Assembly (NCBI RefSeq): GCF_000023945.1
Contig: NC_013158.1
Coordinates: 2,232,001-2,296,000 of the forward strand
DNA: 64,000 nucleotides
Direction of reading: 5' to 3'
Source of the DNA: Halorhabdus utahensis DSM 12940
GTDB taxonomy: Archaea; Halobacteriota; Halobacteria; Halobacteriales; Haloarculaceae
Part shown: one piece after another, positions 1-64,000 of the stretch
How positions within the stretch are numbered: the first letter of the stretch is position 1
How the letters are laid out: each line of letters opens with the position of its first letter
Notes under the pieces: model-generated
What the model was told of the DNA's origin: nothing
Database searches by the model: none
Seen by the model: the letters and a program-made list of their open reading frames with translations, nothing else
Program-made: the position numbers and the translations under genes

Positions 1-1147
1 GATGTCGCCGGACCTCCGGGCGGGCTGCGCTCTCCCCTGAGAGGTAGAAGAAGGCGTCCTTCGAGGCGGGGTCGGTGCGTTCGAGCTGTTCGGCGTGGTC
101 GAGCAGTGCCCGGTAGCCGTCGAGCATTGTCGGGTGGGCGCGAGCGCGGGTCTCGACAAGTTCCAGCAGATTCCCCTGCCGGATCGCCTGCTTGATACGG
201 CGCATTTCGCCGAAGGAGACGTGGAGATTGTGCTCGGCCAGCAGCTTGGTGCGCTCGTGAGTCGGGCGGTCGCGCAGCTCCGCCGGGGTACGGGCCGAGC
301 AGACGGGACACTCACACGGGAAGTGTTCGAGTTCGTCCAGGTGTTCGGTCCCGCGGACGGTGAGATACCGGCCGTCCCGGGCGTACAGGGCGTAGGCGGC
401 AGAGTCGAACAGATCACAGCCGGCCGCGACGGCGAGGGCGAACATCATGGGGTGGCCCGCGCCGAAGAGGTGGACCGGGGCGTCCTCGCCGAGGCCGCGC
501 TTTGCCCCGGCGACGGCGTCGACCATCTCCCCGTAGCGGTAGTCGTTCAACAGGGGGACGACCGCGCCGATCGGAAAGACATCGAGCCCCGTCGCGTACG
601 CGTCCCGAGCGGCCTGCTCCCGAAGATCGGGGTAGGTCGCCCCCTGGACTGGCGCGTTGAGCAGCATCTCCCCGGCGTCGAAGTCGGCGGCCGTTTCGAG
701 TCGAGCCTGTGTCGTCTCCATCTCCCGGCCGACCTGCTCGCGGTCGGCGTCGGGCGGCGTCGGGATGTCCACCGGCGTCGCGATGTCCGACCCGATCTCA
801 CGCTGGAATTCGAGGATCTCAGTCGTATTGACGTCGATCTCGCCGTACTCGGCGAGCTGAAACGATCCCGAGTCGGTCATGATCGCGCCGTCGAAATCCA
901 GCAGGTCGTGGAGCCCATCTTCAAGCGCCGGCTCTCGGACCTCGTCGCTCCCGTAGATGACGTAGCTGTTCGTGATCAGGATCTCGGCTCCGAACTCCGC
1001 CAGCCGTCCGGGATCGATCGTCTCGTGGTGGGGGTTGATGACCGGCAGCAGTGCGGGCGTCTCGACGGTGACGTCCGCTCGCGGGACGGTCAACTCGCCG
1101 AGCCGCCCCATGGCGTCGTACGCCTGGAGTTCGAAGTGATCGCGCAT
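1..1147 (-). CDS. tgtA: Archaeosine tRNA-guanine(15) transglycosylase, 5' part of gene (partial)
   Basis: Exchanges guanine for preQ0 at position 15 of archaeal tRNAs, the first step of archaeosine formation. The reading frame starts at ATG 1147 and is open to the window edge, so the C-terminal part (including any PUA domain) is missing. Visible family marks: MTDSGSFQ holding the nucleophile/substrate aspartate region near residue 93, the substrate-loop HLFGAGHP segment, and the zinc site CECPVC with a downstream His. The protein begins [18 protein letters not shown], typical of haloarchaeal TgtA. A TATA-like TTCTTAGG lies about 29 nt upstream, which fits a leaderless transcript. Identification is firm; only the truncation limits it. 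Confidence 0.93.
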
Positions 1148-1305
1148 AGCCGTCCTGGGTGATCGGCGGGCCTAAGAATTCCGTTTGGTGATCACAGCGC
1201 CCGACTGGCGGACAACTCGTCGGCACCACCGTCCTTGATCCCCCGTACTGCTGGCTCGGAAGCTCTGGTCGTCGGTTTATATCCCATAGCGACCAACGGG
1301 ATGAT

Positions 1306-1419
1306 ATGAGTTCGAAAAAGAAACTCGCTGTCGGTGCTGTACTGTTCGCAACCATCGCCGTCGTCGCCGCCAAACTTCGCGGCGACTCGTCGGTTCCCGA
1401 GGAACCTGGCCCTGAGTAA
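1306..1419 (+). CDS. Small single-span membrane protein, 37 aa
   Basis: A short open frame starting ATG 1306 and ending TAA 1417-1419. It encodes a Lys-rich N-terminus (MSSKKK), one hydrophobic span (about residues 7-22) and a short acidic tail ending PEEPGPE. A TATA box (TTTATA, about 1275-1280) lies 26-30 nt upstream of the ATG, the standard haloarchaeal spacing for a leaderless mRNA, which supports it as a real gene. It stands alone between tgtA and the convergent 174-aa gene. No function can be assigned; by shape it is a microprotein that would sit in the membrane with its positive end inside. Confidence 0.6.
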   Translation: MSSKKKLAVGAVLFATIAVVAAKLRGDSSVPEEPGPE

Positions 1420-1471
1420 GGTCCGACGCCGTTCGATTCAGCGCGCTTATCCGAGTCTTCACGACGCGCGG

Positions 1472-1996
1472 TCAGTGGAGTGTGCCTTCCCGGACGTGCT
1501 CGTCGTAGGCGAACAGCGCGTAGCCGACGTCTGCCGGTGAATGCCCTGTCTCGTCGGCGATTTCGCGGATCGGTTCGATCATCGCCACGTAGTCGGCGGC
1601 GTCGAAGTTCTCCTTGCGGCCCTCGAGGTAGTCCAGCCGTTCCAGGGCGGCCCAGACGCGCGTGTCCACTACGGCGTGGCGGTCGGGATCCAGCGCCGTC
1701 AGGGCGGCCGAGGCGACGGGGGCCTTGAACCCCGAGAGGCCGGAGAGCAGCTGCACCTGCGAGAAATCGCCCTCGACTGTTCGGACGTTACGGGTCACCT
1801 CGATGCACCGGTCCTCTGGATTGGACTCGACGTGATACGCACTCCGTGTTGCGGTCTCGTAGGCCAGTTCGTACAACTGATCGCGGGTCAGGTGGCCCTG
1901 CTGGCGGTACTGCTCGCCGAACTCGCTCAGCCGCTCGGGCAGGACACCCTGGGTGTCTCCGTACCGATCAAGGTTCTCGGCGACGAATTGTTCCAT
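1472..1996 (-). CDS. Conserved hypothetical protein, 174 aa
   Basis: I do not recognise a family with confidence. The product is soluble, acidic and mostly helical, with no signal peptide or membrane span. It begins MEQFVAENLDRYGDTQG. The block DRHAVVDTRVWAAL (around residues 104-117), followed by a Tyr/Asp-rich helical C-terminus, loosely resembles the helical DNA glycosylase fold, but the diagnostic helix-hairpin-helix and catalytic Asp are not clearly seen, so that is only a hint. It lies 79 nt upstream of nothing obvious and is followed by the DUF460 gene on the same strand to its right. Codon use and composition match the neighbours, so it is probably a normal resident gene. Confidence 0.7.
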   Translation of the reverse strand: MEQFVAENLDRYGDTQGVLPERLSEFGEQYRQQGHLTRDQLYELAYETATRSAYHVESNPEDRCIEVTRNVRTVEGDFSQVQLLSGLSGFKAPVASAALTALDPDRHAVVDTRVWAALERLDYLEGRKENFDAADYVAMIEPIREIADETGHSPADVGYALFAYDEHVREGTLH

Positions 1997-2075
1997 GTGG
2001 GCTGCTCGGACGGCGACGGTGAAATCGGTACGGGTTCCCGTCGCCCCCGGACGGTCACAGACGGTCGCCCGACCG

Positions 2076-4052
2076 TCAACTCCCGCCCCGACCCGACGCG
2101 CGGTGTTCGCTGATCAGCGTGTCGACCATCTCCGCGGTCCGGGCCTTCTCGCGCTCGCTCGCGTACTCCTTCCACTCTTCGATGGCTTCCTCGACCTCAC
2201 GTTCGCGGGCGACGGCGAGTTCGTCGACCTCCTGGACGGTGACGCTGTCGGCCGGCGCGACCGGGACGTCCTCCTCGAAGAGCACTTCGTCGGAAACGTC
2301 AGAGAGCCCGCCGGTCCGCAGGACGAGCCGTGGGTCGAGATCGGCGAGTCGCTCGGCGGTCGATCGACCCGCACCCGTCGCGTCCCGAAAGAGGATGATG
2401 TCGCCCTCGGCGAGGCCGAACCGATCGTCGGCGTCCTCGATCGCCGCGGTCGTGAACTTCTCGACGACCTTCACGGGGACGAGCCCCTCCTTGGTCTCCT
2501 CGACCTCGGCGAAATTGGAGTGATCGAGCTTCCAGAGCGCTTTCAGGCGTTCGAGCTTGCCTTCCAGGTCCTCGACTCGCTCGCGTTCGGCGTCGAGTTC
2601 GCGTTCGAGGCGGTCGTTCTCGCGTTCGAGGCGGGTCACTTCCCGCCGTTTGCGGGTCTCCGCCCGCTGCTCGCTGCGGGCCGATTCGAGTTTGTCCCGG
2701 AGGTCGCTGATCGTCCCGTCTTTCGTTTCGATCGTCTCGTTGAGGTCTTCGACGTGGGATTCCAGGCGCTCGACGCGGTCCTGGAGCCGCTTGATCTGCT
2801 TTTCCTCGGCGGTGAGTTCCCGCGGGGTGTGTTCGCTCGTCTCCGCGGGTTCGCCCTCCTCGTCCGCGAGGTCGTCCAGGACGCTCTCGACGCTTTCCTC
2901 GCCGGCGACCACGCGAGCCAGCACGGGGCCAACCTCTTCGCGCGGTGGGACTTTCGCGGCGACTCGCTCGAACTGGTCCGCGTGATCGTCGTAGGCTTCG
3001 AGGGCGGCCGCCAGCGCGTCGCGCTCGTGATCGTTGTCGGTTGCCGCTTCGCGGGTTCGGTGAAGTTTCTCGTCGACGGGGAGGTCGCTGTCGGGCGTCC
3101 AGGCGGCGGCGTCGAAACTACGGCGGAGCTTCTCGACGGTCTCGGGCATCGGCGTGACGTCCGCGGCGACGACGATCGGTCGCCCGCGTTCGATGATCCA
3201 CTCGATGACTGCGGCGGTGTCCGCAGTCCGGGTCGAGTGGACCTCAAGGACCTCGCCGTCGAGGCCGACGACGGCGACGGCGGTGGTCGTCCCCGGGTCG
3301 ACGCCGACGACGACGTGATCGCGCCGGTGGGCCAGGGGCTCGAACTCGATGCCCTCTAAGCGCTCACGCTCGATCTCGATCCTGGTGTCGCCCGATCGTT
3401 CCCGCGAGACGGGGATGTCTTCCGGTGGGGCCTCGACCTCGAAGACCGCGTTCGAGAAGCCGCCGTACTTTTCGGTTACATCGCGGTCGTATTCGAGATT
3501 CGCGTCCTCGAGTTCGCGTTCGACCTCGCGGGCGAGCTTCTTGACCGAACCGTGAATCCGCCGGGTGAAGCGGTCCTCGCTCCAGCCCCCACCGCCGCCG
3601 GTCGAGCGGCCGCGGGAGACCTTCACCTCGGTCGTTTCGGAGAACGCTGACACCGCGTAACCGACGTTGCCCGCCGCGAGTCGGGCCGCCGCCTCGGCCT
3701 CCTTCATCGGGTCCTTGCCGTAGGCCACACCATGACGGGAGGCGACCCTGGAGAGCGGTTCGGGCTGTTCGTCGCCGGTCACCTGGACGAGGCGCGTTCC
3801 GTCGGGCAATTCCCGGAGGAAGTGGACGAGTGCGTCCTTGTCCGCGGCGAGTTCGTACATGTTGTCCGTGGCGACGATCGCCGGCTCGCGGTCGTCGATG
3901 AGTCGCCGCAGTTTCCGGCGGCTCACCACGTCCCGGTCGATGCTCTCGCCGTCGAAGATGACCAGCGCGTAGGAGGGCGCATCCCCCCGCACGTCCCCGC
4001 TCTGGACGTCCACGCCGAAGATCACGTCGTCCAGGGCAGCCGTCCGTTGCAC
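2076..4052 (-). CDS. DUF460 (COG2433) RNase H-like and coiled-coil protein, 658 aa
   Basis: Archaeal protein of the DUF460/COG2433 family; its biochemical role is not established. The N-terminal half contains two RNase H/YqgF-like segments; the second has VVVGVDPGTTTAVAVV, the classic DxGxxT-type acidic strand. The middle (about residues 385-500) is a long charged coiled coil rich in Glu/Arg. The C-terminus is compact. The frame is open upstream to 4463, but I place the start at GTG 4052 (MQRTAALDDVIFGVDVQ) because a TATA box (TTTATA, 4077-4082) lies 25-30 nt upstream and the upstream residues are low-quality sequence. The nuclease-like fold is inferred from the motif, not shown. Confidence 0.85.
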   Translation of the reverse strand: MQRTAALDDVIFGVDVQSGDVRGDAPSYALVIFDGESIDRDVVSRRKLRRLIDDREPAIVATDNMYELAADKDALVHFLRELPDGTRLVQVTGDEQPEPLSRVASRHGVAYGKDPMKEAEAAARLAAGNVGYAVSAFSETTEVKVSRGRSTGGGGGWSEDRFTRRIHGSVKKLAREVERELEDANLEYDRDVTEKYGGFSNAVFEVEAPPEDIPVSRERSGDTRIEIERERLEGIEFEPLAHRRDHVVVGVDPGTTTAVAVVGLDGEVLEVHSTRTADTAAVIEWIIERGRPIVVAADVTPMPETVEKLRRSFDAAAWTPDSDLPVDEKLHRTREAATDNDHERDALAAALEAYDDHADQFERVAAKVPPREEVGPVLARVVAGEESVESVLDDLADEEGEPAETSEHTPRELTAEEKQIKRLQDRVERLESHVEDLNETIETKDGTISDLRDKLESARSEQRAETRKRREVTRLERENDRLERELDAERERVEDLEGKLERLKALWKLDHSNFAEVEETKEGLVPVKVVEKFTTAAIEDADDRFGLAEGDIILFRDATGAGRSTAERLADLDPRLVLRTGGLSDVSDEVLFEEDVPVAPADSVTVQEVDELAVAREREVEEAIEEWKEYASEREKARTAEMVDTLISEHRASGRGGS

Positions 4053-4115
4053 GGTGGCACCTAGGTGTCTCAGCAGTATAAACCCATGACGCCGAACGAC
4101 GGTTCCCTCGGTTTC

Positions 4116-4139
4116 TGTGTCGCAGCACTCAGCGACACA
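4116..4139. terminator. Perfect 8-bp inverted repeat between deacetylase and DUF460 gene
   Basis: TGTGTCGC at 4116-4123 pairs with GCGACACA at 4132-4139 around an 8-nt loop. It lies just past the 3' end of the deacetylase gene (stop at 4160, minus strand) and upstream of the DUF460 TATA box. It may end the deacetylase transcript or be an operator. No long T tract follows, so the terminator call is weak. Confidence 0.3.
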
Positions 4140-4159
4140 TGCGTCCCGTGGTCGTCGAT

Positions 4160-5029
4160 TTAGGATTGACGGTCGGCTGCCTCGTGGAGCGTCGTCACTT
4201 CGATCCCGCGCTCGCGGGCGGCCTCGACGGTCCAGATCACGCGTTCCTCGGGGACGGACTCCCAGTCGCTGTGGCCCGCGAGAATCCCCACGCCACCCTG
4301 CTCGGCGAGCGTATCGAGGTACGCCGCGAGTTCCGGCCGGGTCTGGTGACCCGTCTGGAGGTAGTACCGCCGCCAGTTCGTCGGAAGCGTACCTGCTGGG
4401 TTCGGCAGCGACCTGACTCCGGCGTTCGCGATGGTGTCGTATCCCTCGCTCGCGACGTCCCAAGCTCGCGGGTCAGTGGCGTCATACGGGAAGACAAAGC
4501 CCGTCGGATCGAAGCCCAGGTCGTCGAATTCCTCACGGACGCCGACGATTTCGTCCTCGATCGTGTCCATCGTCGGGCGGACGACCGCTTCGCCGGCGGT
4601 GTAATCGCCCGAAATCGCCGTCTCGAACTCCATGATCGGTTCGTCGTCGGTGCCCAACTTCTCGGCAAGGGTCAGCATTTCGGCGTCTTCGCCATTGGTG
4701 ATCTCGTAGGAGTCACCGACGTAGACGCCGTGGACGTCATCGGGGAAGACGTGGTTGTCCAGGGTAACTCGACGGTCGCCAGCCGACGCGTCGGCCGTTA
4801 CCCGATGGGTTCCCAGGTAGCGGTGACGGCGGCCGTGTGAGAGGACCTCGTGGCCCTCCTCGGCGAGCGTTTCGAGTTCGTCGGCTGTGATGTGGTCCTC
4901 GCCGCCGAGCCACCCGGGGACGATCGCCAGCGTCATGGGGGCGTCGAGTTCGGCGAGGGCGGGACGGAGCATGTCGAAGTCGCTGCGATACCCGTCGTCG
5001 AAGACGAGCGCGAGGCGCGGATCAGTCAT
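4160..5029 (-). CDS. Polysaccharide deacetylase (NodB-like) family protein, 289 aa
   Basis: Carbohydrate esterase family 4 fold. Motif 1 is LVFDDGY (residues 9-15) with the catalytic/metal aspartates, motif 2 is SHGRRH (metal His pair), and motif 3 is FVFPYDATD. Between motifs 2 and 3 there is an insertion of roughly 75 residues that looks beta-rich (about residues 75-150) and is absent from minimal NodB domains. No signal peptide is seen, so it is probably cytoplasmic or exported in another way. Its start overlaps the stop of the VOC gene by 4 nt (ATGA), so the two are translationally coupled. The substrate is unknown; it could be a cell-surface glycan or a small acetylated sugar. Confidence 0.85.
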   Translation of the reverse strand: MTDPRLALVFDDGYRSDFDMLRPALAELDAPMTLAIVPGWLGGEDHITADELETLAEEGHEVLSHGRRHRYLGTHRVTADASAGDRRVTLDNHVFPDDVHGVYVGDSYEITNGEDAEMLTLAEKLGTDDEPIMEFETAISGDYTAGEAVVRPTMDTIEDEIVGVREEFDDLGFDPTGFVFPYDATDPRAWDVASEGYDTIANAGVRSLPNPAGTLPTNWRRYYLQTGHQTRPELAAYLDTLAEQGGVGILAGHSDWESVPEERVIWTVEAARERGIEVTTLHEAADRQS

Positions 5030-5415
5030 TGGTCTCCCTCCAGCGATGTGACAAACTCGAGGGTGTAGCCGTCGGGGTCTTCGACGAAGGCGGCGTAGGC
5101 GTCGGCCGGTTCGACGACGTGTGGGCCGTCGATGACCGAGCCGCCAGCGTCGCGGCTCCGCTCGACAGCCGCCTCGACAGCAGCTTCGTCCTCGACACCC
5201 AGCGCGACGTGGTCGGTGTCGGCCCGCGTCGGTGCGATCGGCGTCGTTCGGTCAGGGTCGTGACGCAACTGGAGTTCGCCACCGTCACCGCTGACGTAGA
5301 CGTTCTCGACCCCGTCGTCGGTGAACGACCACGATCGCTCGAAACCCAGTGCCTCGTAGAAGTCGAGGGATCGGTCGAGGTCGGTCACCCATATCGCGAC
5401 GTGTGAAAGCTCCAT
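5026..5415 (-). CDS. VOC (glyoxalase/bleomycin-resistance) superfamily protein, 129 aa
   Basis: A single vicinal-oxygen-chelate unit of two beta-alpha-beta-beta-beta modules: MELSHVAIWVTDLDRSLDFYE at the N-terminus and a second module from about residue 66 (DTDHVALGVED). His5 and a Glu near the C-terminus (YTLEFV) are the usual metal-ligand positions. Lactoylglutathione lyase is the nearest named activity, but haloarchaea do not make glutathione, so the real substrate is unknown. It is cotranscribed with the downstream deacetylase (4-nt overlap). The function is not predictable beyond the fold. Confidence 0.85.
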   Translation of the reverse strand: MELSHVAIWVTDLDRSLDFYEALGFERSWSFTDDGVENVYVSGDGGELQLRHDPDRTTPIAPTRADTDHVALGVEDEAAVEAAVERSRDAGGSVIDGPHVVEPADAYAAFVEDPDGYTLEFVTSLEGDQ

Positions 5416-5478
5416 GCCGTTTCATTCCACGCCGGCACAGATGACAGTATCGGCCAGTCACCAGTAGCGTCCCGATTC

Positions 5479-5613
5479 ATTCGCCGTCGATGACCGTGGG
5501 ATGGTGACGACCGGCGCTATTCGCTGTCGATGACCGTGGACATTGTAACGACCGGCGCTATTCGCCGTCGATGACCCTAGACATTGTAACGACCGGCGCT
5601 ATTCGCCGTCGGC
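5479..5613. repeat. Three tandem ~41-bp repeats continuous with the 3' end of the kinase gene
   Basis: Units at 5479-5518 (40 bp), 5519-5559 (41 bp) and 5560-5600 (41 bp), then a partial 4th copy of about 13 bp that is the last codons and stop of the kinase gene (stop at 5599-5601). Each unit, read on the minus strand, ends with GACGGCGAAT(A/G) or a near variant, the same bases that encode the kinase C-terminus. The block therefore looks like slippage or duplication seeded at the gene's stop codon. Units 2 and 3 differ at only a few positions. Confidence 0.85.
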
Positions 5614-6750
5614 GACTGGGAGCTTGACAGTGACAATTGTCCCACGGGGCTCCCGGTCGTCGATCGAAATCGCCCCGTCGTAGCGACCAACGAGCATGCC
5701 CACGATGTACAGCCCGAGCCCGGATTCGCTGTCTATGTCCGGGGTAGTGTCGACGTTTCGAAGTCGGATCCGTTCCTGTTGGGCGATACCCGGGCCATCG
5801 TCCACGATTGAGACGGCGACTGTCCCGCCGTCGCGTTCGACTGACAGCTCGACGTAGGGGTTCGCCCGGTCGTTGTGTTCGACCGCGTTCGAGAGGAGGT
5901 TGTGAAAGACAGTCGAGAGGAGTTCGTCAGCGTGGATGGCGACGTCTGGAATCTCGCCCACCTGCGTGACCGTTGCTTCGCGGTACACTTCGCGAGTGTT
6001 CTCGATCTGGGTCTCCAGCACTCGCCGGAGTGAGGTCCGGCGCAATTCGGAGGGGTTTTCATCGCCCAGCGACGCCACGAACGCCCGTACCTGTTCAGTC
6101 AGCTGAATCGCTTCTTCGGTCGTCCGCTGGATGCGATCGAGATATTCCGCCCCCTCCGCATCGACGTGCCCTTCGAGATGGTCGGACATGCCGCTGATGA
6201 TCTGGATGTCGTTGCCGATATCGTGGCGGACGATCCGGTTGAGCAGCGCGAGCTTCTGGCGTTCGTCGGCGAGCCGCTCGTGTTCGCGCTCGAGTGCCTG
6301 TCGTCGACGCTGGCTCTGTGCGTCGTATCGGCCGACCAGCAGCCCACCGACGCCGCCGATCGACGCGATCCCGCTCAGCACGATCGCCGGGTCGGAGACG
6401 CTGACCCCTGACCCGATCTGATAGCCGACGAGACCGAGTGCCGTGAACGTCCCGAACGCGGTCCCGAGGAACCACCAGACTGTGACCGCGGCAGCCAGCG
6501 ATCCGTCGAGGTCGCTCCGTGCAAGCCAGTAGCCGCCGCCGAGGACAGCAAGACTGAATGATGCTGGCACGAGCGCCCCCACCGCCGGGCCGGACACGCC
6601 ACCGGGCGTTGCGATCAGACGGACGACTGGGACGAGGATGCCCGCCAGTCCTGCCGCCGCGATCACGCCGCCACAGGCGAGTCGAACGCCCCACGGCGAG
6701 ATGGTCTCAAACGCCCGAGCGACGGCAGCATCGGCCCGCTGCTTTGCCAT
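5599..6750 (-). CDS. Membrane-bound sensor histidine kinase, 383 aa
   Basis: Two-component sensor. The N-terminus has four hydrophobic spans (about residues 22-46, 53-78, 85-108, 118-141), then a charged linker, a HisKA-type domain with the phospho-acceptor in VRHDIGNDIQ (about residue 177) and a HATPase domain with N box LLSNAVEHND and G box DDGPGI and GLGLYIVG. No PAS, HAMP or extracellular domain is present, so sensing probably takes place in the membrane. No response regulator gene lies next to it, as is common in haloarchaea. Its stop codon merges with the tandem repeat block at 5479-5613. Confidence 0.9.
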   Translation of the reverse strand: MAKQRADAAVARAFETISPWGVRLACGGVIAAAGLAGILVPVVRLIATPGGVSGPAVGALVPASFSLAVLGGGYWLARSDLDGSLAAAVTVWWFLGTAFGTFTALGLVGYQIGSGVSVSDPAIVLSGIASIGGVGGLLVGRYDAQSQRRRQALEREHERLADERQKLALLNRIVRHDIGNDIQIISGMSDHLEGHVDAEGAEYLDRIQRTTEEAIQLTEQVRAFVASLGDENPSELRRTSLRRVLETQIENTREVYREATVTQVGEIPDVAIHADELLSTVFHNLLSNAVEHNDRANPYVELSVERDGGTVAVSIVDDGPGIAQQERIRLRNVDTTPDIDSESGLGLYIVGMLVGRYDGAISIDDREPRGTIVTVKLPVADGE

Positions 6751-6816
6751 TGTCCTAGCCAGTGGATGGCCCGAAGTAACTGTTCCGTGTTGTCTGAGGC
6801 CGTGTCACGGGCTCAC

Positions 6817-7740
6817 TCACCCGTCGTCCGGATAGGGGACGTCGATCGACTGCCCGTCCGCAGCGACGAAGGCGGCCTCGCCGAACGCCTCGCGAGCCTC
6901 CTCCAGTAGCTGATCCGATCGCCCGGCATATCGCGTCGAGATGTGCGTCAGCGCGAGTCGCTTCGCGCCGGCTTCGGCCGCCAGCGATCCGGCTTCCCGC
7001 GCCGTCGAGTGCCCGGTCCGCCGGGCACGCGCTGCCCGGTCGTCGCCGAACGTTCCGTCGTGGATCAACAGGTCGGCGTCCTCGCTGGCCCGGCGGACGG
7101 CCTCGACGGGACGGGTGTCGCCCGTGTAGACGACCGTCCGGCCCGGTCGTGGCGGTCCGACCACTTCCTCGGGCTGGATCGTCCGCCCGTCGTGTTCGAC
7201 CGCCTCGCCAGCGTGGAGTTTCGAGTACTTCGGCCCGGGTTCGATGCCGAGTTCGTTCTCGGCCGTTTCGCGATCGAAGCGCCCCTTTCGGTCGTCCTCG
7301 ACCAGCGCGTAGCCGAGCGACTGGGTCCGGTGCTCGGTCTCGATGGCTTGAACCTCGTACTCGTTGGCGTCGAGCACCACGTCGCCGGGACCGTTCTGTG
7401 TGATCCGCAACGGGTAGGATGGTCGATCGCCGGTCGCGCCGATGAGCGCCTCCAGTTGGGAGCGAGTCCCGTGTGGCGCGTGGATCGCCAGCGGTTCCTC
7501 ACGCTCGTTGAAATCCATCGTCTGCAGGAGGCCGGGAATCCCCAGCACGTGATCGCCGTGCATGTGCGAGACGAAGATGTGAGCGACATCGAAGCCCGTC
7601 CCGAAGTGCATCATCTGACGCTGGGTCCCCTCGCCGCAGTCGAAAAGCAGTCGCTCGCCTTCCCGCCGGACCATCACGGCCGAAGGATTGCGTTCGGTCG
7701 TCGGCACCGCGCCGCTCGTCCCGAGAAACGTCACGCGCAT
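6817..7740 (-). CDS. rnz: Ribonuclease Z
   Basis: tRNA 3'-end processing endonuclease of the metallo-beta-lactamase fold, which removes the 3' trailer so that CCA can be added. The N-terminal MRVTFLGTSGAVPT strand, the zinc motif SHMHGDH (about residues 60-66), the YTGDTRPVE segment and the C-terminal LTHISTRY all match the family. At 307 aa it has the usual length for the short (tRNase Z-S) form. It appears to be monocistronic. Identification is confident. Confidence 0.95.
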   Translation of the reverse strand: MRVTFLGTSGAVPTTERNPSAVMVRREGERLLFDCGEGTQRQMMHFGTGFDVAHIFVSHMHGDHVLGIPGLLQTMDFNEREEPLAIHAPHGTRSQLEALIGATGDRPSYPLRITQNGPGDVVLDANEYEVQAIETEHRTQSLGYALVEDDRKGRFDRETAENELGIEPGPKYSKLHAGEAVEHDGRTIQPEEVVGPPRPGRTVVYTGDTRPVEAVRRASEDADLLIHDGTFGDDRAARARRTGHSTAREAGSLAAEAGAKRLALTHISTRYAGRSDQLLEEAREAFGEAAFVAADGQSIDVPYPDDG

Positions 7741-7825
7741 TACCTTCCGGTCGCCGGGCGAGCGATAAACCCCCTTCGGAACAGCCCGTCCCTCGCGGGC
7801 CGGGGATTGTCCCCCGAGAACCGTC

Positions 7826-8875
7826 CTAGAAGTGGATCAGCGGCTTGATCATCCCGTCTTCCTTCGTTTCCATCATCTCGAAGGCCTCCTGAATCTCGTC
7901 GAACTCGAACTCGTGGGTGGTCATCTTCGTCGGGTCGACCTTGCCCTGATCGAGCAACCGGAGCAGGCGCTGAATGCGCAGGCGGCCGCCGGGACAGAGG
8001 TCGTTGACGATGTCGATCTCGCTCATGCCGACGCCCCACTCGGCGCGCGGGATGTGCCGGAACTCGCCGTCGCCGTGGTAGCCGACGTTCGAGACCGTGC
8101 CGCCGGGCTTGGTGACTTTGATGCAGTCCTGGAAGGTCTCGTCAGCCCCCAGTGCCTCGATGGCGACGTCGACGCCCTCGCCGTCGGTCAGCTCCATGAT
8201 CTCCTCGGCGGGATCGACCTCGCCGAAGTCGACAACGTCGGTCGCGCCGTACTCGCGGGCGAGTTCCTTGCGTTCGGGGACGGTCTCGACGGCGATGATC
8301 CGGCCGGCTCCTTGTAGCTCGGCCCCTTTCGTCGCCATCAGGCCGACGGGACCCTGCGCGAAGACGGCGACGGTCCCGCCCATCGGGATGTCGCCGCGCT
8401 CGGCACCGGCGAAGCCGGTCGAAAGCATGTCCGCGACGTAGGCGGCCTCGTGATCGCTGACGCCCTCGGGGATCTTCGCGAGGTTGCCGTCGGCGTCGTT
8501 GATGTGGACATACTCGGCGAAGGTGCCGTCCTTGACGTTGGCGAACTTCCACCCGCCGAGGGCTTGATTCGACTGGGAGGGGTGGCCGTCCTGGGCCGCC
8601 AGGGAGTTCCAGTCGGGCGTGATCGCGCCGACGGCGACACGGTCGCCCGCCTCGAAGTGCTCGACTGCGCTGCCGACCTCGTCGACGACGCCGACGACTT
8701 CGTGACCGAGTGTGAGGTCCTCACGCTCGCCGATCGCGCCGTGGACGGTGTGACAGTCGGAGGTGCAGATCAGCCCCTCCGTGGGCTTCAAGATCGCGTC
8801 CTGGGGACCGGGTTCGGGGCGCTCTTTTTCGATGATGGCCGTCTCGCCGATGTCGCGCATGACAAATGCTTTCAT
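7826..8875 (-). CDS. Zinc-dependent secondary alcohol dehydrogenase, 349 aa
   Basis: Medium-chain dehydrogenase closely resembling the Thermoanaerobacter/Clostridium secondary (isopropanol) alcohol dehydrogenases. Matching stretches include ICTSDCHTVHGAIGERE with the catalytic zinc Cys, LGHEVVG with the zinc His/Glu, and AITPDWNSL with the third zinc ligand. The Rossmann segment is QGPVGLMATKGAELQGAGR. After beta-2 the residues AVETVPER carry a Glu where NADP-dependent relatives have a Gly-Ser-Arg, so I infer NAD(H) preference. The start is ATG 8875, not the longer frame, because TTTATA (8909-8914) lies 34-39 nt upstream. It could provide fermentative reoxidation of NADH or use alcohols. Confidence 0.9.
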   Translation of the reverse strand: MKAFVMRDIGETAIIEKERPEPGPQDAILKPTEGLICTSDCHTVHGAIGEREDLTLGHEVVGVVDEVGSAVEHFEAGDRVAVGAITPDWNSLAAQDGHPSQSNQALGGWKFANVKDGTFAEYVHINDADGNLAKIPEGVSDHEAAYVADMLSTGFAGAERGDIPMGGTVAVFAQGPVGLMATKGAELQGAGRIIAVETVPERKELAREYGATDVVDFGEVDPAEEIMELTDGEGVDVAIEALGADETFQDCIKVTKPGGTVSNVGYHGDGEFRHIPRAEWGVGMSEIDIVNDLCPGGRLRIQRLLRLLDQGKVDPTKMTTHEFEFDEIQEAFEMMETKEDGMIKPLIHF

Positions 8876-8953
8876 TGTACGAACAGTCAGACAAACGGCC
8901 GCATTCGTTATAAAGGTGAGTTCCAGTCCAGCGATTTGGGAATCCAACAACCG

Positions 8954-9100
8954 GTCCGTCGCAGTCGAGGTGGGCGTCGTGGTGCCGTTCGTTTCGGTCG
9001 TCGGTTGCGTGGTGTCGGCGTCGCCGGCCCCGTCAGTCGTCGTGCTATCACCGCTCCTGCTGGCACGTAGCCTGCCGGTTCCGGCCGCCAGACTGTATTC
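8954..9100 (-). pseudogene. Decayed N-terminal fragment of an iron-type substrate-binding lipoprotein
   Basis: Directly after the stop of the 418-aa binding-protein gene, the minus strand in the +1 frame reads EYSLAAGTGRLRASRSGD followed by a Thr-rich linker (TTETNGTTTPTSTATD). This aligns with KYGLAVGTGGLLAGCSGG plus Thr/Glu linker at the N-terminus of the intact neighbour (about 10 of 17 positions identical). The lipobox LAGC has become RASR, the Arg-Arg start is missing, and nothing of the mature domain follows before the alcohol dehydrogenase. I read it as the remains of a third tandem copy. Confidence 0.5.
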
Positions 9101-10355
9101 AAATCTCTCCGTTGACGATGTCCGCGACCCGCTGGCGGTCGAACAACTCGTCGTCCCCGGTTACGTCGCCGAACGTCTCGGGATAGAGCTGTTTGGCGGC
9201 ACGCTCCGTCAGGAAGAGGTTCTGGATCGGGCCCTGATAGAGGAAGCCGCCGCGGTAGACCTGCCCGTTCTGGACGGCCGTCAGTTCGCTCCCGACGGGG
9301 TGGTCTTCCATGTACGCGAGCACCGTGTCGCGGAACTCCTGGGCCGATTTGCGCTCGTGGCCCCGGACCAAGAGTACGTCCGGGTCGACCGTGAGCAGGT
9401 TCTCGTAGTCGAGTTCGCCCCGATCGGTCGTGCTGAGCCCCTCGATACCGGTGCCGGAGAGGGCGTCGGCGACTCCCAGGTCCCGCCACTGCTTTTTGCT
9501 CGTCCCACGGTCGTTGAGCCGGTACGGCGAGAACGTCTCGGGCTCGTCCGTCCCCTCGAAGGTGAGCATGACGTTCGGCCGCTCGCTCGCGGGCGGCATC
9601 CTCGCCTGGACGTCCGCGAGGAACTCCTCGTGGAGTGTCTCGAACGCCTGGAAGCGCTCCTCCCGCTGGAAGAGCTCCGCCAGCTTCTCGAAGGCCTGGT
9701 ACAGCGTGTAGTAGCGGTAGTCGTGCCAGGCGTCCTCGCGCCGGAAGATCAGGTTCGCGAACAAGGGCGCGACGTTCTCGCGGATCTCACTGACGTCTGC
9801 CGGCCCCCAGTCGAACCAGTTGATCAGCATCTGAGGGTCGTACAGGAAGACGTCGCTGTCCAGCGCGTAGAACTGTTCTTTGGTCCGCACCTCGGGGTCT
9901 TCCTCGATCTGCTCACGATCGACGCTGACACCGGGTAGTTCGTCGTAGACGTACGAGTAATACCGGTCGGCGAACCCGATTCCCTGGATGCCGTCGCCCT
10001 TGCCCAGCGCGACCGCCATGTCGGCGTAGTCGCCGCTGTACGGCGTAAACGTCTCGGGTACCTCTTCGAAGCTGACCTCCCCGACAGGTGCCATCTCGAC
10101 GGTGTAGGGGGTGTCGGCTGTCGTTTCCGTCGCCGTTTCGGTGGTCGTCTCCGCCTCCGTTTCGGTGGTCGTCTCCGTCTCCGTCGCCGTCTCGGTGGGT
10201 GTTGCGGTCGCCGTTTCCTGGTCGGCCGGTTGGGCCGTCTCGGTACGTTCCCCACCGCTACAGCCCGCGAGCAGGCCGCCGGTCCCGACCGCCAGGCCGT
10301 ACTTCAGGTACTCACGTCGTGTCGGTGTCGTCCTCGAACCCGCGTCGTCACTCAT
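9099..10355 (-). CDS. ABC substrate-binding lipoprotein, iron/siderophore type (copy 1), 418 aa
   Basis: Periplasm-facing binding lipoprotein of the FepB/FhuD-like class (clan of helical-backbone binding proteins). It has a Tat signal (TRREYLKYG, residues 12-20) and the lipobox LLAGC, then a Thr/Glu-rich tether (about residues 38-85). The mature domain begins TVEMAPVGEVSFEEVP. The C-terminus LFDRQRVADIVNGEI is shared with copy 2. It starts 1 nt after the stop of copy 2, so both lie on one transcript controlled by the operators at 11659-11710. The cognate ATPase and permease are in the next operon. The exact ligand (ferric siderophore, haem or free iron) is not known. Confidence 0.88.
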   Translation of the reverse strand: MSDDAGSRTTPTRREYLKYGLAVGTGGLLAGCSGGERTETAQPADQETATATPTETATETETTTETEAETTTETATETTADTPYTVEMAPVGEVSFEEVPETFTPYSGDYADMAVALGKGDGIQGIGFADRYYSYVYDELPGVSVDREQIEEDPEVRTKEQFYALDSDVFLYDPQMLINWFDWGPADVSEIRENVAPLFANLIFRREDAWHDYRYYTLYQAFEKLAELFQREERFQAFETLHEEFLADVQARMPPASERPNVMLTFEGTDEPETFSPYRLNDRGTSKKQWRDLGVADALSGTGIEGLSTTDRGELDYENLLTVDPDVLLVRGHERKSAQEFRDTVLAYMEDHPVGSELTAVQNGQVYRGGFLYQGPIQNLFLTERAAKQLYPETFGDVTGDDELFDRQRVADIVNGEI

Positions 10356-10356
10356 C

Positions 10357-11655
10357 TCAGATGTCTCCGTTGATGACGGCCGCGACGCGCTCGCGGTCGA
10401 ACAGCTGTTCCCCGGCCGGAATCTCGGGATAGGGGCCCTCGGTGTAGCGTGGCCACTCGCCGAACTGGTCGGGGTAGAGCTGCTTGGCCGTCATCTCCAG
10501 CTGGAAGAGGTTGAGAATGGGACCCTGATACCGGGCGCCCTGCGGGTAGACCCGCTCGCTCTGGACAGCGGTGATCTCACTCGCGACCGGATCGGACTGG
10601 AACTCCTCGCGACGCGCGGCCAGATCGGTGTTCGGTTCGAACCCACCCAGATGCAGGATCACGTCCGGGTCGGCCTCCAGCAACGCCTCGTAATCGATGA
10701 CTGAGGCAGACTCGACCTCGCCGTCGAAGGCGTCTCTGGCACCGAACGGGCGGGTGTGTGCGGTCAGGAATCCGGGTTCGTCGAGCGTGTAGGCGTAGAT
10801 CTCGTCGAGGTCCTGGGCGGCGATCATCACGACAGAGGGCCGCTCGGATTCGTCGGGGAGGCGCTCTTCGATAGTTCCCAGTAGGTCCGCGTGGATCGCC
10901 GCGAGTTCCTCATACCGCGCCTGTTCGCCGAACAGTTGCGCGACGCGTTCGAACTGCTCCCACAGCGTGTAGTACTCGTAGCCGTCCGCATAGGCGTCCG
11001 GCGGCTCCTGGTGGGTGTCACTCAGCGAGTTGCCGAACCAGGGCGAGACACCGCTTTCGATCTCCTCGATGTCGGCAGGGTCCCAGTTGTCCTGTACCGT
11101 GATCCAGGCCGGGTCAGCGAGGTGGATGTCGCTGTCGAGTTCGTAGAGTTTCTCCTTGGTGGGTTGCCACGAGGAGTACAGCCCCTCCCAGTCCAGCGTG
11201 ACGCCAGGTAGTCGTTCGATGAACTGGTTCCACAGCCGGTCGTAGTACGCCGGCGCGTGCATCGCGGTGATGGTGTCACCGCGACCCAGAGCGAACGCCA
11301 TGTCGGCATGATGCGTGAGCCGGGTGAAGACGGTCTCAGGCGGTTCTTCCAGGCTGACCCGCCCCATCGGGGCGATCGATGCGCTGTACGTGTCGGACTC
11401 GGTTTCCGTCGTCGTCTCCGTATCCTCCGAGGTGGTAGCTGTCTCAGTCGGATCCGACGGCGTCGCCGTTTCAGTCCGTACCGACGTGGTCGCCGTCTCA
11501 CTGTCGGGGTCGCCCTCGTCGTCCGTGGCACTACTCGAACAGCCGGCCAACAGGCCGCCCACGAGCGCCGCGCCGCCGTACTTGATCGCCTCTCGGCGGG
11601 TCGGTGTTTCGGGTGCTACTGACTCCCCGCTCGTCGAACTCGAATCGTCTCCCAT
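10357..11655 (-). CDS. ABC substrate-binding lipoprotein, iron/siderophore type (copy 2), 432 aa
   Basis: Paralogue of the downstream gene, first in the two-gene transcript. Signal: TRREAIKYGG then LLAGC lipobox, then a Thr-rich tether, then SIAPMGRVSLEEPPETVFT. The C-terminus reads LFDRERVAAVINGDI. The start ATG 11655 has the TATA-like CTTTTATTGG (about 11680-11688) 26-30 nt upstream, flanked by two DtxR-type palindromes, so the message is probably leaderless and iron-repressed. The two copies have diverged through the mature domain, which suggests different ligands served by one transporter. Confidence 0.88.
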   Translation of the reverse strand: MGDDSSSTSGESVAPETPTRREAIKYGGAALVGGLLAGCSSSATDDEGDPDSETATTSVRTETATPSDPTETATTSEDTETTTETESDTYSASIAPMGRVSLEEPPETVFTRLTHHADMAFALGRGDTITAMHAPAYYDRLWNQFIERLPGVTLDWEGLYSSWQPTKEKLYELDSDIHLADPAWITVQDNWDPADIEEIESGVSPWFGNSLSDTHQEPPDAYADGYEYYTLWEQFERVAQLFGEQARYEELAAIHADLLGTIEERLPDESERPSVVMIAAQDLDEIYAYTLDEPGFLTAHTRPFGARDAFDGEVESASVIDYEALLEADPDVILHLGGFEPNTDLAARREEFQSDPVASEITAVQSERVYPQGARYQGPILNLFQLEMTAKQLYPDQFGEWPRYTEGPYPEIPAGEQLFDRERVAAVINGDI

Positions 11656-11658
11656 AGA

Positions 11659-11710
11659 TTTTAGGCAAGCCTAAACCAATAAAAGGCCACCGATTTTAGG
11701 CGAGCCAAAA
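11659..11710. promoter_or_regulatory. Two DtxR/SirR-type iron operators flanking a TATA box
   Basis: TTTTAGGCAAGCCTAAA (11659-11675) and TTTTAGGCGAGCCAAAA (11694-11710) are near-palindromes of the DtxR-family type (consensus core TTAGGCTAGCCTAA). The first covers the expected transcription start and the second lies upstream of the TATA box (about 11680-11688) of the 432-aa binding-protein gene. Binding at either site would block initiation. Regulation by a haloarchaeal DtxR-type Fe repressor is inferred from the site and the genes. Confidence 0.75.
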
Positions 11711-11847
11711 ATAGGGGTGCTGACAGACAACCCGTCGTATCCGTGCCTGCCAGCGGTCGGAGTGCTTGCCCACCATCCCGGTCGGGCACGTCGTTGCGAT
11801 GCGAGAGCGGGAGTCGGCCGAGCCGTGGGGGCAGTCGTCCCCGGCGC

Positions 11848-12789
11848 TCACGACTGCTTGTCCGGGTCGCCCTCGTGGCGGGGGTGGAGCGGTTCGATCC
11901 GTGGCCCGCGGGGCGTCCGCTCGACCGCGGCGTCGATCTCGAAGACGTCCGCCAGGAGCCTTTCGGTGATGACCGCCTCGGGCGGCCCTCGCGCCCGGAT
12001 CTCGCCGTCCTTCAGTGCGATCATCCGATCGGCGTGCCGAGCGGCTTGCTGGATGTCGTGCAGGACGACGACGACCGTCATGTCGCTGTCGTCCCGGAGC
12101 GTCCGGACGATCTCCATCACTTCGAGCTGGTGGTGGAGATCCAGGAACGTCGTCGGCTCGTCGAGCAACAGGACGTCGGTGTCCTGGGCGAGCACCATCG
12201 CGATCCAGACCAGTTGCTTCTGGCCGCCGCTCAACTGGCCGACCTCGCGCTCGCGCAGGTGCTCAACGCCCGCCAGTTCGATCGATCGGTCGATTTCCCC
12301 GCGGTCGGCGTCGGTGAGGCCGTCGAAAAAGCCCCGGTGGGGGTAGCGGCCGTGTTCGACCAGCTGTTCGACCGTGATGCTATCGGGGGCGACGTTCTCC
12401 TGGGAGAGCAGGCCGAGCTTTCGCGCGAGTTCTTTGGTCTCCATGTCGTGAATATCGGTGCCGTCCAGCCGGACGACGCCGGAGTCGAGTGCCAGCTGGT
12501 CGGCCACCCCTTTCAGGAGTGTGCTCTTGCCGCTGCCGTTCGGTCCGACCAGAGCGGTCACTTCGCCGGGCGCGACCTCGATCGACGCGCCGTCGATGAC
12601 CGGCTGGTCGCTCGACGGGTAGCTGATGACGAGGTCGTCGCCGCGGAACTCGCTCGCTGCCGTCTCGCCGTCGGCGCGTCCGTCCTCGGGCTGCTCGCCG
12701 TCGGCCGGCGTCTCGCCGTTCTCCCGTGATACGGGCTCCTCGATCACTTGGCTGACACCGCCGTCCGGTTCGGGCGTTTTCCCGGGCAT
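11848..12789 (-). CDS. ABC transporter ATPase, iron/siderophore (FecE/FhuC-like), 313 aa
   Basis: Energises iron-complex import. Walker A is GPNGSGKST (about residues 86-94), the Q-loop region is LGLLSQENV, the signature is LSGGQKQLV, Walker B is VLLLDEPT, and the switch His is in VVLHDIQQAA. GRYPHRGFFDG is typical of the FecE/FhuC/BtuD subfamily. The first 50 residues are an unusual acidic extension rich in Glu/Asp/Gly. It overlaps the permease stop by 1 nt and is the last gene of the operon starting near 15014. Confidence 0.93.
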   Translation of the reverse strand: MPGKTPEPDGGVSQVIEEPVSRENGETPADGEQPEDGRADGETAASEFRGDDLVISYPSSDQPVIDGASIEVAPGEVTALVGPNGSGKSTLLKGVADQLALDSGVVRLDGTDIHDMETKELARKLGLLSQENVAPDSITVEQLVEHGRYPHRGFFDGLTDADRGEIDRSIELAGVEHLREREVGQLSGGQKQLVWIAMVLAQDTDVLLLDEPTTFLDLHHQLEVMEIVRTLRDDSDMTVVVVLHDIQQAARHADRMIALKDGEIRARGPPEAVITERLLADVFEIDAAVERTPRGPRIEPLHPRHEGDPDKQS

Positions 12790-13985
12790 CAGATCTCACC
12801 CATCGTGTCCTGTTTGCGCATCAGGTAGAGGAAGTATGGGCCGCCGAGCAGCCCGGTGACGATGCCGACGGGCATCTGCTGGCTGCTGCCCGCAAGCACC
12901 ATGAGGCCCAGCCTGGCGCCGACGTCGGCGGCGACCATCAGCGCCGGGCCGGCGAACAGACAGCCGACGACCAGATGCTTGTAGTCGCTCCCGACGATGT
13001 TGCGGACCATGTGCGGGACGATCAGGCCGACGAAGCCGACGATGCCCGCGACGGCGATGGCTGCCGCGGCGGCCACCACCGCGACGGTCGAGAGGGCAAA
13101 GCGCATTCGCTCGACGTTCATGCCGAGCGAGGAGGCCGTCCGCTCGCCCAACAACAGCACGTTCAGCTGTCTCGCACTGATGACCGAGAGCGCGACGACG
13201 GGGATCGTCCAGGGGAGTGCCATCCGGACCTGCTCCCAGTCGACCCCAGTGAGCGACCCCGTCGTCCAGGCGATGGCCGACTGGACGACGCCGATGTCGC
13301 TCGCGAAGAAGAACAGCCCCGTTTGGAGACTCTGGAAGACGGTGCCGACGATGACGCCCGCCAGAACGAGGCGAACCGGCGACGTCCCGTTCTTCCAGGC
13401 GATCGCGTAGACGAGCAGGAACGCGCCGATCCCGCCAAGCGCGGCGATGATCGGGAGCAACGAGGAGATGTCAAGCGCCACCGAGCCGACGACGTAGGGT
13501 ATCACGAGCGTCGCGCCCGAGAGGGCCACGAGGACGAGGAGGATCATCAGCCCCGCCCCCGAGGAGACGCCCAGGATGAACGGACTCGCGAGTTCGTTGC
13601 GGGTCACCGCCTGGAAGATCGCCCCGGAGACCGCCAGGTTCATGCCCACCAGGATCGCGACGAGGACTCTGGGAAACCGGATGTTCCAGACGATGAGGCT
13701 CCGTCGGTTCATCTCGGGCAGTTCGGCACCGAGCACCGGAAACTCGGCCCCGAAGACGAAGTATCGCCAGGCCTGTAGGTTGAAGATGACGTCCGGATTG
13801 AACAGGGCCTGCCAGGCTTCGATCGGCGTCGTCGAGAACGAGCCGAAGCTCACCTGTATCAGGGTGCCACCCACGATGACGAGGAGACTGCCGAGGACGA
13901 CCGTCCACAACGAGCCTGACAGCCAGTCGAACGCGCGACGATGCCGGGAGACCGAGTCCGTGGCGGTGGCTGATTCGCCCGCCAT
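12789..13985 (-). CDS. ABC transporter permease, FecCD/BtuC family, 398 aa
   Basis: Membrane component of iron-complex importers with about ten hydrophobic spans. Family segments are visible: NIRFPRVLVAILVGMNLAVSG (N-terminal core), LASPFILGVSSGAGL, and the C-terminal GFVGLIVPHMVRNIVGSDYK, whose cytoplasmic loop contacts the ATPase. An extra hydrophilic N-terminus of about 25 residues precedes the first span. It lies between the oxidoreductase (2-nt gap) and the ATPase (1-nt overlap), so all three are cotranscribed. It would serve the two binding lipoproteins encoded downstream. Confidence 0.93.
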   Translation of the reverse strand: MAGESATATDSVSRHRRAFDWLSGSLWTVVLGSLLVIVGGTLIQVSFGSFSTTPIEAWQALFNPDVIFNLQAWRYFVFGAEFPVLGAELPEMNRRSLIVWNIRFPRVLVAILVGMNLAVSGAIFQAVTRNELASPFILGVSSGAGLMILLVLVALSGATLVIPYVVGSVALDISSLLPIIAALGGIGAFLLVYAIAWKNGTSPVRLVLAGVIVGTVFQSLQTGLFFFASDIGVVQSAIAWTTGSLTGVDWEQVRMALPWTIPVVALSVISARQLNVLLLGERTASSLGMNVERMRFALSTVAVVAAAAAIAVAGIVGFVGLIVPHMVRNIVGSDYKHLVVGCLFAGPALMVAADVGARLGLMVLAGSSQQMPVGIVTGLLGGPYFLYLMRKQDTMGEI

Positions 13986-13987
13986 GC

Positions 13988-14923
13988 TCAGTCACTCGCC
14001 TCCGTTACCTCACGCTCGGTGTCGGCGTCACGGGCGGCCTCGATCTCCCTGGCGCGGGCGAGGACCCGCTCGTCGTCGAGCTGTTCGAGCAGGCGGTCCT
14101 GGCCCCGCTCGCGGCGGCTCGCGATCGCATCCTCGTCGATGTAGCTAGCGAGGATGCGGTCGATCTCGCGCTCCCTGGTCGCTTCGGTCAACTCTTCGCC
14201 CGCCACGCGATCGTCCAGATACTCGCGCCACCGCTCCCGGTCGTGCCACTCCGCGTCCAGCTCCGCCCACCGACGGACCCAGTCGTAGTGGTCGGCCACT
14301 TCTTCGGGGAGTCCCGACGCGCGGCGGTGGTCCCGGAGGAGCGTGCGAGCCGTCGCCGCCCCGCGGCCGGCGGCGATGATCGCCTGCTCGTCAGCGGGAG
14401 AGGGCGTGGCGACGTAGAGACCCTCGATCGGTGTCGAGCCGTCGGCGTCGGGATAGTCACGGTCGAAGTGGTCGGTTTCCTCGCTATCGCCTGCACTGGT
14501 GGTGACCATCTCATCGTCGGCGTCGAGGGGCCAGAGGTATGCCCCGTCGTAGCGCGTCGCCGCGATCACCCGACGGGCCGTGACCGCCCCTCCCTCCTGT
14601 GGGGTGACGACGAAGCCTCCCGCCACGGGGGTCTCGAGGGCCTCGACGGATTCGACGAGGTCCTCCCTTAGGGCACAGCCGGCCGCACGGACGTGGTCGT
14701 GGAGTAACTCGCAGTAGGTCTCGATGTCGATGCCAGCCGGGAAGCCGGGATAGTTTTCGAGATGTGCACACCGCCGGATCGAGGACCGACCGCGGTCGAA
14801 CACCAGCGTGTCGAGGCCGTACCGGGCGGTGAAAATCCCCGCCGAGCAACCGGCCGGGCCGCCGCCGATGACGACCACGTCGTGGTCGTATGCACTCGTC
14901 GCTTCGCCGTCAGGATCAGTCAT
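13988..14923 (-). CDS. Minimal thioredoxin-reductase-like FAD oxidoreductase, 311 aa
   Basis: The N-terminal FAD Rossmann motif is VVVIGGGPAGCSAGI (residues 16-30), followed by the TrxR-type HLENYPGF and a second FAD-contact segment EQAIIAAGRGAATA (about residue 187 on). The usual middle NADPH-binding domain and the redox CxxC of thioredoxin reductase are both missing. Instead there is a charged helical tail of about 110 residues. Its place as first intact gene of the iron operon suggests a role in ferric-siderophore reduction or release, but that is inference. ATG 14923 overlaps the stop of a binding-protein remnant (ATGA); GGTGA about 10 nt upstream is a plausible ribosome site. Confidence 0.75.
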   Translation of the reverse strand: MTDPDGEATSAYDHDVVVIGGGPAGCSAGIFTARYGLDTLVFDRGRSSIRRCAHLENYPGFPAGIDIETYCELLHDHVRAAGCALREDLVESVEALETPVAGGFVVTPQEGGAVTARRVIAATRYDGAYLWPLDADDEMVTTSAGDSEETDHFDRDYPDADGSTPIEGLYVATPSPADEQAIIAAGRGAATARTLLRDHRRASGLPEEVADHYDWVRRWAELDAEWHDRERWREYLDDRVAGEELTEATREREIDRILASYIDEDAIASRRERGQDRLLEQLDDERVLARAREIEAARDADTEREVTEASD

Positions 14924-14997
14924 GCGTCGAACTCACCAGTGACGATGGCAGCGCTACGCTGCCGGTCGACCAACCCTTCCTCGTCGTGATCCTCCGG
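14920..14997 (-). pseudogene. C-terminal remnant of a deleted siderophore-binding protein gene
   Basis: Minus-strand codons from 14997 to the TGA at 14920-14922 read EEGLVDRQRSAAIVTGEFDA at the end, matching the C-termini of the two intact binding proteins (LFDRQRVADIVNGEI and LFDRERVAAVINGDI). Upstream there remains only an intact iron-regulated promoter and an ATG at 15014 in another frame (32-codon MDEERDRRITTRKG... frame ending at 14916). I infer an internal deletion that removed almost the whole gene but kept promoter, first codons and last 25 codons. Confidence 0.65.
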
Positions 14998-15016
14998 TCA
15001 CGTTCCTCGTCCATGG

Positions 15017-15069
15017 TTTTAGGCTAGCCTAAAGAATATAAATGCGTTCCGGATTTCAGGCTAGCCAAA
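15017..15069. promoter_or_regulatory. Two DtxR-type iron operators with TATA box, between oxidoreductase operon and ZIP gene
   Basis: TTTTAGGCTAGCCTAAA (15017-15033) contains a perfect 14-bp palindrome (15019-15032). A second site, TTTCAGGCTAGCCAAA, lies at about 15054-15069. The minus-strand TATA (ATTTATA, 15037-15043) lies between them and 26 nt from the ATG at 15014. The pair mirrors the layout at 11659-11710. The second site also lies about 40 nt upstream of the TATA-like sequence (about 15110) of the plus-strand ZIP gene and could control both directions. Confidence 0.8.
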
Positions 15070-15170
15070 TCCACTCGGCACCGGGACTGACGTTCGTTCC
15101 GGGCCGGGCAATATACATATGATCGCCCCGCGTGTGTCCGGACGATGGTGGCGCATGGACGTGATCGACA

Positions 15171-16028
15171 GTGGTGACCGACGCCTTCGTCGACCTCGTC
15201 GGGACCAACCGTCTCATCCAGGCACTGGTCGGCGGGATCGTCATTGCCACGCTCAACCTGCTCGGGGCGTCGCTCGTACTCGTCTGGCGCGACCCGAGTG
15301 AGCGTGCTTTGGACGGGGCGCTGGGCTTTGCGGCCGGCGTGATGATGGCCGCGGCCTTTACCAGTCTGATCGTGCCAGGGATCGAGGCCACCGAGATCAT
15401 CGTTCCGGGGCTGGCAGCCGACGGACTCCTCAGGCCCCTGCCCGTCTTGATCGGGATCGCACTGGGGGTTCTCGTGCTCGATCGCGGTGACGCACTCGTT
15501 CCCCACGCCCACATTCTGCTCACGGGTCGGAAACGCGCCGACGCCGCCGGCCAGTCCGAACAGCTCCCGATCGACGACCCGCGGATCGCCTCCGTGGTGT
15601 TGTTCATCCTGGCGATCACGCTGCACAACGTCCCCGAGGGGCTCGCGGTGGGCGTCGGCTTCGGCTCCGGTGACGTCGGCGGGGCGCTGGCACTGATGCT
15701 CGCGATCGGTATCCAGAACATCCCGGAGGGGCTGGCGGTTTCGATCGCGGCGATCAACGCCGGCCTCGATCGCCGACTCTACGCCGCGGTCGCCGGGATC
15801 CGGGCTGGCGTCGTCGAGATTCCCCTGGCCGTGATCGGCGCGCTGGCCGTGACGGTCGCCACCCCACTGCTGCCCTACGCGATGGGGTTCGCCGCGGGCG
15901 CGATGCTGTTCGTCATCAGTGACGAGATCGTCCCCGAGACCCACACCCGCGGCCACGAACGCATTGCCACGCTGGGCACGATGGCCGGCGTGCTCGTCAT
16001 GCTGTACCTTGACGTCGCACTCGCGTGA
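15171..16028 (+). CDS. ZIP-family divalent metal transporter, 285 aa
   Basis: Zinc/iron permease family with eight predicted spans. The signature metal-site helices are HNVPEGLAVG (about residue 151) and QNIPEGLAVS (about residue 182), containing the HNxPEG and QNxPEG motifs of ZupT-like members. The start is GTG 15171 (or GTG 15174); the first nearby ATGs (15145, 15154) are out of frame. Its promoter region shares the iron operators at 15017-15069, so an iron-responsive role in Fe(II)/Mn/Zn uptake is plausible but not proven. It converges on the GAF/PAS kinase gene with 25 nt between stops. Confidence 0.88.
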   Translation: MVTDAFVDLVGTNRLIQALVGGIVIATLNLLGASLVLVWRDPSERALDGALGFAAGVMMAAAFTSLIVPGIEATEIIVPGLAADGLLRPLPVLIGIALGVLVLDRGDALVPHAHILLTGRKRADAAGQSEQLPIDDPRIASVVLFILAITLHNVPEGLAVGVGFGSGDVGGALALMLAIGIQNIPEGLAVSIAAINAGLDRRLYAAVAGIRAGVVEIPLAVIGALAVTVATPLLPYAMGFAAGAMLFVISDEIVPETHTRGHERIATLGTMAGVLVMLYLDVALA

Positions 16029-16053
16029 TCCGGTCGCAATCGCCCGCCGTCGG

Positions 16054-18021
16054 TCACCTGCCGAGAGTGGTCGGCCGCTTGCAGGCCGCCTCGAGTGGCG
16101 CCTCGTGCTCGATCCCCGGGAGTCGCATCGTCGCGACGGTCCCCGGCGGGTCGCCATCGCCCGACCGGAGCTGGAAGGAACCGCCGTAGCGGGTGACGAT
16201 CCAGTTGACCAGCCAGAGGCCAAGCCCGCGCCCGTGGGCCAGCGGCGTCTCTTCGCCGCTCGCGATCACGTCCGTCTCCAGGTCGGGCACCCCCGGGCCG
16301 TCATCGGCGACCGTCAGCTCGATCCACTCGCCGTCGTCCCGGGCGGTGATCGTGACCTGCGTCGGCGGATCGTCGTCGTGTTCGAGGGCGTTCTCGACGA
16401 GTTCCGCGACGGCGATCCGGGTCTCGGCGCCCGCACAGATCTCCCGGTCGGTGGCGATCTCGTGAGTGAGTGTGGCTTCTGGGTGCCGATCCAGCGGGTC
16501 AGCGACGGCCTCGGCGACGACCGTCGCCGGGTCGAGGCGTTCGGGTTCCCAGGGCTGGCGCGCGAGGCGTTCGAGTCGACGGGCTCCCTCGGCCAACTCG
16601 AGGACGTCACCGACGATCGACTCGAGTTCGTCAGCCACCGCCGCGCCCGCCTCGCTCCCCCGGAGGCGATCGCTCTGACCCAGCAGCACCGTCATGTCGT
16701 TACGGAGGTTATGTCTGAGGACGCGGTTGAGCCGTTCGAGGAGCTTCTCGCCCCGCTTGCGATCGGTCACGTCGTCGTGAAAGCCAAGGACGTGGGTGAC
16801 TGCCCCGGTCGCGTCGGTGATCGGCGTGGCCGTCATCCGGTTCCAGAACGGCCGACCGTCGCTCGTGTACGTGATCATTTCGACAGTGACAGTCTCGCCG
16901 CGCTCGACGTGCTCGCCGATCCGCTCGACGGTCTTCGGGTCGGTCGCCGGGCCGTGCAGGAAGCGGAACTCGGCGTCGTCGGCCTGGCTCGCGTCGTAGC
17001 CCGTCAGCCGCTCGAAGGCGTCGTTGACGTAGGTGATCGACGCGCCCGCCCCGTTGACGGTGGTGATCGTGATACCGATCTCCGCCTCGTCCATGGCCCG
17101 GGTCCGGATACGGAGCGCCTCCTCGCGGGCCTGCCGGTCGGTCACGTCGCGTGCGACACCCTGAACACCGGTCACGGTGCCGTCCTCCGTGATCGGCCGG
17201 GCGTTGATCTCGAGGGTGACCGGATCGTCGGCCGCGTCGTGGAACTGCACCTCCTGCAGCTCGACGGTCTCGCCGTCCATGAGCCGCCGGTGGAGTCGCG
17301 CCACGGTCTCGACCGCCTCGGGGGCGATAAACCGGTCGAGGGGGACCCCGACGACGCTCGCCCGATCGTAGCCCAGCACGCGCTCGATGGCCGCGGAGAC
17401 GTACGTGACCGTCATGTCGCGGTCGAGCCGGAACAGGGCGTCGAAGCTCGTCTCGGCGATGCCGCGGAACCGCTCGCGCTCGGCGTCCAGGCGCTCGTTG
17501 CGCGCCGCCAGTTCCCGCGCGTGGCGACGCCGCTCCAGGGCCTGGCCGGTCAGGCGCGCGAGCAACTCCACGAACAGCTCCTCGGCCTCGGAGAACGCCG
17601 CCTCGCGAGGCTCCTTGTCGCCGAAACAGACCGTCCCGTACACCTCGTCGTCGACGACGATCTTGCACCCGATGTAGGCCCCGAGGTCGAATGTCTCGTA
17701 GGCATTCTCGCTGATCGCCGTCGAGACCGCCGCATCCTGGACGCTCAACAGTCCGTCGAGCTCGACAGTCCGCCGGCAGTAGGCTGCCTCGATCGGACAG
17801 GTCTCGCCGGGCTGCAACAGCGGGTGCTCCCCGATCGACCTGACGATCACCTGTTCGCCGTCGTCGATGCGCGAGAAGAACCCGATCGACAACCCGAGCC
17901 GTTCAGTGCCGACGACGAGGCCGTCCGCCACCGCCGACTCGACGTTCTGATCGCGGTCGGTGAACGTCTCGTAGATTCGTTCGCGCGCTGTTGCCCCATC
18001 AATCTGTGGATCGTTTCTCAT
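16054..18021 (-). CDS. GAF-PAS-PAS sensor histidine kinase, 655 aa
   Basis: Soluble two-component sensor. Order: GAF (about 20-165), coiled linker, PAS 1 (about 185-300, FRGIAETSFDALFRLDRD), PAS 2 (about 305-425), HisKA with phospho-acceptor in VLRHNLRND (about 445) and HATPase (about 530-640, NALEHDDD, DDGPGVP, GLGLWLVNW). PAS 2 has the LOV-like layout (NDAFERLTGYD ... EFRFLHG) but carries Phe where photoactive LOV domains have the flavin-adduct Cys (NCRFL), so light sensing by adduct is unlikely. No membrane spans; no adjacent regulator. Confidence 0.92.
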   Translation of the reverse strand: MRNDPQIDGATARERIYETFTDRDQNVESAVADGLVVGTERLGLSIGFFSRIDDGEQVIVRSIGEHPLLQPGETCPIEAAYCRRTVELDGLLSVQDAAVSTAISENAYETFDLGAYIGCKIVVDDEVYGTVCFGDKEPREAAFSEAEELFVELLARLTGQALERRRHARELAARNERLDAERERFRGIAETSFDALFRLDRDMTVTYVSAAIERVLGYDRASVVGVPLDRFIAPEAVETVARLHRRLMDGETVELQEVQFHDAADDPVTLEINARPITEDGTVTGVQGVARDVTDRQAREEALRIRTRAMDEAEIGITITTVNGAGASITYVNDAFERLTGYDASQADDAEFRFLHGPATDPKTVERIGEHVERGETVTVEMITYTSDGRPFWNRMTATPITDATGAVTHVLGFHDDVTDRKRGEKLLERLNRVLRHNLRNDMTVLLGQSDRLRGSEAGAAVADELESIVGDVLELAEGARRLERLARQPWEPERLDPATVVAEAVADPLDRHPEATLTHEIATDREICAGAETRIAVAELVENALEHDDDPPTQVTITARDDGEWIELTVADDGPGVPDLETDVIASGEETPLAHGRGLGLWLVNWIVTRYGGSFQLRSGDGDPPGTVATMRLPGIEHEAPLEAACKRPTTLGR

Positions 18022-18185
18022 CGGGCTTCCGTCTCATATGTCACTTGGACTGCCGGCCTCATAACGGTTTCAGCGGATCGGTCCGTCTACATCTGCCTGT
18101 CGAGGTACTCGGGGTGAGAGGGATGCCAGTGGCGTACCCACCGTTTCCCGGGAAGTAAAGTAGACGGTCGTCGTTACTTCGCGTG

Positions 18186-18662
18186 ATGACCGATCGGACA
18201 GTCGGTTCGATGGACGGCAAGATCTCCCGGCGAACCTTCCTTGCGGTCGCCGGCAGCGGGGCGCTCGCAGGACTGGCAGGCTGTTTAGCGGAGGGGGGCC
18301 CAGCAACGACCGAGACGACACTCACTCTGACCGACCCGGAGACCGGCGAGACGGCCACGCCAGTCGACACCGAGGAAGTCAATATCGGTCGCATCGAGTT
18401 TTACTACTTTGAATTCTCCCTCGATGGGCCCACCGAGGTGACCTACCAGGTCGACGTCGTTCGTGGCGAGCCCGTTGACGTCTACGTCGTGACGCCCGAG
18501 GCGTACGAGATCCTGGCCGAGGAGGAGTCGGGGTTCGAGGCTATCGAGGGCAGTGTCGTCGAGGAGACGTACTCGGGGAACGAAACGGTCTCGCTGGACA
18601 GCGGCGACTACCGGTTGATCATTGCGAACGTGAACGCGGATGTCACGCCGGAAAACGCGTAA
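18186..18662 (+). CDS. Tat-exported lipoprotein of unknown function, 158 aa
   Basis: The N-terminal Tat signal SRRTFLAVAG and lipobox ALAGLAGC mark an exported, lipid-anchored protein. A short Thr/Glu-rich tether follows. The mature part looks like a small beta-sandwich (EFYYFEFSLDGPTEVTYQVDV ... YRLIIANVNADV) resembling domains that bind or stabilise extracellular proteins. The start is uncertain: GTG 18183, ATG 18186 and ATG 18210 (MDGKISRRTF) are all in frame; I use 18186. It stands alone between the kinase and fixX. No function is assigned. Confidence 0.72.
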   Translation: MTDRTVGSMDGKISRRTFLAVAGSGALAGLAGCLAEGGPATTETTLTLTDPETGETATPVDTEEVNIGRIEFYYFEFSLDGPTEVTYQVDVVRGEPVDVYVVTPEAYEILAEEESGFEAIEGSVVEETYSGNETVSLDSGDYRLIIANVNADVTPENA

Positions 18663-18708
18663 ATCGGCCGGTTTCTCGGGTCGTCAGTCGTCTTCGATCA
18701 GGAACGCC

Positions 18709-19026
18709 CTAGCCGAACTTATACGAGACGCCGCTGCCGTTCTCGGGGTACTCCCAGACGACGTTGCCATGTGAGCAGGCCCACCGGCAACTGCCACATT
18801 CCAGGCAGTTCTCGTAGGCGATCGTCGGGACGCCCTCGTCGTCTTCGTCACGCCAGACGTTGGCGGGACAGACGGAGACGCAGTCCTGAGTGACGCACTT
18901 CTCCTCGCAGATCCCTGGCAGTTCCACATCGAGGTGGGACTCGCCGGGGTCCTCGTACTTGACGGTGTAGAGGCGGTCTTCGATCGATGGCTGTTCGACG
19001 TCGGGGGTTCCGGGTTGTGCACTCAT
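18709..19026 (-). CDS. fixX: FixX ferredoxin-like protein of the ETF-quinone oxidoreductase system
   Basis: Carries electrons in the FixABCX complex. At 105 aa it has cysteine sets CEEKCVTQDCVSVCP and CLECGSCRWAC, consistent with one [4Fe-4S] cluster plus remnant or second-site cysteines as in FixX. The ATG at 19026 (MSAQPGTPDVEQ) gives the normal family length; a longer frame upstream runs into fixC and is not used. It starts 4 nt after the fixC stop and is the last gene of the fixABCX operon. Confidence 0.9.
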   Translation of the reverse strand: MSAQPGTPDVEQPSIEDRLYTVKYEDPGESHLDVELPGICEEKCVTQDCVSVCPANVWRDEDDEGVPTIAYENCLECGSCRWACSHGNVVWEYPENGSGVSYKFG

Positions 19027-19030
19027 TGGT

Positions 19031-20443
19031 CTAGATGAACATCTTGCGGTATTTCCAGGCTTTCTTCGCCGCACCGAGATAGCCGCCCATCGCGCCGACG
19101 AGGCGCTTGCGGGCGGATTTCGTGTGGCGGGTCTTCGGTTCGTCGTTCATCCGGAAGTAGTCGGTCTCGGCGTCGGCGATGGCCCGCGGCAGGTCGTCGA
19201 AGAGGAACTCCTTGTCCTCCGCGGCGGCGTCTAAGAACCACCCGTAGTGGTTCAGGTTGTCCATCACCCACGAGTCGGTGAGGTCGTCCTCGTAGTCGGC
19301 GAGGGCCGCGGCGTCCGTCCGGCCGGACGCCACTGCATCGGCGACCGCCTTCCCGGCGTGATACCCACTCTCGACGGCCATGTTCGTCCCTTCGAGGTGC
19401 AGGCCGTTGTTGAGCACCAGTCCGGCGGCGTCGCCGGTGATCACCGCGCCGTCGTGGACGAGGTCGGGCATTGCCTCGGGGCCACCCTCGGGGATCGCGT
19501 GAGCGGAATATTCCACCATCCGGCCGCCCTTGACCAGCGGTGCAACCGCCGGGTGGGACTTGAAGTCATCGAGCACGTCGTCGGGGGTCCGGTCGTCGTG
19601 GACGGCGTCCTCGATCGAGTAGACGACGCCGATGGCGAGCGTGCGCTTGTTCGTGTAGATGAACCCGCCGCCGACGGCATCGCCGACCGCGCCGTCGCCG
19701 AAGTAATGCATTGCCGCACCCTCCTCGTCGGTGAGGTGGAAGCGATCCTCAATCTTCTCGCGGTCGTACTTGCGGACTTCCTTCGCGGAGACCGCGACGT
19801 CTTTCCGATCTTGGGGCTTGGACAGTCCGGCCCCCTCGCTGACCAGCGAGTTAGCCCCCTCGGCGAGGACGACCGTCGGCGCGTGTAGCCGTCCGTCCGG
19901 GCGGTCGGTCTCGACGCCCGCGATGGTTCCGTCCTCGCGGACGAGATCAGTGACGGTCGTCTCGGTGAGCAGCGTCGCACCCGCCTCGACGGCCTGCTCG
20001 GCGAACCACTCGTCGAAGTCACCCCGGAGCACCATCCAGGAGTCGTTGTGCGGTTCCTCTTTCCAGGCCGCCGGCTGCATCGAGACTTCGGTCGCGTCGC
20101 CCTCCTCGCTAAGCATCGAGAAGGTCTTTTCGGCGACGAACCGTTCTTTGGGCGCGTCGTCGAAGTCCGTCAGCTCGCGGATGCGCGGGGTGAACATGAT
20201 CCCGCCGAAGACGTTTTTCGTCCCGGGGGAGTTTCCCCGCTCCAGCATGATCACGTCCAGGCCCTCCTCGGCCATCGTCAGCGCGGCGGCACTCCCCGCG
20301 AGTCCCGCGCCGACGACGATCGCGTCGAACTCGCCGTCGTAGCTGGGCGTCTCGCTGGTCGGCTGGGGCATCGGCGGCCCCTCGCTCTCCTTGGGTTCGG
20401 GTTCAACGCCGGCGTCCTCGCCTGACTGAGCGTCGGTACTCAT
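19031..20443 (-). CDS. fixC: FixC, electron-transfer flavoprotein:quinone oxidoreductase
   Basis: FAD-containing membrane-associated oxidoreductase that takes electrons from the FixAB flavoprotein to the quinone pool. The FAD motif VVGAGLAGSAAAL is at about residues 42-54, followed by GGIMFTPR near the flavin and the second FAD segment ITGDAAGLVLNNG. It starts with an acidic/Pro-rich extension of about 38 residues. The C-terminus is basic (KKAWKYRKMF), suited to membrane contact. Overlaps fixB by 4 nt. Together with FixAB and FixX it can bifurcate NADH electrons to quinone and a low-potential ferredoxin. Confidence 0.93.
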   Translation of the reverse strand: MSTDAQSGEDAGVEPEPKESEGPPMPQPTSETPSYDGEFDAIVVGAGLAGSAAALTMAEEGLDVIMLERGNSPGTKNVFGGIMFTPRIRELTDFDDAPKERFVAEKTFSMLSEEGDATEVSMQPAAWKEEPHNDSWMVLRGDFDEWFAEQAVEAGATLLTETTVTDLVREDGTIAGVETDRPDGRLHAPTVVLAEGANSLVSEGAGLSKPQDRKDVAVSAKEVRKYDREKIEDRFHLTDEEGAAMHYFGDGAVGDAVGGGFIYTNKRTLAIGVVYSIEDAVHDDRTPDDVLDDFKSHPAVAPLVKGGRMVEYSAHAIPEGGPEAMPDLVHDGAVITGDAAGLVLNNGLHLEGTNMAVESGYHAGKAVADAVASGRTDAAALADYEDDLTDSWVMDNLNHYGWFLDAAAEDKEFLFDDLPRAIADAETDYFRMNDEPKTRHTKSARKRLVGAMGGYLGAAKKAWKYRKMFI

Positions 20444-21483
20444 GCTGACACCTCCTGGCTATCTCCGAGTCGCTCACGGAGCAGGTCGATCAGTTCGGGC
20501 AAGACATCGGCGTAGTCGGCGACGATGCCGTAATCGGCGTTCTCGAAGATCGGCGCGTTGCCGTCGTTGTTGATGGCGATCACCGTTTCGGAGTCGTCCA
20601 TCCCCTCGACGTGCTGGATTGCTCCACTGATTCCGACGGCGATGTAGAGCTTCGGGCGAACGGTCTTGCCGGTCTGGCCGACCTGGCGGGCGGGTTCGAT
20701 CCAGCCCTCCTCGACGGCCTCCCGCGTGGCGGCGACCTCCCCGCCGAGCAGGTCGGCGAGTTCCCAGAGGGGATCGAAATCCCCCTCCAGCCCCATCCCG
20801 CCGGCGACGACGACTTCGGCGTCGGTGATGTCGGCCACGTCGCCGACCTCGCGTTCGAGCACTTCGGTGAGGGTTTCGTCCTCGCCGACGACGGTCTCGA
20901 CGTCCTCGACCTCCCCTTCCCGGCTTTCGTCGGGCTCGGGCGTGTCGAAGACGCCGGGGCGAACGGTGGACATCTGTGGACGGTGGTTCGGGCAGATGAT
21001 CGTCGCCAGGGCGTCCCCGCCGAAGGCGGGGCGGCGCATCTCGTAGCGCTCGTCGGTGATCTCCAGTTCCGTCGTGTCGGCGGTCAGGCCGGCATGAGTC
21101 GGGACGGCGACCCGACCGGCGAAGTCCCGGCCGGTGTGGGTCCCGCCGATCAGCGCGATGTCCGGCTTGCGGATCTCGACGAGGTGACGGAACTGCTCGC
21201 CGTAGGGATCGGCGCGATAGGGTTCGAAGATCGGATCGTCGGCCACGAGCACGCGGTCCGCGCCCCGGGCGATGGCTTCCTCCGGGATGTCCGTCTCCCG
21301 AATGTCCTCGCCCATGACGAGCGCGACCAGGTCCTCGTCCTTCTGGTCAGCGAGCTCCCGCCCCTTCGCGAGCAACTCCCAGGCGACCTTCGCGACCTCG
21401 CCGTCGTGCTGTTCGACGAACACCCAGACGTCGCTGTGGGCGTCGATGTCCGCGGCGTTCTCCGATTGGGCACCGGCCGCCAT
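20440..21483 (-). CDS. fixB: FixB, electron-transfer flavoprotein alpha subunit
   Basis: Alpha subunit of ETF; binds FAD in its C-terminal domain. The conserved FAD region is present: RQVGQTGKTVRPKLYIAVGI and SGAIQHVEGM, with NNDGNAPIFENADYGIVAD. The start is ATG 21483 (MAAGAQSENAADIDAHSDVW), 347 aa; the frame is open further upstream across fixA but that part is a shadow. It begins 1 nt inside the spacing after the fixA stop (21485). The acidic linker between the two domains (about residues 160-195) is a haloarchaeal feature. Confidence 0.93.
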   Translation of the reverse strand: MAAGAQSENAADIDAHSDVWVFVEQHDGEVAKVAWELLAKGRELADQKDEDLVALVMGEDIRETDIPEEAIARGADRVLVADDPIFEPYRADPYGEQFRHLVEIRKPDIALIGGTHTGRDFAGRVAVPTHAGLTADTTELEITDERYEMRRPAFGGDALATIICPNHRPQMSTVRPGVFDTPEPDESREGEVEDVETVVGEDETLTEVLEREVGDVADITDAEVVVAGGMGLEGDFDPLWELADLLGGEVAATREAVEEGWIEPARQVGQTGKTVRPKLYIAVGISGAIQHVEGMDDSETVIAINNDGNAPIFENADYGIVADYADVLPELIDLLRERLGDSQEVSA

Positions 21484-21484
21484 C

Positions 21485-22264
21485 TCAGAGCACCTCCGCG
21501 ATGCGATCGGCGATCTCTTCGACGTCCTCGACCGTCTCCTGCTCGCGCGGAACCGGCTCGGCGGTCGCCATCCCGCCGACCTGCGTCGGCGAGACGGCCA
21601 GCCCGACCTCGTCCTCGACGCCGATGTCGGCGGCAGACCACTCGACCGGCTCGAAGTCGGTTTCGGCGTAGATCTTCCGGTGGAGCCCCGCCGTCCGGGG
21701 CTGGTTCTCGCCGAACTCCATGGCGACGACGACGGGCAACTCGGCGGCGACCCGCTCGTAGCCACCTTCGACGTCGCGTTTCGCGACCAGCTGGTCCTCG
21801 TCGGGTCGTGGTTCGAGGTCCTCGACGTAGGTGAGTTGGGCCCAGTCGTTGTGGGCGGCGATCCCCGGCGGGACCTGTCCCGTCGAGGAGTCGGTGGTTT
21901 CCTCGCCGCCGAAGACCACGTCGGCGTCGAGTTCATCGGCTGCCCGGGCCAGCGCGAGACTCGTCGGCCAGGTGTCGCTGCCGCCGAAGGCCCGATCGGT
22001 CAGCAACACGGCGTCGTCGGCACCCATCGCGACAGCCCCACGAAGGACTTCGTGGGCACTTGCCGGCCCCATTGTGAGGGCCGTGACCGTGCCGCCGACT
22101 TCGTCACGGACCTCCAGGGCCGCCTCGACGGCGTTGTAGTCCGGCGCGTTCATGACTGCCTCGGCGTCAGCCCGGTTGAGGATCCCCGTGTCGGGATCGA
22201 TCGATACCTCCGCGGCATCAGGCACTTGCTTGACACAGACGACGATGTTCCAGCCGTCGGTCAT
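21485..22264 (-). CDS. fixA: FixA, electron-transfer flavoprotein beta subunit
   Basis: Beta subunit of ETF, first gene of the fixABCX operon. N-terminal IVVCVKQVPD, the AMP/FAD-binding-type ALTMGPASAHEVLRGAVAMGAD and the GGEETTDSSTGQVPPGIA segment are family hallmarks. ATG 22264 has a TATATA element (22280-22286) only about 18-22 nt upstream, so the message should be nearly leaderless. In bifurcating systems FixA holds the second FAD that oxidises NADH; whether this copy bifurcates depends on residues I cannot weigh without alignment. Confidence 0.93.
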   Translation of the reverse strand: MTDGWNIVVCVKQVPDAAEVSIDPDTGILNRADAEAVMNAPDYNAVEAALEVRDEVGGTVTALTMGPASAHEVLRGAVAMGADDAVLLTDRAFGGSDTWPTSLALARAADELDADVVFGGEETTDSSTGQVPPGIAAHNDWAQLTYVEDLEPRPDEDQLVAKRDVEGGYERVAAELPVVVAMEFGENQPRTAGLHRKIYAETDFEPVEWSAADIGVEDEVGLAVSPTQVGGMATAEPVPREQETVEDVEEIADRIAEVL

Positions 22265-22349
22265 CGTTGCTTTGACCCCCTATATAGTGGGCTTGCGATT
22301 CGGTTCACACCGGGAGAAGGGATCCTAACGATAGTAAATGACAGCGCTA

Positions 22350-22366
22350 TTCCCAGCTCTTGGGAA
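22350..22366. promoter_or_regulatory. Inverted repeat upstream of fixA
   Basis: TTCCCA (22350-22355) and TGGGAA (22361-22366) form a palindrome with a 5-nt centre, about 85 nt upstream of fixA and 105 nt from the end of the GYD gene. It is the only symmetrical element in the 207-nt gap and could be an operator for the fix operon. Nothing else in the gap looks coding. Confidence 0.3.
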
Positions 22367-22471
22367 CAGTATTGCCCGAAATCGGTATGCATAACGCTTC
22401 TATTGGCCCCCTGATATCTGGGGTCGTCTCCAGGGCGAACCGGTTCGGATCAGTTATGTGTGACCGGGGAT

Positions 22472-22765
22472 CTACGAGAGATCCGTGACGATGGATTCGA
22501 ACTCGTCGTCGCTGAACGCCCGGAGTGTTTCTGTCCGGACGTTCCCTGCTTTCCCGAGGATGAGGGCATACTCGGCGGCGGTCTCGTCGTCCGGGAACGC
22601 GGCGATGGCGATCCCGTCGTATTGGCCCATCGTGAGGTAGAAGTCTTTGAACTCCCCACCGAGGTCCGCGACGAGGTCCTTGTGGGACTCGAGGCGGTCC
22701 GGGCTGGATTCGACTGTCGAGATTCCTTGCTCCGTATAGCGTAGCAGTGTCAGGTACGTTGGCAT
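22472..22765 (-). CDS. GYD-domain protein, 97 aa
   Basis: Small soluble ferredoxin-like-fold protein of the GYD family; the family name-giving motif is seen as MGQYDGIAIAAFPDDE (about residues 46-61). The start MPTYLTLLRYTEQGI is typical. Members form dimers or higher oligomers, and the family has no established general function. It sits alone between fixA and the insertion sequence; the IS lies about 90 nt upstream of its start and may have disturbed its promoter. Confidence 0.88.
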   Translation of the reverse strand: MPTYLTLLRYTEQGISTVESSPDRLESHKDLVADLGGEFKDFYLTMGQYDGIAIAAFPDDETAAEYALILGKAGNVRTETLRAFSDDEFESIVTDLS

Positions 22766-22856
22766 TGGTGATCACGCTCTTGTCGGGGCCCCCAACCAGT
22801 CTCGGTGGACAGCGGCTTGGCACTGGGCACACCCGAACTGTTGGCAAGCCACAATC

Positions 22857-22935
22857 GTGAACTACCCCGTCCTACTGCGCTCGGTCTGACGACCTCGCTC
22901 GTTGAGGGCGGGGCTTCCCCGTTCGATGACGCGAC
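22857..22935 (-). ncRNA. Candidate omega-RNA (reRNA) 3' scaffold and right-end hairpin of the IS
   Basis: Read on the minus strand, the tnpB 3' end and following bases contain GGGGAAGCCCC (short hairpin), then a stem of CCCCGCCCT with AGGACGGGG enclosing GGTC-GTCA-GACC, ending GTAGTTCAC at 22857. In studied TnpB systems the guide RNA spans the tnpB 3' end and the element right end, with the guide being the flanking host bases. By that rule the guide would be GATTGTGGCTTGCCAA (22841-22856). The RNA itself is inferred. Confidence 0.4.
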
Positions 22936-24115
22936 TTGCAGATACCACACGGGTATCCGTAGCGGTCGCAGTCTCCAGGGGCGCGGATTCGGCCTGTCCC
23001 ATGCCTAATTCAGAAAAAGCACGCTGAAGGATGTTCTTCGCGGCGTTGGCGTCCCTATCGTCTTCGTATCCGCACGACGGACATGAGTGCTCGCGCACCC
23101 ACAGGGGTTTCTCGGTTTCAACGCCACAGTTGCTACACTCCTTGGTAGTTCCACGTGGGTTGACTTCAACGAGGTGCGTACCGGCGCTCTCAGCCTTGTA
23201 TCGCAGTATCTCGATGAAGGTTCGCCACGCGGAATGTGCTGTGTTTCGACTGTTTCGGTCTTGCTCCATCATGCCGCGAACGTTCAGGTCCTCGACGGCC
23301 ACCACGTCGTAGGTCTCGACGTAGTAGTGGGCGAGCTTGTGCAGGAAGTCGCGGCGTTTGTTCGCAATCTGGTCGTGCCAGCGGGCGACGACCATCCGTT
23401 GTTTTTCGTAGTTGTTCGACCTCTTCTCTTTTCGCGAGAGCTTCCGCTGTTCTCGTCGTAGGCGCTCACGTTCGTCCGAGAGGTCCAACGATTCCACGGC
23501 GGTCCCGTCGGTGTCGTGAGCGTACTTCAGGATACCCACGTCGATACCGACAGCATCTTCGGGGTCGATGGTTTCGGGGGCGGGTTTTTCGGGTTGTTCG
23601 TCGATCTCAATGCCGAACGTCGCGTACCATTTCCCCGAAGCGTTCCGTTTGATGCAGACCTGCTTGATGGTCGCGTTCTCGGGAATCTCGCGGTGGTACG
23701 CGATTGGTATCTCACCGATCTTGCTCAGTCGAAGCCGATCCCGTCGGGTGTCGGTTCCAATGAGCTTGAACCCGCTTTGGCTGTAGGTGAACGACTTGTA
23801 CCACCCCGCGCCCTTCCAACGAAGCGCACCGACGTTGTACCCGTTCTCCTTTTGCCCTGAGAGTGTACGAAGGTTGTTGTAGAGCCGTTCTACGACGACC
23901 TGAAGCACCTTCGAATGGATCTGCTTCAGGTCGGACCATTCGCGTTTCAGGTCAGGGAGTGTGTTCTTTTGGGCGTATTCCGAAGGCACGTCGTCGGCTT
24001 CGTTGAGCCGGTTCAGGAAGTGGTTGTAGACCTGTCTACAGGTATCGAGCGTCCACGCTAACGCCTCCCGTTGGTCGTCCGTCGGATAGAGCCGATACCT
24101 GTAGTTGTAGTTCAT
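22862..24115 (-). CDS. tnpB: TnpB RNA-guided nuclease / OrfB of IS605 type, 417 aa
   Basis: Full-length TnpB. The RuvC-like acidic triad is intact: Asp192 (AVGIDVGILKYA), Glu275 (VVAVEDLNVRGM) and Asp355 (DRDANAAKNIL). The zinc ribbon CSNCG (327/330) and CPSCG (345/348) lies between the second and third. The N-terminus MNYNYRYRLYPTDDQ is the usual wedge/recognition start. It overlaps tnpA by 4 nt. About 40 residues follow the last catalytic helix; the tail is also the template of the probable guide RNA scaffold. No frameshift or stop is present, so it should be active if expressed. Confidence 0.95.
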   Translation of the reverse strand: MNYNYRYRLYPTDDQREALAWTLDTCRQVYNHFLNRLNEADDVPSEYAQKNTLPDLKREWSDLKQIHSKVLQVVVERLYNNLRTLSGQKENGYNVGALRWKGAGWYKSFTYSQSGFKLIGTDTRRDRLRLSKIGEIPIAYHREIPENATIKQVCIKRNASGKWYATFGIEIDEQPEKPAPETIDPEDAVGIDVGILKYAHDTDGTAVESLDLSDERERLRREQRKLSRKEKRSNNYEKQRMVVARWHDQIANKRRDFLHKLAHYYVETYDVVAVEDLNVRGMMEQDRNSRNTAHSAWRTFIEILRYKAESAGTHLVEVNPRGTTKECSNCGVETEKPLWVREHSCPSCGYEDDRDANAAKNILQRAFSELGMGQAESAPLETATATDTRVVSASRVIERGSPALNERGRQTERSRTG

Positions 24116-24534
24116 CGGTCGTTAGGGGGGTCCGTGCGCTGGCTATCGACGTATTCGATGAGAACATCAAGCGACGCTTGCCCGGTGGAAATGAGACAGT
24201 ATGAGTCTGTCCAGAACGAATCACCCCAGAGCTTGTGCTTGATTTCGTCGTGGAACTCGTTTCGAATCCGTCGCGCGGTGCTTCCCTTGAGCGTGTTGAT
24301 GAATTTGGTTAGGTCGGTACTCGGCTTGGCCTTGAACAGGATGTGTACGTGGTCGCCATCTGCTTCGAGGCGTTCGATTTCGACGCCGTAGTTGTCTACG
24401 AACCCCTCAATGGCTCCGCGCATGAAGTTCTTCATGTCCTCCGTGAACACGTCTCTCCTGTATTTGACTACCAAAACGAGGTGGTAGTGCAAGGTGTACA
24501 CGGAGTGCGAACTTTTGTCGAGGTCGTACACCAT
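24112..24534 (-). CDS. tnpA: TnpA, IS200-type Y1/HUH transposase, 140 aa
   Basis: Single-strand DNA transposase. The HUH motif is GDHVHIL (His62, His64) and the catalytic tyrosine is Tyr112 in FWTDSYCLIS; both are intact. The length is normal for the family. The start is ATG 24534 (MVYDLDKSSHSVYTL); a longer frame upstream to 24606 runs through the element left end and is not used. It cuts and joins ssDNA at the hairpin ends and overlaps tnpB (ATGA). Confidence 0.95.
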   Translation of the reverse strand: MVYDLDKSSHSVYTLHYHLVLVVKYRRDVFTEDMKNFMRGAIEGFVDNYGVEIERLEADGDHVHILFKAKPSTDLTKFINTLKGSTARRIRNEFHDEIKHKLWGDSFWTDSYCLISTGQASLDVLIEYVDSQRTDPPNDR

Positions 24535-24632
24535 TGGCCTTTGCCTACACTCTAATCTCCTCACCCAAATGGAATTATTGTTTCGTTTGGATACCCTGTC
24601 TCGCACGACACCCTAAGACGATCAGAGCTTAC

Positions 24633-24693
24633 GGCGCGTATCCCCTCCCTACTCGCTCGCTTCGCTCGCTCCTGGAGGAAGGGGTATTGCGCC
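24633..24693. repeat. Long imperfect hairpin at IS left end
   Basis: GGCGCGTATCCCCT at 24633-24646 pairs imperfectly with AGGGGTATTGCGCC at about 24680-24693, and the centre holds GCTCGCTTCGCTCGC-type self-complementary sequence. This is the expected TnpA-recognised left-end structure. Bases 24694-24747 (AT-rich) are host flank without a visible gene. Confidence 0.6.
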
Positions 24694-24747
24694 TGTTAAA
24701 AGATAAATGTAGTCCACGTAACACTCCGCCAGAAGGATTATACGGAG

Positions 24748-24773
24748 ACCTGTATTACCCTTCGTAATCAGGT
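24748..24773. promoter_or_regulatory. Inverted repeat 30 nt upstream of the PAS kinase gene
   Basis: ACCTG-t-ATTAC (24748-24758) pairs with GTAAT-CAGGT (24764-24773) across CCTTC. A TATA-like ATTATA lies at 24737-24742. The element lies between that TATA and the kinase start (24803), so it is either an operator or a hairpin in the 5' leader. Confidence 0.4.
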
Positions 24774-24802
24774 GGTTTGTCCTGTCATCAGCCACGCCAG
24801 CG

Positions 24803-26230
24803 ATGATCGGCGTACCGGTCGTGGCCTATCACGGGCCGGACGTCGAGACGCTGGTCGACCGGTGGACGGAGTGCGACCGGCCGTTCACCCTCCGGTCCTG
24901 GGAGACAGTTCGTTCGACGGCTGGAGCCGACAGTCGATCGGTCGACTGCGTCGTCGTCGAATCTGACGCCGAGGCCGACGTCAGTGCGTGGATCGACGAG
25001 ATTCACGAACACGTCGGGTCAGTTCCGATCATCGTCGTCACTGTCGGGCAGATAACTGACCTCGAGTCGGCGGTTCCCGACGGGGTGACGAGTCACTTTA
25101 CCGTGTCACCGGACGTCGATCGTGTCGAGTTACTTTCGAAGCTCGCGTCGCTGGTTGAGGAACACGTCACTGCCCGTGACGCGCGGTCGATGCTCGACTC
25201 ATTGCTGACGAACGTGCCGTTCTCGATGTACGCCAAGGACCGCCGGGGGCGACACGTCGCTGTCAGCGACGTGGTGCCCTCCATGATTGGTGCCCCGTAC
25301 ATCGAGAACCCGGAGGGCAAACGTCATCACCATCCGACCGACATTCTCGGCAAGACCGACTTCGATCTGTACTCGGCTGCCCTCGCGACCGAGAGCCTCG
25401 CGGACGATCAGTCCGTTGTCGAGACCGGCGAACCCATCGAGCAGCGGATCGAGGAATCCCACGCCGAGAGCGGACTCGGGACGAAACTCATGACGACGAA
25501 ATTCCCGTGGGATGGCCCGGACGGGAGTGTCGTCGGCTCCATCGGTGTGACCTGGGACATCAGCAAGCGCAAACAGTACGAACACCAGCTCAAGCGCCAG
25601 AACGATCGAGTCAGGCGACTCGCGACCATGGTGAGCCACGACATCAGAAACCCACTGTCGGTGGCAGTCGGTCGGCTGGAGGTTGCTCAGACGACCGGTG
25701 ATCCCGATCAATTCGATGCCATCGGGCGTGCCCTCGATCGCATCGACGCCCTCGTCGCCGATATCATCACCGTGATGCGACAGGGCGAACCCGCGACGGA
25801 TCTCGACCCAGTGGCACTTGGAGATATTGCCCACGATGTCTGGGAGAACTGTGCGTTCGAGGGGGCCGTCCTCCGGGTGTCGACGACGGTGAGTGTCTAC
25901 GCCGATCCCGGTCGCCTCCGGCTGTTGCTCGACCATCTGTTCACGAACGCCGTCGAACACGGGCGTGACGGGACCGACGATATCACGATCACGGTCGGCG
26001 AGTTGCCAGACGACGGCGGGTTTTTCGTGGCTGACGATGGCGTGGGCATCCCGACTGACAAGCACGAACAGGTGTTCCAGCCGGGTCTCTCGGGGTCGGA
26101 CACGTCGACGCTTGGCCTCCCGCTCGTCGCGACCATCGCCGACGCCCACAACTGGACGATCCGACTCACCCAAAGCGACGACGGGGGCGCACGCTTCGAG
26201 TTTCACGGCGTTCGTCAGTTCGACGCCTAG
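24803..26230 (+). CDS. PAS sensor histidine kinase with receiver-like N-terminus, 475 aa
   Basis: Residues 1-115 have a receiver-type alpha/beta pattern (DCVVVESDAEADVSAWIDEI, VPIIVVTV), but the phospho-Asp position and acidic pocket are not convincingly kept, so this is a pseudo-receiver or a signal-binding domain. A PAS domain (about 130-265) follows with the family-typical KTDFDLYSAALA and VTWDISKRKQYE. HisKA contains VSHDIRNPL (phospho-His about 281). HATPase: LFTNAVEHG, DDGVGIP, LGLPLVATI. No membrane spans. The insertion sequence lies 110 nt upstream, so its promoter region may be new. Confidence 0.9.
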   Translation: MIGVPVVAYHGPDVETLVDRWTECDRPFTLRSWETVRSTAGADSRSVDCVVVESDAEADVSAWIDEIHEHVGSVPIIVVTVGQITDLESAVPDGVTSHFTVSPDVDRVELLSKLASLVEEHVTARDARSMLDSLLTNVPFSMYAKDRRGRHVAVSDVVPSMIGAPYIENPEGKRHHHPTDILGKTDFDLYSAALATESLADDQSVVETGEPIEQRIEESHAESGLGTKLMTTKFPWDGPDGSVVGSIGVTWDISKRKQYEHQLKRQNDRVRRLATMVSHDIRNPLSVAVGRLEVAQTTGDPDQFDAIGRALDRIDALVADIITVMRQGEPATDLDPVALGDIAHDVWENCAFEGAVLRVSTTVSVYADPGRLRLLLDHLFTNAVEHGRDGTDDITITVGELPDDGGFFVADDGVGIPTDKHEQVFQPGLSGSDTSTLGLPLVATIADAHNWTIRLTQSDDGGARFEFHGVRQFDA

Positions 26231-26349
26231 TCATCGGCGGCGCTGCCGGGACCGGTGGCTGACGTGACGTGTTCCCGATAGCTTCGCGTGCAGTCACCCC
26301 CTGCCAGCACAAGGATCGCCAGACTGCGTCCGCAGAACACACACCCGAC

Positions 26350-26952
26350 TTATACACCGAGCAGCTTCCACGCCCGAGCGTGGTCGCCGTCCATCCGCGA
26401 GAGGATCGACCGCGCACGCTCGCTGGTCTCCGTATCGACGGCGACGTGGACCATCCCCTCGCCGGGTTGCCCATAGACGACGCTGGCACCCGGCGGCGCG
26501 ACCACCATCGCGGGCAACGTTGCGAGGTCCTCCTCGCCGTCGACGACGACGATGGTCGAGGGCTCGTCGCGATCGAGTGCCTCGACAAGTGCGCCAAGAA
26601 GGGCTGCCGTCACCGTCCCGGCCGGATTGTCGACCTGCACGCGGTACTCGAACCACCCCTCGTCCTCGACGATCCGCTCTCTGATTCCAGCGTCGACCGC
26701 GCTCCGCTCGGTTCGCTCGTCGATCAGCGAGACGTCCGGCGGCCGACCCGCTTCCAGCAGGTGGTACGTGACGATATCGCCCACGGCGATCAGGGGATCG
26801 CCCGCTTCGGCCAGTAGCGAGTCGGCGTCCGTACGGACGGGGCCGAAGGGCTCTTTCAGCGCACTCCGGAGGGACTCGGGGAGGGATAGCACGATCTCAC
26901 GCTCCGGGTCGGCTGTCCCACTCTCGACCGGCGTCGATGGTTCTTCCGACAC
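26350..26952 (-). CDS. DUF359 family, GTP-dependent dephospho-CoA kinase
   Basis: The DUF359 family has been identified in archaea as the GTP-dependent dephospho-CoA kinase, the last step of coenzyme A biosynthesis. Family motifs are visible: GDIVTYHLLEAGRPPDVSLIDERTER (about residues 57-82), VDNPAGTVTAAL and VVDGEEDLATLPA, PPGASVVYGQPGEGMV. The first 20 residues are acidic and dispensable-looking. It is the last gene of the operon aIF2-gamma, PIN, Rpo7, Spt4, DUF359 (4 nt after spt4), a linkage common in archaea. The assignment follows the family, not a residue-level test here. Confidence 0.88.
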   Translation of the reverse strand: MSEEPSTPVESGTADPEREIVLSLPESLRSALKEPFGPVRTDADSLLAEAGDPLIAVGDIVTYHLLEAGRPPDVSLIDERTERSAVDAGIRERIVEDEGWFEYRVQVDNPAGTVTAALLGALVEALDRDEPSTIVVVDGEEDLATLPAMVVAPPGASVVYGQPGEGMVHVAVDTETSERARSILSRMDGDHARAWKLLGV

Positions 26953-26955
26953 GGT

Positions 26956-27153
26956 CTATCGAACCTTCAGCGCGTACTTGCCGGGTTCGGTGACTTCCAT
27001 CTCGGTGGCGATCTCGCTCTCCTCGGGATGGGTGATGATGACGTAGCCGGCCCAGTCCTCGGTGAGCGAACTCGACCCGCAGGCCTGGCAGACGTCAGCT
27101 TCCGGGTTGTCCTGCACCCGGTGGCACTCCCGACAGACGTACCGATCGGCCAT
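26956..27153 (-). CDS. spt4: Transcription elongation factor Spt4 (RpoE'')
   Basis: A 65-aa zinc-ribbon protein that partners Spt5 to keep RNA polymerase processive. The two zinc knuckles are CRECH (7-11) and CQACG (22-26), followed by TEDWAGYVIITHPEESEIA, the typical Spt5-contact strand. It overlaps the rpo7 stop by 1 nt (TGATG). Identification is confident despite the small size. Confidence 0.95.
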   Translation of the reverse strand: MADRYVCRECHRVQDNPEADVCQACGSSSLTEDWAGYVIITHPEESEIATEMEVTEPGKYALKVR

Positions 27154-27722
27154 CAGTTCTCACCCGCTTCGGCGCGCGCCTTGCGCTCCTCGTCGAGCCA
27201 GCCGTGCTTGCCCAGCCCGACCTGTTTGGCCGTCAGGCCGATCTTTGAGTCCCGGGGGTTGCGCTCGTCGATGGACTTGGTGACGATCCGGGCGCGCACC
27301 GAGTCCCCGACGGTCAGCGTCCGATTCGAGTCCCGGGAGGCGAGTTGCTGGTTCTCGCCGTCGTATGCCAGGTATTCGTCGGAGATCTGGGAGACGTGGA
27401 GGAGTCCGTCGACAGGGCCGATCCCGACGAACGCGCCGAAGTTGACGACCTCGACGACCTCACCGTCGACGACCTCCTGCATCTGCGGATCGAAGGTGAG
27501 GGCGTCGAACTCGGCCACGTAGTAGACGCCGGGCTCGTTGGGGACGACTGCCCCCTCGCCGATGTCGTGGACCTCCGTCACGCTCACGACGCTGCCGACG
27601 TCTTCGTCCATGCGGCCTTCGAGTTTCTCCTGTAGCAGTCGTTTCACGAGCCCCGGCGTCACGTCTGCCAGATGCTCGGGCGGTACCTCGACCGTGTCGC
27701 GCAATCGAACCCGTTTGTACAT
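27153..27722 (-). CDS. rpoE1: DNA-directed RNA polymerase subunit Rpo7 (RpoE')
   Basis: Stalk subunit of archaeal RNA polymerase, paired with Rpo4. The N-terminal RNP-like half starts MYKRVRLRDTVEVPPEHL and the C-terminal half is an S1 domain (EVVEVVNFGAFVGIGPVDGLLHVSQIS). It ends with a charged tail. At 189 aa it is the usual length. It starts 1 nt after the PIN gene stop, in the operon from aIF2-gamma to DUF359. Confidence 0.95.
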   Translation of the reverse strand: MYKRVRLRDTVEVPPEHLADVTPGLVKRLLQEKLEGRMDEDVGSVVSVTEVHDIGEGAVVPNEPGVYYVAEFDALTFDPQMQEVVDGEVVEVVNFGAFVGIGPVDGLLHVSQISDEYLAYDGENQQLASRDSNRTLTVGDSVRARIVTKSIDERNPRDSKIGLTAKQVGLGKHGWLDEERKARAEAGEN

Positions 27723-27723
27723 G

Positions 27724-28098
27724 TTATGGTTGAGTGATCGCGAGTTTGTTCCGGCCCCTTAAACCAATTACTGGAACGTCCGCAGCGAGGAGGGCTTGGC
27801 GGAGCGGCCCATCGTTGGTGACCGCGTAAGCCTCTAATTCGCGGGCGAGTTCCAGCACCGCATCGTCGGCATTGGTCGCGTCGTGATCGACGACCCGACA
27901 CCGCTCGACGAGGTCGCGACCGACGCTCGCCGCCGTCGCCTCCTCGCCGCCACCGTCGGACAACCGATCGAGTTCCGCCACGACCGCCTCGGGAACGACC
28001 AGGTCCGTCTCGCCGATCACCCGATCGAGTTCCTCGAAGACGCGGACGTTACATTCGACCGGCATCATCAGTGCGTTGGTATCAAGCACCGCAGTCAT
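27724..28098 (-). CDS. PIN-domain protein of the archaeal Fcf1/Utp24-like type, 124 aa
   Basis: PIN ribonuclease fold: [10 protein letters not shown] carries the first acidic residue, [16 protein letters not shown] the second, [12 protein letters not shown] and [13 protein letters not shown] the others. This full acidic set and its place between aIF2-gamma (4-nt overlap) and rpo7 match the archaeal protein related to eukaryotic rRNA-processing nuclease Fcf1. There is no antitoxin gene next to it, so a VapC toxin role is unlikely. A role in rRNA or tRNA processing is inferred. Confidence 0.88.
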
Positions 28099-29330
28099 TC
28101 ACGGAGCGTCCCGACGCCGATCAGCCGCCAGCGTGCGCCGATCCGGCGATTGATCGCGATCTTCGCCCCTTCGCGGGCACACACCGGCCGTTTCAGCGCC
28201 ACTTCGGCCTCGCCGTCGCGGGCGCTCGTGACCGACCCGACGGTCGTCGCCGTCCCGATCGTGAGCATGAGCGGCTCGCCCGTCGAGATCTCCTCGACCT
28301 CGTCGGTGTCCTCGGCGACGATCCGGTCGAGCAACTGGATGTCCATCGTGAACTCCTCCTGGACTGGGGGGAGCGTGCCGGGCGGGCCGGCGATCTGGCC
28401 CGCCAGCGCGTCACCCTTCGTCAGCGAGGGATCGAGTCCCGTCCCGACGCCCAATAGCCCGCCGGGCGTCACCTCGTCGACGCCCTCGCCGCCGGCCTGC
28501 AGCGACCGGACCGTCGTCGTGACCGGTCGCCACTCCGTCTGGCCGCCTTCCTCGACTTCGCGGCCGGGTCGGAGTTCGATCTCGTCGTCGGCTTCGAGGC
28601 TGCCCTGGGCGAGACTCCCGCCCAGCACGCCGCCCGACAGCGAGTCCCAGGTCGTCCCCGGGCGATTGATGTCGAAACTCCGGGCGACGAGCATCTCGGC
28701 GTCGGCGTCGAGGTCGCGGTCCTCCGTCGGGATCTCCTCCTCGACGGCCTCGATGAGCAGGTCCATGTTGACGTTCTGGCCCGCACTGATCGGGACGATC
28801 GGCGCGTCCTCGGCGACGGTGCCTTCGATGAAGTCCTGAATCTGCTCGTAGTTCCGTCGCGCTTGGTCGGCGTCGACCAGATCGACCTTGTTCTGGGCGA
28901 CGACGATGTTGTCGATCCCGATGATGTCAAGCGCCATCAGGTGTTCCTCGGTCTGTGCCTGCGGAACGTCCTCGGTCGCCGAGATGACCAGGACGGCCCC
29001 GTCCATGATAGCCGCGCCGGCGAGCATCGTCGCCATCAGCGTCTCGTGGCCGGGCGCGTCGACGAACGAGACGGTCCGCAAAACGTCAGTCTCGACGTCG
29101 TGTTCGGGACACTCCTCGGCGACGGTGTATCCCGCCGCGTCCTCGCCCTCCGGACAGCGCCGGAACGTCGCGTCGGCGTACCCCAGTCGGATCGAGATTC
29201 CGCGTTTCATCTCCTCAGAGTGCTGATCCGTCCACTCCCCGCTGAGAGCTTCGACGAGCGTCGTCTTGCCGTGGTCGACGTGCCCGACGAGTCCGATGTT
29301 CACCTCCGGGTGTCCGTGTGTTCCTGTCAT
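28095..29330 (-). CDS. eif2g: Translation initiation factor aIF2 gamma subunit
   Basis: GTPase of the ternary complex that delivers initiator Met-tRNA to the small ribosomal subunit. G1 is GHVDHGKT (residues 15-22), G3 is DAPGHE, G4 is NKVD and G5 is SA in VPISAGQ. The zinc-knuckle region has CPEGED ... CPEHD. The length of 411 aa is standard. The start is ATG 29330 ([16 protein letters not shown]); an upstream in-frame ATG at 29372 would add residues of no family likeness. A TATA-like TTTATGA is at about 29370-29376. First gene of the informational operon. Confidence 0.96.
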
Positions 29331-29461
29331 CTCCAGAGTAATCGTGACCGAACGTTCCCGCCTGGCAGTCATAAAGGTACTGTTCTCGGCCCGCTGGTGT
29401 CTCCCTAGCGGGGAATCGGTCGGTTCAGGATCGGCATCGCGAAGCGCCCGATGGCGGCCCC

Positions 29462-30013
29462 TTACTCCTCGTCCGGACCGGATCGATACGTCCAGCCGGA
29501 CTCGACGTTGCGGTTGGCGAGGACGACCAGCCCGTCGTCGGTCCGGAGCCGACTCTTCCGGAGGCCGATGTCCGTGACAGTTCCCGTCGTCGAGGCGGTC
29601 GTCACGGTGTCGCCCTTGTTGAAGTCCGGGTCCTTGAGCAGGTAGACGCCGGCGACGGTGTCGGCGATCATGTTAGAGAGGGCGTACGAGACGCCCAACC
29701 CGATGAAGCCGGCGGCAGTCCCGAGACTCGCCGCGACGTTTCCCAGGCCGAGGACGTTGAGCAGCGCCAGCCCGGCCCCGAACCACAGAAACGTCCCCAC
29801 GACGAGCAGGAGGAAGTCGACGATGAGACGCTGATCGGTGGGATACACCCGTTCGAGGACCGACCGGACGACTGTCGTGACGAGTTTGATCCCGACATAC
29901 GCGACCGTGAGAAACACCAGTCCGGAAAGCGCACGCGGTACCGCGGCGACGACGTCCGCCTGGAACGATTCGATCACTGTCTCGATCACGCCGACAGCGA
30001 GGACTTCGGTCAT
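29462..30013 (-). CDS. Small mechanosensitive channel (MscS family), 183 aa
   Basis: Three hydrophobic spans (about 28-48, 64-88, 95-118) followed by the MscS beta domain. The pore-helix-like [22 protein letters not shown] and the following [34 protein letters not shown] match the core MscS segment. The C-terminal alpha/beta vestibule found in E. coli MscS is absent, so this is a minimal form. Probable role: release of solutes on hypo-osmotic shock. Monocistronic. Confidence 0.88.
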
Positions 30014-30152
30014 GGGAGAGGGATCGGAGCCGTGCGGTAAAACGCTACTGCCGGTGGGCCGGACCGACGGCAGTCACCACTGGCGTGGTCGCCGTCCCAT
30101 CCGCGAGGCGGTGGCCGAGACGCTCTTGTGCCTCGCCATCCGAGAGCCGTCC

Positions 30153-31121
30153 GTGCGGGAGTACGGCTTCGAGCTCGCGCTGTGTGGAGCCCTGGAGGAC
30201 AGCGAGCGGCTGCTCGCCCGTCAGCTCGGCGCGCACGTCCACGGCCGGCGGATCGCGGATATCGTGGCCATCGACCCAGGTCCCGAGTTCGACCAGCGAG
30301 CCGCGATCACCGACGAGACCATCCCGCCGGCGGCCATCGACGCGCCGGTCGGCCCCGGTCAGGCCAGGCCGCTCCGGGATGTCTTGCCCGACCGCCGGCC
30401 CGACGAGCGCCATCGGATCGCCGACCGGGCGGTCGAGATCGGCTTCTTCGAGTCCGAGCGCCGGAACGGGGATCGGTACGTCCGGCAGGTCGCTCGCTAT
30501 CCCGACGCGTGGTTCGACCGCCTTCTCGGCATCGAGAACAAACCCGACCTCGGCCGGCCGGGCGACCTCCAGACCCAGCTCCGGATCGACGTTTCGCTCG
30601 GCCTCTTCGACGAAGTCATTCTGGCGACGGCCTCCCATGTCACCGGCGCACACCGCAACCGGCTCCCCGAGGCAGTCGGGATCTGGCGGTTCGACCCCGA
30701 CACCGGTGAGCGCGAGGTGCTCAAGGAACCGACGTCTCTCCCGACCGACGAGTGGGGCCTCGAGTTGATCGAACGCGAGGCCGGCCAGGCCGCCGTGCGG
30801 CCGGTCGATCCCGCGGCGAAGGCCCGCGCTCGCCGACGGCTCGCCGAGCGGGCCTACGGCAAGGGCTGGCGGACGTTCACCTGGCCGGCGTGTGCCCGGT
30901 GTGACCCCGACGGTGCCGAGCCGGCCGCCACGGTGCCGTACTGCACCTATCACGACCGGATCGTCAACCCTGTCGAGGACTGCGGGGAGTCCTGCCCGGG
31001 CTACGAGTCCGCCGATCCGCCGGCGGTCGACGTCGAAGCCGTCCGCGATTCGCGGTCGCCCTGGGTCCGCGATCCGGCCGGCCGACAGCGTCGGCAGGTC
31101 GGTCTCGACCGCTTCGAGTAG
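30153..31121 (+). CDS. DUF5787-like haloarchaeal protein with PD-(D/E)XK-like motif, 322 aa
   Basis: I place the start at GTG 30153 (VREYGFELALCGALED), the conserved beginning of this haloarchaeal family; the frame is open far upstream but antisense to the channel gene. Around residues 115-155 the sequence FDRLLGIENKPDLG then LQTQLRIDVSLGLFDEVILAT has the spacing of a PD-(D/E)XK nuclease core (acidic residue, then ExK). The C-terminus has CARCDPDG, YCTYHD and CGESCPGYE, possible metal-binding cysteines. A DNA/RNA nuclease role is inferred from the pattern only. Confidence 0.78.
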   Translation: MREYGFELALCGALEDSERLLARQLGAHVHGRRIADIVAIDPGPEFDQRAAITDETIPPAAIDAPVGPGQARPLRDVLPDRRPDERHRIADRAVEIGFFESERRNGDRYVRQVARYPDAWFDRLLGIENKPDLGRPGDLQTQLRIDVSLGLFDEVILATASHVTGAHRNRLPEAVGIWRFDPDTGEREVLKEPTSLPTDEWGLELIEREAGQAAVRPVDPAAKARARRRLAERAYGKGWRTFTWPACARCDPDGAEPAATVPYCTYHDRIVNPVEDCGESCPGYESADPPAVDVEAVRDSRSPWVRDPAGRQRRQVGLDRFE

Positions 31122-31137
31122 GGCTTCGCTCCTGGCG

Positions 31138-31350
31138 CTACTCCTGGATCTCCCGTCGCAGGTACAGGAATGCGGCGTAGACCCCGGTGAAAACGATGAC
31201 GAACGCCGCTGTTTCGACGGGGTTGATCGACCCATCCATCACCAGTTGGATCGCGAGGTAGACGACAGTGGCGACGACGGCACTGATCGCGACTGCAACG
31301 GCTGGTTTCTCCGCCGGAACATCACTCAACGACGCAGGATCGAGGTCCAT
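31138..31350 (-). CDS. Small two-span membrane protein, 70 aa
   Basis: Start ATG 31350 (MDLDPASLSDVPAEKPAVAV). Two hydrophobic helices (about 20-38 and 46-63) are joined by a short acidic loop, ending in a charged tail LRREIQE. A longer frame upstream (to 31434) has no membrane or family character. It lies 16 nt from the convergent DUF5787-like gene. I do not recognise a function. Confidence 0.65.
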   Translation of the reverse strand: MDLDPASLSDVPAEKPAVAVAISAVVATVVYLAIQLVMDGSINPVETAAFVIVFTGVYAAFLYLRREIQE

Positions 31351-31402
31351 GCCGGCCCTTCGCACGCCAGCACATAGATGTTGGGCGTCGGCGGACTCCT
31401 TC

Positions 31403-32281
31403 TCACAGCACGAACCGCTCGCCGTCGACCGCAAGCGGCACGTCGAAGGCCGTTTCGACCGGCAAGTAGTGCGAGAGGTGGACGATCCGCAACTCGCCGG
31501 CGTCGAGTTCCTCGCTCAAGCGCTGAGCCCCCTCGATGGTCATGTGCTTGCTCCCGTAGGTCATCGGGACCCCCTCGTCGTCGTGGTGTGACCCGCCGGC
31601 CGGGTGGGTGTCACACCGGTCGGCCGGGAGGATGCCGTCGACGAGCAACAGGTCGGCCCCGGCGAGGGCGTCCCGACTCGCTTGCGGGACCTCGTAACTC
31701 GTATCGCCCGACAGCGAGAGTTTCGCACCCGTCTCGGGGTCCTCGACCACGAGGCCGTAACACGACAGCGGCGGGTGATCGACGGGGACGAGCGTGACGT
31801 CGAGGCCGGCGACCCGGAACGACTCGAATGGATCGCGAGCCTTGACGTCGATCACGTCGAGGTAGTCGTAGCGCTCGCGGACGCTCTGGGCGACGCTTTG
31901 GCCCGTTGCGGGGTCGACCTCGCCGGCCGCATAGACCGGCATGTCCCGCGTCAGGCGATAGAAGTTGCCCAGGCCGTCGAGGTGATCGAAGTGGACGTGG
32001 GAGATCACCGCGGCGTCGGGAGCGTCGAGGTCCTCCCGGAGGAACTGGGTCCGGAAGTCGGGACTCGCGTCGATCAGCAGCGTCTCGTCGGTACGCTCGT
32101 TGCGGACGTGGACCGAAAAGCGGGTCCGCTCGACGCCGCGATCGCCGACCTCGACGCCGCGGTCGCGCAACTGCTCACGGAGGGCGTCGTCGGGATCGCG
32201 CGCCTGCTCACAGACGTCACACCCACATCCGACCGTCGGCGTCCCGGTCGTATCGCCGGTCCCGAGCAGCGTGACTTCCAT
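31403..32281 (-). CDS. MBL-fold metal-dependent hydrolase (PhnP-like), 292 aa
   Basis: Metallo-beta-lactamase fold: N-terminal VTLLGTGDTTGTPTVGC, zinc motif SHVHFDHLDGL (about residues 94-104), SLSGDTSYE and the C-terminal IVHLSHYL. The opening GTGDTTGTPxxGCGCxVC is typical of the PhnP-like phosphodiesterase group (cyclic phosphate hydrolysis), where these cysteines bind a structural zinc. No phn genes are nearby, so the substrate is open. Divergent from the aldo/keto reductase. Confidence 0.88.
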   Translation of the reverse strand: MEVTLLGTGDTTGTPTVGCGCDVCEQARDPDDALREQLRDRGVEVGDRGVERTRFSVHVRNERTDETLLIDASPDFRTQFLREDLDAPDAAVISHVHFDHLDGLGNFYRLTRDMPVYAAGEVDPATGQSVAQSVRERYDYLDVIDVKARDPFESFRVAGLDVTLVPVDHPPLSCYGLVVEDPETGAKLSLSGDTSYEVPQASRDALAGADLLLVDGILPADRCDTHPAGGSHHDDEGVPMTYGSKHMTIEGAQRLSEELDAGELRIVHLSHYLPVETAFDVPLAVDGERFVL

Positions 32282-32415
32282 CGACGGGAGCGTAGCGGCG
32301 GTCGGCTAAGGATGTGACGGTCCCGGTGGGCCACGGTCGCCGGTTGGACCGTCGGCGACACGCTGTCCCCGTCGCGACCGCCAGACCGAAACCGACGGGC
32401 CGCCAATTCAGGCCG

Positions 32416-33222
32416 ATGCCACCTGCTACATTGCCAGTCCCCGGTCTCGGCACCTACTCGGACGAAAACCGCGAGCAGTGGGTCGAGAACGTCCGGACGG
32501 CGCTCGACGTCGGCTATCGTCACGTCGACACGGCCCAGGGGTACGACAACGAACAGTACGTCGGCGAGGGGATCGCCACTTCGTCGGTCGATCGCGATGC
32601 CGTCTTCCTCGCGAGCAAGGTCGATCCCGAAAATCTCGCCCGCGAGGACCTCATCGAGTCGACGACGGCGAGTCTCCATCGGCTCGGGACTGACTACCTC
32701 GATCTCCTGTACGTCCACTGGCCGACCCACACCTACGACGCCGAAGAGACCCTCGGCGCACTTTCGAAACTCCACGACGAGGGCACGATCGAGCATATCG
32801 GCCTCTCGAATTTCACGCCGGAGTTGCTCGAGGAGGCCCGGGAGATTCTGGATGTCCCGATCACTGCCCACCAGGTCGAGTGTCACCCGCTACTCCAGCA
32901 GGATCGCCTTCGGGAGGACGCCCGCGAGCACGACCACTGGCTGGTCGCGTACTCGCCGCTCGCCCAGGGCGAAGTGTTCGAGGACCCGACGATCCGTGAG
33001 ATCGCCGAGAAACACGGCGTCTCCCCGGCTGCGGTCAGCCTCGCGTGGCTCGACGCGAAAGAGCACGTCGTTCCGATCCCGAAAGCCAGCAGCCGCGAGC
33101 ATCTGGCGGCTAATCTGGAAGCGTTCGAGCTCTCCCTCGACGACGAAGACGTCGCCGCGATCGACGCCATCGATCGCGAGCACCGGGTCATCGATCCGGA
33201 TTTCGCCCCCTGGAACCAGTAG
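32416..33222 (+). CDS. Aldo/keto reductase, 268 aa
   Basis: NADPH-dependent (beta/alpha)8 oxidoreductase. Catalytic tetrad parts are visible: DVGYRHVDTAQGYDNE (Asp and Tyr), LASKV (Lys) and VHWPTH (His). The C-terminal phosphate-binding IPKASSREHLAANL supports NADP(H). The start is ATG 32416 (MPPATLPVPGLGTYSD); in-frame upstream sequence is not family-like. Likely substrates are aldehydes or keto sugars; the specific one cannot be told. Same composition as neighbours. Confidence 0.9.
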   Translation: MPPATLPVPGLGTYSDENREQWVENVRTALDVGYRHVDTAQGYDNEQYVGEGIATSSVDRDAVFLASKVDPENLAREDLIESTTASLHRLGTDYLDLLYVHWPTHTYDAEETLGALSKLHDEGTIEHIGLSNFTPELLEEAREILDVPITAHQVECHPLLQQDRLREDAREHDHWLVAYSPLAQGEVFEDPTIREIAEKHGVSPAAVSLAWLDAKEHVVPIPKASSREHLAANLEAFELSLDDEDVAAIDAIDREHRVIDPDFAPWNQ

Positions 33223-33261
33223 TGCGAAAACACCCCGCTTGCTGTCGGGCCGACTGCCCGC

Positions 33262-34617
33262 TTAATCGTCGGAGTGGCTGTGGTCGTGGCCCTGGTCGTG
33301 ATCGTGGCCGCCATCCGCACTCGGCGTCCCGCCGGCGACCAGCGCGTCGTGGTCGCCTTCGATCATATCGAGGTTCTTGAGATTGTCACGCTCCTCGAAG
33401 TTCGCGACCGCATTGACGAGGTCCTCCTGTGTGAGCGTGGTCCGCTCCTCGGTCAGCGCGTTCAGGACGGCTTCTCGGAGGACAAGCCGGAGGTCGCTCC
33501 CGGTCAGCCCCTCGGTCATCCCGGCGAGTTCTCCCGGATCGTAGTCGTCGATCTCCATGTCGCGAGTGACGACCTGCAGGATGTCTGAGCGCATCCCTTT
33601 GTCGGGCTTTGGGAAGTTGACGATCTCGTCGAAGCGCCGCCAGGCCGCCGCGTCGAGCTGATCGGGGTGGTTGGTCGCGCCGATCAACAGGACGTCGTCC
33701 TGGATGAGGCTGATCTCGTCGATCGACTTCAGCAGGGTGTTCACGGCGCGCTTGATCGCGGCGTGTTCGTCGCTGGCGCGCGTCTTGGCGACGAAGTCGA
33801 ACTCGTCCATGAAGAGGATACACGGCGAGAGCCGCCGGGCCACCTCGAAGGTCTTCTCGACGTTCTTGGCCGTCTCGCCGAGGTACTGGGAGGTGATCAT
33901 CGACAGCTTGACCTCGACAAAGGGCAGGTCGAGTTCGTGGGCCAAGGCCCGGGCGACGCTGGTCTTGCCGGTCCCCGGCGGCCCGACGAACAGGAGCTTG
34001 CCGATCTCCCGGAGGCCGATCCGCGCGAGGTAATCGCGGTGCTCGATGGCCTTGACGAGTTTGTTGATCTCGCCCTCCTGGTCCTCGGTGAGCACGAGGT
34101 CGTCCAGGCGCATGTCGACCTCCTCGGGCGCGCGGATGTCAACGAGGTCGAGCATCTCCTCTTCCTCCTCGTCCTCGAAGTACTCGTCGAGCAGGCTGTC
34201 GATCCAGGCCCGGTCGGCGCGAGCCGGTCTGACCTGTTCGCGAGCCTTCTCGTAGCTCACCTCGTCGAATTCGTCGTCGAAGATCGACGCCAGTGTCGGG
34301 TTTTCGAGGAGTTCGTCGGGCTCGATTCGCTTCTGTAGCCACTCCTCGGCCATGTCGCGGTCGGTGAGTTTGATCTCCTCGGAGAAGTCGTCGTGACTGG
34401 TAAACATCAGTCCCGAGACCGTGTCCCAGGGGTTCTCAACGTCGGCCGCTTCACTGGTGGCCTCGACAGTCGGGACGAGTGGCCGTTCGATCGTGCCGTT
34501 TTCCCAGAAGACGGTCCGATAGATCGACGGCAGATCGTCCGGTTCGAGATCCTCTCGCTCGGAGTAGACGTCCGTCGTGAGGACAAACTCCACGACGTCG
34601 CGTTCCGGTTCGCTCAT
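33262..34617 (-). CDS. AAA+ ATPase with His-rich C-terminal tail, 451 aa
   Basis: Single AAA module. Walker A is GPPGTGKTS (about residues 212-220), Walker B is [10 protein letters not shown], sensor 1 is [10 protein letters not shown] and the second region has [11 protein letters not shown]. The 170-residue N-terminal region is acidic and unlike PAN or VCP. The last 20 residues are His/Asp-rich ([16 protein letters not shown]), a metal-binding-like tail. No protease domain. The start is ATG 34617 ([11 protein letters not shown]). Probably a chaperone-like or remodelling ATPase; no substrate is indicated. Confidence 0.85.
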
Positions 34618-34743
34618 CTCCGGGAACTTTGTAGCGCAAGCGACATAAGCCACTCGAAGACGGCCAGGCGTTCGCCGGTCGGCCACAGCCGCTTTTGTCG
34701 TAATGTGCAACCTCTAAGGTCGCCGGCCCGAAACGCCGATCCA

Positions 34744-35772
34744 ATGACTAGCGTCAAGGAATTCCGGATCGACGACGAGCCCACCGCGACCGACCTTGGT
34801 CGGGGCGCGTTCGTCTTCACTGACGACTACTCGGTGTTCGACTGGGGGAAAATGCCCGACGAGATCCCGGGGAAGGGGGCCGCGCTGTGTACGATGGGCG
34901 CGGCCAACTTCGAGGCCCTGGAGGACGACGGAATCCCCACCCACTACGAGGGGGTCGTCGTCGATGGCGAGCCCGTGTCAATCGAGACGGCGATCGATGC
35001 GGGCGCACAGCCCCGCGAGATGGCCATCGAACTGACGCAGGTGCCTGACCTGCCCCACGATGCCGACGGCTACGACTACGACGCCTATCACGACGGGGCG
35101 GGCGAGAACTACCTGATCCCCCTGGAAATCGTCTTCCGCAATACCGTCCCCGTCGGATCGAGTCTGCGAAAGCGATCCGAGCCCGAAGACCACGGCCTCG
35201 ACTGGGAGTCCTGGCCCGAGGAGCCCGTCGAGTTACCGGAACCCGTCGTCGAGTTCTCGACGAAGTACGAGGAGCAAGACCGGTATCTCACCCGTGCGGA
35301 GGCCGACCGGATCGCCGGCCGTGCGAACGTCGCCGACCTCGAATCGGTCGCCCGCGAGGTCAACGACCTACTCAACCGCCAGGCTGTGGAGGCAGGGTTC
35401 GTCCACGAGGACGGCAAGATCGAGTGTCTCTACTACGAAGGGGAGATCCGCGTCGCTGACGTCGTGGGGACCTTCGACGAGAATCGCTTTTCCTACGACG
35501 GCCAGGAGGTAAGCAAGGAGGTCATCCGGCAGTACCACAAGCGGACGCAGTCAGCATGGGTCGAGGCCGTCGGCGAAGCCAAAACGCGGGCGAGCGAGGC
35601 AGGGATCGCCGACTGGAAGTCGCTGTGCGATCGCGAGCCCGAACCGCTCGACCAGCACGTGATCGATGTCGCGCGCGATCTCTACTGTGCCGGCACGAAC
35701 GCGTATCTCGACCGGGACGTTTTCGAGGCTCCCTCCATCGACGACGCGATCGACGCGGCCCGAAGTCTCTAG
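34744..35772 (+). CDS. purC: Phosphoribosylaminoimidazole-succinocarboxamide synthase (haloarchaeal type)
   Basis: Purine biosynthesis step joining aspartate to CAIR. The N-terminal [22 protein letters not shown] matches SAICAR synthetase's ATP/substrate segment (DRISAFD-equivalent), and [20 protein letters not shown] corresponds to the conserved V(R)N.. GS..KR block. At 342 aa it is the longer haloarchaeal form with an insertion around residues 140-180. It starts ATG 34744, divergent from the AAA gene. Together with purU, purS and purQ it is one of several purine genes in the window. Confidence 0.9.
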
Positions 35773-35841
35773 GCGGGGACGCTCTCAGCTGGTTCACAGC
35801 CGTAATTCATTGCCGGCAGCGCCAGCGGCATCGATGCCACC

Positions 35842-35943
35842 CTAGTTCTGACAGCCCGCACAGTAGGCGTGACGCCGGTAGCTCGTCGGGGATTCGAGGT
35901 CACTGCCACACTCCTGGCACGTGTCGTAGTGCGTTACTTGCAT
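35842..35943 (-). CDS. Zinc-ribbon microprotein, 33 aa
   Basis: Open frame ATG 35943 to TAG 35842: MQVTHYDTCQECG then ... YRRHAYCAGCQN. The two CxxC knuckles (9/12 and 28/31) form a complete zinc site, a pattern frequent among haloarchaeal small zinc-finger proteins. It is too short for normal gene callers. The start lies 62 nt from an iron-type operator (36006-36022), so control by iron is possible. Role unknown; such proteins may regulate transcription or biofilm and motility, but that is known only for other members. Confidence 0.6.
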   Translation of the reverse strand: MQVTHYDTCQECGSDLESPTSYRRHAYCAGCQN

Positions 35944-36005
35944 GACTATGTCACCTACAGCACCACCGGGGTTTAGCCCTTCCAGAAGGAGCCGATTCTG
36001 CCTCT

Positions 36006-36022
36006 TTTTAGGCTGGCCAAAA
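36006..36022. promoter_or_regulatory. DtxR-type iron operator between two small genes
   Basis: TTTTAGGCTGGCCAAAA has the same half-sites as the operators at 11659, 11694, 15017 and 15053. It lies between the divergent zinc-ribbon microprotein (start 35943) and the 73-aa gene (start 36126). The AT-rich stretch just after it (about 36023-36055) may hold the plus-strand promoter. Confidence 0.6.
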
Positions 36023-36125
36023 ACAAACTACATGAATGTTTTTACCAATATGCACAGTTTGCCGACTCTCAATCCGACGCATGGCAATCTTTTTGGGTCC
36101 GTTTCCCGTACCTCTGAAACGAATC

Positions 36126-36347
36126 ATGGACGCTGACGAACTCCAGGAAAAACTCGAAGCGAACGGTGAACTGATGGTTGCAGTCGCGGACTTCGGCCAG
36201 CCGCTTGAACTCCATCTCCACGACACGGAGATCGACGACGAGTCCGTCCGGCTCGAACTCACCGACGGCGTTCTCACCTTCGACGTGGACGCTGTCGCCG
36301 GTGCGTGGCAGCACACTCACTCGCTGGCCGACCTCGGCCTCGAGTAA
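36126..36347 (+). CDS. Conserved haloarchaeal small acidic protein, 73 aa
   Basis: Start ATG 36126 (MDADELQEKLEANGELMVAVADFG), giving a compact alpha-beta protein rich in Asp/Glu/Leu that ends AGAWQHTHSLADLGLE. The pattern of an N-terminal helix and paired strands (LELHLHDTEIDD, VRLELTDGVLTFDV) is regular and looks like a real fold. A second ATG at 36081 is in frame but adds a poor, hydrophobic stretch. Upstream iron-type operator at 36006. Possible iron or stress link by context only. Confidence 0.7.
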   Translation: MDADELQEKLEANGELMVAVADFGQPLELHLHDTEIDDESVRLELTDGVLTFDVDAVAGAWQHTHSLADLGLE

Positions 36348-36549
36348 CGCGAACATCCGCTCCGCCTTTTTCGTTTTTGCTCCCGGACAGTCATCGCAGT
36401 CGGCTGTCTCGTGTTTTCACGTCGTCCGCCTCGCTCACGGGTCACTTCGTTCCCCGTTCGCTCATTCCGAGGGCGACCGCAGGGAGCCCTCGCTGCTCGC
36501 GGGTCGTTTCACTCCCCGCTCGCTTCTTTCGAGGGCTCGTTCACTTCGT
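36348..36549. other. Non-coding stretch of CGCTCGC/TTCACTTCG-type short repeats
   Basis: Between the 73-aa gene and purU. It contains several degenerate copies of CTCACTTCGTTC/CGCTCGCTTCTTTCGAGGGC-like sequence, a kind of self-complementary filler common in haloarchaeal intergenic DNA. No start/stop pairing, promoter or RNA gene is evident. Confidence 0.5.
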
Positions 36550-37503
36550 TCACTCGCCCTCGCTGACGATCTCGCCCAGCCCATCGATCGGCCGGTCGGG
36601 ATTGAGATCGTCGAGTTCCTTGGGCGCGCCGAGCTGGGCGTCGGTCTCCTCCGGCTCCCGGAGCCGAGTCCGGCCGCGGTGGACGTAGATCTCGTCGTTG
36701 AGATGGAGGTCGATCGCATCGAGTAGCGCCTCGGCCTCCAGAGGCTGGCCGATCTCCTGGAGTTCTTCCTCGGTGGCCTCCGGCGGGACGTTGAACACCC
36801 GCTGGGTGATGACCGGTCCCTGATCGAGGTCAGTCGTCACGTAGTGGGCGGTCACGCCGGCGATCCGGACGCCCTCCTCGATGGCCTGCATGTACGCCGA
36901 GGCACCGGGGAAGGAGGGCAGCAGCGAGGGATGGACGTTGATGATTCGGTTCTCGTATCGGAAGACGACGTCCGGACTGAGGATGCGCATGTACCGCGCG
37001 AGCACGATCAGGTCGGTGTCGTACTCCGCGAGCAAGTCCAGCAGTTCGTCCTCGTCGGGCGTGCCCTTCTCGTCGCCGATGTCGTGGAAGGGCACCTCGT
37101 ACTTCTCGGCAAGGGGCTGGAGATCGGGATGATTGCCGATGACGACCTCGACGTCCGCGCCCAGATTGCCGCTCGCCCAGGCCTCGAAGATCGCCTCCAG
37201 ACAGTGACTTTCCTTGGTCACGAGGACGGCGATGCTCTGGGTCTCTCTATCTTTCGGGAATCGGACCGTGATGTCGACGTCGAGTTCCGCTGCGAGATCC
37301 TGGAGATCGTTCCGGAGCGTTTCCTCGGTGACGATCATCTCGCTGGTGTCGACCATCGTGGTCATCCGGAAGACACCCTCCCGGACCGCCTGATCCAGAT
37401 CCTCGATGTTGACACCGCGCTCGAACAGCAACGACGTGACGTTCGCGATCAGCCCCGTCTCGTCGTCGCCGACCACAGTGATCTCGGTGAACTCACGGGT
37501 CAC
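36550..37503 (-). CDS. purU: Formyltetrahydrofolate deformylase
   Basis: Hydrolyses 10-formyl-THF to formate plus THF. An N-terminal ACT domain (FTEITVVGDDETGLIANVTSLL) precedes a formyl-transferase-fold catalytic domain with the key His in INVHPSLLPSFPGA and the Asp in DLDQGPVITQ. The start is GTG 37503 (MTREFTEITVVG), placed because GAGGTG sits about 9 nt upstream; GTG 37509 and 37512 are alternatives. It is the gene directly downstream of the hydrogenase membrane-arm operon (94-nt gap, same strand). A C-terminal extension of about 30 residues is haloarchaeal. Confidence 0.92.
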   Translation of the reverse strand: MTREFTEITVVGDDETGLIANVTSLLFERGVNIEDLDQAVREGVFRMTTMVDTSEMIVTEETLRNDLQDLAAELDVDITVRFPKDRETQSIAVLVTKESHCLEAIFEAWASGNLGADVEVVIGNHPDLQPLAEKYEVPFHDIGDEKGTPDEDELLDLLAEYDTDLIVLARYMRILSPDVVFRYENRIINVHPSLLPSFPGASAYMQAIEEGVRIAGVTAHYVTTDLDQGPVITQRVFNVPPEATEEELQEIGQPLEAEALLDAIDLHLNDEIYVHRGRTRLREPEETDAQLGAPKELDDLNPDRPIDGLGEIVSEGE

Positions 37504-37597
37504 GGCCACCACCTCGCGAGTCGCGTGCTGGCGCTCATTGTCACGCTATGGCGTCCACGCGAGCAAAAAGGGTCCGCTTTCGTGGCGTGGGCGGCGG

Positions 37598-39481
37598 TCA
37601 GATCACCAGCACGATCCCGCCGATCACCAGCGCCACCACGATGCCGACAACGTTGTAGTTGAGGTCGCCAGTCTGGATGACCCGCGTCCGGGCACACCAC
37701 CAGCGGTAGGCCCCGACGCATCGCTCGTAGACGGCGTCGAAGCCGTAGCCCAGTGCGAGCACTGACAGCAGGCTTTCGGGGGCGGCGTCGTTGATCGGTT
37801 TCCGGAAGCGGAACCCGAGATAGCCGAGTCCGAGGATCCCGGCAGTCAACGCCAGTGTCTGGACGGTGAGCGTGTGCTCGACGAATTCCATGATCGTATA
37901 GCTGTGAACCTCAGCGCCGGGGAAGTAAGTCTGCAGAGCCTCCGAGAGCGGGCCGATTGCGAGCCACGAGGTGAGCGTCAGGCCAGCCAGGATCGAAAGC
38001 GGGCCAGTCATCGCCAGTGGCGATTCGGTGACGGACTCGCTCGGCTCGCCGAGGAACATCAGATAGTAGATCCGCAACGAGTAGACGACCGTCAGCACGG
38101 CCGTGATCGCGAGCACGACGAAGGCCGCCATCTCGATCGGACTCCCGTCCATCGCCGTAGCGAAGATGTATTCCTTGCTCCAGAAGCCGTTGAACCCGGG
38201 TACGCCGATCAAGCCGAGAATCCCCACCAGGAAGGCGACGTTGGTTATCGGCATCTGCCGGCGGTTCCCCACGCCGCGAAACTCGTACATGTCGACGTGT
38301 TTGTGGACGGTGCCGCCCAGCGCGAAGATGACCGACCCCGCAGCGAGAAAGAGTAGCGCCTTGAAGATCGAGTGACTCAGGACGTGGGCGGTCGCCGGCA
38401 GGACCCCGCCGGCCAGTCCGATCGCCGCCGTGACGTACCCGAGCTGGCTGATCGTACAGTACGCCAGCGCCCGCTTGAAGTCGTTCTCGACGGTCGCGAG
38501 CACGGCTGCGAGGAAGGCTGTAATCGTCCCGATGGCGAGCACGGCGGTCGTCCACCACGCCACTCCGTCGAAGATGGGTCGGGTCCGGAGCAGGAGGTAG
38601 AGGCCGGCGTTGACCATACAGGCGGCGTGGATCAGCGCCGTGCTGGTCGTCGGGGCCTCCATCGCGTCCGGCAGCCAGACGTGTAAGGGGAACTGCGCGG
38701 ACTTCCCGACGGCCGCGACGATGAACAGCCCGCCAGCGGCCGCGAGCGTCCACTCGGGCAGCGCGCCCGCGGCCGCCTGGTCGATCAGCCCGCGGATCGA
38801 GAACGTCCCGCCGCCGACGTACAGGGTGGCGATCCCGGCCAGCAGGCCGATGTCGCCGAAACGGGTCGTAACGAACGCCTTCACGCCCGCCGCGAAGGAG
38901 GCGTCGTCTTCGAGCCAGAAGGAGATCAGGCCAAACGAACACAGCCCCAGAACCTCCCAGAAGACGTACAGCGCGACGAGGCTGTCGGTCAGCGCGAAGC
39001 CGATCATCCCGCCGACGAACAGCAGGGTCAGCGCGTAGTAGCGGGTGAGTCCCCCCTCGCGTTCCATGAAGCGCGTCGAGAAGACCAGCGCGAGCGCCCC
39101 GACGACACCCGCGATGGTCGCCATCATCACGCCGAGGACGTCCAGATACAGCCCAAAGGAGACGTCGATGGCGGGCACCCACCCCAGGTCGTAGTGGACG
39201 GCTGCCGGCGTTTCCGCCGATAGCGCTCGCGGAATCAGCGATAGCGTCAAGATAGCCGTCACGACACCGACGCCCACGGCGACCGCGTTCCGGATTCGAT
39301 CACCGGCGACGGCGACGTACGGCAACAGTGCCGCGCCGACGAACGGTAGGGAAATCGCCCCGAGCGCCAGCATGGCGGGCGTTTCGAGTCCTGGTCCCAC
39401 CAGCGCGACCGCCAGGGCGAGTGCGCCGGCGACGAGCAGACCGGGTGTCGATGCGAGCAGTGTCCGTCGATTCGTTACCAT
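37598..39481 (-). CDS. NuoL/HyfB-like antiporter subunit of the [NiFe] hydrogenase complex, 627 aa
   Basis: Proton/ion-translocating membrane subunit with about 14-16 spans. Key charged residues of antiporter subunits are kept: Glu176 in YVFWEVLGL, Lys260 in VGKSAQFPLHVWLPDAM and Lys374 in SHSIFKALLFLA. After span 14 the chain continues with a long amphipathic region and a final span (NVVGIVVALVIGGIVLV), as in NuoL's lateral helix. The start is ATG 39481, overlapping the NuoK-like gene by 7 nt. Last gene of operon 2. The complex I distal-arm position is inferred from NuoL likeness. Confidence 0.92.
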   Translation of the reverse strand: MVTNRRTLLASTPGLLVAGALALAVALVGPGLETPAMLALGAISLPFVGAALLPYVAVAGDRIRNAVAVGVGVVTAILTLSLIPRALSAETPAAVHYDLGWVPAIDVSFGLYLDVLGVMMATIAGVVGALALVFSTRFMEREGGLTRYYALTLLFVGGMIGFALTDSLVALYVFWEVLGLCSFGLISFWLEDDASFAAGVKAFVTTRFGDIGLLAGIATLYVGGGTFSIRGLIDQAAAGALPEWTLAAAGGLFIVAAVGKSAQFPLHVWLPDAMEAPTTSTALIHAACMVNAGLYLLLRTRPIFDGVAWWTTAVLAIGTITAFLAAVLATVENDFKRALAYCTISQLGYVTAAIGLAGGVLPATAHVLSHSIFKALLFLAAGSVIFALGGTVHKHVDMYEFRGVGNRRQMPITNVAFLVGILGLIGVPGFNGFWSKEYIFATAMDGSPIEMAAFVVLAITAVLTVVYSLRIYYLMFLGEPSESVTESPLAMTGPLSILAGLTLTSWLAIGPLSEALQTYFPGAEVHSYTIMEFVEHTLTVQTLALTAGILGLGYLGFRFRKPINDAAPESLLSVLALGYGFDAVYERCVGAYRWWCARTRVIQTGDLNYNVVGIVVALVIGGIVLVI

Positions 39482-39759
39482 GTTAACCTCCCGAGTGCGT
39501 CCATATCGAGGGTTCCGTACTGGCGATACACTGCAACGACCAGACCCAGCAGGACGGCGACGACGATGGCGTCGATCAGGATCAACAGGATCACGATCCC
39601 CTGGCTGCCGGCCGGATCGGTCGCGACGAAGTTCACGAGCACGCCCTTCGAGGCGATCTCGATCCCGATCAGCGTCTTCACCGCGTTGGCCCCGCTGAGG
39701 ACCGCCGCCAGGCCGATCAGTAGCAGCGCGATCGCCACGCCGTAGGCGAGTGCAGTCAT
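39475..39759 (-). CDS. NuoK/MrpC/HyfE-like membrane subunit, 94 aa
   Basis: Three hydrophobic spans. The conserved Glu of span 2 is in LIGIEIASKGVLVNFVA. The second channel Glu of NuoK is replaced by Asp in LILIDAIVVAV. Such a pattern is typical of NuoK/MrpC relatives. It overlaps the NuoJ-like gene by 4 nt and the NuoL-like gene by 7 nt. In the complex it would sit between the NuoH/NuoA base and the antiporter subunits. Confidence 0.88.
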   Translation of the reverse strand: MTALAYGVAIALLLIGLAAVLSGANAVKTLIGIEIASKGVLVNFVATDPAGSQGIVILLILIDAIVVAVLLGLVVAVYRQYGTLDMDALGRLTW

Positions 39760-40304
39760 GATTCTCCCTCCGTGTTCTCGGATTCTCTGCCCCGCCCGAT
39801 CGGGGTTCCTTCACTCGTGACGGGTCGATCAGTCGCGTCGAAACGTTCGGCGGTGAGGCGGATGATCCCGAGGACGCCGACGAACAGCAGGACGGTCACC
39901 GCGAGCAGGTCGACCGACCGCTCGGCCCACAGCGCCTCGGCGAGTTCCATCTCGCTTCCCCCGCCGGACGAGAGCCCGCCAAGCAGGCCCCAGACGACCA
40001 GGCCGACGCCCAGTAGCGCGCCCAGTGCCAGCCCGACGATCGGCAGTTTGCGCTGCTCGATCAGCGTGGCGGTCTCGGCGTCGGTCAGGCTGATCATCAG
40101 CAAAAACAGGACCGTCACCAGTCCGGCGGCCACGACCGCCTCGAAGACGGCCGCGATCGGCGCACCGGCCAGATAGAAGTACACCGCAAGCGCGACGCTT
40201 GCGCCCGACAGCGAGAGGATCGAGACGAGGAAGTCCCGGGCGGCGACCGCGGAGAGCGCGAGGCCGACCGTCGCCACGAGCGCCGCCGTCGTCAGCGCCG
40301 TCAT
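39756..40304 (-). CDS. NuoJ-like membrane subunit, 182 aa
   Basis: Five spans by hydropathy; span 3 holds AVFEAVVAAGLVTVLFLLMISL, matching the NuoJ/MbhD block with the pi-bulge helix and the Glu. The length is close to NuoJ (about 180). The C-terminal 25 residues are hydrophilic and Glu/Arg-rich. Overlaps neighbours by 4 nt on both sides. Haloarchaeal respiratory complex I often has a split NuoJ; here it is one piece. Confidence 0.85.
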   Translation of the reverse strand: MTALTTAALVATVGLALSAVAARDFLVSILSLSGASVALAVYFYLAGAPIAAVFEAVVAAGLVTVLFLLMISLTDAETATLIEQRKLPIVGLALGALLGVGLVVWGLLGGLSSGGGSEMELAEALWAERSVDLLAVTVLLFVGVLGIIRLTAERFDATDRPVTSEGTPIGRGRESENTEGES

Positions 40305-41791
40305 GGTGTCACCCCCGAGAGCAGGACGTCGGTGGCCGGCTCAACGAGGTCGAACCCGACCGAGGGAACGATCCCGAGCAGAATTGTTCCGGCAGTCAAA
40401 GCCAGAATCGGGAGCGCCAGCAGCGTCGGCGTCCGAGCGGCCGAGCCCACGGCGTCGTCAGGGCTGGCGAAGAGACTCCGGAGAACCGGGAGGTAATACC
40501 CCAGCGAGAGAAAGGAGTTGCCGATCACCAGCAGGGCCAGGGCGACACCGAGCCAGCCTGACACCTCGGCACCGCCGACGACGATGAGGAGTTTGCCCCA
40601 GAAGCCCGCCAGCGGCGGGACGCCGGCGAGTGCCAGGACCGCGACCGCGATCGCGCCAGCGGCGACCGGCATCCGGTAGCCGATCCCGGCGAGATCGTCG
40701 AGGTGGCGCGGGTTCGCCACGTCCCTGCTTGCGAGTCGATACCCGATCGCACCGACGGCGAGGAAGGCCCCGCCCTTCATGAACGCGTTCGCGAGCACGT
40801 GAAAGAGTGCGCCGTCGACCGCGACGCCGAATCCGCCGTGGAAGCCGATCCCGAAGCCGAAGACGACGTAGCCGACGTGGGGGATCGACGAATAGGCGAG
40901 CAGCCGCTTGAGGTCGCGCTGGCCCAGCGCGAGGAAGTTCCCGACGGTCATCGTGATCGCGCCGAAGACGACCAGCAGGAGGCCGACCGGGATCGCCCCC
41001 GGAAACACCGACAGCGCCTTGCCCATCGCCACGGCGGCGGCGGGTGTCGCCAGGCCGGCGAGCAACGCGCTCGCACTGGCCGGCGACTCGGCGTAGGCGT
41101 CCGGCACCCACGTATGGAGCGGGACGATCGCGGCCTTCACGCCGAAACCGACGACCAGGAAGAGCACGGCGGCGGTCGCGACCTCCGTTGTGCCAGCGAG
41201 CGCCTCGGCGACCCCGCCAAAGGCGAGCGTGCCGCCGGTCTCGGCATACACCAGCGACACGCCGAAGATCGCCAGCAACGAGCCGACTGTGTTCAGCACG
41301 ACATACTTGAAGCCGGCTTCGACGGCGGTCGCCCGGGACACGGCGAAGGGGACCAGCGCGTAGGTCGCGACGGCCATCACCTCGAAGAAGACGTATAGCG
41401 AGAACAGATCGGCCGCAAAGCCGATGCCGACGACGCCGGCGACCGCCGCCAGCAGGAGCGGATCGTAGAGCTCCGTGGCCCCCTCGTCGTCCGTGCCGGC
41501 TATCGTGTAGACGGTCACGGCCAGTCCGAGCAGGCACGCCACGACCGAGAGGAAGATGCTGAGGGCCGTGACCTGGACCCCGACGCCAGCCCCGCCGATC
41601 GCGTATTCGATCGGGAGTGAGCGGGTCCACAGCGTCCAGGTCCCGACGAGGGCGGCGAGAACGGCTGTGACCGCGACGATGCCACTCGCCTCGCTCGCCC
41701 GGTCGTGGTCGATACGGCCCACCAGGTACGTGGCGAAGATGCCCGCGAACAGCGCGAGCAACGGGGCCATCGCAAGCGGCGTCTCGGTCAC
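40301..41791 (-). CDS. NuoN/MrpD-like antiporter subunit of the hydrogenase complex, 496 aa
   Basis: Fourteen-span ion-translocation subunit. Kept charges: Glu137 in YVFFEVMAVATYA, Lys219 in GFGVKAAIVPLHTWVPDAY and a later Lys in ANAFMKGGAFLAVG. First gene of operon 2; start GTG 41791 with a strong GGGAGG 8-12 nt upstream. Divergent from the maturation protease gene. The gap 41792-42063 has AT-rich patches (about 41890-41975) and no obvious coding sequence besides the divergent promoters. Confidence 0.92.
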   Translation of the reverse strand: MTETPLAMAPLLALFAGIFATYLVGRIDHDRASEASGIVAVTAVLAALVGTWTLWTRSLPIEYAIGGAGVGVQVTALSIFLSVVACLLGLAVTVYTIAGTDDEGATELYDPLLLAAVAGVVGIGFAADLFSLYVFFEVMAVATYALVPFAVSRATAVEAGFKYVVLNTVGSLLAIFGVSLVYAETGGTLAFGGVAEALAGTTEVATAAVLFLVVGFGVKAAIVPLHTWVPDAYAESPASASALLAGLATPAAAVAMGKALSVFPGAIPVGLLLVVFGAITMTVGNFLALGQRDLKRLLAYSSIPHVGYVVFGFGIGFHGGFGVAVDGALFHVLANAFMKGGAFLAVGAIGYRLASRDVANPRHLDDLAGIGYRMPVAAGAIAVAVLALAGVPPLAGFWGKLLIVVGGAEVSGWLGVALALLVIGNSFLSLGYYLPVLRSLFASPDDAVGSAARTPTLLALPILALTAGTILLGIVPSVGFDLVEPATDVLLSGVTP

Positions 41792-42063
41792 GGCTGTCCT
41801 CCCGGCGAACGGTCCCGATGCACACCCTTCGCCTCGGTTTCTCGCCGACCGTCGCGAACCCGTCGCGTTCGCTGGGTCACGGACGAATACATACCTCTGT
41901 TTTTCCGGTGAATACTTCTTGAATCATTCGACTTAATTCGGATGGCAGCTTCGACTTTCTTCATTTTTGTTCCCAAACGTGTCTGGCGCTTTGCTGGTCG
42001 GCGACTCGGCAACGGTCGTCCTCGAACGAGTCGCTTTAGATGGGGCGAATCCTGGACAAACGT

Positions 42064-42537
42064 GTGACGACGCCACCGCAAATCGACGCTGCCGATCGCG
42101 TCGCCCTCGTCGGCATGGGTTCGGAGCTGCGCGGCGACGACGCCGTCGGCCTCGAAGTCGTCCGTCGATTGTCCGGCCTCGAAGACGACCGACTCCGCGT
42201 GATCGAGGGCGGCGTCGCGCCCGAAAATCAGACGGGCGTGATCCGCCGGTTCGATCCGGACTGGATCGTCCTGGTCGACGCTATCGCCTTCGACGGCGAG
42301 CCCGGCGACTCGAAGTGGATCGAGTCCGACGACCTCGGTGGCGAGTCCTTTTCGTCGCATAAGTCAACCCCGGCGATGTTGGAAACCTTTCTCACTCGCG
42401 AGATGGACGCTGCCGTGGCGTTGTTCGGCATCGAACCGGCCCGGATCGAATTCGGGACCGAGCTTTCGCCGGCCGTCGAGCAGCGGCTCGACGACCTGGC
42501 GGCGGAGTTGAGCGATGCGCTGGAACGAACCCGGTAG
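42064..42537 (+). CDS. hycI: HycI/HyaD-type [NiFe]-hydrogenase maturation endopeptidase (M52), 157 aa
   Basis: Cleaves the C-terminal extension of the hydrogenase large subunit after Ni insertion. Family motifs are intact: VALVGMGSELRGDDAVGLEV (Asp25/Asp26), ILVDAIAF (Asp72), SSHKSTP (His99), ALFGIEP and LSPAVEQRLDDL. The metal ligands (two acids and a His) are present. I use GTG 42064 because TTTAGA (42035-42040) is 24-29 nt upstream; ATG 42040 would add eight residues. It is the only plus-strand gene in the hydrogenase region, between the two operons. This gene strongly supports a true [NiFe] enzyme. Confidence 0.9.
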   Translation: MTTPPQIDAADRVALVGMGSELRGDDAVGLEVVRRLSGLEDDRLRVIEGGVAPENQTGVIRRFDPDWIVLVDAIAFDGEPGDSKWIESDDLGGESFSSHKSTPAMLETFLTREMDAAVALFGIEPARIEFGTELSPAVEQRLDDLAAELSDALERTR

Positions 42538-42548
42538 CGCGACGCGGT

Positions 42549-42908
42549 TCACCGTTCGAAGGTGTACGATTCCTCGAAGGACTCCCGGTCGCTGTCGGCG
42601 AGTTCGAAGTCCTTGCCCATCACGATGGCGTCGGTCGGGCAGGATTCCTCGCATTGCCCACAGAACATGCACTTGGCCACGTCGTACTCCCAGGTGACGT
42701 TGCCGTCGTCGTCGGTCCCGACGACGATCGCGTCGGCCGCACAGTGGCGTTCGCACATCCCACACCCGGTACAGGGGTCGGGATCGAACTCGACGGCTCC
42801 CCGGAAGCGATCGGGGAGCGTGCGCTTGTTCTTGGGGTACGATACGGTCGCGCGGTCTTTCCCGAGGGTTTTCAGCGCCTCGGGGAGGAGTTTGCCTGGT
42901 AAGCTCAT
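42549..42908 (-). CDS. Two-[4Fe-4S] ferredoxin subunit (NuoI/EchF/HyfH-like), 119 aa
   Basis: Electron-wire subunit with two complete clusters: Cys 46/49/52/56 (CTGCGMCERHC) and Cys 80/83/86/90 (CMFCGQCEESC). The N-terminal MSLPGKLLPEALKTLGKDRAT and VSYPKNKRTLPDRFRGAVEFD match the membrane-adapter segment of the NuoI family. Overlaps the NuoH-like gene by 4 nt. Last gene of operon 1. The C-terminal 30 residues are acidic. In group 4 enzymes this subunit accepts electrons from ferredoxin. Confidence 0.94.
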   Translation of the reverse strand: MSLPGKLLPEALKTLGKDRATVSYPKNKRTLPDRFRGAVEFDPDPCTGCGMCERHCAADAIVVGTDDDGNVTWEYDVAKCMFCGQCEESCPTDAIVMGKDFELADSDRESFEESYTFER

Positions 42909-43891
42909 AGGAGTCCCTCCGCGTACAGTCCGACAGCCAGTACGAGTCCGATCTGGACGAGCCCGATCGGGACGAGCCACCGATAGAACACGTCGACGAC
43001 CTGCTCGATCCGGAGGCGCGCGAGCACGCCCTTGAGGACCGACAGGACGGCCACGATCGCGAGTGTCTTCACGAGGAAGACCGCGATCCCGAGCACGGCC
43101 CCACCGATCCCCTCGATTGCTCCGACTGGGTAGGGGCCGCCGAGGAACAGCGCCGACAGCAGTGCTGCGCCGACGACGAGTTCGACGTCCTTCGTGAGAC
43201 GGAACAGCGCGAGTTTCCGGCCGGAGTACTCCGCGAGTGCCCCGGTCGCGAGTTCGGACTCGGCCTCCGGCGCGTCGAAGGGGATGCGTTCGAGTTTGGC
43301 CTGCAGCGACAGCAGCCCGATGACGAACGCCGGGGCGAAGACGACCACGTACGCCGGGTTCGACCCGACGAACGCGACGATGCTCGACAGTTCGAGCGTC
43401 CCCGCGGCGACCGCCGGCGCGAAACACGCCAGGAAGAACGGAATCTCGTAGCCAAACAGCTGCGTGATCGTCCGGGTGGTCCCGACCTGGCTGAAGACGT
43501 TCCCGGAGTACCACCCGCCGAAGAACAGCGAGAACGACGGCAGCGAGAGCAAAAAGAGGACGACGACCAGATCGCCCTCGAAGGACATCGCCGCCGCCTC
43601 GCTCCAGACGGGGATGTACAACATCGCGGTCAGGACGCCGGCCAGCCCCGTCAGTGGCGCGGCCCGGTAGATCCGTTCGGTCGCGTTCTCGGGGACGGCC
43701 GACTCCTTGGCCAGTAGCTTCAGGAAGTCCGCCAGTGGCTGCAGCGGCGGCGGCCCGACGCGGTTCTGCAGGCGGGCGTAGAGCTTCCGGTCGACGTATT
43801 CGGCGGCCAGCGCGTAGGTGAACAGGAACGCAAAGCCGGGGAATACAAGCAGGTAGAGCAACCCGGTCGCGAGGTCGATCTCGAGGCTCAC
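42905..43891 (-). CDS. NuoH/EchB/HyfC-like membrane anchor subunit, 328 aa
   Basis: Eight-span subunit that links the soluble arm to the membrane. The conserved RKLYARLQNRVGPPPLQPLAD cytoplasmic loop (about residues 35-55) and the ERIPFDAPEAESEL motif (about residue 210), both quinone/ion-path elements of NuoH, are present, as is the terminal RIEQVVDVFYRWLVPIG. Overlaps the large-subunit gene by 4 nt. It belongs to the hydrogenase operon and is not one of a nearby respiratory complex I. Confidence 0.94.
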   Translation of the reverse strand: MSLEIDLATGLLYLLVFPGFAFLFTYALAAEYVDRKLYARLQNRVGPPPLQPLADFLKLLAKESAVPENATERIYRAAPLTGLAGVLTAMLYIPVWSEAAAMSFEGDLVVVLFLLSLPSFSLFFGGWYSGNVFSQVGTTRTITQLFGYEIPFFLACFAPAVAAGTLELSSIVAFVGSNPAYVVVFAPAFVIGLLSLQAKLERIPFDAPEAESELATGALAEYSGRKLALFRLTKDVELVVGAALLSALFLGGPYPVGAIEGIGGAVLGIAVFLVKTLAIVAVLSVLKGVLARLRIEQVVDVFYRWLVPIGLVQIGLVLAVGLYAEGLL

Positions 43892-45147
43892 GGTCGGTCA
43901 CCCCGGTCGATTCCCGACTCGCTCGACACCGATCCGCCGTCGGTGCGTTTGTCGTACCATTCCATGCCGTACTCACGCAATTCCTCGAGGTTGAACGAGT
44001 CCTCGCCGCCGTGGCTGCCGTCGGTCTCGACGCCGATCCGGGAGGTACAGCTGATACAGGGGTCGATCCCGGCGACGACGATCGGCGTGTCGGCGATGTA
44101 ACTGCCGCGCAGCGCCTCGACGACGGTCGGCCAGTTGGCGAGCGTCGGCACCCGGATGTGAACCCGTTCGGGCGTGTCGGTCCCGTCGGCCCGGATGTAG
44201 TGGATGAGTTCGCCGCGGGGGGCCTCGTAGCGGCTGACGACGTCGTCCTCGGGAATTTGTGCCAGCAGCGCCTGGACCGGCTTCGGGCTGGCCTTGAGAT
44301 CCCCGTCTGGAATATCCGCGGCGGCCTGCCTGATGATCGAGATGCTCTCTGCGATCTCGCGGATCCGAACCGTCGTCCGCGCGAGGAGATCGCCTGCCGT
44401 GTCCGTGATCACGTCGAAGTCCATCTCGTCGTAGGCAGCGTAGGGGGCATCCCGCCGAACGTCGACGGGTAGCCCCGAGGCGCGACCGACCGGCCCGGCC
44501 GCACAGTACTCCCGGGCGAGTTCGGCTGAGACAGTGCCGACGTTCTCACATCGCATCCGGACCGTCTCCTCGTTGGGAACCGTCTCCAGATAGAAGTCGA
44601 TGCGTTCCTCGAGTTCGTCCATCTTTTCGAGGACGGTCTCGCGTTGCTCCGCTGTGAGATCCTGGCGGACGCCGCCGATCGTGTTGATCGAGTAGTGGAT
44701 CCGGTTGCCCGTAATCTCCTCTAAGAGGTCCAGCACGATCTCACGGTCGCGCCAGGCGTACTGCCAGAGGGTGTCGAAGCCAATCTCGTGGCCCGCGACC
44801 CCGAGCCAGAGCATGTGGCTGTGGATGCGTTCGAGTTCGCCGATCAGCGTCCGGATGTAGTTCGCCCGCCGGGGAACGTCGAGATCGAGGAGGTCCTCGA
44901 CGCCGATGGCAAAGGAGGTCGTGTGGGCGTGCGAACAGATACCACAGATGCGCTCGAGCAGATAGATGTTCTCCAGATAGCTTTTCGAGAGGACGGCCTG
45001 TTCGATCCCGCGGTGGTTGTACGACAGTTTGAGATCCGCCCCGGTGATGACCTCGCCGTCGACGGTCAGCGTGAAGTTGGCGGGTTCCTTCAACGAGGGG
45101 TGCTGTGGGCCGACCGGAATTTCCGTGCCTGAGACGTCTTCGGACAT
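43888..45147 (-). CDS. Group 4 [NiFe]-hydrogenase large (catalytic) subunit, 419 aa
   Basis: Holds the Ni-Fe site. The L1 motif is ERICGICSHAH (Cys68, Cys71, His75), fitting RxCGxCxxxH, and the L2 motif is DPCISCTSR (Cys364, Cys367), fitting DPCxxCxxR of group 4 enzymes. All four Ni ligands are therefore present, unlike NuoD of complex I. After Arg370 a 49-residue tail follows, the expected substrate of the neighbouring HycI-type protease. The size is typical of group 4 (not fused with NuoC). Overlaps neighbours by 1 and 4 nt. Haloarchaeal hydrogenases are uncommon. Confidence 0.94.
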   Translation of the reverse strand: MSEDVSGTEIPVGPQHPSLKEPANFTLTVDGEVITGADLKLSYNHRGIEQAVLSKSYLENIYLLERICGICSHAHTTSFAIGVEDLLDLDVPRRANYIRTLIGELERIHSHMLWLGVAGHEIGFDTLWQYAWRDREIVLDLLEEITGNRIHYSINTIGGVRQDLTAEQRETVLEKMDELEERIDFYLETVPNEETVRMRCENVGTVSAELAREYCAAGPVGRASGLPVDVRRDAPYAAYDEMDFDVITDTAGDLLARTTVRIREIAESISIIRQAAADIPDGDLKASPKPVQALLAQIPEDDVVSRYEAPRGELIHYIRADGTDTPERVHIRVPTLANWPTVVEALRGSYIADTPIVVAGIDPCISCTSRIGVETDGSHGGEDSFNLEELREYGMEWYDKRTDGGSVSSESGIDRGDRP

Positions 45148-45620
45148 CAGTCGCTCACCTCCAGGTTCTCGGCTCGCAGCGGCGGCCCGCCGTCGAAGTT
45201 GTCGGCAAGCAGGAGCTTCTCCGGGTTGGGGTGGCCCGTGACTTCGACGCCGAGCATGTCCATGAGTTCACGCTCGTACAGCGTCGCGCCGGGGAGGATG
45301 TCGGTGAGTGTCTCGATCGTGGGATCGTCCTTCGGGACGATCGCCCGGATCGTGAGTTCGACGCCCTCGCTCAGGTCGCCGTCGTCGTACTCGCCGTACT
45401 TGAGGAAGTGATACAGCACCTCGATCTCGTCGCCGGCGTCGACGCCGGTGATCGTGACGAGGTGGGTGATGCCCATTTCCTGAAGTGTCTCGATGGCCTC
45501 GACGAGAGCATCCCTGTCAGCGAGGACGAACTCCAGGCGACCGCAGTCGTGTTCCTCCGAGGCGGCGAGTAGCTCGGACAGTTCGTCGTCGAGCTTACGC
45601 TTCAACTGGCTCGGTGTCAT
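45147..45620 (-). CDS. NuoC/EchD-like subunit, 157 aa
   Basis: 30-kDa-subunit homologue. The family segment YERELMDMLGVEVTGHPNPEKLLL (about 115-138) is clear. The N-terminal half has the usual alpha/beta scaffold (ITHLVTITGVDAGDEIEVLYHFL). In haloarchaeal respiratory complex I NuoC is normally fused to NuoD; here it is separate, as in Ech/Mbh. It starts 26 nt inside the small-subunit gene (45595-45620 overlap) and ends 1 nt into the large-subunit start. Confidence 0.9.
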   Translation of the reverse strand: MTPSQLKRKLDDELSELLAASEEHDCGRLEFVLADRDALVEAIETLQEMGITHLVTITGVDAGDEIEVLYHFLKYGEYDDGDLSEGVELTIRAIVPKDDPTIETLTDILPGATLYERELMDMLGVEVTGHPNPEKLLLADNFDGGPPLRAENLEVSD

Positions 45621-46146
45621 CCGTTCCCTCCTGTTGCTCTGGATCGGCCGCGACGGCCTCGTCGATCCGTGTGCCGCCCTGGACGATCTCGGGTTTGGCC
45701 GCCGCGAGGCGCTCGGCTTTGGCCTCCTGGCCGGCCTCTTCTAACAGTGCGACGATGCCGTCGATCAGCGTCTCGGGCGAAATCGGACACCCGGGGACGT
45801 ACATGTCGACGGGGATCACGTCGTCGATGCCCTCGTGGCAGTTGTAACAGTCCTGGAAGACGCCGCCCGTCGCGGCACACGACCCGGCGGCGATCACCAG
45901 CTTCGGCTCGGGCATCTGCTCGTAGATGCGCTCCAGCCGGGGAGCCATCTGCTTGGTCACCGGCCCCGTCGCGACGAGCACGTCGGCGTGTCGCGGCGTG
46001 TCCTTTTGCTGGATGCCAAAGCGCTCGACGTCGTACCGGGGCATCAGCGCGTCCAGCGTCTCGATGTCACAGCCGTTGCAACTCCCACAGTTCATGTGGA
46101 GTATCCACGGCGAGCGGTTCCGCGCCCAGTCGATGATGCGTCCCAT
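45595..46146 (-). CDS. [NiFe]-hydrogenase small subunit (NuoB/EchC-like), 183 aa
   Basis: Binds the proximal [4Fe-4S] cluster next to the Ni-Fe site. Ligands fit Cys23 and Cys26 (GSCNGCDIE), Cys90 (AAGSCAATGG) and Cys120 (YVPGCPISPETLIDG). Extra cysteines at 20, 100 and 103 are of unknown use. The C-terminal tail (about 40 residues) is Glu-rich. The start is ATG 46146 (MGRIIDWARNRSPWILHMNC), 5 nt after the NuoA-like gene stop. It belongs to the group 4 type, with no Tat signal, so the active site faces the cytoplasm. Confidence 0.94.
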   Translation of the reverse strand: MGRIIDWARNRSPWILHMNCGSCNGCDIETLDALMPRYDVERFGIQQKDTPRHADVLVATGPVTKQMAPRLERIYEQMPEPKLVIAAGSCAATGGVFQDCYNCHEGIDDVIPVDMYVPGCPISPETLIDGIVALLEEAGQEAKAERLAAAKPEIVQGGTRIDEAVAADPEQQEGTDDTEPVEA

Positions 46147-46151
46147 GTGTG

Positions 46152-46502
46152 TTACCTCCCTGGTTGTGGTCGGCCGCCCTCGACGATCGCGAACAGCGCC
46201 AGTCCGACGACGGCAAGCAGCGGCACGCCGAGTAATACCCCGTTCGCGTCGATCGGGATCGTCGCGACGAGCAACACGGCGACATGAATGATCGTAAAGC
46301 CGATCCCGACGTGATAGAGCCGATACCGGGGCCGCCCCTGGCCGCTCGGCGGCTCCTCGCCGCTGGCCCACGCCGTCCGGAACGCCTCACCGGCGTCGGC
46401 CCGGTCCGACGCGATCCTGTCTCCCACACGATCAATAGTGAAACTTATCAGAAGAAATATACCAAAGGCGATCGGCGGTGCAAGAAGGATATCAGTCACC
46501 AT
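46152..46502 (-). CDS. NuoA-like membrane subunit, 116 aa
   Basis: First gene of operon 1. Three hydrophobic segments (about 8-24, 68-85, 88-107) separated by a hydrophilic loop (RYRLYHVGIGF...), which fits the topology and size of NuoA. The match is weaker than for the other subunits, as NuoA diverges fast. The start is ATG 46502 with TTTATC (46531-46536) about 29-34 nt upstream, so the operon message is nearly leaderless. Most Ech/Mbh operons lack a NuoA; its presence makes the complex more like complex I. Confidence 0.7.
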   Translation of the reverse strand: MVTDILLAPPIAFGIFLLISFTIDRVGDRIASDRADAGEAFRTAWASGEEPPSGQGRPRYRLYHVGIGFTIIHVAVLLVATIPIDANGVLLGVPLLAVVGLALFAIVEGGRPQPGR

Positions 46503-46700
46503 ATCGAGTTGAAAATACGATATTCCACCAGATAAAGCTTGTCTCGATTATAGATATTTGGTTTCCTTCGTGAACGATAAGGAAGGTATTGCCGGTAAAC
46601 GCCGGTATATAAGATATCTTACGTGTGTGGCATAACTCTGGAGCGATCGGGTTGGGGAAAGTCACAAGAGTTTTCGCGGCTGCCATCCGCGTTCCACGCG
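46503..46700. promoter_or_regulatory. AT-rich divergent control region between hydrogenase operon and purS
   Basis: A 198-bp non-coding stretch that is strikingly AT-rich against its surroundings. It holds a TATA element for the hydrogenase operon (46531-46536), an inverted repeat TTCCTT-N10-AAGGAA (46563-46584), two GCCGGTA direct repeats exactly 10 bp apart (46591, 46601), a TATATAAG box (46606-46613) for the plus strand and a perfect 12-bp palindrome TAAGATATCTTA (46610-46621). The 5' leader of purS holds a short CGCGG/CCGCG hairpin (46675-46691). Confidence 0.65.
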
Positions 46701-46949
46701 ATGAGTACCTACACCGCGACCGTGACTGTCCAGCTCAAGGAGGGGGTGCTCGATCCGGAGGCCGAGACCACCCGCGAGGCGCTCGAACGCCTCGGCTTCG
46801 AACTCGACGCGCTCCGGGCGGCAGACCGCTTCGAGATCGACCTGGAGGCAACCGATAGCGAGGCGGCCAGAGACCGCGTCGAGGAGATGGCCGAGCGCCT
46901 GCTCGCCAACCCGACCATCCACGACTACGAGGTCGCCGTCGAGCAATGA
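46701..46949 (+). CDS. purS: Phosphoribosylformylglycinamidine synthase subunit PurS
   Basis: Small subunit of the FGAM synthase complex PurSQL, which converts FGAR plus glutamine to FGAM. 82 aa starting MSTYTATVTVQLKEGVLDPE, with the canonical VLDPEAETTREALERLGF and ERLLANPTIHDYEV. Overlaps purQ by 4 nt. The chosen start ATG 46701 gives the family's exact N-terminus. purL is not in the window. Confidence 0.95.
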   Translation: MSTYTATVTVQLKEGVLDPEAETTREALERLGFELDALRAADRFEIDLEATDSEAARDRVEEMAERLLANPTIHDYEVAVEQ

Positions 46950-47620
46950 CCGTCGCCGTCATCCAGTTCGGCGGGAGCAACTGCGATCGGGACACCGTTC
47001 AGGCCCTCGAGTCGATCGGCGTCGACGCCGAACTCGTCTGGCACGAGGACGACCTACCGGCCGATGCCGAGGGGATCGTCCTTCCCGGCGGGTTCTCCTA
47101 TGGCGACTTCCTCCGGGCGGGCGCGATGGCCGCCCACTCGCCGATCATGGCCGAGGTTCGGGCGGCCGCCGACGATGGCACGCCCGTGCTGGGGATCTGC
47201 AACGGGGCCCAGATCGGGTGTGAGGCCTCGCTAACTCCTGGCGCGTTCACCACCAACGAGAGCGCGCGATTCCAGTGTGAGCACGTCCACCTCCGCGTCG
47301 AGAATAGCGAGACGCCCTGGACGAGTCAGTACGAGGAAGGCGAGGTCATCGAGCTACCGATCGCCCACGGCGAGGGGCGCTTCGAGATCAGCGACGACCG
47401 TCTCGACGCACTCGAAGCCGAGGATCGCATCCTCTTTCGGTACTGCGACGCCGAGGGGAACGTCACGCCCGAAGCCAACCCCAACGGTTCAAAACACGCC
47501 GTCGCGGGCGTCACCGGGGAGGCCGACCACGTCGCCGTCATGATGCCCCATCCCGAACGGATGGCCCTCGCCGACATCGGCGGGATTGACGGCCGTGGCG
47601 TTCTGTCTGGGTTTGCCTGA
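46946..47620 (+). CDS. purQ: Phosphoribosylformylglycinamidine synthase, glutaminase subunit PurQ
   Basis: Class I glutamine amidotransferase that feeds ammonia to PurL. The nucleophile Cys lies in VLGICNGAQIG (about residue 88) and the catalytic His/Glu in MMPHPERMA. The N-terminal VAVIQFGGSNCDRDT is diagnostic. 224 aa, normal length. Second gene of the purSQ operon. Confidence 0.96.
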   Translation: MTVAVIQFGGSNCDRDTVQALESIGVDAELVWHEDDLPADAEGIVLPGGFSYGDFLRAGAMAAHSPIMAEVRAAADDGTPVLGICNGAQIGCEASLTPGAFTTNESARFQCEHVHLRVENSETPWTSQYEEGEVIELPIAHGEGRFEISDDRLDALEAEDRILFRYCDAEGNVTPEANPNGSKHAVAGVTGEADHVAVMMPHPERMALADIGGIDGRGVLSGFA

Positions 47621-47628
47621 TCGGTCGT

Positions 47629-49836
47629 CTACCCGTCCCGTTTCCTGGCCCGATAGAGCGCGTAGCTACCTAATCCAGCCACCGACGAGAGGAGACCGAA
47701 CCCCGGACCGTTGGTCGTGGTGGCTCCGTCGGTGCTGTCCTGGGTGTTCTGGCCACCTTCTGATTCAGCATCGGTCGTCGAGGTCGGTATCTCCGTGACC
47801 GTCGTCGTCCGTGATTCAGTGGCCGATCGGTCTGTCTCGGTCGTTGCCGGAGTGTTCGTGACTGTCTCGCTGACTGTCGCTGTTTTTGGGTCTGTCGGGG
47901 TTGCTGTCGGCGTCACCGTTTTCGTCGCCGTCTCGCTCGGTGTCGACGGGCTGGATTCTGTCGCCGTCTCCGTCGGTTGTGTCGTCTCGGTTTCGGTTGC
48001 CGATGGCGTCTCCCGTTCCGTGTCCGTCGCAGTCGGCGTATTTGTCACTGTCTCGGTGGGTGTCGAGGCTTCGTTCTCGGCCCAGCCTGGACTGTGCAGA
48101 TCGCCGGTTCGAACAAGCCAGTGCGGGGGCCACGTGATCTGGAACTTCGGTGAACCTTCCGCCGGTGCGTCGACGGCGCTCGTATCGATGAACGACGTAT
48201 ATTGACTCCGGTAGAGTGGGAGCATCGGAAGGTCCGCGTTGTACACCTTTGCGAGTCGCTGCACGATCGATTCGGCCTCGCCGCGGTCGACAGTCGTGGC
48301 CAGCGCTTCCAGTTCGTCTTGGGGAGTGACGTCTATCGAGCCGTTGTTCCCGTCCGCGGGCACAGTCACGGTGCTGTCCAACCCTGGATACTCGAGTAGA
48401 TCGGGCTGGACCATCCCCATGCCGAACCCGAACCTGTACGCGACGTACGGGTGTGTACTGTCGATGCTCCCCGGTAGCCACCACCCCGACACGACGTCGA
48501 AGTCACCGGCGAAGATGTCCCGAAACGTCACTTCCCGAACGTCGGCTTCGATGCCGAACGAACGGAGTTGTTCGGCGACGGAATCCGTCGCGTTGACGAA
48601 GTCGGTGATGAACTCGGGGACCGATATCGAAAAGCCGAGGGGGGTCCCGTCCTCCGCCGTCCAGGTTCCATCCTCGCGAGTATATCCTGCCCTCGACAGG
48701 ACGTCTGTCGCAGCCTCGTTATCCGGATCGACATACGTCTCCAGTGAATCCTGCGCTATCCAGTCCGCAACAGCGGACGCCGGCAGGCCACTTGGCGTCT
48801 CTACCGGCTGGTTCGTTTCCCGGCCACTCGCCTGGGTCACGGCCGAGCGGTCGATGACAAAGGCGATTGCCTGTCGGACGGCCCGGTCGTCCAGCGGCTC
48901 GACATCGTGGTTCGGCCAGAGGCCCAACCCCCAATAATCGGGGATCCGCACCTGTACAACGGATGATGGCAATTCGATGGGCTGGTTCGGTAGCGTCGAC
49001 ATCGAGGCGATCACGTCGACCTGGCCGGTTTCGAGTGCCTGAAACCCCGTGTCTGTTCCGAGCAAGGCGCGAAACTCGTAGGACTGGAACCCGATGGAAT
49101 CGCTGTCGGGATGGGTCGGATTCAGTTCGAGTTTGATTCCCTCGGTGTCGATCGAGTCGACAGTGAAGGGGCCGCTTGCGGCGAATTCGCCCATCGACGT
49201 AGGCGTGAATGCCATGAGTTCCTCTCTGGCGGCGATTTCGCCGTCGGCACGTAACGTCTCCAGAAACGGCTCGTAATACTCATGTTTGACGAACAGTCGG
49301 CGGTCTCCGAGAACGATGCGTTCGAGCAAGTCCGGATTGTACGACGCGTCGAAGTGAACCGCGAGTCGCTTTTCCCCGAGCGTCTCGACTGCCGTGGCGT
49401 ATTCCCAAAGATCGTCGTCGACGGTCTTGCCGAGCAGTAGCTGGGTTCGCAGATCGCGGGCCGTCACCGGATCGCCGTCGTCCCAGACAAGATCCGGTCG
49501 CAGCGAGAGGGTCATGGTTTCGCCCTCGACTGTCCACTCCGTCACGGCGGCCGGGATGAATTCGCCGCGACCACGATGGTATTTCACCGTCGGGTCAAAC
49601 ACCATCGCAGCGGGGATATCCGCGCTCGACGTTCCAAAGAGGTTGAAGTGCAGTCCCTGGGTAGGGCCGGTCATCGTCCCCACGAGTGTCCCGCGCTGGG
49701 GCGATTGGGCTGCTATTGGGGTGACGACATCCGCCATCGTCCTGAAACCCGCAACCCCACCAGCAAGCACGCCGCCAGTCCCAAGCGATGCGAGCAACTG
49801 CCGACGGGTTGGACTGAGTGAAAACTCGTCTGACAT
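47629..49836 (-). CDS. Family 5 extracellular solute-binding protein with PGF-CTERM anchor, 735 aa
   Basis: Dipeptide/oligopeptide-type ABC binding protein. N-terminal Tat signal TRRQLLASLG (residues 10-19) with no lipobox Cys, then the SBP_bac_5 domain (about residues 60-570). A Thr/Ser-rich linker follows (about 595-700), and the end NGPGFGLLSSVAGLGSYALYRARKRDG carries a PGF-CTERM motif, span and basic tail. I infer that it is cut and lipid-attached by archaeosortase A at its C-terminus. Unusual, because haloarchaeal binding proteins are mostly N-terminal lipoproteins. No transporter genes adjoin it. Confidence 0.88.
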   Translation of the reverse strand: MSDEFSLSPTRRQLLASLGTGGVLAGGVAGFRTMADVVTPIAAQSPQRGTLVGTMTGPTQGLHFNLFGTSSADIPAAMVFDPTVKYHRGRGEFIPAAVTEWTVEGETMTLSLRPDLVWDDGDPVTARDLRTQLLLGKTVDDDLWEYATAVETLGEKRLAVHFDASYNPDLLERIVLGDRRLFVKHEYYEPFLETLRADGEIAAREELMAFTPTSMGEFAASGPFTVDSIDTEGIKLELNPTHPDSDSIGFQSYEFRALLGTDTGFQALETGQVDVIASMSTLPNQPIELPSSVVQVRIPDYWGLGLWPNHDVEPLDDRAVRQAIAFVIDRSAVTQASGRETNQPVETPSGLPASAVADWIAQDSLETYVDPDNEAATDVLSRAGYTREDGTWTAEDGTPLGFSISVPEFITDFVNATDSVAEQLRSFGIEADVREVTFRDIFAGDFDVVSGWWLPGSIDSTHPYVAYRFGFGMGMVQPDLLEYPGLDSTVTVPADGNNGSIDVTPQDELEALATTVDRGEAESIVQRLAKVYNADLPMLPLYRSQYTSFIDTSAVDAPAEGSPKFQITWPPHWLVRTGDLHSPGWAENEASTPTETVTNTPTATDTERETPSATETETTQPTETATESSPSTPSETATKTVTPTATPTDPKTATVSETVTNTPATTETDRSATESRTTTVTEIPTSTTDAESEGGQNTQDSTDGATTTNGPGFGLLSSVAGLGSYALYRARKRDG

Positions 49837-50025
49837 TATTCTCGCCTTCCCACGGACTACTATTTAAACCACTGCCACGTGACAATTGGTGAGAGGTTTT
49901 TCCGTTTCCTTCGTCACTGGTTGCTCCGAGTCCAAGCCGTATTGTCTCTATCCGCAGTCTTTTCCCCCGAAAAATATAATGAACTATTATGTTGGTGCCG
50001 ACTGAACATCTAACGGGGTGCCCAG

Positions 50026-50445
50026 ATGCCAGTCACAGACCTCGCCCGAAGCGACGTGGTCACAGCACAGCCGGAGACGCCGGTCACCGAACTCGCCGGG
50101 CGGATGGATGCCGAAGACGTCGGCAGCGTCGTCATCACCGACGACGACACACCGGTCGGGATCGTCACCGACCGTGATCTTGCCATCCGTGTGCTCGGCA
50201 AGGAACGCGACCGGACTGAAACGACCGCCGCGGACGTGATGACGGCGGACCTCAAGACGATCGAGGCGGACGCCGGGTTCTACGAGGCGACGAACCTGAT
50301 GAGCGACGCCGGCATCCGCCGGCTCCCGGTCACCGACGGGGACGAACTCACCGGGATCGTCACCGCTGACGATCTGACGGAACTCATCGCCGACGAGGAA
50401 CAGCAACTCGCCTCGACCATCCGCGCCCAGCGGCCGGCGTACTGA
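50026..50445 (+). CDS. CBS-domain-pair protein, 139 aa
   Basis: Two CBS domains (about 5-60 and 72-128) with the typical GSVVITDDDTPVGIVTDRDLA and GIRRLPVTDGDELTGIVTADDL segments, and little else. Such proteins bind adenine nucleotides and often act as sensors. ATG 50026 follows a TATA-like AAATATAAT (about 49971-49980) by some 45 nt. The short Ala/Gln-rich tail has no known motif. The partner is unknown. Confidence 0.9.
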   Translation: MPVTDLARSDVVTAQPETPVTELAGRMDAEDVGSVVITDDDTPVGIVTDRDLAIRVLGKERDRTETTAADVMTADLKTIEADAGFYEATNLMSDAGIRRLPVTDGDELTGIVTADDLTELIADEEQQLASTIRAQRPAY

Positions 50446-50491
50446 CGCGCCGGTGCTGGACACATCGATATTTTCCGCCGGCGACCGGCAC

Positions 50492-51106
50492 TCACTCGAA
50501 CAGGCCTTCGACATCCGCTTCCCGCCCTTGTCGCCGATCGACGTGTTCGCTCAGTCGTTGCCGGATGATCCCTCGATCGTCCGGGCTCCGGACGTAATCG
50601 AAGACGAACGTGATGAACTGACTTCCCTCGTCGCCGTCGTCGAGGTCGGCTTCGGCGAACTCGATCGCGGCGTCGAGGAGTTCCTCGTCGCCCTCGACCT
50701 CGGCGATCGCCTCGGCAGCCAGCGTTGTCTCCTCGAAGTCCAGATCGGCCAGTTCGATGACGTCGCCGTGGTGGGTCATCGTCGGCGGGTCGGTGTCCTC
50801 GACGTGAGCGGGGTCGACTTCGAGTGCAGCGAGGTACGCCCGCACTGGACCGAGATCCACGCCCTGATACTCCTGTGGATACCCCTCCAGATACGTCTGT
50901 GCGCGGCCGGCGAGTTTCCGCGCGCCGGATTCGTTGTCGACGGTAGCGTGGTGAATGGCGACGGTGAACTGGATCAGTCCCTGGAGGAAGTCCTTGGGTT
51001 CCTGGCGACCCCCCATCCCGAGCCACGGTGCTTCCCAGGCGTCGTGGGTGATCCGATAGTACCCGGCGTTGTAGAGCGCGATCCCGGCCCGCAAAGCGGC
51101 GTCCAT
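50492..51106 (-). CDS. DUF309 family protein, 204 aa
   Basis: The DUF309 core is at the N-terminus: YYRITHDAWEAPWLG and DFLQGLIQFTVAIHHATVDNE, with the His/Glu/Asp residues that give the family its metal-site look. The remaining 130 residues are acidic and haloarchaeal. The start is ATG 51106 (MDAALRAGIALYNAGYY); the frame is open upstream but antisense to the glycosyltransferase gene. Its function is not known for the family. Confidence 0.85.
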   Translation of the reverse strand: MDAALRAGIALYNAGYYRITHDAWEAPWLGMGGRQEPKDFLQGLIQFTVAIHHATVDNESGARKLAGRAQTYLEGYPQEYQGVDLGPVRAYLAALEVDPAHVEDTDPPTMTHHGDVIELADLDFEETTLAAEAIAEVEGDEELLDAAIEFAEADLDDGDEGSQFITFVFDYVRSPDDRGIIRQRLSEHVDRRQGREADVEGLFE

Positions 51107-51235
51107 GCGCTTCGTTCGGGCCTGCTCCGACAAAACGCCTCTGTCTGCAGTCCCGTGCCCGACGGATGGCAGCCGTGCCAGACGGCTGCCCGAGTCAGAC
51201 AGATTTTTGCACACCTCGGGGGAAAATTGCGGTAG

Positions 51236-52996
51236 ATGGTCCCCGTTCGCGCACTGCTCGGCCGGGCGAAAGCCCGCGTTCTCGACGATCTCCGGACGGA
51301 TCCGTATCTGCCGGCCCTGCTCGTCCTGGCAGCGGTCCTGTCGGGCTTCTGGTTCTGGCATCGGCTCCCGAACCTCGCCACCAGAGACGAGTGGAGCCGG
51401 GCGCTGGATCCCCTCGTCGCCTTCCGATCGGTCGTCGCCGATCCGAGTTATGAGGGGCTCAAGCAGGGCGTCGCGTGGGGTCGGGTCCCGTTCGGGGCGA
51501 CGTTCTACCTGTTCGGGCTCGCGCTCGTCCCGATGATCGCCGTCGCCGTCCTGACCGGCAATCTCGACGCGATCACCGGAACCCCGCACATCAGTTGGGC
51601 GTTCGGCCACTTCCCGATCTGGAACGAGGTCCCGGCGTGGTTCTGGACCGGCTACATCGGGTTGGTCCGGCTGTTCAATGTCGCCTTCGCGGTCGGTTCG
51701 GTGTACCTGACCTACCGGATCGCCACGACGATCGCCGATCGATCGACCGGCCGGCTTGCGGCGCTGTTTTTGACACTCACGTTCGGCTTCCTGACGATCG
51801 CCCACGAGGGTGGCGAGGACATGCCGGCGCTGTTTTTCCTGCTCGTGGCCCTCTATCTGTTGATCCTGTTCGTCCGCTCGGGCGAGACGTGGACGTTCTA
51901 CGCCGCGAGCGCGGTCGGCGGCGTCGCGATGGCGTTCAAGCTGACGATGGCGGTCGTGATCGCGCTGATCGCGCTCGCCCACGTGCTGCGTGCCCGCGAG
52001 CGAGAGGCGTGGCCGCGATCACTCTACCGTCCGCGACTGATCGGGATCGGTGCGGCGCTTGGCTTACTTGCCATCGTGGTCGGACTCCCGACGACGCTCG
52101 TCGGCGCGTTCGACCCGGTGCTCAGCCGGATCGGCGGCCACTCGATCAGCCGCCCGGGGAACCCTCACGGCCCCACCGCGCCGACGTGGTGGTGGTTCGC
52201 CCGCGGGTATTTCAACGGCCTCGGCCTCCCGCTGTTGGTCGGTAGCGTCGGCGGCCTCGTCGCTGCCCTCTCCCGGGTCGGCCGCCGCCGCGCGAACACG
52301 GGGACGCTCCTCGTCCTGGCAACGATCGGCGGGTTCGCCGCGCTGTACGTCCCCTGGCACGATTTTCGTGTCCACCACCTCCTGCCGACGTTCCCGCTGC
52401 TCGCAATCCTCGTCGCGACGTGGCTCGTGGAGCTTCGCGACCGCCGCGAGACCGTTGCCCGCGTTCTCACGGTCGCACTGATCGTCAGTTCGGGTGTCTA
52501 CGCCGGCGTCGGCGTCGCTGGCTACGCTGACACGCCACGCGATCAGGCCGCAGCCTGGCTGGACGATCGTGTCCGCGAGAACGAGACGATCGAGACCTAC
52601 CGGTGGCACTTCCAGGACACGGCACTTCCCCACGGCGCGAACGTGACCTACAAGGAAGGCGAGTTCACCGCCTGCCCGGAGTACATCATGCTGACCTATC
52701 GCGATCTGGTGTATCTCGACGAGACGTATCTCCGGAACTCGCCGCGGCGACAGGCATATATTCGGGGGCTTCTCGACGGTGAATCCGGCTACGAGACCGT
52801 CGCCGAGTTCGGCTCCCGGCCGCCGGCGTACTTCCCGCAGCGGCCGACCCCAGGCTCGCTCGTGGACCTGCTCCCATACGGGATCGTCCCGCAGGTCGAT
52901 CAACACGCGGACGAACAGGAACTCCGTCCCAACCAGTTCACGGTGATCCTCCAGTCGACCGGCGAGTGCGATGCTGATCGCGACCCACCGTTCTGA
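51236..52996 (+). CDS. Multi-span glycosyltransferase-like protein (GT39/PMT type), 586 aa
   Basis: About eleven spans. After span 1 comes RLPNLATRDEWSRALDP, with an acidic loop (Asp-Glu) at the place of the catalytic aspartate of GT-C enzymes, then many spans and a C-terminal soluble region of about 150 residues containing CPEYIMLTYRDLVYLD. The overall plan suits a dolichyl-phosphate-sugar-dependent GT-C enzyme. It faces, across a convergent junction, the operon of GT2, DUF2304, deacetylase and flippase. The sugar and acceptor are unknown. Confidence 0.78.
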   Translation: MVPVRALLGRAKARVLDDLRTDPYLPALLVLAAVLSGFWFWHRLPNLATRDEWSRALDPLVAFRSVVADPSYEGLKQGVAWGRVPFGATFYLFGLALVPMIAVAVLTGNLDAITGTPHISWAFGHFPIWNEVPAWFWTGYIGLVRLFNVAFAVGSVYLTYRIATTIADRSTGRLAALFLTLTFGFLTIAHEGGEDMPALFFLLVALYLLILFVRSGETWTFYAASAVGGVAMAFKLTMAVVIALIALAHVLRAREREAWPRSLYRPRLIGIGAALGLLAIVVGLPTTLVGAFDPVLSRIGGHSISRPGNPHGPTAPTWWWFARGYFNGLGLPLLVGSVGGLVAALSRVGRRRANTGTLLVLATIGGFAALYVPWHDFRVHHLLPTFPLLAILVATWLVELRDRRETVARVLTVALIVSSGVYAGVGVAGYADTPRDQAAAWLDDRVRENETIETYRWHFQDTALPHGANVTYKEGEFTACPEYIMLTYRDLVYLDETYLRNSPRRQAYIRGLLDGESGYETVAEFGSRPPAYFPQRPTPGSLVDLLPYGIVPQVDQHADEQELRPNQFTVILQSTGECDADRDPPF

Positions 52997-53018
52997 GCAG
53001 GCGGCCACGGTCGCGTTC

Positions 53019-54053
53019 TCAGTGTCCTTCGCCGGTCCGGAGCGATGCCCGATCGATCCCGAGAAACGGATACCAGCCCGCCAGCGCCGGGAGGTAGATG
53101 TCGAGGAACCGATCGACGAAGACGACGGGGACGATCACCGCGCTTGGCACCCCGAGCGCGACGAAGACGGCCGTCGCCGTCGCCTCTGTCACGCCGAACC
53201 CGCCGGGCGTCAGCGGCAACAGCGTCACGCTGTAGGCCATCACGAGATACAGTGGCAACAGCAGCCCCGGTTCGAAGGCCACGCCGAACCCCGAGAGCAA
53301 CAGCCAGACGCGTACGCCCGGGGCGATCAGTTTCGCCACGAGCCACCCCGCAGTGTACCTGACCCAGACGCCCGGATCGCCGGCGATCGTCCGGAACGCG
53401 GCCGTCGAGTCGGCCGTGAACGAGACGGCGTTCTCCGCGCGCGCAGCGAGCGATTCACCGACGCGGGGGAGATACCTCAGCAGGCGCGTTACGCCCGCGA
53501 ACACCCAGTCGAGGCGTTCGAGGTTCGTCCCGGCTCCGAGAATAGCCACCCCGGCCACGAGATACAGGCCGATCGAGAGCGCCAGGAGGCCGGTGAGGCC
53601 GATCGAGAGCCGGTCGACGGCGAACACCAGGCCGACAGTCGCGACTGCGCCGTACAGGAGTGCATACATCGCCGTGTGAACCCCCGAGATCGCGGTCCCG
53701 TCGGCGTAGGACACCCCAACTTTGCTCCGGAGGACGAACGGCGCGGCGAGTCGGCCCGTCAGTCGCGACGGCAGCAACTGGTTGACGAAGTTGACCACGA
53801 GGGCGACACTGCCGGCTGTCCGGCGGTCCGTCGGCTGGATCGGCCCGAGCGTCGCCCGCCAGGTCTCAAACCGGGCGAGGAGGCCGAGCAGGCTCGCCAG
53901 CAGGATACCCAGTACCGTGAGCGGATCGAGTCCGGCGAGCAACGACAGCGCCTCGATCGGATCGGTCTGTGACACCGCCCACCCGAGCGCGACCAGGGCG
54001 ACCGCATACTGGACGAGCGTGACAGCGACGGCCCGGACCCGCCCCGCGTCCAC
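53019..54053 (-). CDS. UPF0104/COG0392 flippase-like membrane protein, 344 aa
   Basis: Seven to nine spans. Family segments: LLASLLGLLARFETWRATLG, NQLLPSRLTGRLAAPFVL and PLYLVMAYSVTLLPLTPGGFGVTEA. Relatives include the C-terminal domain of AglD and lysyl-phosphatidylglycerol synthase. The start is GTG 54053, because a perfect ribosome-binding GGAGGTGA ends 5 nt upstream; GTG 54062 is the alternative. It begins 1 nt after the deacetylase stop and is the last gene of the surface-glycan operon. Probable lipid-linked glycan transfer or flipping. Confidence 0.82.
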   Translation of the reverse strand: MDAGRVRAVAVTLVQYAVALVALGWAVSQTDPIEALSLLAGLDPLTVLGILLASLLGLLARFETWRATLGPIQPTDRRTAGSVALVVNFVNQLLPSRLTGRLAAPFVLRSKVGVSYADGTAISGVHTAMYALLYGAVATVGLVFAVDRLSIGLTGLLALSIGLYLVAGVAILGAGTNLERLDWVFAGVTRLLRYLPRVGESLAARAENAVSFTADSTAAFRTIAGDPGVWVRYTAGWLVAKLIAPGVRVWLLLSGFGVAFEPGLLLPLYLVMAYSVTLLPLTPGGFGVTEATATAVFVALGVPSAVIVPVVFVDRFLDIYLPALAGWYPFLGIDRASLRTGEGH

Positions 54054-54054
54054 G

Positions 54055-54924
54055 TCACTCACCTCCGTCGGTGACGGTGCCGTGGTCGTTGGAACCGTCG
54101 CCGTCGGTCGTTCCGACGACGTCCCCAGCCTGAACGAATGTGAATTCACTCGACAGGATTCGTTCGATCGCCCGGCGCATCCACGCTCCAGTGTGGTAAT
54201 ACACCCGCGACGGGACCCCCTCGACGGCAGGCAGATCGACGCATTCCCAGGGGTGGATATACAGGATCGGCGTGATTCCCCGGCGGGCCAGCCATCGCAT
54301 TCCTGCGATCGTGTATCGGGGGCCGAAAAACCGCAGCCAGGTCCCGGTCAGGGGCAGTCGCAGTCCGGGCATGACGCTGACCGGTAGTTCCCGCATATCC
54401 GCGGGTGCAACGGCGTCGATCTCCGTCGCCGACACTGGCTGGTGGACATCGTATTCACCGCCGTACCATCCCGGAATCGCCCGACTCGACACGATACTCG
54501 AATCGTAGCCGTAGCCCGCCCGCGAGAGGGTCTCGAAGTGATCGTCGGCCAGATCGAACGACGGCGCACGGAATCCCGATACGTCCTGGCCGGTCGCTTC
54601 GGCCAGCACTGCGCGTGAGCGTTCGATCTCCTCGCGCTGTGTCGCCGGATCGAGATCCGACAGTAGCCGATGAGTGTGCGTGTGTGAGCCGATCTCGTGA
54701 CCGTCCTCGGCGAGCGAGCGAATCGCGTCGGGGTGGCGCTCGGCGAGTTCGCCGACCACGAAGCTCGTGGCTCCTGCGCCGTGGGCATCGAGTGTTTCCC
54801 GGAGAAAGGTGAGGCCGTCGAGACCGATGTCGTCCCGATCAACGACCCCGTCAGCGTTCCGGTACGCCGGTATCTGATCGAACAGTTCGACGTCGATCGA
54901 GAGGACCGCCTGTCGATCAGTCAT
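54055..54924 (-). CDS. NodB-type polysaccharide deacetylase (XrtA-like/DUF3473 group), 289 aa
   Basis: Motif 1 is AVLSIDVELFDQ (the DVE variant), motif 2 is SHTHTHRLL (metal His pair) and motif 3 is SGFRAPSFDL. The C-terminal third (PILYIHPWE, AIERILSS) fits the group that acts in exopolysaccharide synthesis. No signal peptide. Overlaps DUF2304 by 8 nt. Different in sequence and layout from the deacetylase at 4160-5029. Likely role: removal of acetyl from a lipid-linked or surface sugar. Confidence 0.9.
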   Translation of the reverse strand: MTDRQAVLSIDVELFDQIPAYRNADGVVDRDDIGLDGLTFLRETLDAHGAGATSFVVGELAERHPDAIRSLAEDGHEIGSHTHTHRLLSDLDPATQREEIERSRAVLAEATGQDVSGFRAPSFDLADDHFETLSRAGYGYDSSIVSSRAIPGWYGGEYDVHQPVSATEIDAVAPADMRELPVSVMPGLRLPLTGTWLRFFGPRYTIAGMRWLARRGITPILYIHPWECVDLPAVEGVPSRVYYHTGAWMRRAIERILSSEFTFVQAGDVVGTTDGDGSNDHGTVTDGGE

Positions 54925-55267
54925 CGTGCTCGTCGAGTTCGGCCCGGAGCAGACTGAGCTCCTCGTTGAGCGTCGAGACGCGTTCGGCGAGTCGTCCGAG
55001 GCGATCGAACAAATACGTCACGACCACGAACAGCGTCAGATTCGAGAGGACGAGCATCGCTCTGGCCTTCCAGTTGAGTCCGAGTACCGTTGCGACAACC
55101 TCGAAGGTACTCGGGAATATCCCGACGAAGATCAACCCGCCGCCGAGGACGAGCGACAGCGCGAGAATGGCGAGGTCCTCCCGGCCACGACCGACGATGC
55201 GATAGGCGTTCCAGAGGAAGGCGAGCCCGACGAGCACGGCGAGGACGTTGACGAGACTGTAGGTCAT
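54917..55267 (-). CDS. DUF2304 membrane protein, 116 aa
   Basis: Three spans (about 4-20, 32-52, 68-86) and a C-terminal coiled coil (LGRLAERVSTLNEELSLLRAELDE). DUF2304 genes are commonly paired with a GT2 gene, as here (4-nt overlap). It probably acts as a partner or scaffold of the glycosyltransferase; there is no known catalysis. Confidence 0.88.
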   Translation of the reverse strand: MTYSLVNVLAVLVGLAFLWNAYRIVGRGREDLAILALSLVLGGGLIFVGIFPSTFEVVATVLGLNWKARAMLVLSNLTLFVVVTYLFDRLGRLAERVSTLNEELSLLRAELDEHDD

Positions 55268-55944
55268 GATTCACGAAAGAGCAGTACCCGGAGAATGGCA
55301 TCGGTCATGCGCAGTGGGTAGAGCGCAAAGGTCTCGACCGTGAACTGCGAGGACCCCGTCTCCCGGGTCGGCATTGCGATCGAGACCTCCCGGATGTCCA
55401 GATCGCGTCTGGCGGCCTCCAGGGTCTGTTCGACCGCCCAGTGTTTGTCCGAGCGATGCAACAACCGCTCTAAGGCAGTGACGCGATAGACCCGAAATCC
55501 GCTCGTGACGTCCGTGACGTCGACGCCGCCAAGCACGTTGACGACGGCAGTGAACGACCGGATCCCGAGGTCTCTGAGCCACGAATACTCCTGAAAGCTC
55601 TCGTTGAGATACCGACTGCCGATCACCATGTCGGCGTCCTCGGCCACCGAGAGCAGCCGCGGAATTTCTTCGGGATCGTGTTGTCCGTCGGCGTCAACCT
55701 GGACCACGAAGTCGAAGTCGTTCCGGATGGCGTAGCGATACCCGGTCCGGACCGCGCCGCCGACGCCCGTGTTGAAGACGTGTTCGATCACCGTCGCGCC
55801 CGCTTCCCGGGCGAGCTGGGGTGTCCCGTCCGTCGAGCCGTCGTCGACCACGACGACCTCCTCGACGTGACGGCTGGTCCCGTCGACGACGGACTCGATA
55901 GTCTCGCGCTCGTTGTACGCGGGGATGACGGCGACCGTTCGCAC
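55264..55944 (-). CDS. GT2 family glycosyltransferase (dolichyl-phosphate-sugar synthase-like), 226 aa
   Basis: GT-A fold. N-terminal VAVIPAYNERETIESVV, nucleotide-sugar motif VVDDGSTDGT, and the metal site QVDADGQHDPEEI (DxD-like). RDLGIRSFTAVVN and VTDVTSGFRVYR belong to the DPM1/DPG-synthase-like subgroup. No C-terminal membrane spans. First gene of the operon; the start of the ORF is 24 nt from the tandem repeats at 55969. Likely makes a lipid-phosphate sugar for the GT-C enzyme. Confidence 0.92.
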   Translation of the reverse strand: MRTVAVIPAYNERETIESVVDGTSRHVEEVVVVDDGSTDGTPQLAREAGATVIEHVFNTGVGGAVRTGYRYAIRNDFDFVVQVDADGQHDPEEIPRLLSVAEDADMVIGSRYLNESFQEYSWLRDLGIRSFTAVVNVLGGVDVTDVTSGFRVYRVTALERLLHRSDKHWAVEQTLEAARRDLDIREVSIAMPTRETGSSQFTVETFALYPLRMTDAILRVLLFRES

Positions 55945-55968
55945 GGTAGGATCGCCACCGTGCGATCA

Positions 55969-56049
55969 CTTAGGCGTATCGTTCCCAACGCATCGCTTGG
56001 GCGTCTCGCTCGCAACGCATCACTCAGGCGTCCCGTTCGAAACCCACTA
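55969..56049. repeat. Three 27-bp imperfect tandem repeats between divergent genes
   Basis: Units at 55969-55995, 55996-56022 and 56023-56049, sharing the skeleton CT(T/C)(A/G)GGCGT-TC-N-TTC-AACGCAT. They lie between the GT2 start (55944) and the AlkP start (56076), in the shared promoter area, so they could hold regulator sites or be slippage products. Confidence 0.7.
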
Positions 56050-56075
56050 GTGGTTCGCCCGCGTCCCGGCAGACA

Positions 56076-57629
56076 ATGACCGGCACCCGGACCGTCGTCG
56101 TGGGGCTCGACGGCGCGAGCTGGCGGCTGCTCGACCCCTGGATCGATGCCGGCGACCTCCCGAACCTCGCCGCACTCCGGGATTCGGGCTCGTGGGCTGA
56201 GACCGAGAGTTGCCTCCCACCGGTAACCTTCCCGAACTGGAAGTGCTACTCGTCGGGGAAAGACCCCGGTGGGTTCGGCGTCTTCTGGTTCGAGCACGTC
56301 GACCTCGACGAAGGCACGATCACCGTCGCCGACGGCAGCGACTACCACACCGCTGAACTCTGGGACTACCTCGCGGCCGACGGCCGATCGACGGGCGTCG
56401 TCAACATGCCGACGATGTACCCGCCACGAGGAATCGACGGCGCGTCGATCGTCGCCGGCGGTCCCGACGCTGTCGAGGGCGAGTACCGCTCGATCTCCGG
56501 CGGCTACACCCACCCGCCGGAACTCGAATCCGAGATCGAATCGCGCTTCGACTACCAGGTCCATCCGGACCCCCTGCTCTCCAGCAACGACGAACGTGGG
56601 GCCGAGGTCGAGGCGATCCTCGATGTCCTCGAGATGCGCTTCGAGGTCGCGCTGTGGCTGCTCGAGGAGCGCGACCGTGATTTCGTCCACGTCACGCTGT
56701 TCTATCTCAACGTCCTCCATCACTTCTTCTGGGACGCGGAGCCGACCCACCGCGCGTGGCAACTCGTCGACGAATATCTCGGTCGCCTGGCGGACATCGA
56801 CGACCTCAACGTCGTCCTCATGTCCGACCACGGCAGCGCCCCCACCACGACGGAGTTCTACGTCAACGAGTGGCTCGCCGAGCACGGCTATCAGGCCCGG
56901 ACGGCGACGGTCGACGATACCCTGCGGCGGATCGGCCTCGATCGGGAGACCGCGCTCGGCGTGGCCAAGCGCCTCGGGATCGTCGACGTGCTCGCCACGG
57001 TCGTCCCCGAACGCCTCCAGGCACTCGTGCCCCAACAGGCGGGGCTCAAGCGCGATCGCAAGCTCGAAGCGATCGAACTCGACCGGACGAAGGCCGTCGC
57101 GAGCGGGCAGGGACCGATCTATCTCAACCCCGCCTTCGACGACGCATCGGTCCGCGAGTCGCTGATGGCCGATCTCCGGGCAGTCGAGGACAGCGAGGGG
57201 CCGCTGTTCGACGGCGTCTATCGTGGCGAAGACGTCTATTCCGGCCCCTACGTCGAGGATGCCCCGGAGATCGTCCTCGACATGCGCCCCGGCGTCCACG
57301 TCAACGACGGCGTCGGCGGCGGCGAGATCACGGCCGGGCCGGACCGCTGGGCGGCCGAGAACACCCGCCACGGGATCTTCCTCGCGAACGGCCCGGACTT
57401 CACCGCCAGCGGGCAACTCGACCGGATCAGCATTCTCGACATGGCCCCGACGCTGCTGGTCGCGGCCGGGTGTGACGTCCCCCGCGACATGACCGGTGAC
57501 GTCCTCCCGATCGTCGCCGGCGATCCCGACTGGGGCCGGCGTGATCCGATCCGGATCGACGAGGGGGGACGCGGTGAGGCCGGCGAGGAAGTCGCCGACC
57601 GCCTCCAGCAACTCGGGTACATGGAGTGA
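56076..57629 (+). CDS. Alkaline-phosphatase-superfamily phosphodiesterase-like protein, 517 aa
   Basis: Type I phosphodiesterase/nucleotide pyrophosphatase fold. N-terminal VVVGLDGASW (first metal Asp), the nucleophile region SCLPPVTFPNWKCYSSG (Thr/Ser) and the second metal site VVLMSDHGS with a later TRHGIFLANG. The final region carries DMAPTLLVAAG. Such proteins often lie in haloarchaeal glycan clusters, and may act on lipid-linked sugar phosphates. Soluble; no signal. Divergent from the GT2 operon. Confidence 0.88.
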   Translation: MTGTRTVVVGLDGASWRLLDPWIDAGDLPNLAALRDSGSWAETESCLPPVTFPNWKCYSSGKDPGGFGVFWFEHVDLDEGTITVADGSDYHTAELWDYLAADGRSTGVVNMPTMYPPRGIDGASIVAGGPDAVEGEYRSISGGYTHPPELESEIESRFDYQVHPDPLLSSNDERGAEVEAILDVLEMRFEVALWLLEERDRDFVHVTLFYLNVLHHFFWDAEPTHRAWQLVDEYLGRLADIDDLNVVLMSDHGSAPTTTEFYVNEWLAEHGYQARTATVDDTLRRIGLDRETALGVAKRLGIVDVLATVVPERLQALVPQQAGLKRDRKLEAIELDRTKAVASGQGPIYLNPAFDDASVRESLMADLRAVEDSEGPLFDGVYRGEDVYSGPYVEDAPEIVLDMRPGVHVNDGVGGGEITAGPDRWAAENTRHGIFLANGPDFTASGQLDRISILDMAPTLLVAAGCDVPRDMTGDVLPIVAGDPDWGRRDPIRIDEGGRGEAGEEVADRLQQLGYME

Positions 57630-57696
57630 GGGCCGATGGCACTGTTCTGTTGACCGATCTGTTCCGCTATTGTCTCTCGATACGGAAGCCGCTATG

Positions 57697-57715
57697 ATTA
57701 TAACTACCAAGTAGT
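57697..57715. promoter_or_regulatory. TATA box with an overlapping palindrome upstream of the Nramp-like gene
   Basis: ATTATA (57697-57702) is 25-30 nt from ATG 57727. It is directly followed by the perfect palindrome ACTAC-CAA-GTAGT (57703-57715), which occupies the region between the TATA box and the start. This is the usual place for a repressor site in haloarchaeal promoters, plausibly for metal-dependent control. Confidence 0.55.
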
Positions 57716-57726
57716 ATTACTCGGAT

Positions 57727-59070
57727 ATGGCAACATCGAGAGACGCGAGTGGCACTGTCAAAACCTATCTCCAGGAGATGGGGCCGTCCTGGGTTGCGGG
57801 GGCGATCGCTGCCGGGCCGGCGACGATGGCGAGTCTGATCGCCGCCGGCGCGGGATACGGCTACGACCTCCTATGGGTGGTCGTCCTTTCGGCGTTCGCC
57901 GGTGCGTTGGCGCAGTACCTCGCGATGCGACTCGGCCTCCTGACTGAGCGCGGGATCGTCGGCGTCGTCGAGGACCACCTGGGTGAGTCCTGGGCGTGGA
58001 TCCTGGTTCTCGACGCGGTGATCGCCGCCGGCGTCGCCCAGCTGGTGATCATGAACACCGTCGCCTCGGTCTCGGCGACGATCACCGGGCTGGATGCCGG
58101 GATCTGGGGGATCATCTGGGCGGTGATCCTCGCCGTCGGATTGGCTGGGAGTGGCTACCGCTTCGTCGAACTCTTCGCGAAGGTGCTGGTCAGCGCCGTC
58201 GTGCTCGCGTTCGTCGCGAGCGTCTTCGTCGTGCCGATCGACCCCGCCGCGGCGGCGAGCGGACTCGTCCCGTCGGTTCCCGGCGGCAGCGCGGCCGTGG
58301 CCGCCGCTGTCCTTGGCGGCGCGGTCCACATCACGCTCATCACGATGCACTCCTACACGATGCGCGCCCGCGAATGGACGGCCGACGAGTACGATCTGGC
58401 GACCTTCGACGTCGGGATCTCGATGCTCGTGGCCTTCGGTATCTACAGCGTGGCGATCTTCCTCGTGACGGCGAGTGTCCTCTCGGACCCGAACCTCTCG
58501 ACCGTCGGGGCGGCCGAGGCGCTCGGCCCGCTGGTCGGCGAGCGAGCCGAGGTGCTGTTCCTGCTCGGCCTCGGCGGCGCGGCCGTCTCGACGCTCGGCG
58601 GCAACACCATCGTCCCGCCGTTCCTGCTGGCGGACAAACTCGGCTGGGGGACGACTGTCGAGGACTCGCGCTACCGTGGACTGCTCGCCGCCTTCGCCCT
58701 GCTGTCGGCCCCCGGCGCGTTCATCGGCGGCGAGGTACTCGGGCAACTGGTGCTCGTCCTCGCGATCGGTACCGTCGGGACGCCCTTTGCGATCGCCGTC
58801 GTGCTGTACCTGCTGAACTCCGGGGCCGTCCCGCGGGTGAACTCGCTCCCCGCGAATCTGGCTGGGGTCGCGCTTCTGGCCGTCACCGGCGGACTCGCGG
58901 CGAACTTCCTCCGTGAAACGGCCACCATCGAGTTCTTCCGTGAAGCGACCGCCGGGAATGTTGACGTCCTCACCGCCGCGGTGCTTTCCTTCGGCGTGAT
59001 CCTTTCGATCGCGACTCTCGGGCTGCTCGTGAAGTTCTTCCAGGAACGGGTCGCCGGCACTGTCCCATGA
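57727..59070 (+). CDS. Divergent Nramp-family metal transporter-like protein, 447 aa
   Basis: Eleven or so spans with the Nramp architecture (LQEMGPSWVAGAIAAGPATMASL, YGYDLLWVVVLSAFAGALAQYLAMRLGLL, LGGNTIVPPFLLADKLG). In canonical members span 1 has the metal-binding DPGN and span 6 the MPH triplet. Here span 1 reads AAGPATMA and span 6 reads GGAVHITLITMHSY, so the two metal-site motifs are both altered. It is thus likely to carry another ion (for example Mg2+, as in NRMT-like groups) or work differently. Overlaps the P-loop gene by 4 nt. Confidence 0.85.
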   Translation: MATSRDASGTVKTYLQEMGPSWVAGAIAAGPATMASLIAAGAGYGYDLLWVVVLSAFAGALAQYLAMRLGLLTERGIVGVVEDHLGESWAWILVLDAVIAAGVAQLVIMNTVASVSATITGLDAGIWGIIWAVILAVGLAGSGYRFVELFAKVLVSAVVLAFVASVFVVPIDPAAAASGLVPSVPGGSAAVAAAVLGGAVHITLITMHSYTMRAREWTADEYDLATFDVGISMLVAFGIYSVAIFLVTASVLSDPNLSTVGAAEALGPLVGERAEVLFLLGLGGAAVSTLGGNTIVPPFLLADKLGWGTTVEDSRYRGLLAAFALLSAPGAFIGGEVLGQLVLVLAIGTVGTPFAIAVVLYLLNSGAVPRVNSLPANLAGVALLAVTGGLAANFLRETATIEFFREATAGNVDVLTAAVLSFGVILSIATLGLLVKFFQERVAGTVP

Positions 59071-59612
59071 CCGACGTCCCGCTGTCGGGATCGACGCTGC
59101 TGGTCGGCCCCTCGCAGGTCGGCAAGACGGCAACCACGGCACGGGCGCTGGGTGACTGGCTCGACCGCCACGGCACCGACGGCGTCGTCGTCCTGGAGTT
59201 CGCGCCGGAAGTCGAGCGCGACGGGAGAATCCTCGGGGGACGGCTGGACCGCTTCATCGAGATTCCTGACGGTGTTTGGCACGGCGTCCTGGACGCCCAC
59301 GCCCCCCGGGCGGCGTCCGATTCGGCTGCGGAGGCTGTCACACTGGCCCGCGAGAACGCCGAGCGAGCGCGGCCACTGTTCGAGAACGCGCCTGATCCGC
59401 GGGCGGTGTTCGTCAACGATGCGACCATCCCCTTCCAGCACGAGACGAACGATCCCGCGCTGCTGACTGACTACTGCGAGCGCGCCCGCTGTGCCGTCCT
59501 CAACGCCCTCGACAGCGACGAACTCGGGACCGAAAACCCGGTGTCCCGACGCGAGCGCGAGGTGCTACTGTCCCTCCGTGAGAGCGTGGACCGGACGATC
59601 GACCTGTCCTGA
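59067..59612 (+). CDS. Small P-loop NTPase-like protein, 181 aa
   Basis: The Walker A motif is LVGPSQVGKTATTARAL (residues 11-27, GxxxxGKT). A Walker B-like strand is VVVLEFAPE or AVFVNDATI. The rest shows no known domain. It is coupled to the Nramp-like gene by an ATGA overlap, so a joint role (for example NTP-linked control of the transporter) is a reasonable guess. I do not recognise a family. Confidence 0.72.
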   Translation: MTDVPLSGSTLLVGPSQVGKTATTARALGDWLDRHGTDGVVVLEFAPEVERDGRILGGRLDRFIEIPDGVWHGVLDAHAPRAASDSAAEAVTLARENAERARPLFENAPDPRAVFVNDATIPFQHETNDPALLTDYCERARCAVLNALDSDELGTENPVSRREREVLLSLRESVDRTIDLS

Positions 59613-59663
59613 CTCCGCCGCTGACGTCCCATCTCCGGCCCTCCGACAGACTGTCCGTATCGC

Positions 59664-60386
59664 TCATTCGATCAGATAGCGGAACGCCCGAAGCGTGTCG
59701 CTGCCGCGGTCGGTCAGCGAGACGCGTGTCGTCCGGCCAGCCTGTTCGCTGTCGACGTATCCGCGCGCTCCGAGCGGGTCGAGAATCCGGGCGTCCAGCC
59801 GTCGGTACTGGCCCTTTCGGGAGTCGGCACCGCCCTCGACGAACGGCAGGCCTTCAGCCTCGCCGAAGGCGATGAGGTCGCGTTTGGCGGCCGGACCGTC
59901 GCTGTCGAGGAAGTCCATGACCGCCACCTGCTGGCGGTCGGGGCTGTCCATCGGATAGGTCGGGAGTTCCGCGATCTTGGCGACCCCCTCCGCGACGTCG
60001 CCGTCGGTCTCGGCGGCGTAGCGCTCCGCGCGGACGTAGTACGGCGTGGCCCCGGTGGCCATGCAGGCTATCATCCCGCCGATCGCCGTCACCTTCGAAC
60101 CGGACGCGAGGTTGACGTAGACGTCGCTCTCCTCGAACTCGCTGGCAAGGCGGGCGACGGTCCCGATCGAATCGTAGAGGTCGAAGATGTCACAGGCGAC
60201 GGTCTCGTGGGTGATCCCCGTTGCGTCGAGGCGGTCGCGAACGATGTCGGCGTAGGAGGGATGGTCAGTCTCGTCGGTGTACTGAAGGAGCACGACGCGA
60301 TCGGCTCGCAGTCGCTCGGCCGGCAGGGCGATCCGGTCGTTCTCGTACCCCACCGGCATCAGGTGCACGCGCTCGGGAACGTCCAT
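59664..60386 (-). CDS. CARF-like/winged-helix transcriptional regulator (HFX_2341/DUF6293 type), 240 aa
   Basis: N-terminal Rossmann-like domain (about 1-130) starts VHLMPVGYENDRIALPAE and has VVLLQYTDETDHPSYADI and DVYVNLASGSKVTAIGG, resembling the CARF/Csa3-type ligand-binding fold. The C-terminal wHTH (about 160-240) contains RKGQYRRLDARILDPLGARGYV and VSLTDRG. It is a haloarchaeal family of predicted regulators. ATG 60386 has GGGGAGG about 10 nt upstream. Divergent from glyA. No CRISPR locus is in the window, so a cyclic-nucleotide ligand is possible but unproven. Confidence 0.82.
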   Translation of the reverse strand: MDVPERVHLMPVGYENDRIALPAERLRADRVVLLQYTDETDHPSYADIVRDRLDATGITHETVACDIFDLYDSIGTVARLASEFEESDVYVNLASGSKVTAIGGMIACMATGATPYYVRAERYAAETDGDVAEGVAKIAELPTYPMDSPDRQQVAVMDFLDSDGPAAKRDLIAFGEAEGLPFVEGGADSRKGQYRRLDARILDPLGARGYVDSEQAGRTTRVSLTDRGSDTLRAFRYLIE

Positions 60387-60436
60387 GTCCGTGTTCCTCC
60401 CCGTGCGCCCTTAACGACTGTGACATAATGACGACA

Positions 60437-60471
60437 CAGTAATGATCGTAACGTCTGTAACGCCATTACTG
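60437..60471. promoter_or_regulatory. Inverted repeat in the regulator/glyA intergenic region
   Basis: CAGTAATG (60437-60444) and CATTACTG (60464-60471), a perfect 8-bp inverted repeat with 19 nt between arms. The centre contains GTAACG twice. It is just upstream of the glyA TATA-like CTTAACC (about 60478-60484) and upstream of the regulator. It is a natural candidate for autogenous or glyA-linked control. Confidence 0.5.
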
Positions 60472-60508
60472 CCAAGAACTTAACCCCGTACGACGGGCAG
60501 CCAGTCGT

Positions 60509-61753
60509 ATGGTGACGGACCTGACTCCCGTTGACGATGAGTTGACCGCGGCGCTGGCGGGCGAGTGCGACCGCCAGCGAGAAACGCTCTCGCTGATCGC
60601 CAGCGAGAATTACGCGAGCGACGCCGTCCTGGCCGCCCAGGGGTCGGTGCTGACCAACAAGTACGCCGAAGGCTCGCCCGGCGACCGCTACTACGCGGGC
60701 TGTGCGTACGCCGACGAGGTGGAGCAACTGGCGATCGACCGCGCCAGAGCCCTTTTCGATGCCGAACACGCAAACGTCCAGCCCCACTCGGGTACCAGCG
60801 CGAATCTGGCAGCCTACCAGGCACTCCTCGAACCCGGCGATACGATCCTCTCGCTTTCGCTCTCTCACGGCGGCCACCTCAGCCACGGCCAGCCCTACAC
60901 CATGGTGGATGACGTCTACGACGTCGCCCACTACGGCGTCGACGTGGAAACGGGCCGCCTCGATCACGAGCGCGTCCGCGAGCGTGCCGAGGCCGTCGAT
61001 CCGGACCTGCTGGTCTCGGGCTATTCGGCGTACCCCCGACAGGTCGACTTCGAGGGCATGCAAGCCATCGCCGAGGCGGTCGACGCCGTCCACGTCGCCG
61101 ACATCGCACACCTCACCGGCCTCGTCGCGGCGGGCGAACACCCCTCCCCAGTCGGCGTCGCCGACGTGGTCACCGGTTCGACCCACAAGACTATCCGGGC
61201 CGGCCGCGGCGGGATGATCCTCTGTGGCGAGGCGTACGCTGACGTGATCGATCGGGCCGTCATGCCCGGCACGCAAGGCGGCCCGCTGATGCACAACATC
61301 GCCGGCAAAGCAGCCGGGTTCGGCGAGGCACTCGAACCCGAATTCGATGCCGACGCCGCCCAAACCATCGAGAACGCTCGTGCCCTCGCTGCCCGCCTCG
61401 CTGACCGCGGGTTCGACCTCGTCTCGGGCGGTACCGACGTCCACTTCGCCTTGGTGGACTTCCGGGAGACCCACCCGGAGCTGACCGGTGCGGTGGCCGA
61501 GACCGCGCTGGAGGACGTCGGTATCGTCCTGAACAAGTCGACAGTTCCCGGCGAGGAGCGATCCTCGACAGTCACCAGTGGCATCCGGATCGGTACGCCG
61601 GCGATCACGACACGCGGGTTCGACGCCGCGGCGACCCGCCGACTCGCGGACGCCATCGCGGACGTCTGTGACGCGCCCGATGACGACGGCGTCCGCGAGC
61701 AGGCACGCGAAACGGTGGCCGATCTCGCCGAAGCCCATCCGATCTATGCCTGA
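60509..61753 (+). CDS. glyA: Serine hydroxymethyltransferase
   Basis: PLP enzyme that interconverts serine and glycine and charges folate or tetrahydromethanopterin-type C1 carriers. N-terminal LSLIASENYASDAV, the PLP lysine motif GSTHKTIRAGRGG (Lys about 229) and GTQGGPLMHNIAGKA are diagnostic. The length of 414 aa is typical. ATG 60509 has a TATA-like element about 27 nt upstream, so the message is probably leaderless. No folD in the window. Confidence 0.96.
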   Translation: MVTDLTPVDDELTAALAGECDRQRETLSLIASENYASDAVLAAQGSVLTNKYAEGSPGDRYYAGCAYADEVEQLAIDRARALFDAEHANVQPHSGTSANLAAYQALLEPGDTILSLSLSHGGHLSHGQPYTMVDDVYDVAHYGVDVETGRLDHERVRERAEAVDPDLLVSGYSAYPRQVDFEGMQAIAEAVDAVHVADIAHLTGLVAAGEHPSPVGVADVVTGSTHKTIRAGRGGMILCGEAYADVIDRAVMPGTQGGPLMHNIAGKAAGFGEALEPEFDADAAQTIENARALAARLADRGFDLVSGGTDVHFALVDFRETHPELTGAVAETALEDVGIVLNKSTVPGEERSSTVTSGIRIGTPAITTRGFDAAATRRLADAIADVCDAPDDDGVREQARETVADLAEAHPIYA

Positions 61754-61830
61754 AGAACTGGAGATCCGCCGGTGTCGCCCTGCTGACGCGGTCGCCTCGC
61801 TATCACTCGGCGAATTGTGTCGGCAGGAAA

Positions 61831-62364
61831 CGTCCGGACGGAGTCCCACGCGAGCGAAGCGAGCGTGGGGCACGTCCGGGCGTGAACCACAGAGCGAGTG
61901 CTGAGCAATGCGAAGCACTCGCGAGGAGTGAACGTCCGGACGGAGTTCAGCGCGAATGAAATGAGCGCTGAGCACGGTCGAACGGAGTTCGACCGGAGAT
62001 TTGAACTCACTCGTTCCCGTTCGCTCGCTACGCTCGCTCACCTCCCACTCGCTGCTCAAATCTCCGCCTTAGACGCATAACTGGCGCTGGTCGCTCGCTT
62101 CGCTCGCGACGTAGCGCCGCAAAATGTAGCGTCCGGACGGAGTCCCACGCGAGCGAAGCGAGCGTGGGGCACGTCCGGGCGTGAACACGGAGCGAGTGCT
62201 GAGCAATGCGAAGCACTCGCGAAGAGTGAACGTCCGGACGGAGATTTGAACTCGCCGAGAAATGCTCGCTTCGCTGCGCGTTCCTCGTCTGCTCAAATCT
62301 CCGTCGTGTGTTTTCACATTCCGCAGACTCCTCGCTAACGCTCGTCGTCTTGCGGAATGGAAAA
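61831..62364. repeat. Repeat block built from tRNA-Arg 3' ends and hairpins, non-coding
   Basis: In the 611-nt gap after glyA there are two near-identical ~113-bp copies (61831-61945 and about 62130-62243). Each opens and closes with CGTCCGGACGGAG, which is the tRNA-Arg 3' end. Copies of GGAGATTTGAACTC (tRNA T-arm) occur at about 61993 and 62241. Spacers hold large inverted repeats: GGAGATTTGA with TCAAATCTCC, CATTCCGCA with TGCGGAATG, and GAGCGAAGCGAGC. I see no gene and no integrase. Confidence 0.75.
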
Positions 62365-62437
62365 CGTCCGGACGGAGATTTGAACTCCGGTCCCTGGCTC
62401 CGCAAGCCAAGAGGATAGTCCACTACCCTACCCGGAC
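62365..62437 (-). tRNA. tRNA-Arg (anticodon GCG)
   Basis: 73 nt on the minus strand from GTCCGGG (62437 side) to TCCGGAC plus discriminator G. Acceptor pairs G1-C72 through G6-C67 with a final G-U; D arm GGGT/ATCC; anticodon stem TTGGC/GCCAG with loop TTGCGGA (anticodon GCG); T arm CGGAG-TTCAAAT-CTCCG. CCA is not encoded. Reads CGC/CGU. No intron. Confidence 0.92.
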
Positions 62438-62560
62438 TCGACTCTCTCTACCGCGGTTGCAAATAAAGGGGTTACGATTCACCGACCCATCCGCCGGACG
62501 GGACAAACGTTCGTTTGACCCTACGGAAGGCCCTTTTCCCAATCGTCCCTCTCTTCGAAC

Positions 62561-63283
62561 ATGAACCGACGCAGATTCCTCCAGATCGGCGCATCGACCG
62601 GTGCGATCGGTCTCCTCGCCGGCTGTCTCGGCGGTGCGAGCACCGACAACCCTGACGACACCGATTCGCCGACCGACGAACCGACTGACACACCTGACCC
62701 GACGTCCACCCCATCGCCGACCGATTCGGCCTCGAATACCGACGATCGGGAGCACGACTCCGAGGACCGCTCCACCTCGACGCCGGACGACCACGGAGCG
62801 GACGACGGATCGAGCGAGATATCGACTCCTGAAGAGGGGACCGGAACCGGAACGCCCGATTCGGGGGCAGCCGAACAGGCCTGGAGCGCCGGTGGCGAGA
62901 TGAACGGCGTCACCTTCCAGTTCACCTCACACGCACCCAAATGTGGCCTGGGCGAGGACGACGCCGACGTCGAATTCCAGCCCGACGAGGGTCGGATCGT
63001 CGTCAAGGGGATCCGCCGTGGGAGCGACCTCTGTAAGCGCGCCCAGCTGGGTGATGTCTCCCACGACACCGACGCCGAACGACTTGCCGTGTCCGTCGAC
63101 GCTGTCGACCGCGAGGAGTGCGAGGACGGCGGGGTCGGCGGCCAGTGTCTCGTGGACATCCCCTACGAGGCGACCTTTTCCTTCGAGGACGACATTCCAT
63201 CCGAGGTTGCGATCAGTCACGGCGACCGCTTCGGTATGAGTGCCGCCTACGGCTCTTCGAGTGCGACGCCACCCGAGGAGTGA
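62561..63283 (+). CDS. Tat lipoprotein with Thr/Asp-rich tether, 240 aa
   Basis: N-terminal MNRRRFLQIGASTG (Tat) and lipobox LLAGC. A low-complexity Asp/Thr/Pro/Ser tether runs from about residue 25 to 105. The mature C-terminal domain has four cysteines (KCGLG, DLCKR, EECED, GQCLV) that could form two disulfides outside the cell. No family is recognised. A tandem repeat and terminator-like hairpin follow directly. Confidence 0.78.
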   Translation: MNRRRFLQIGASTGAIGLLAGCLGGASTDNPDDTDSPTDEPTDTPDPTSTPSPTDSASNTDDREHDSEDRSTSTPDDHGADDGSSEISTPEEGTGTGTPDSGAAEQAWSAGGEMNGVTFQFTSHAPKCGLGEDDADVEFQPDEGRIVVKGIRRGSDLCKRAQLGDVSHDTDAERLAVSVDAVDREECEDGGVGGQCLVDIPYEATFSFEDDIPSEVAISHGDRFGMSAAYGSSSATPPEE

Positions 63284-63350
63284 GGCTTCACGCCCGTCGG
63301 AAGGGTGGGGCTCCACACCCGTCCGAACGGTGGGTTCACCGTACCTTTTT
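63284..63350 (+). terminator. 25-bp tandem repeat ending in a hairpin and T tract
   Basis: Two 25-bp units (63284-63308 and 63309-63333; about 80 percent alike) start right at the lipoprotein stop. The second runs into ACGGTG-GGTT-CACCGT (63327-63342), a perfect 6-bp hairpin, then ACC and TTTTT (63346-63350). The hairpin plus T run fits a transcription terminator. The gap to 63476 has a GCTTAAAC TATA-like box for the next gene. Confidence 0.55.
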
Positions 63351-63476
63351 AACAGAGAGGGCGACCAGCGTCGTTCATGTCCGTTCACCATTTCGCGAGT
63401 GAACCACCCGAAAGCGGTGGGTCGAACTGTCGACGACAACGCTTAAACGGAGCGCAACCCTGGCCTCGGTAGACAG

Positions 63477-64000
63477 ATGGGTGCGATAGAGGACGTATAC
63501 GCGGATCTCGACGCCGATGTCTCCGAGGACGACTTCAGGGAAGCCGTCGAGGAGAAGGTCGAACAGATGGGGGGACTGGCCGACGAGGAAACAGCGGCGA
63601 TGCTGATCGCCCACGAACTCACCGAGAACGAGGCCCAGACGGTCGCGGACGTCCAGGCCGGCATGGAGGAGGTCCGGTTTCTGGCGAAGGTGCTTTCGAT
63701 CGGCGAGTTGCGGACCTTCGAGCGTGATGGCGACGACGAGGACGGCCGCGTGATCAACGTCGAGGCGGCCGACGAGACCGACAGCCTCCGACTGACGTTC
63801 TGGGATGGGGAAGCTGTCGCCGTCGACGAGGGGGAAGTCGAAGTCGGCGACGTCCTCCGGGTCAAAGGTCGGCCACAGGAGGGCTACAACGGTCTCGAGG
63901 TCAGCGTCGATCAGGCCGAACAGGATCTCGACGCGACGATCGACGTCGAACCCGGTGACGGCGAGACCATCGACGCGCTCACCATGGGCCAGTCGAACGT
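63477..64000 (+). CDS. RPA-type single-stranded DNA-binding protein, 5' part of gene (partial)
   Basis: Replication protein A family. Start ATG 63477: MGAIEDVYADLDADVSEDDF followed by EEKVEQMGGLADEETAAMLIAHEL, a helical N-terminus found in haloarchaeal RPA2-like proteins, then the first OB fold (VRFLAKVLSIGELRTFER ... RVINVEAADETDSLRLTFWDGEA). The gene runs off the window edge at residue about 174. TATA-like GCTTAAAC (63441-63448) is about 30 nt upstream, so leaderless. Role: ssDNA protection in replication and repair. Confidence 0.9.
   Translation, partial: MGAIEDVYADLDADVSEDDFREAVEEKVEQMGGLADEETAAMLIAHELTENEAQTVADVQAGMEEVRFLAKVLSIGELRTFERDGDDEDGRVINVEAADETDSLRLTFWDGEAVAVDEGEVEVGDVLRVKGRPQEGYNGLEVSVDQAEQDLDATIDVEPGDGETIDALTMGQSN

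Follow-up and report, generated by a model that had tools for sequence, protein, structure and literature searches.

The closest described counterparts of the sequence analyzed here are the siderophore-binding Tat lipoproteins of haloarchaea (PF01497, Peripla_BP_2; FhuD-type). Haloferax volcanii has been reported to have 11 FhuD paralogues and a pair of paralogous permeases, with a ferR signal preceding fhu genes (PMC11349517); this siderophore-binding family is likewise large, and the passages of that paper on the paralogues describe them as proteins and mention no relics. In the paper on Halorhabdus utahensis (PMC3102087), the main text never uses the term ‘binding protein’, and among the papers listed by one open library on Halorhabdus and siderophores, or on haloarchaea, siderophores and pseudogenes, no such relics were described in titles or abstract openings. 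The short fragment studied here, termed the N-terminal scar, shares with these Tat lipoproteins a B-like signal-peptide core, a putative Thr-rich tether, the strand and the position in an array of binding-protein genes, whereas it is without a start codon, RR motif, lipobox Cys and binding domain, and is thus a relic rather than a gene.

The genome of H. utahensis consists of a single contig of 3,116,795 bases, and the window is the stretch of 64,000 nt of it that was analyzed. The window genome is referred to as G000, and the other Halorhabdus genomes named below as G001, G003, G004 and G005. Read on the minus strand, the iron cluster runs from a thioredoxin-reductase-like gene (TRXR) through a FecCD permease, an ABC ATPase and the binding-protein genes A and B to a gap and an alcohol dehydrogenase gene (ADH). 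One base separates the stop of A from the start of B, and the gap between the end of B (9099) and the start of ADH (8875) measures 223 nt. The two palindromes of the cluster, TTAGGCTAGCCTAA and TTAGGCAAGCCTAA, are taken by us to be putative DtxR/FerR-like operators, and CCTTTATAAC was assigned as TATA-like by the usual promoter rule.

Table 1. Coordinates of the cluster and of its two scars (positions in the window; basis of each assignment in the last column).
Feature	Position	Strand	Basis
ADH, zinc alcohol dehydrogenase (ADH_N, ADH_zinc_N)	7826..8875	-	domain matches
ADH upstream flank	8876..8942	-	alike in G001 from about TTCCCA onward, judged by eye
TATA-like CCTTTATAAC, putative ADH promoter element	8916-8907	-	sequence, outside the scar
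N-terminal scar, probable decayed remnant of the 5' part of a B-like binding-protein gene	8951..9100	-	sequence comparison
N-terminal scar, signal-peptide core	9100-9050	-	sequence comparison
N-terminal scar, putative Thr-rich tether	9049-8951	-	sequence comparison
Gene B, Tat lipoprotein, Peripla_BP_2 (PF01497)	9099..10355	-	domain match
Gene A, second Peripla_BP_2 lipoprotein	10357..11655	-	domain match
Palindrome TTAGGCAAGCCTAA upstream of gene A	11661..11674	.	sequence
ABC ATPase, iron-siderophore type	11848..12789	-	domain match
FecCD-type permease	12789..13985	-	domain match
TRXR, thioredoxin-reductase-like FAD oxidoreductase	13988..14923	-	domain match
C-terminal scar, PEDHDEEGLVDRQRSAAIVTGEFDA and stop, putative tail of a lost first binding-protein gene	14920..14997	-	sequence comparison
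Palindrome TTAGGCTAGCCTAA just upstream of the leader ATG	15019..15032	.	sequence

A Tat-type hydrophobic core, a mutated lipobox and a Thr-rich tether had been proposed by the sequence-only reading to lie in one frame of the gap; the core and the altered lipobox were recovered there, with a Thr-rich stretch in the place of the tether. Frame 1 of 8876-9100 (minus strand) opens with EYSLAAGTGRLRASRSGDSTTTDGAGDADTTQPTTETNGTTTPTSTATDR, and the minus strand from 9100 to 8951 translates to EYSLAAGTGRLRASRSG followed by a Thr-rich tail. When the core was aligned with the signal peptide of B (KYGLAVGTGGLLAGCSG), 36 of 51 bases and 10 of 17 residues were identical, and the core matched gene A at 24 of 51 bases. 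The scar starts within the stop codon of B, the TGA of which (9101-9099) overlaps its left edge; the sequence at this point is ATTTGAATAC, and the corresponding signal-peptide DNA of B is CTGAAGTAC. The likeness to B begins at the codon preceding Tyr, and the Tat RR part is absent from the scar. At the place of the lipobox LAGC of B the scar reads RASR, without the lipobox Cys. Thr makes up 14 of the 33 residues after RASRSG, and this putative tether, which is of low complexity and contributes little to the case, aligns with that of B. No start codon was found within the scar, the first in-frame ATG, GTG or TTG after the last stop being the TTG at 8950, and no profile match to a substrate-binding domain was found in the gap between B and ADH. 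An N-terminally extended ADH was considered and rejected: the frame is open into ADH, yet its first start is that same TTG, outside the scar. ADH would have its own TATA-like element outside the scar, and no present function is apparent for the scar from its sequence.

In the codon-level comparison with intact B that the sequence-only reading had called for, the differences fell at codon positions 1, 2 and 3 in 5, 2 and 8 of 17 cases each; although these numbers are small, this is the pattern expected of a copy that once coded. For comparison, B of G000 and B of G001 are identical at 66.7% of third positions. Set against this value, the identity of the core (36/51, 71%) would place the origin of the scar, by a rough estimate, near the divergence of the two species, if it drifted freely.

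The likeness was compared with dinucleotide shuffles, each read in three frames, with 20,000 shuffles per test. The core peptide scored 44 against the signal peptide of B, as against a shuffle mean of 18.3 and a maximum of 39, so that 0/20,000 shuffles reached it. The peptide of the whole 150 nt scored 87 against the N-terminus of B (shuffle maximum, 65; 0/20,000) and 47 against the signal peptide alone (3/20,000). Of the DNA scores, that of the core was 32 (reached by 1/20,000 shuffles), and that of the whole fragment was 38, which stemmed from the tether and was reached by 125/20,000. The composition-matched randomization named beforehand as a possible refutation thus did not refute the likeness of the peptides, and the DNA scores gave a weaker result.

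Real DNA of the window served as a second control, with 20,316 stretches per length taken from both strands in steps of 6 and with B, A and the gap excluded. The peptide scores of the whole fragment were reached by 44 stretches (against the N-terminus of B) and 43 stretches (against the signal peptide), and those of the core by 35 and 7 stretches, respectively. The 7 stretches were confined to two real signal peptides, and every stretch that reached a peptide score lay in a Thr-rich region at 47.7-48.1 kb, a Tat signal peptide at 49.6-49.9 kb or a Tat lipoprotein at 62.5-62.8 kb. The DNA scores were reached by 36 stretches (whole fragment) and 24 stretches (core), and 11 of these 24 lay outside those three regions, at 1.6 kb and at 23.4 kb. 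At these places, about 1640-1720 (plus strand) and 23395-23470 (minus strand), the core DNA score against B was reached and the peptide score was not; their likeness is probably due to chance. If the scar itself were a chance likeness of GC-rich intergenic DNA, the tether score reached by 125 shuffles, the core DNA score reached at two unrelated places and the failure of genome-wide searches to find the scar would fit, but the peptide scores of both core and whole fragment exceeded all shuffles, real stretches matched the core against the signal peptide only at genuine signal peptides, and position and strand agree with the array; this explanation is regarded as extremely improbable. By sequence comparison, homology beyond chance together with disabling losses appears clear on peptides and weaker on DNA scores alone.

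The closest relatives of the core were sought by an ungapped scan of the 51 nt over 2,193,072 positions of haloarchaeal DNA, in which some loci overlap and most loci had been chosen by their match to B, which favors binding proteins and leaves other lipoproteins under-sampled. B was the best non-self match over these 2.19 million positions, and the scar thus holds the hydrophobic core of a signal peptide of the family type. Ten non-self rows reached at least 31/51; they represented four distinct genes, namely the B genes of G000 and G001 (36 each), that of G004 (34) and one for a binding protein of Natrialba aegyptia (32), and all were in-frame signal peptides of the siderophore-binding family. 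In a comparison of 134 distinct N-termini, peptide scores of 44, 41 and 38 were obtained for the B genes of the three Halorhabdus genomes, the next score being 29, and these genes also came first in the DNA ranking over 137 N-termini (G001 counted twice). Among these 137 binding-protein N-termini, LAxGTGxL occurred only in the Halorhabdus B genes, where it is the sequence nearest to SLAAGTGRL of the scar. The core of X, a further binding protein of G001, was less alike than B (28/51).

Such cores are common to haloarchaeal Tat lipoproteins, and that at 62.5 kb aligns well with B, as would be expected if the scar were the front of a Tat lipoprotein other than a binding protein. Nevertheless, LAxGTGxL is restricted to the Halorhabdus B genes among the N-termini compared, and no other lipoprotein reached 31/51 in the scan, in which they are under-sampled; an origin of this kind is held to be very unlikely.

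Broader searches did not recover the scar. With its 50-aa peptide, a search of 146 family genomes at an E-value of 0.001 returned the self match only and did not retrieve B. A DNA search across the genus, with at most 40 candidates scored per genome, gave only scattered matches elsewhere, none longer than 71 bases and none with an E-value below 0.0016, and B was absent from them. The family profile HMM did not report the N-terminal scar, and it gave the C-terminal scar 4.3 bits. The case for the N-terminal scar is to be read as a local test at a place with a prior reason to look.

The same site was then compared among Halorhabdus genomes. A full third copy in close relatives had been named as a check, and no intact third binding protein was found behind B in any of 7 Halorhabdus genomes. 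In G004, a complete second FAD oxidoreductase (TR2) lies behind B, and in G001 a shortened TR2, its start joined to about the last 102 residues; since the full gene and the shortened gene stand there, this place has probably lost DNA in the lineage of the window. In the window genome, the best relative of TR2 (72%) is located at position 1,546,516, apart from the iron cluster, and is followed by a DUF7551/DUF7552 gene (both within L104:6514-8249, at about 1,546,500). G001, which has the same array as the window, carries X as a third binding protein, with A on one side and B on the other; after its shortened TR2 comes an antisense piece of a binding-protein C-terminus beside ADH.

In the Halorhabdus genomes compared other than G000, G001 and G004, the cluster of the window (type II) is absent at the site. 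Between ADH and the ZIP transporter gene, G003 and G005 carry a type I cluster (L086 and L087, compared with 7826-16028 of the window) in the opposite orientation, the proteins of which are 44-67% identical to those of the window. For the antisense piece of G001, the highest score, 70, was obtained with type I C-termini, and 0/1000 shuffles reached it (maximum, 46). From the type I clusters at the same site and the antisense type I fragment, we infer that the type II cluster of the window replaced type I between ADH and ZIP. The N-terminal scar itself was rejected as a type I relic: it reads toward ADH and type I genes read away, and its core matched these at only 28/51 (G005) and 26/51 (G003). 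In the stretch of G004 compared, the ZIP transporter gene is present only as a 54-residue piece beside the cluster (L083:5318-5479), apparently another relic.

At the other end of the cluster, the minus strand from 14997 to 14920 reads PEDHDEEGLVDRQRSAAIVTGEFDA, and its TGA overlaps the ATG of TRXR (ATGA); such overlapping pairs and their coupling are the topic of PMC6728339. This C-terminal scar, which the sequence-only reading had also noted, scored 67 against the C-termini of the family, as against a peptide-shuffle maximum of 46 (0/1000), and is a family C-terminus directly before TRXR, where relatives have an intact gene. In Halorubrum salsamenti and Halorubrum halophilum (L007, L009), an intact binding-protein gene precedes TRXR with the same ATGA overlap and TRXR frame; the C-termini of these genes scored 46 and 53 against the scar (ranks 86 and 36 of 140), and B scored 45 (rank 88 of 140). 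The start of a first-gene leader beside the scar aligns with the leaders of G001 and G004. Because the C-terminal scar is not B-like and the leader start is still alongside, the two scars appear to be the remains of two genes. On the same grounds a circular permutation was rejected, in which both scars would be one gene cut at the cluster ends. An N-terminal scar was also looked for in the G001 and G004 leaders before TRXR, where the scores were reached by 21/1000 and 808/1000 peptide shuffles and were not significant. A conserved leader peptide was likewise not retained: the two leaders differ at 10, 10 and 9 bases by codon position, which does not indicate peptide constraint.

Before TRXR, Halorubrum aquaticum and Halorubrum cibi have a short open frame in which the C-terminal tail follows directly on the signal peptide and lipobox. 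These frames of 52 or 59 aa (L053:1217-1375, L055:4046-4225) have RH for RR, a lipobox and the last binding-protein residues; they lie behind an operator-like sequence and overlap the TRXR start. Over 159 aligned bases they differ at 10, 6 and 7 bases by codon position. In Halovivax asiaticus, the binding-protein gene before TRXR has its middle deleted and is out of frame. The Halorubrum fusions and this deletion indicate that the gene before TRXR was worn down repeatedly.

The survey was extended to 49 named loci found with B (L007-L055, L006 being excluded as identical to G001), in which genes were counted on either strand and at any place within the locus. At least two full binding-protein genes were present in 27 of the 49 loci, and the number ranged from 1 to 11; the locus of Natrialba aegyptia (L041) holds 11 full genes in 14 kb. 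With a threshold of at least 12 bits, partial copies were found in 6/49 loci (L015, L017, L021, L049, L053, L055) and in 0/8 Halorhabdus stretches, the known scars of which score lower. N-terminal relics of the family were thus found in Halosimplex and Halorubrum as well. In Halosimplex carlsbadense, the partial copy lies directly behind X and ends in or soon after the tether, much like the N-terminal scar; in Halosimplex aquaticum it ends just after the lipobox (both by eye). In the latter species, an operator-like palindrome is followed by the shortened signal peptide and lipobox (L017:4266-4403), and the stop of this frame overlaps (ATGA) the start of the next gene, for which the identity with the DUF7551/DUF7552 gene L104:7275-8249 is 49% across 324 residues. 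The truncated copies of Halosimplex carlsbadense (L015), Halosimplex aquaticum (L017), Halorubrum aquaticum and cibi (L053, L055), Halovivax asiaticus (L049) and Ca. Halobonum tyrrellensis (L021) retain the N-terminal signal and lipobox, with the body wholly or partly gone. Unlike the scar, they keep the lipobox Cys, and those of Halorubrum are fused to a C-terminal tail; by sequence they look younger than the scar or still open. Recurrent gain and loss of binding-protein genes in haloarchaea is supported by these comparisons. The proposal that the two scars of the window together record repeated gain and loss stood in part: the B-related relic and the recurrence across haloarchaea agree with it, but the scars would come from different genes, and the change in siderophore use that was proposed along with it is conjectural.

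The tethers themselves may also point to exchange. The tether of X (G001, L082:6030-7247) and that of B (G000, 10355-9102) agree at 48/51 bases on otherwise unlike proteins, whereas B of G000 and its orthologue in G001 have 39 of these 51 in common. In the other 20-column windows, the last short window apart, X and B agree at 37-79%. This suggests that tether DNA moves between paralogues via recombination or gene conversion.

The N-terminal scar is related to the Halorhabdus B signal peptide, has the same strand and lies directly behind B, and it has lost the start codon, the Tat RR motif, the lipobox Cys and the binding domain. It is probably a dead remnant of one more gene of this binding-protein array, a paralogue that is nearest to B. 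On this explanation, B would have been duplicated in tandem, and one deletion would have brought the stop codon of B up against the copied signal peptide, a shared TGAA perhaps being the joint. A second deletion, reaching from the tether almost to the ADH promoter, would have taken the body of the copy, together with the second oxidoreductase present there in G004, and the remainder would then have drifted. Alternatively, the copied DNA could have been limited to the 5' end of B, with its signal peptide and a part of its tether, and a full further gene would never have existed. Only the first part of B is represented, with nothing of the binding domain, the closest relation is B itself and the tether seems mobile between paralogues, all of which agree with a partial copy; the differences from B, however, are fewest at codon position 2, which points to some time of coding in spite of the small numbers, and multi-gene loci are common (27/49). 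A partial duplication is therefore considered rather unlikely, and the lost full gene is favored, though not proved, over a copied 5' fragment.

A wider reading is offered tentatively, as a doubtful one: the tether may be a preferred place of recombination and deletion, and relics of first genes may be kept open by ribosome hand-over through the overlapping stop and start. Domains would be exchanged behind the tether, and genes cut at the tether or just after the lipobox would leave N-terminal scars, while the relics of first genes would have an iron-regulated leaderless start on one side and the next gene on the other.

A single scar is a small matter and ordinary in kind, and tethers as exchange points are a modest lead. 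The locus nevertheless offers a base-level view of how iron-carrier receptors are gained and lost in an archaeon. Its site, flanked by ADH and a ZIP transporter gene, holds one or the other of two different clusters in different Halorhabdus species, and these two versions face opposite ways. If tethers are exchange points, recombination there could reshuffle receptor specificity.
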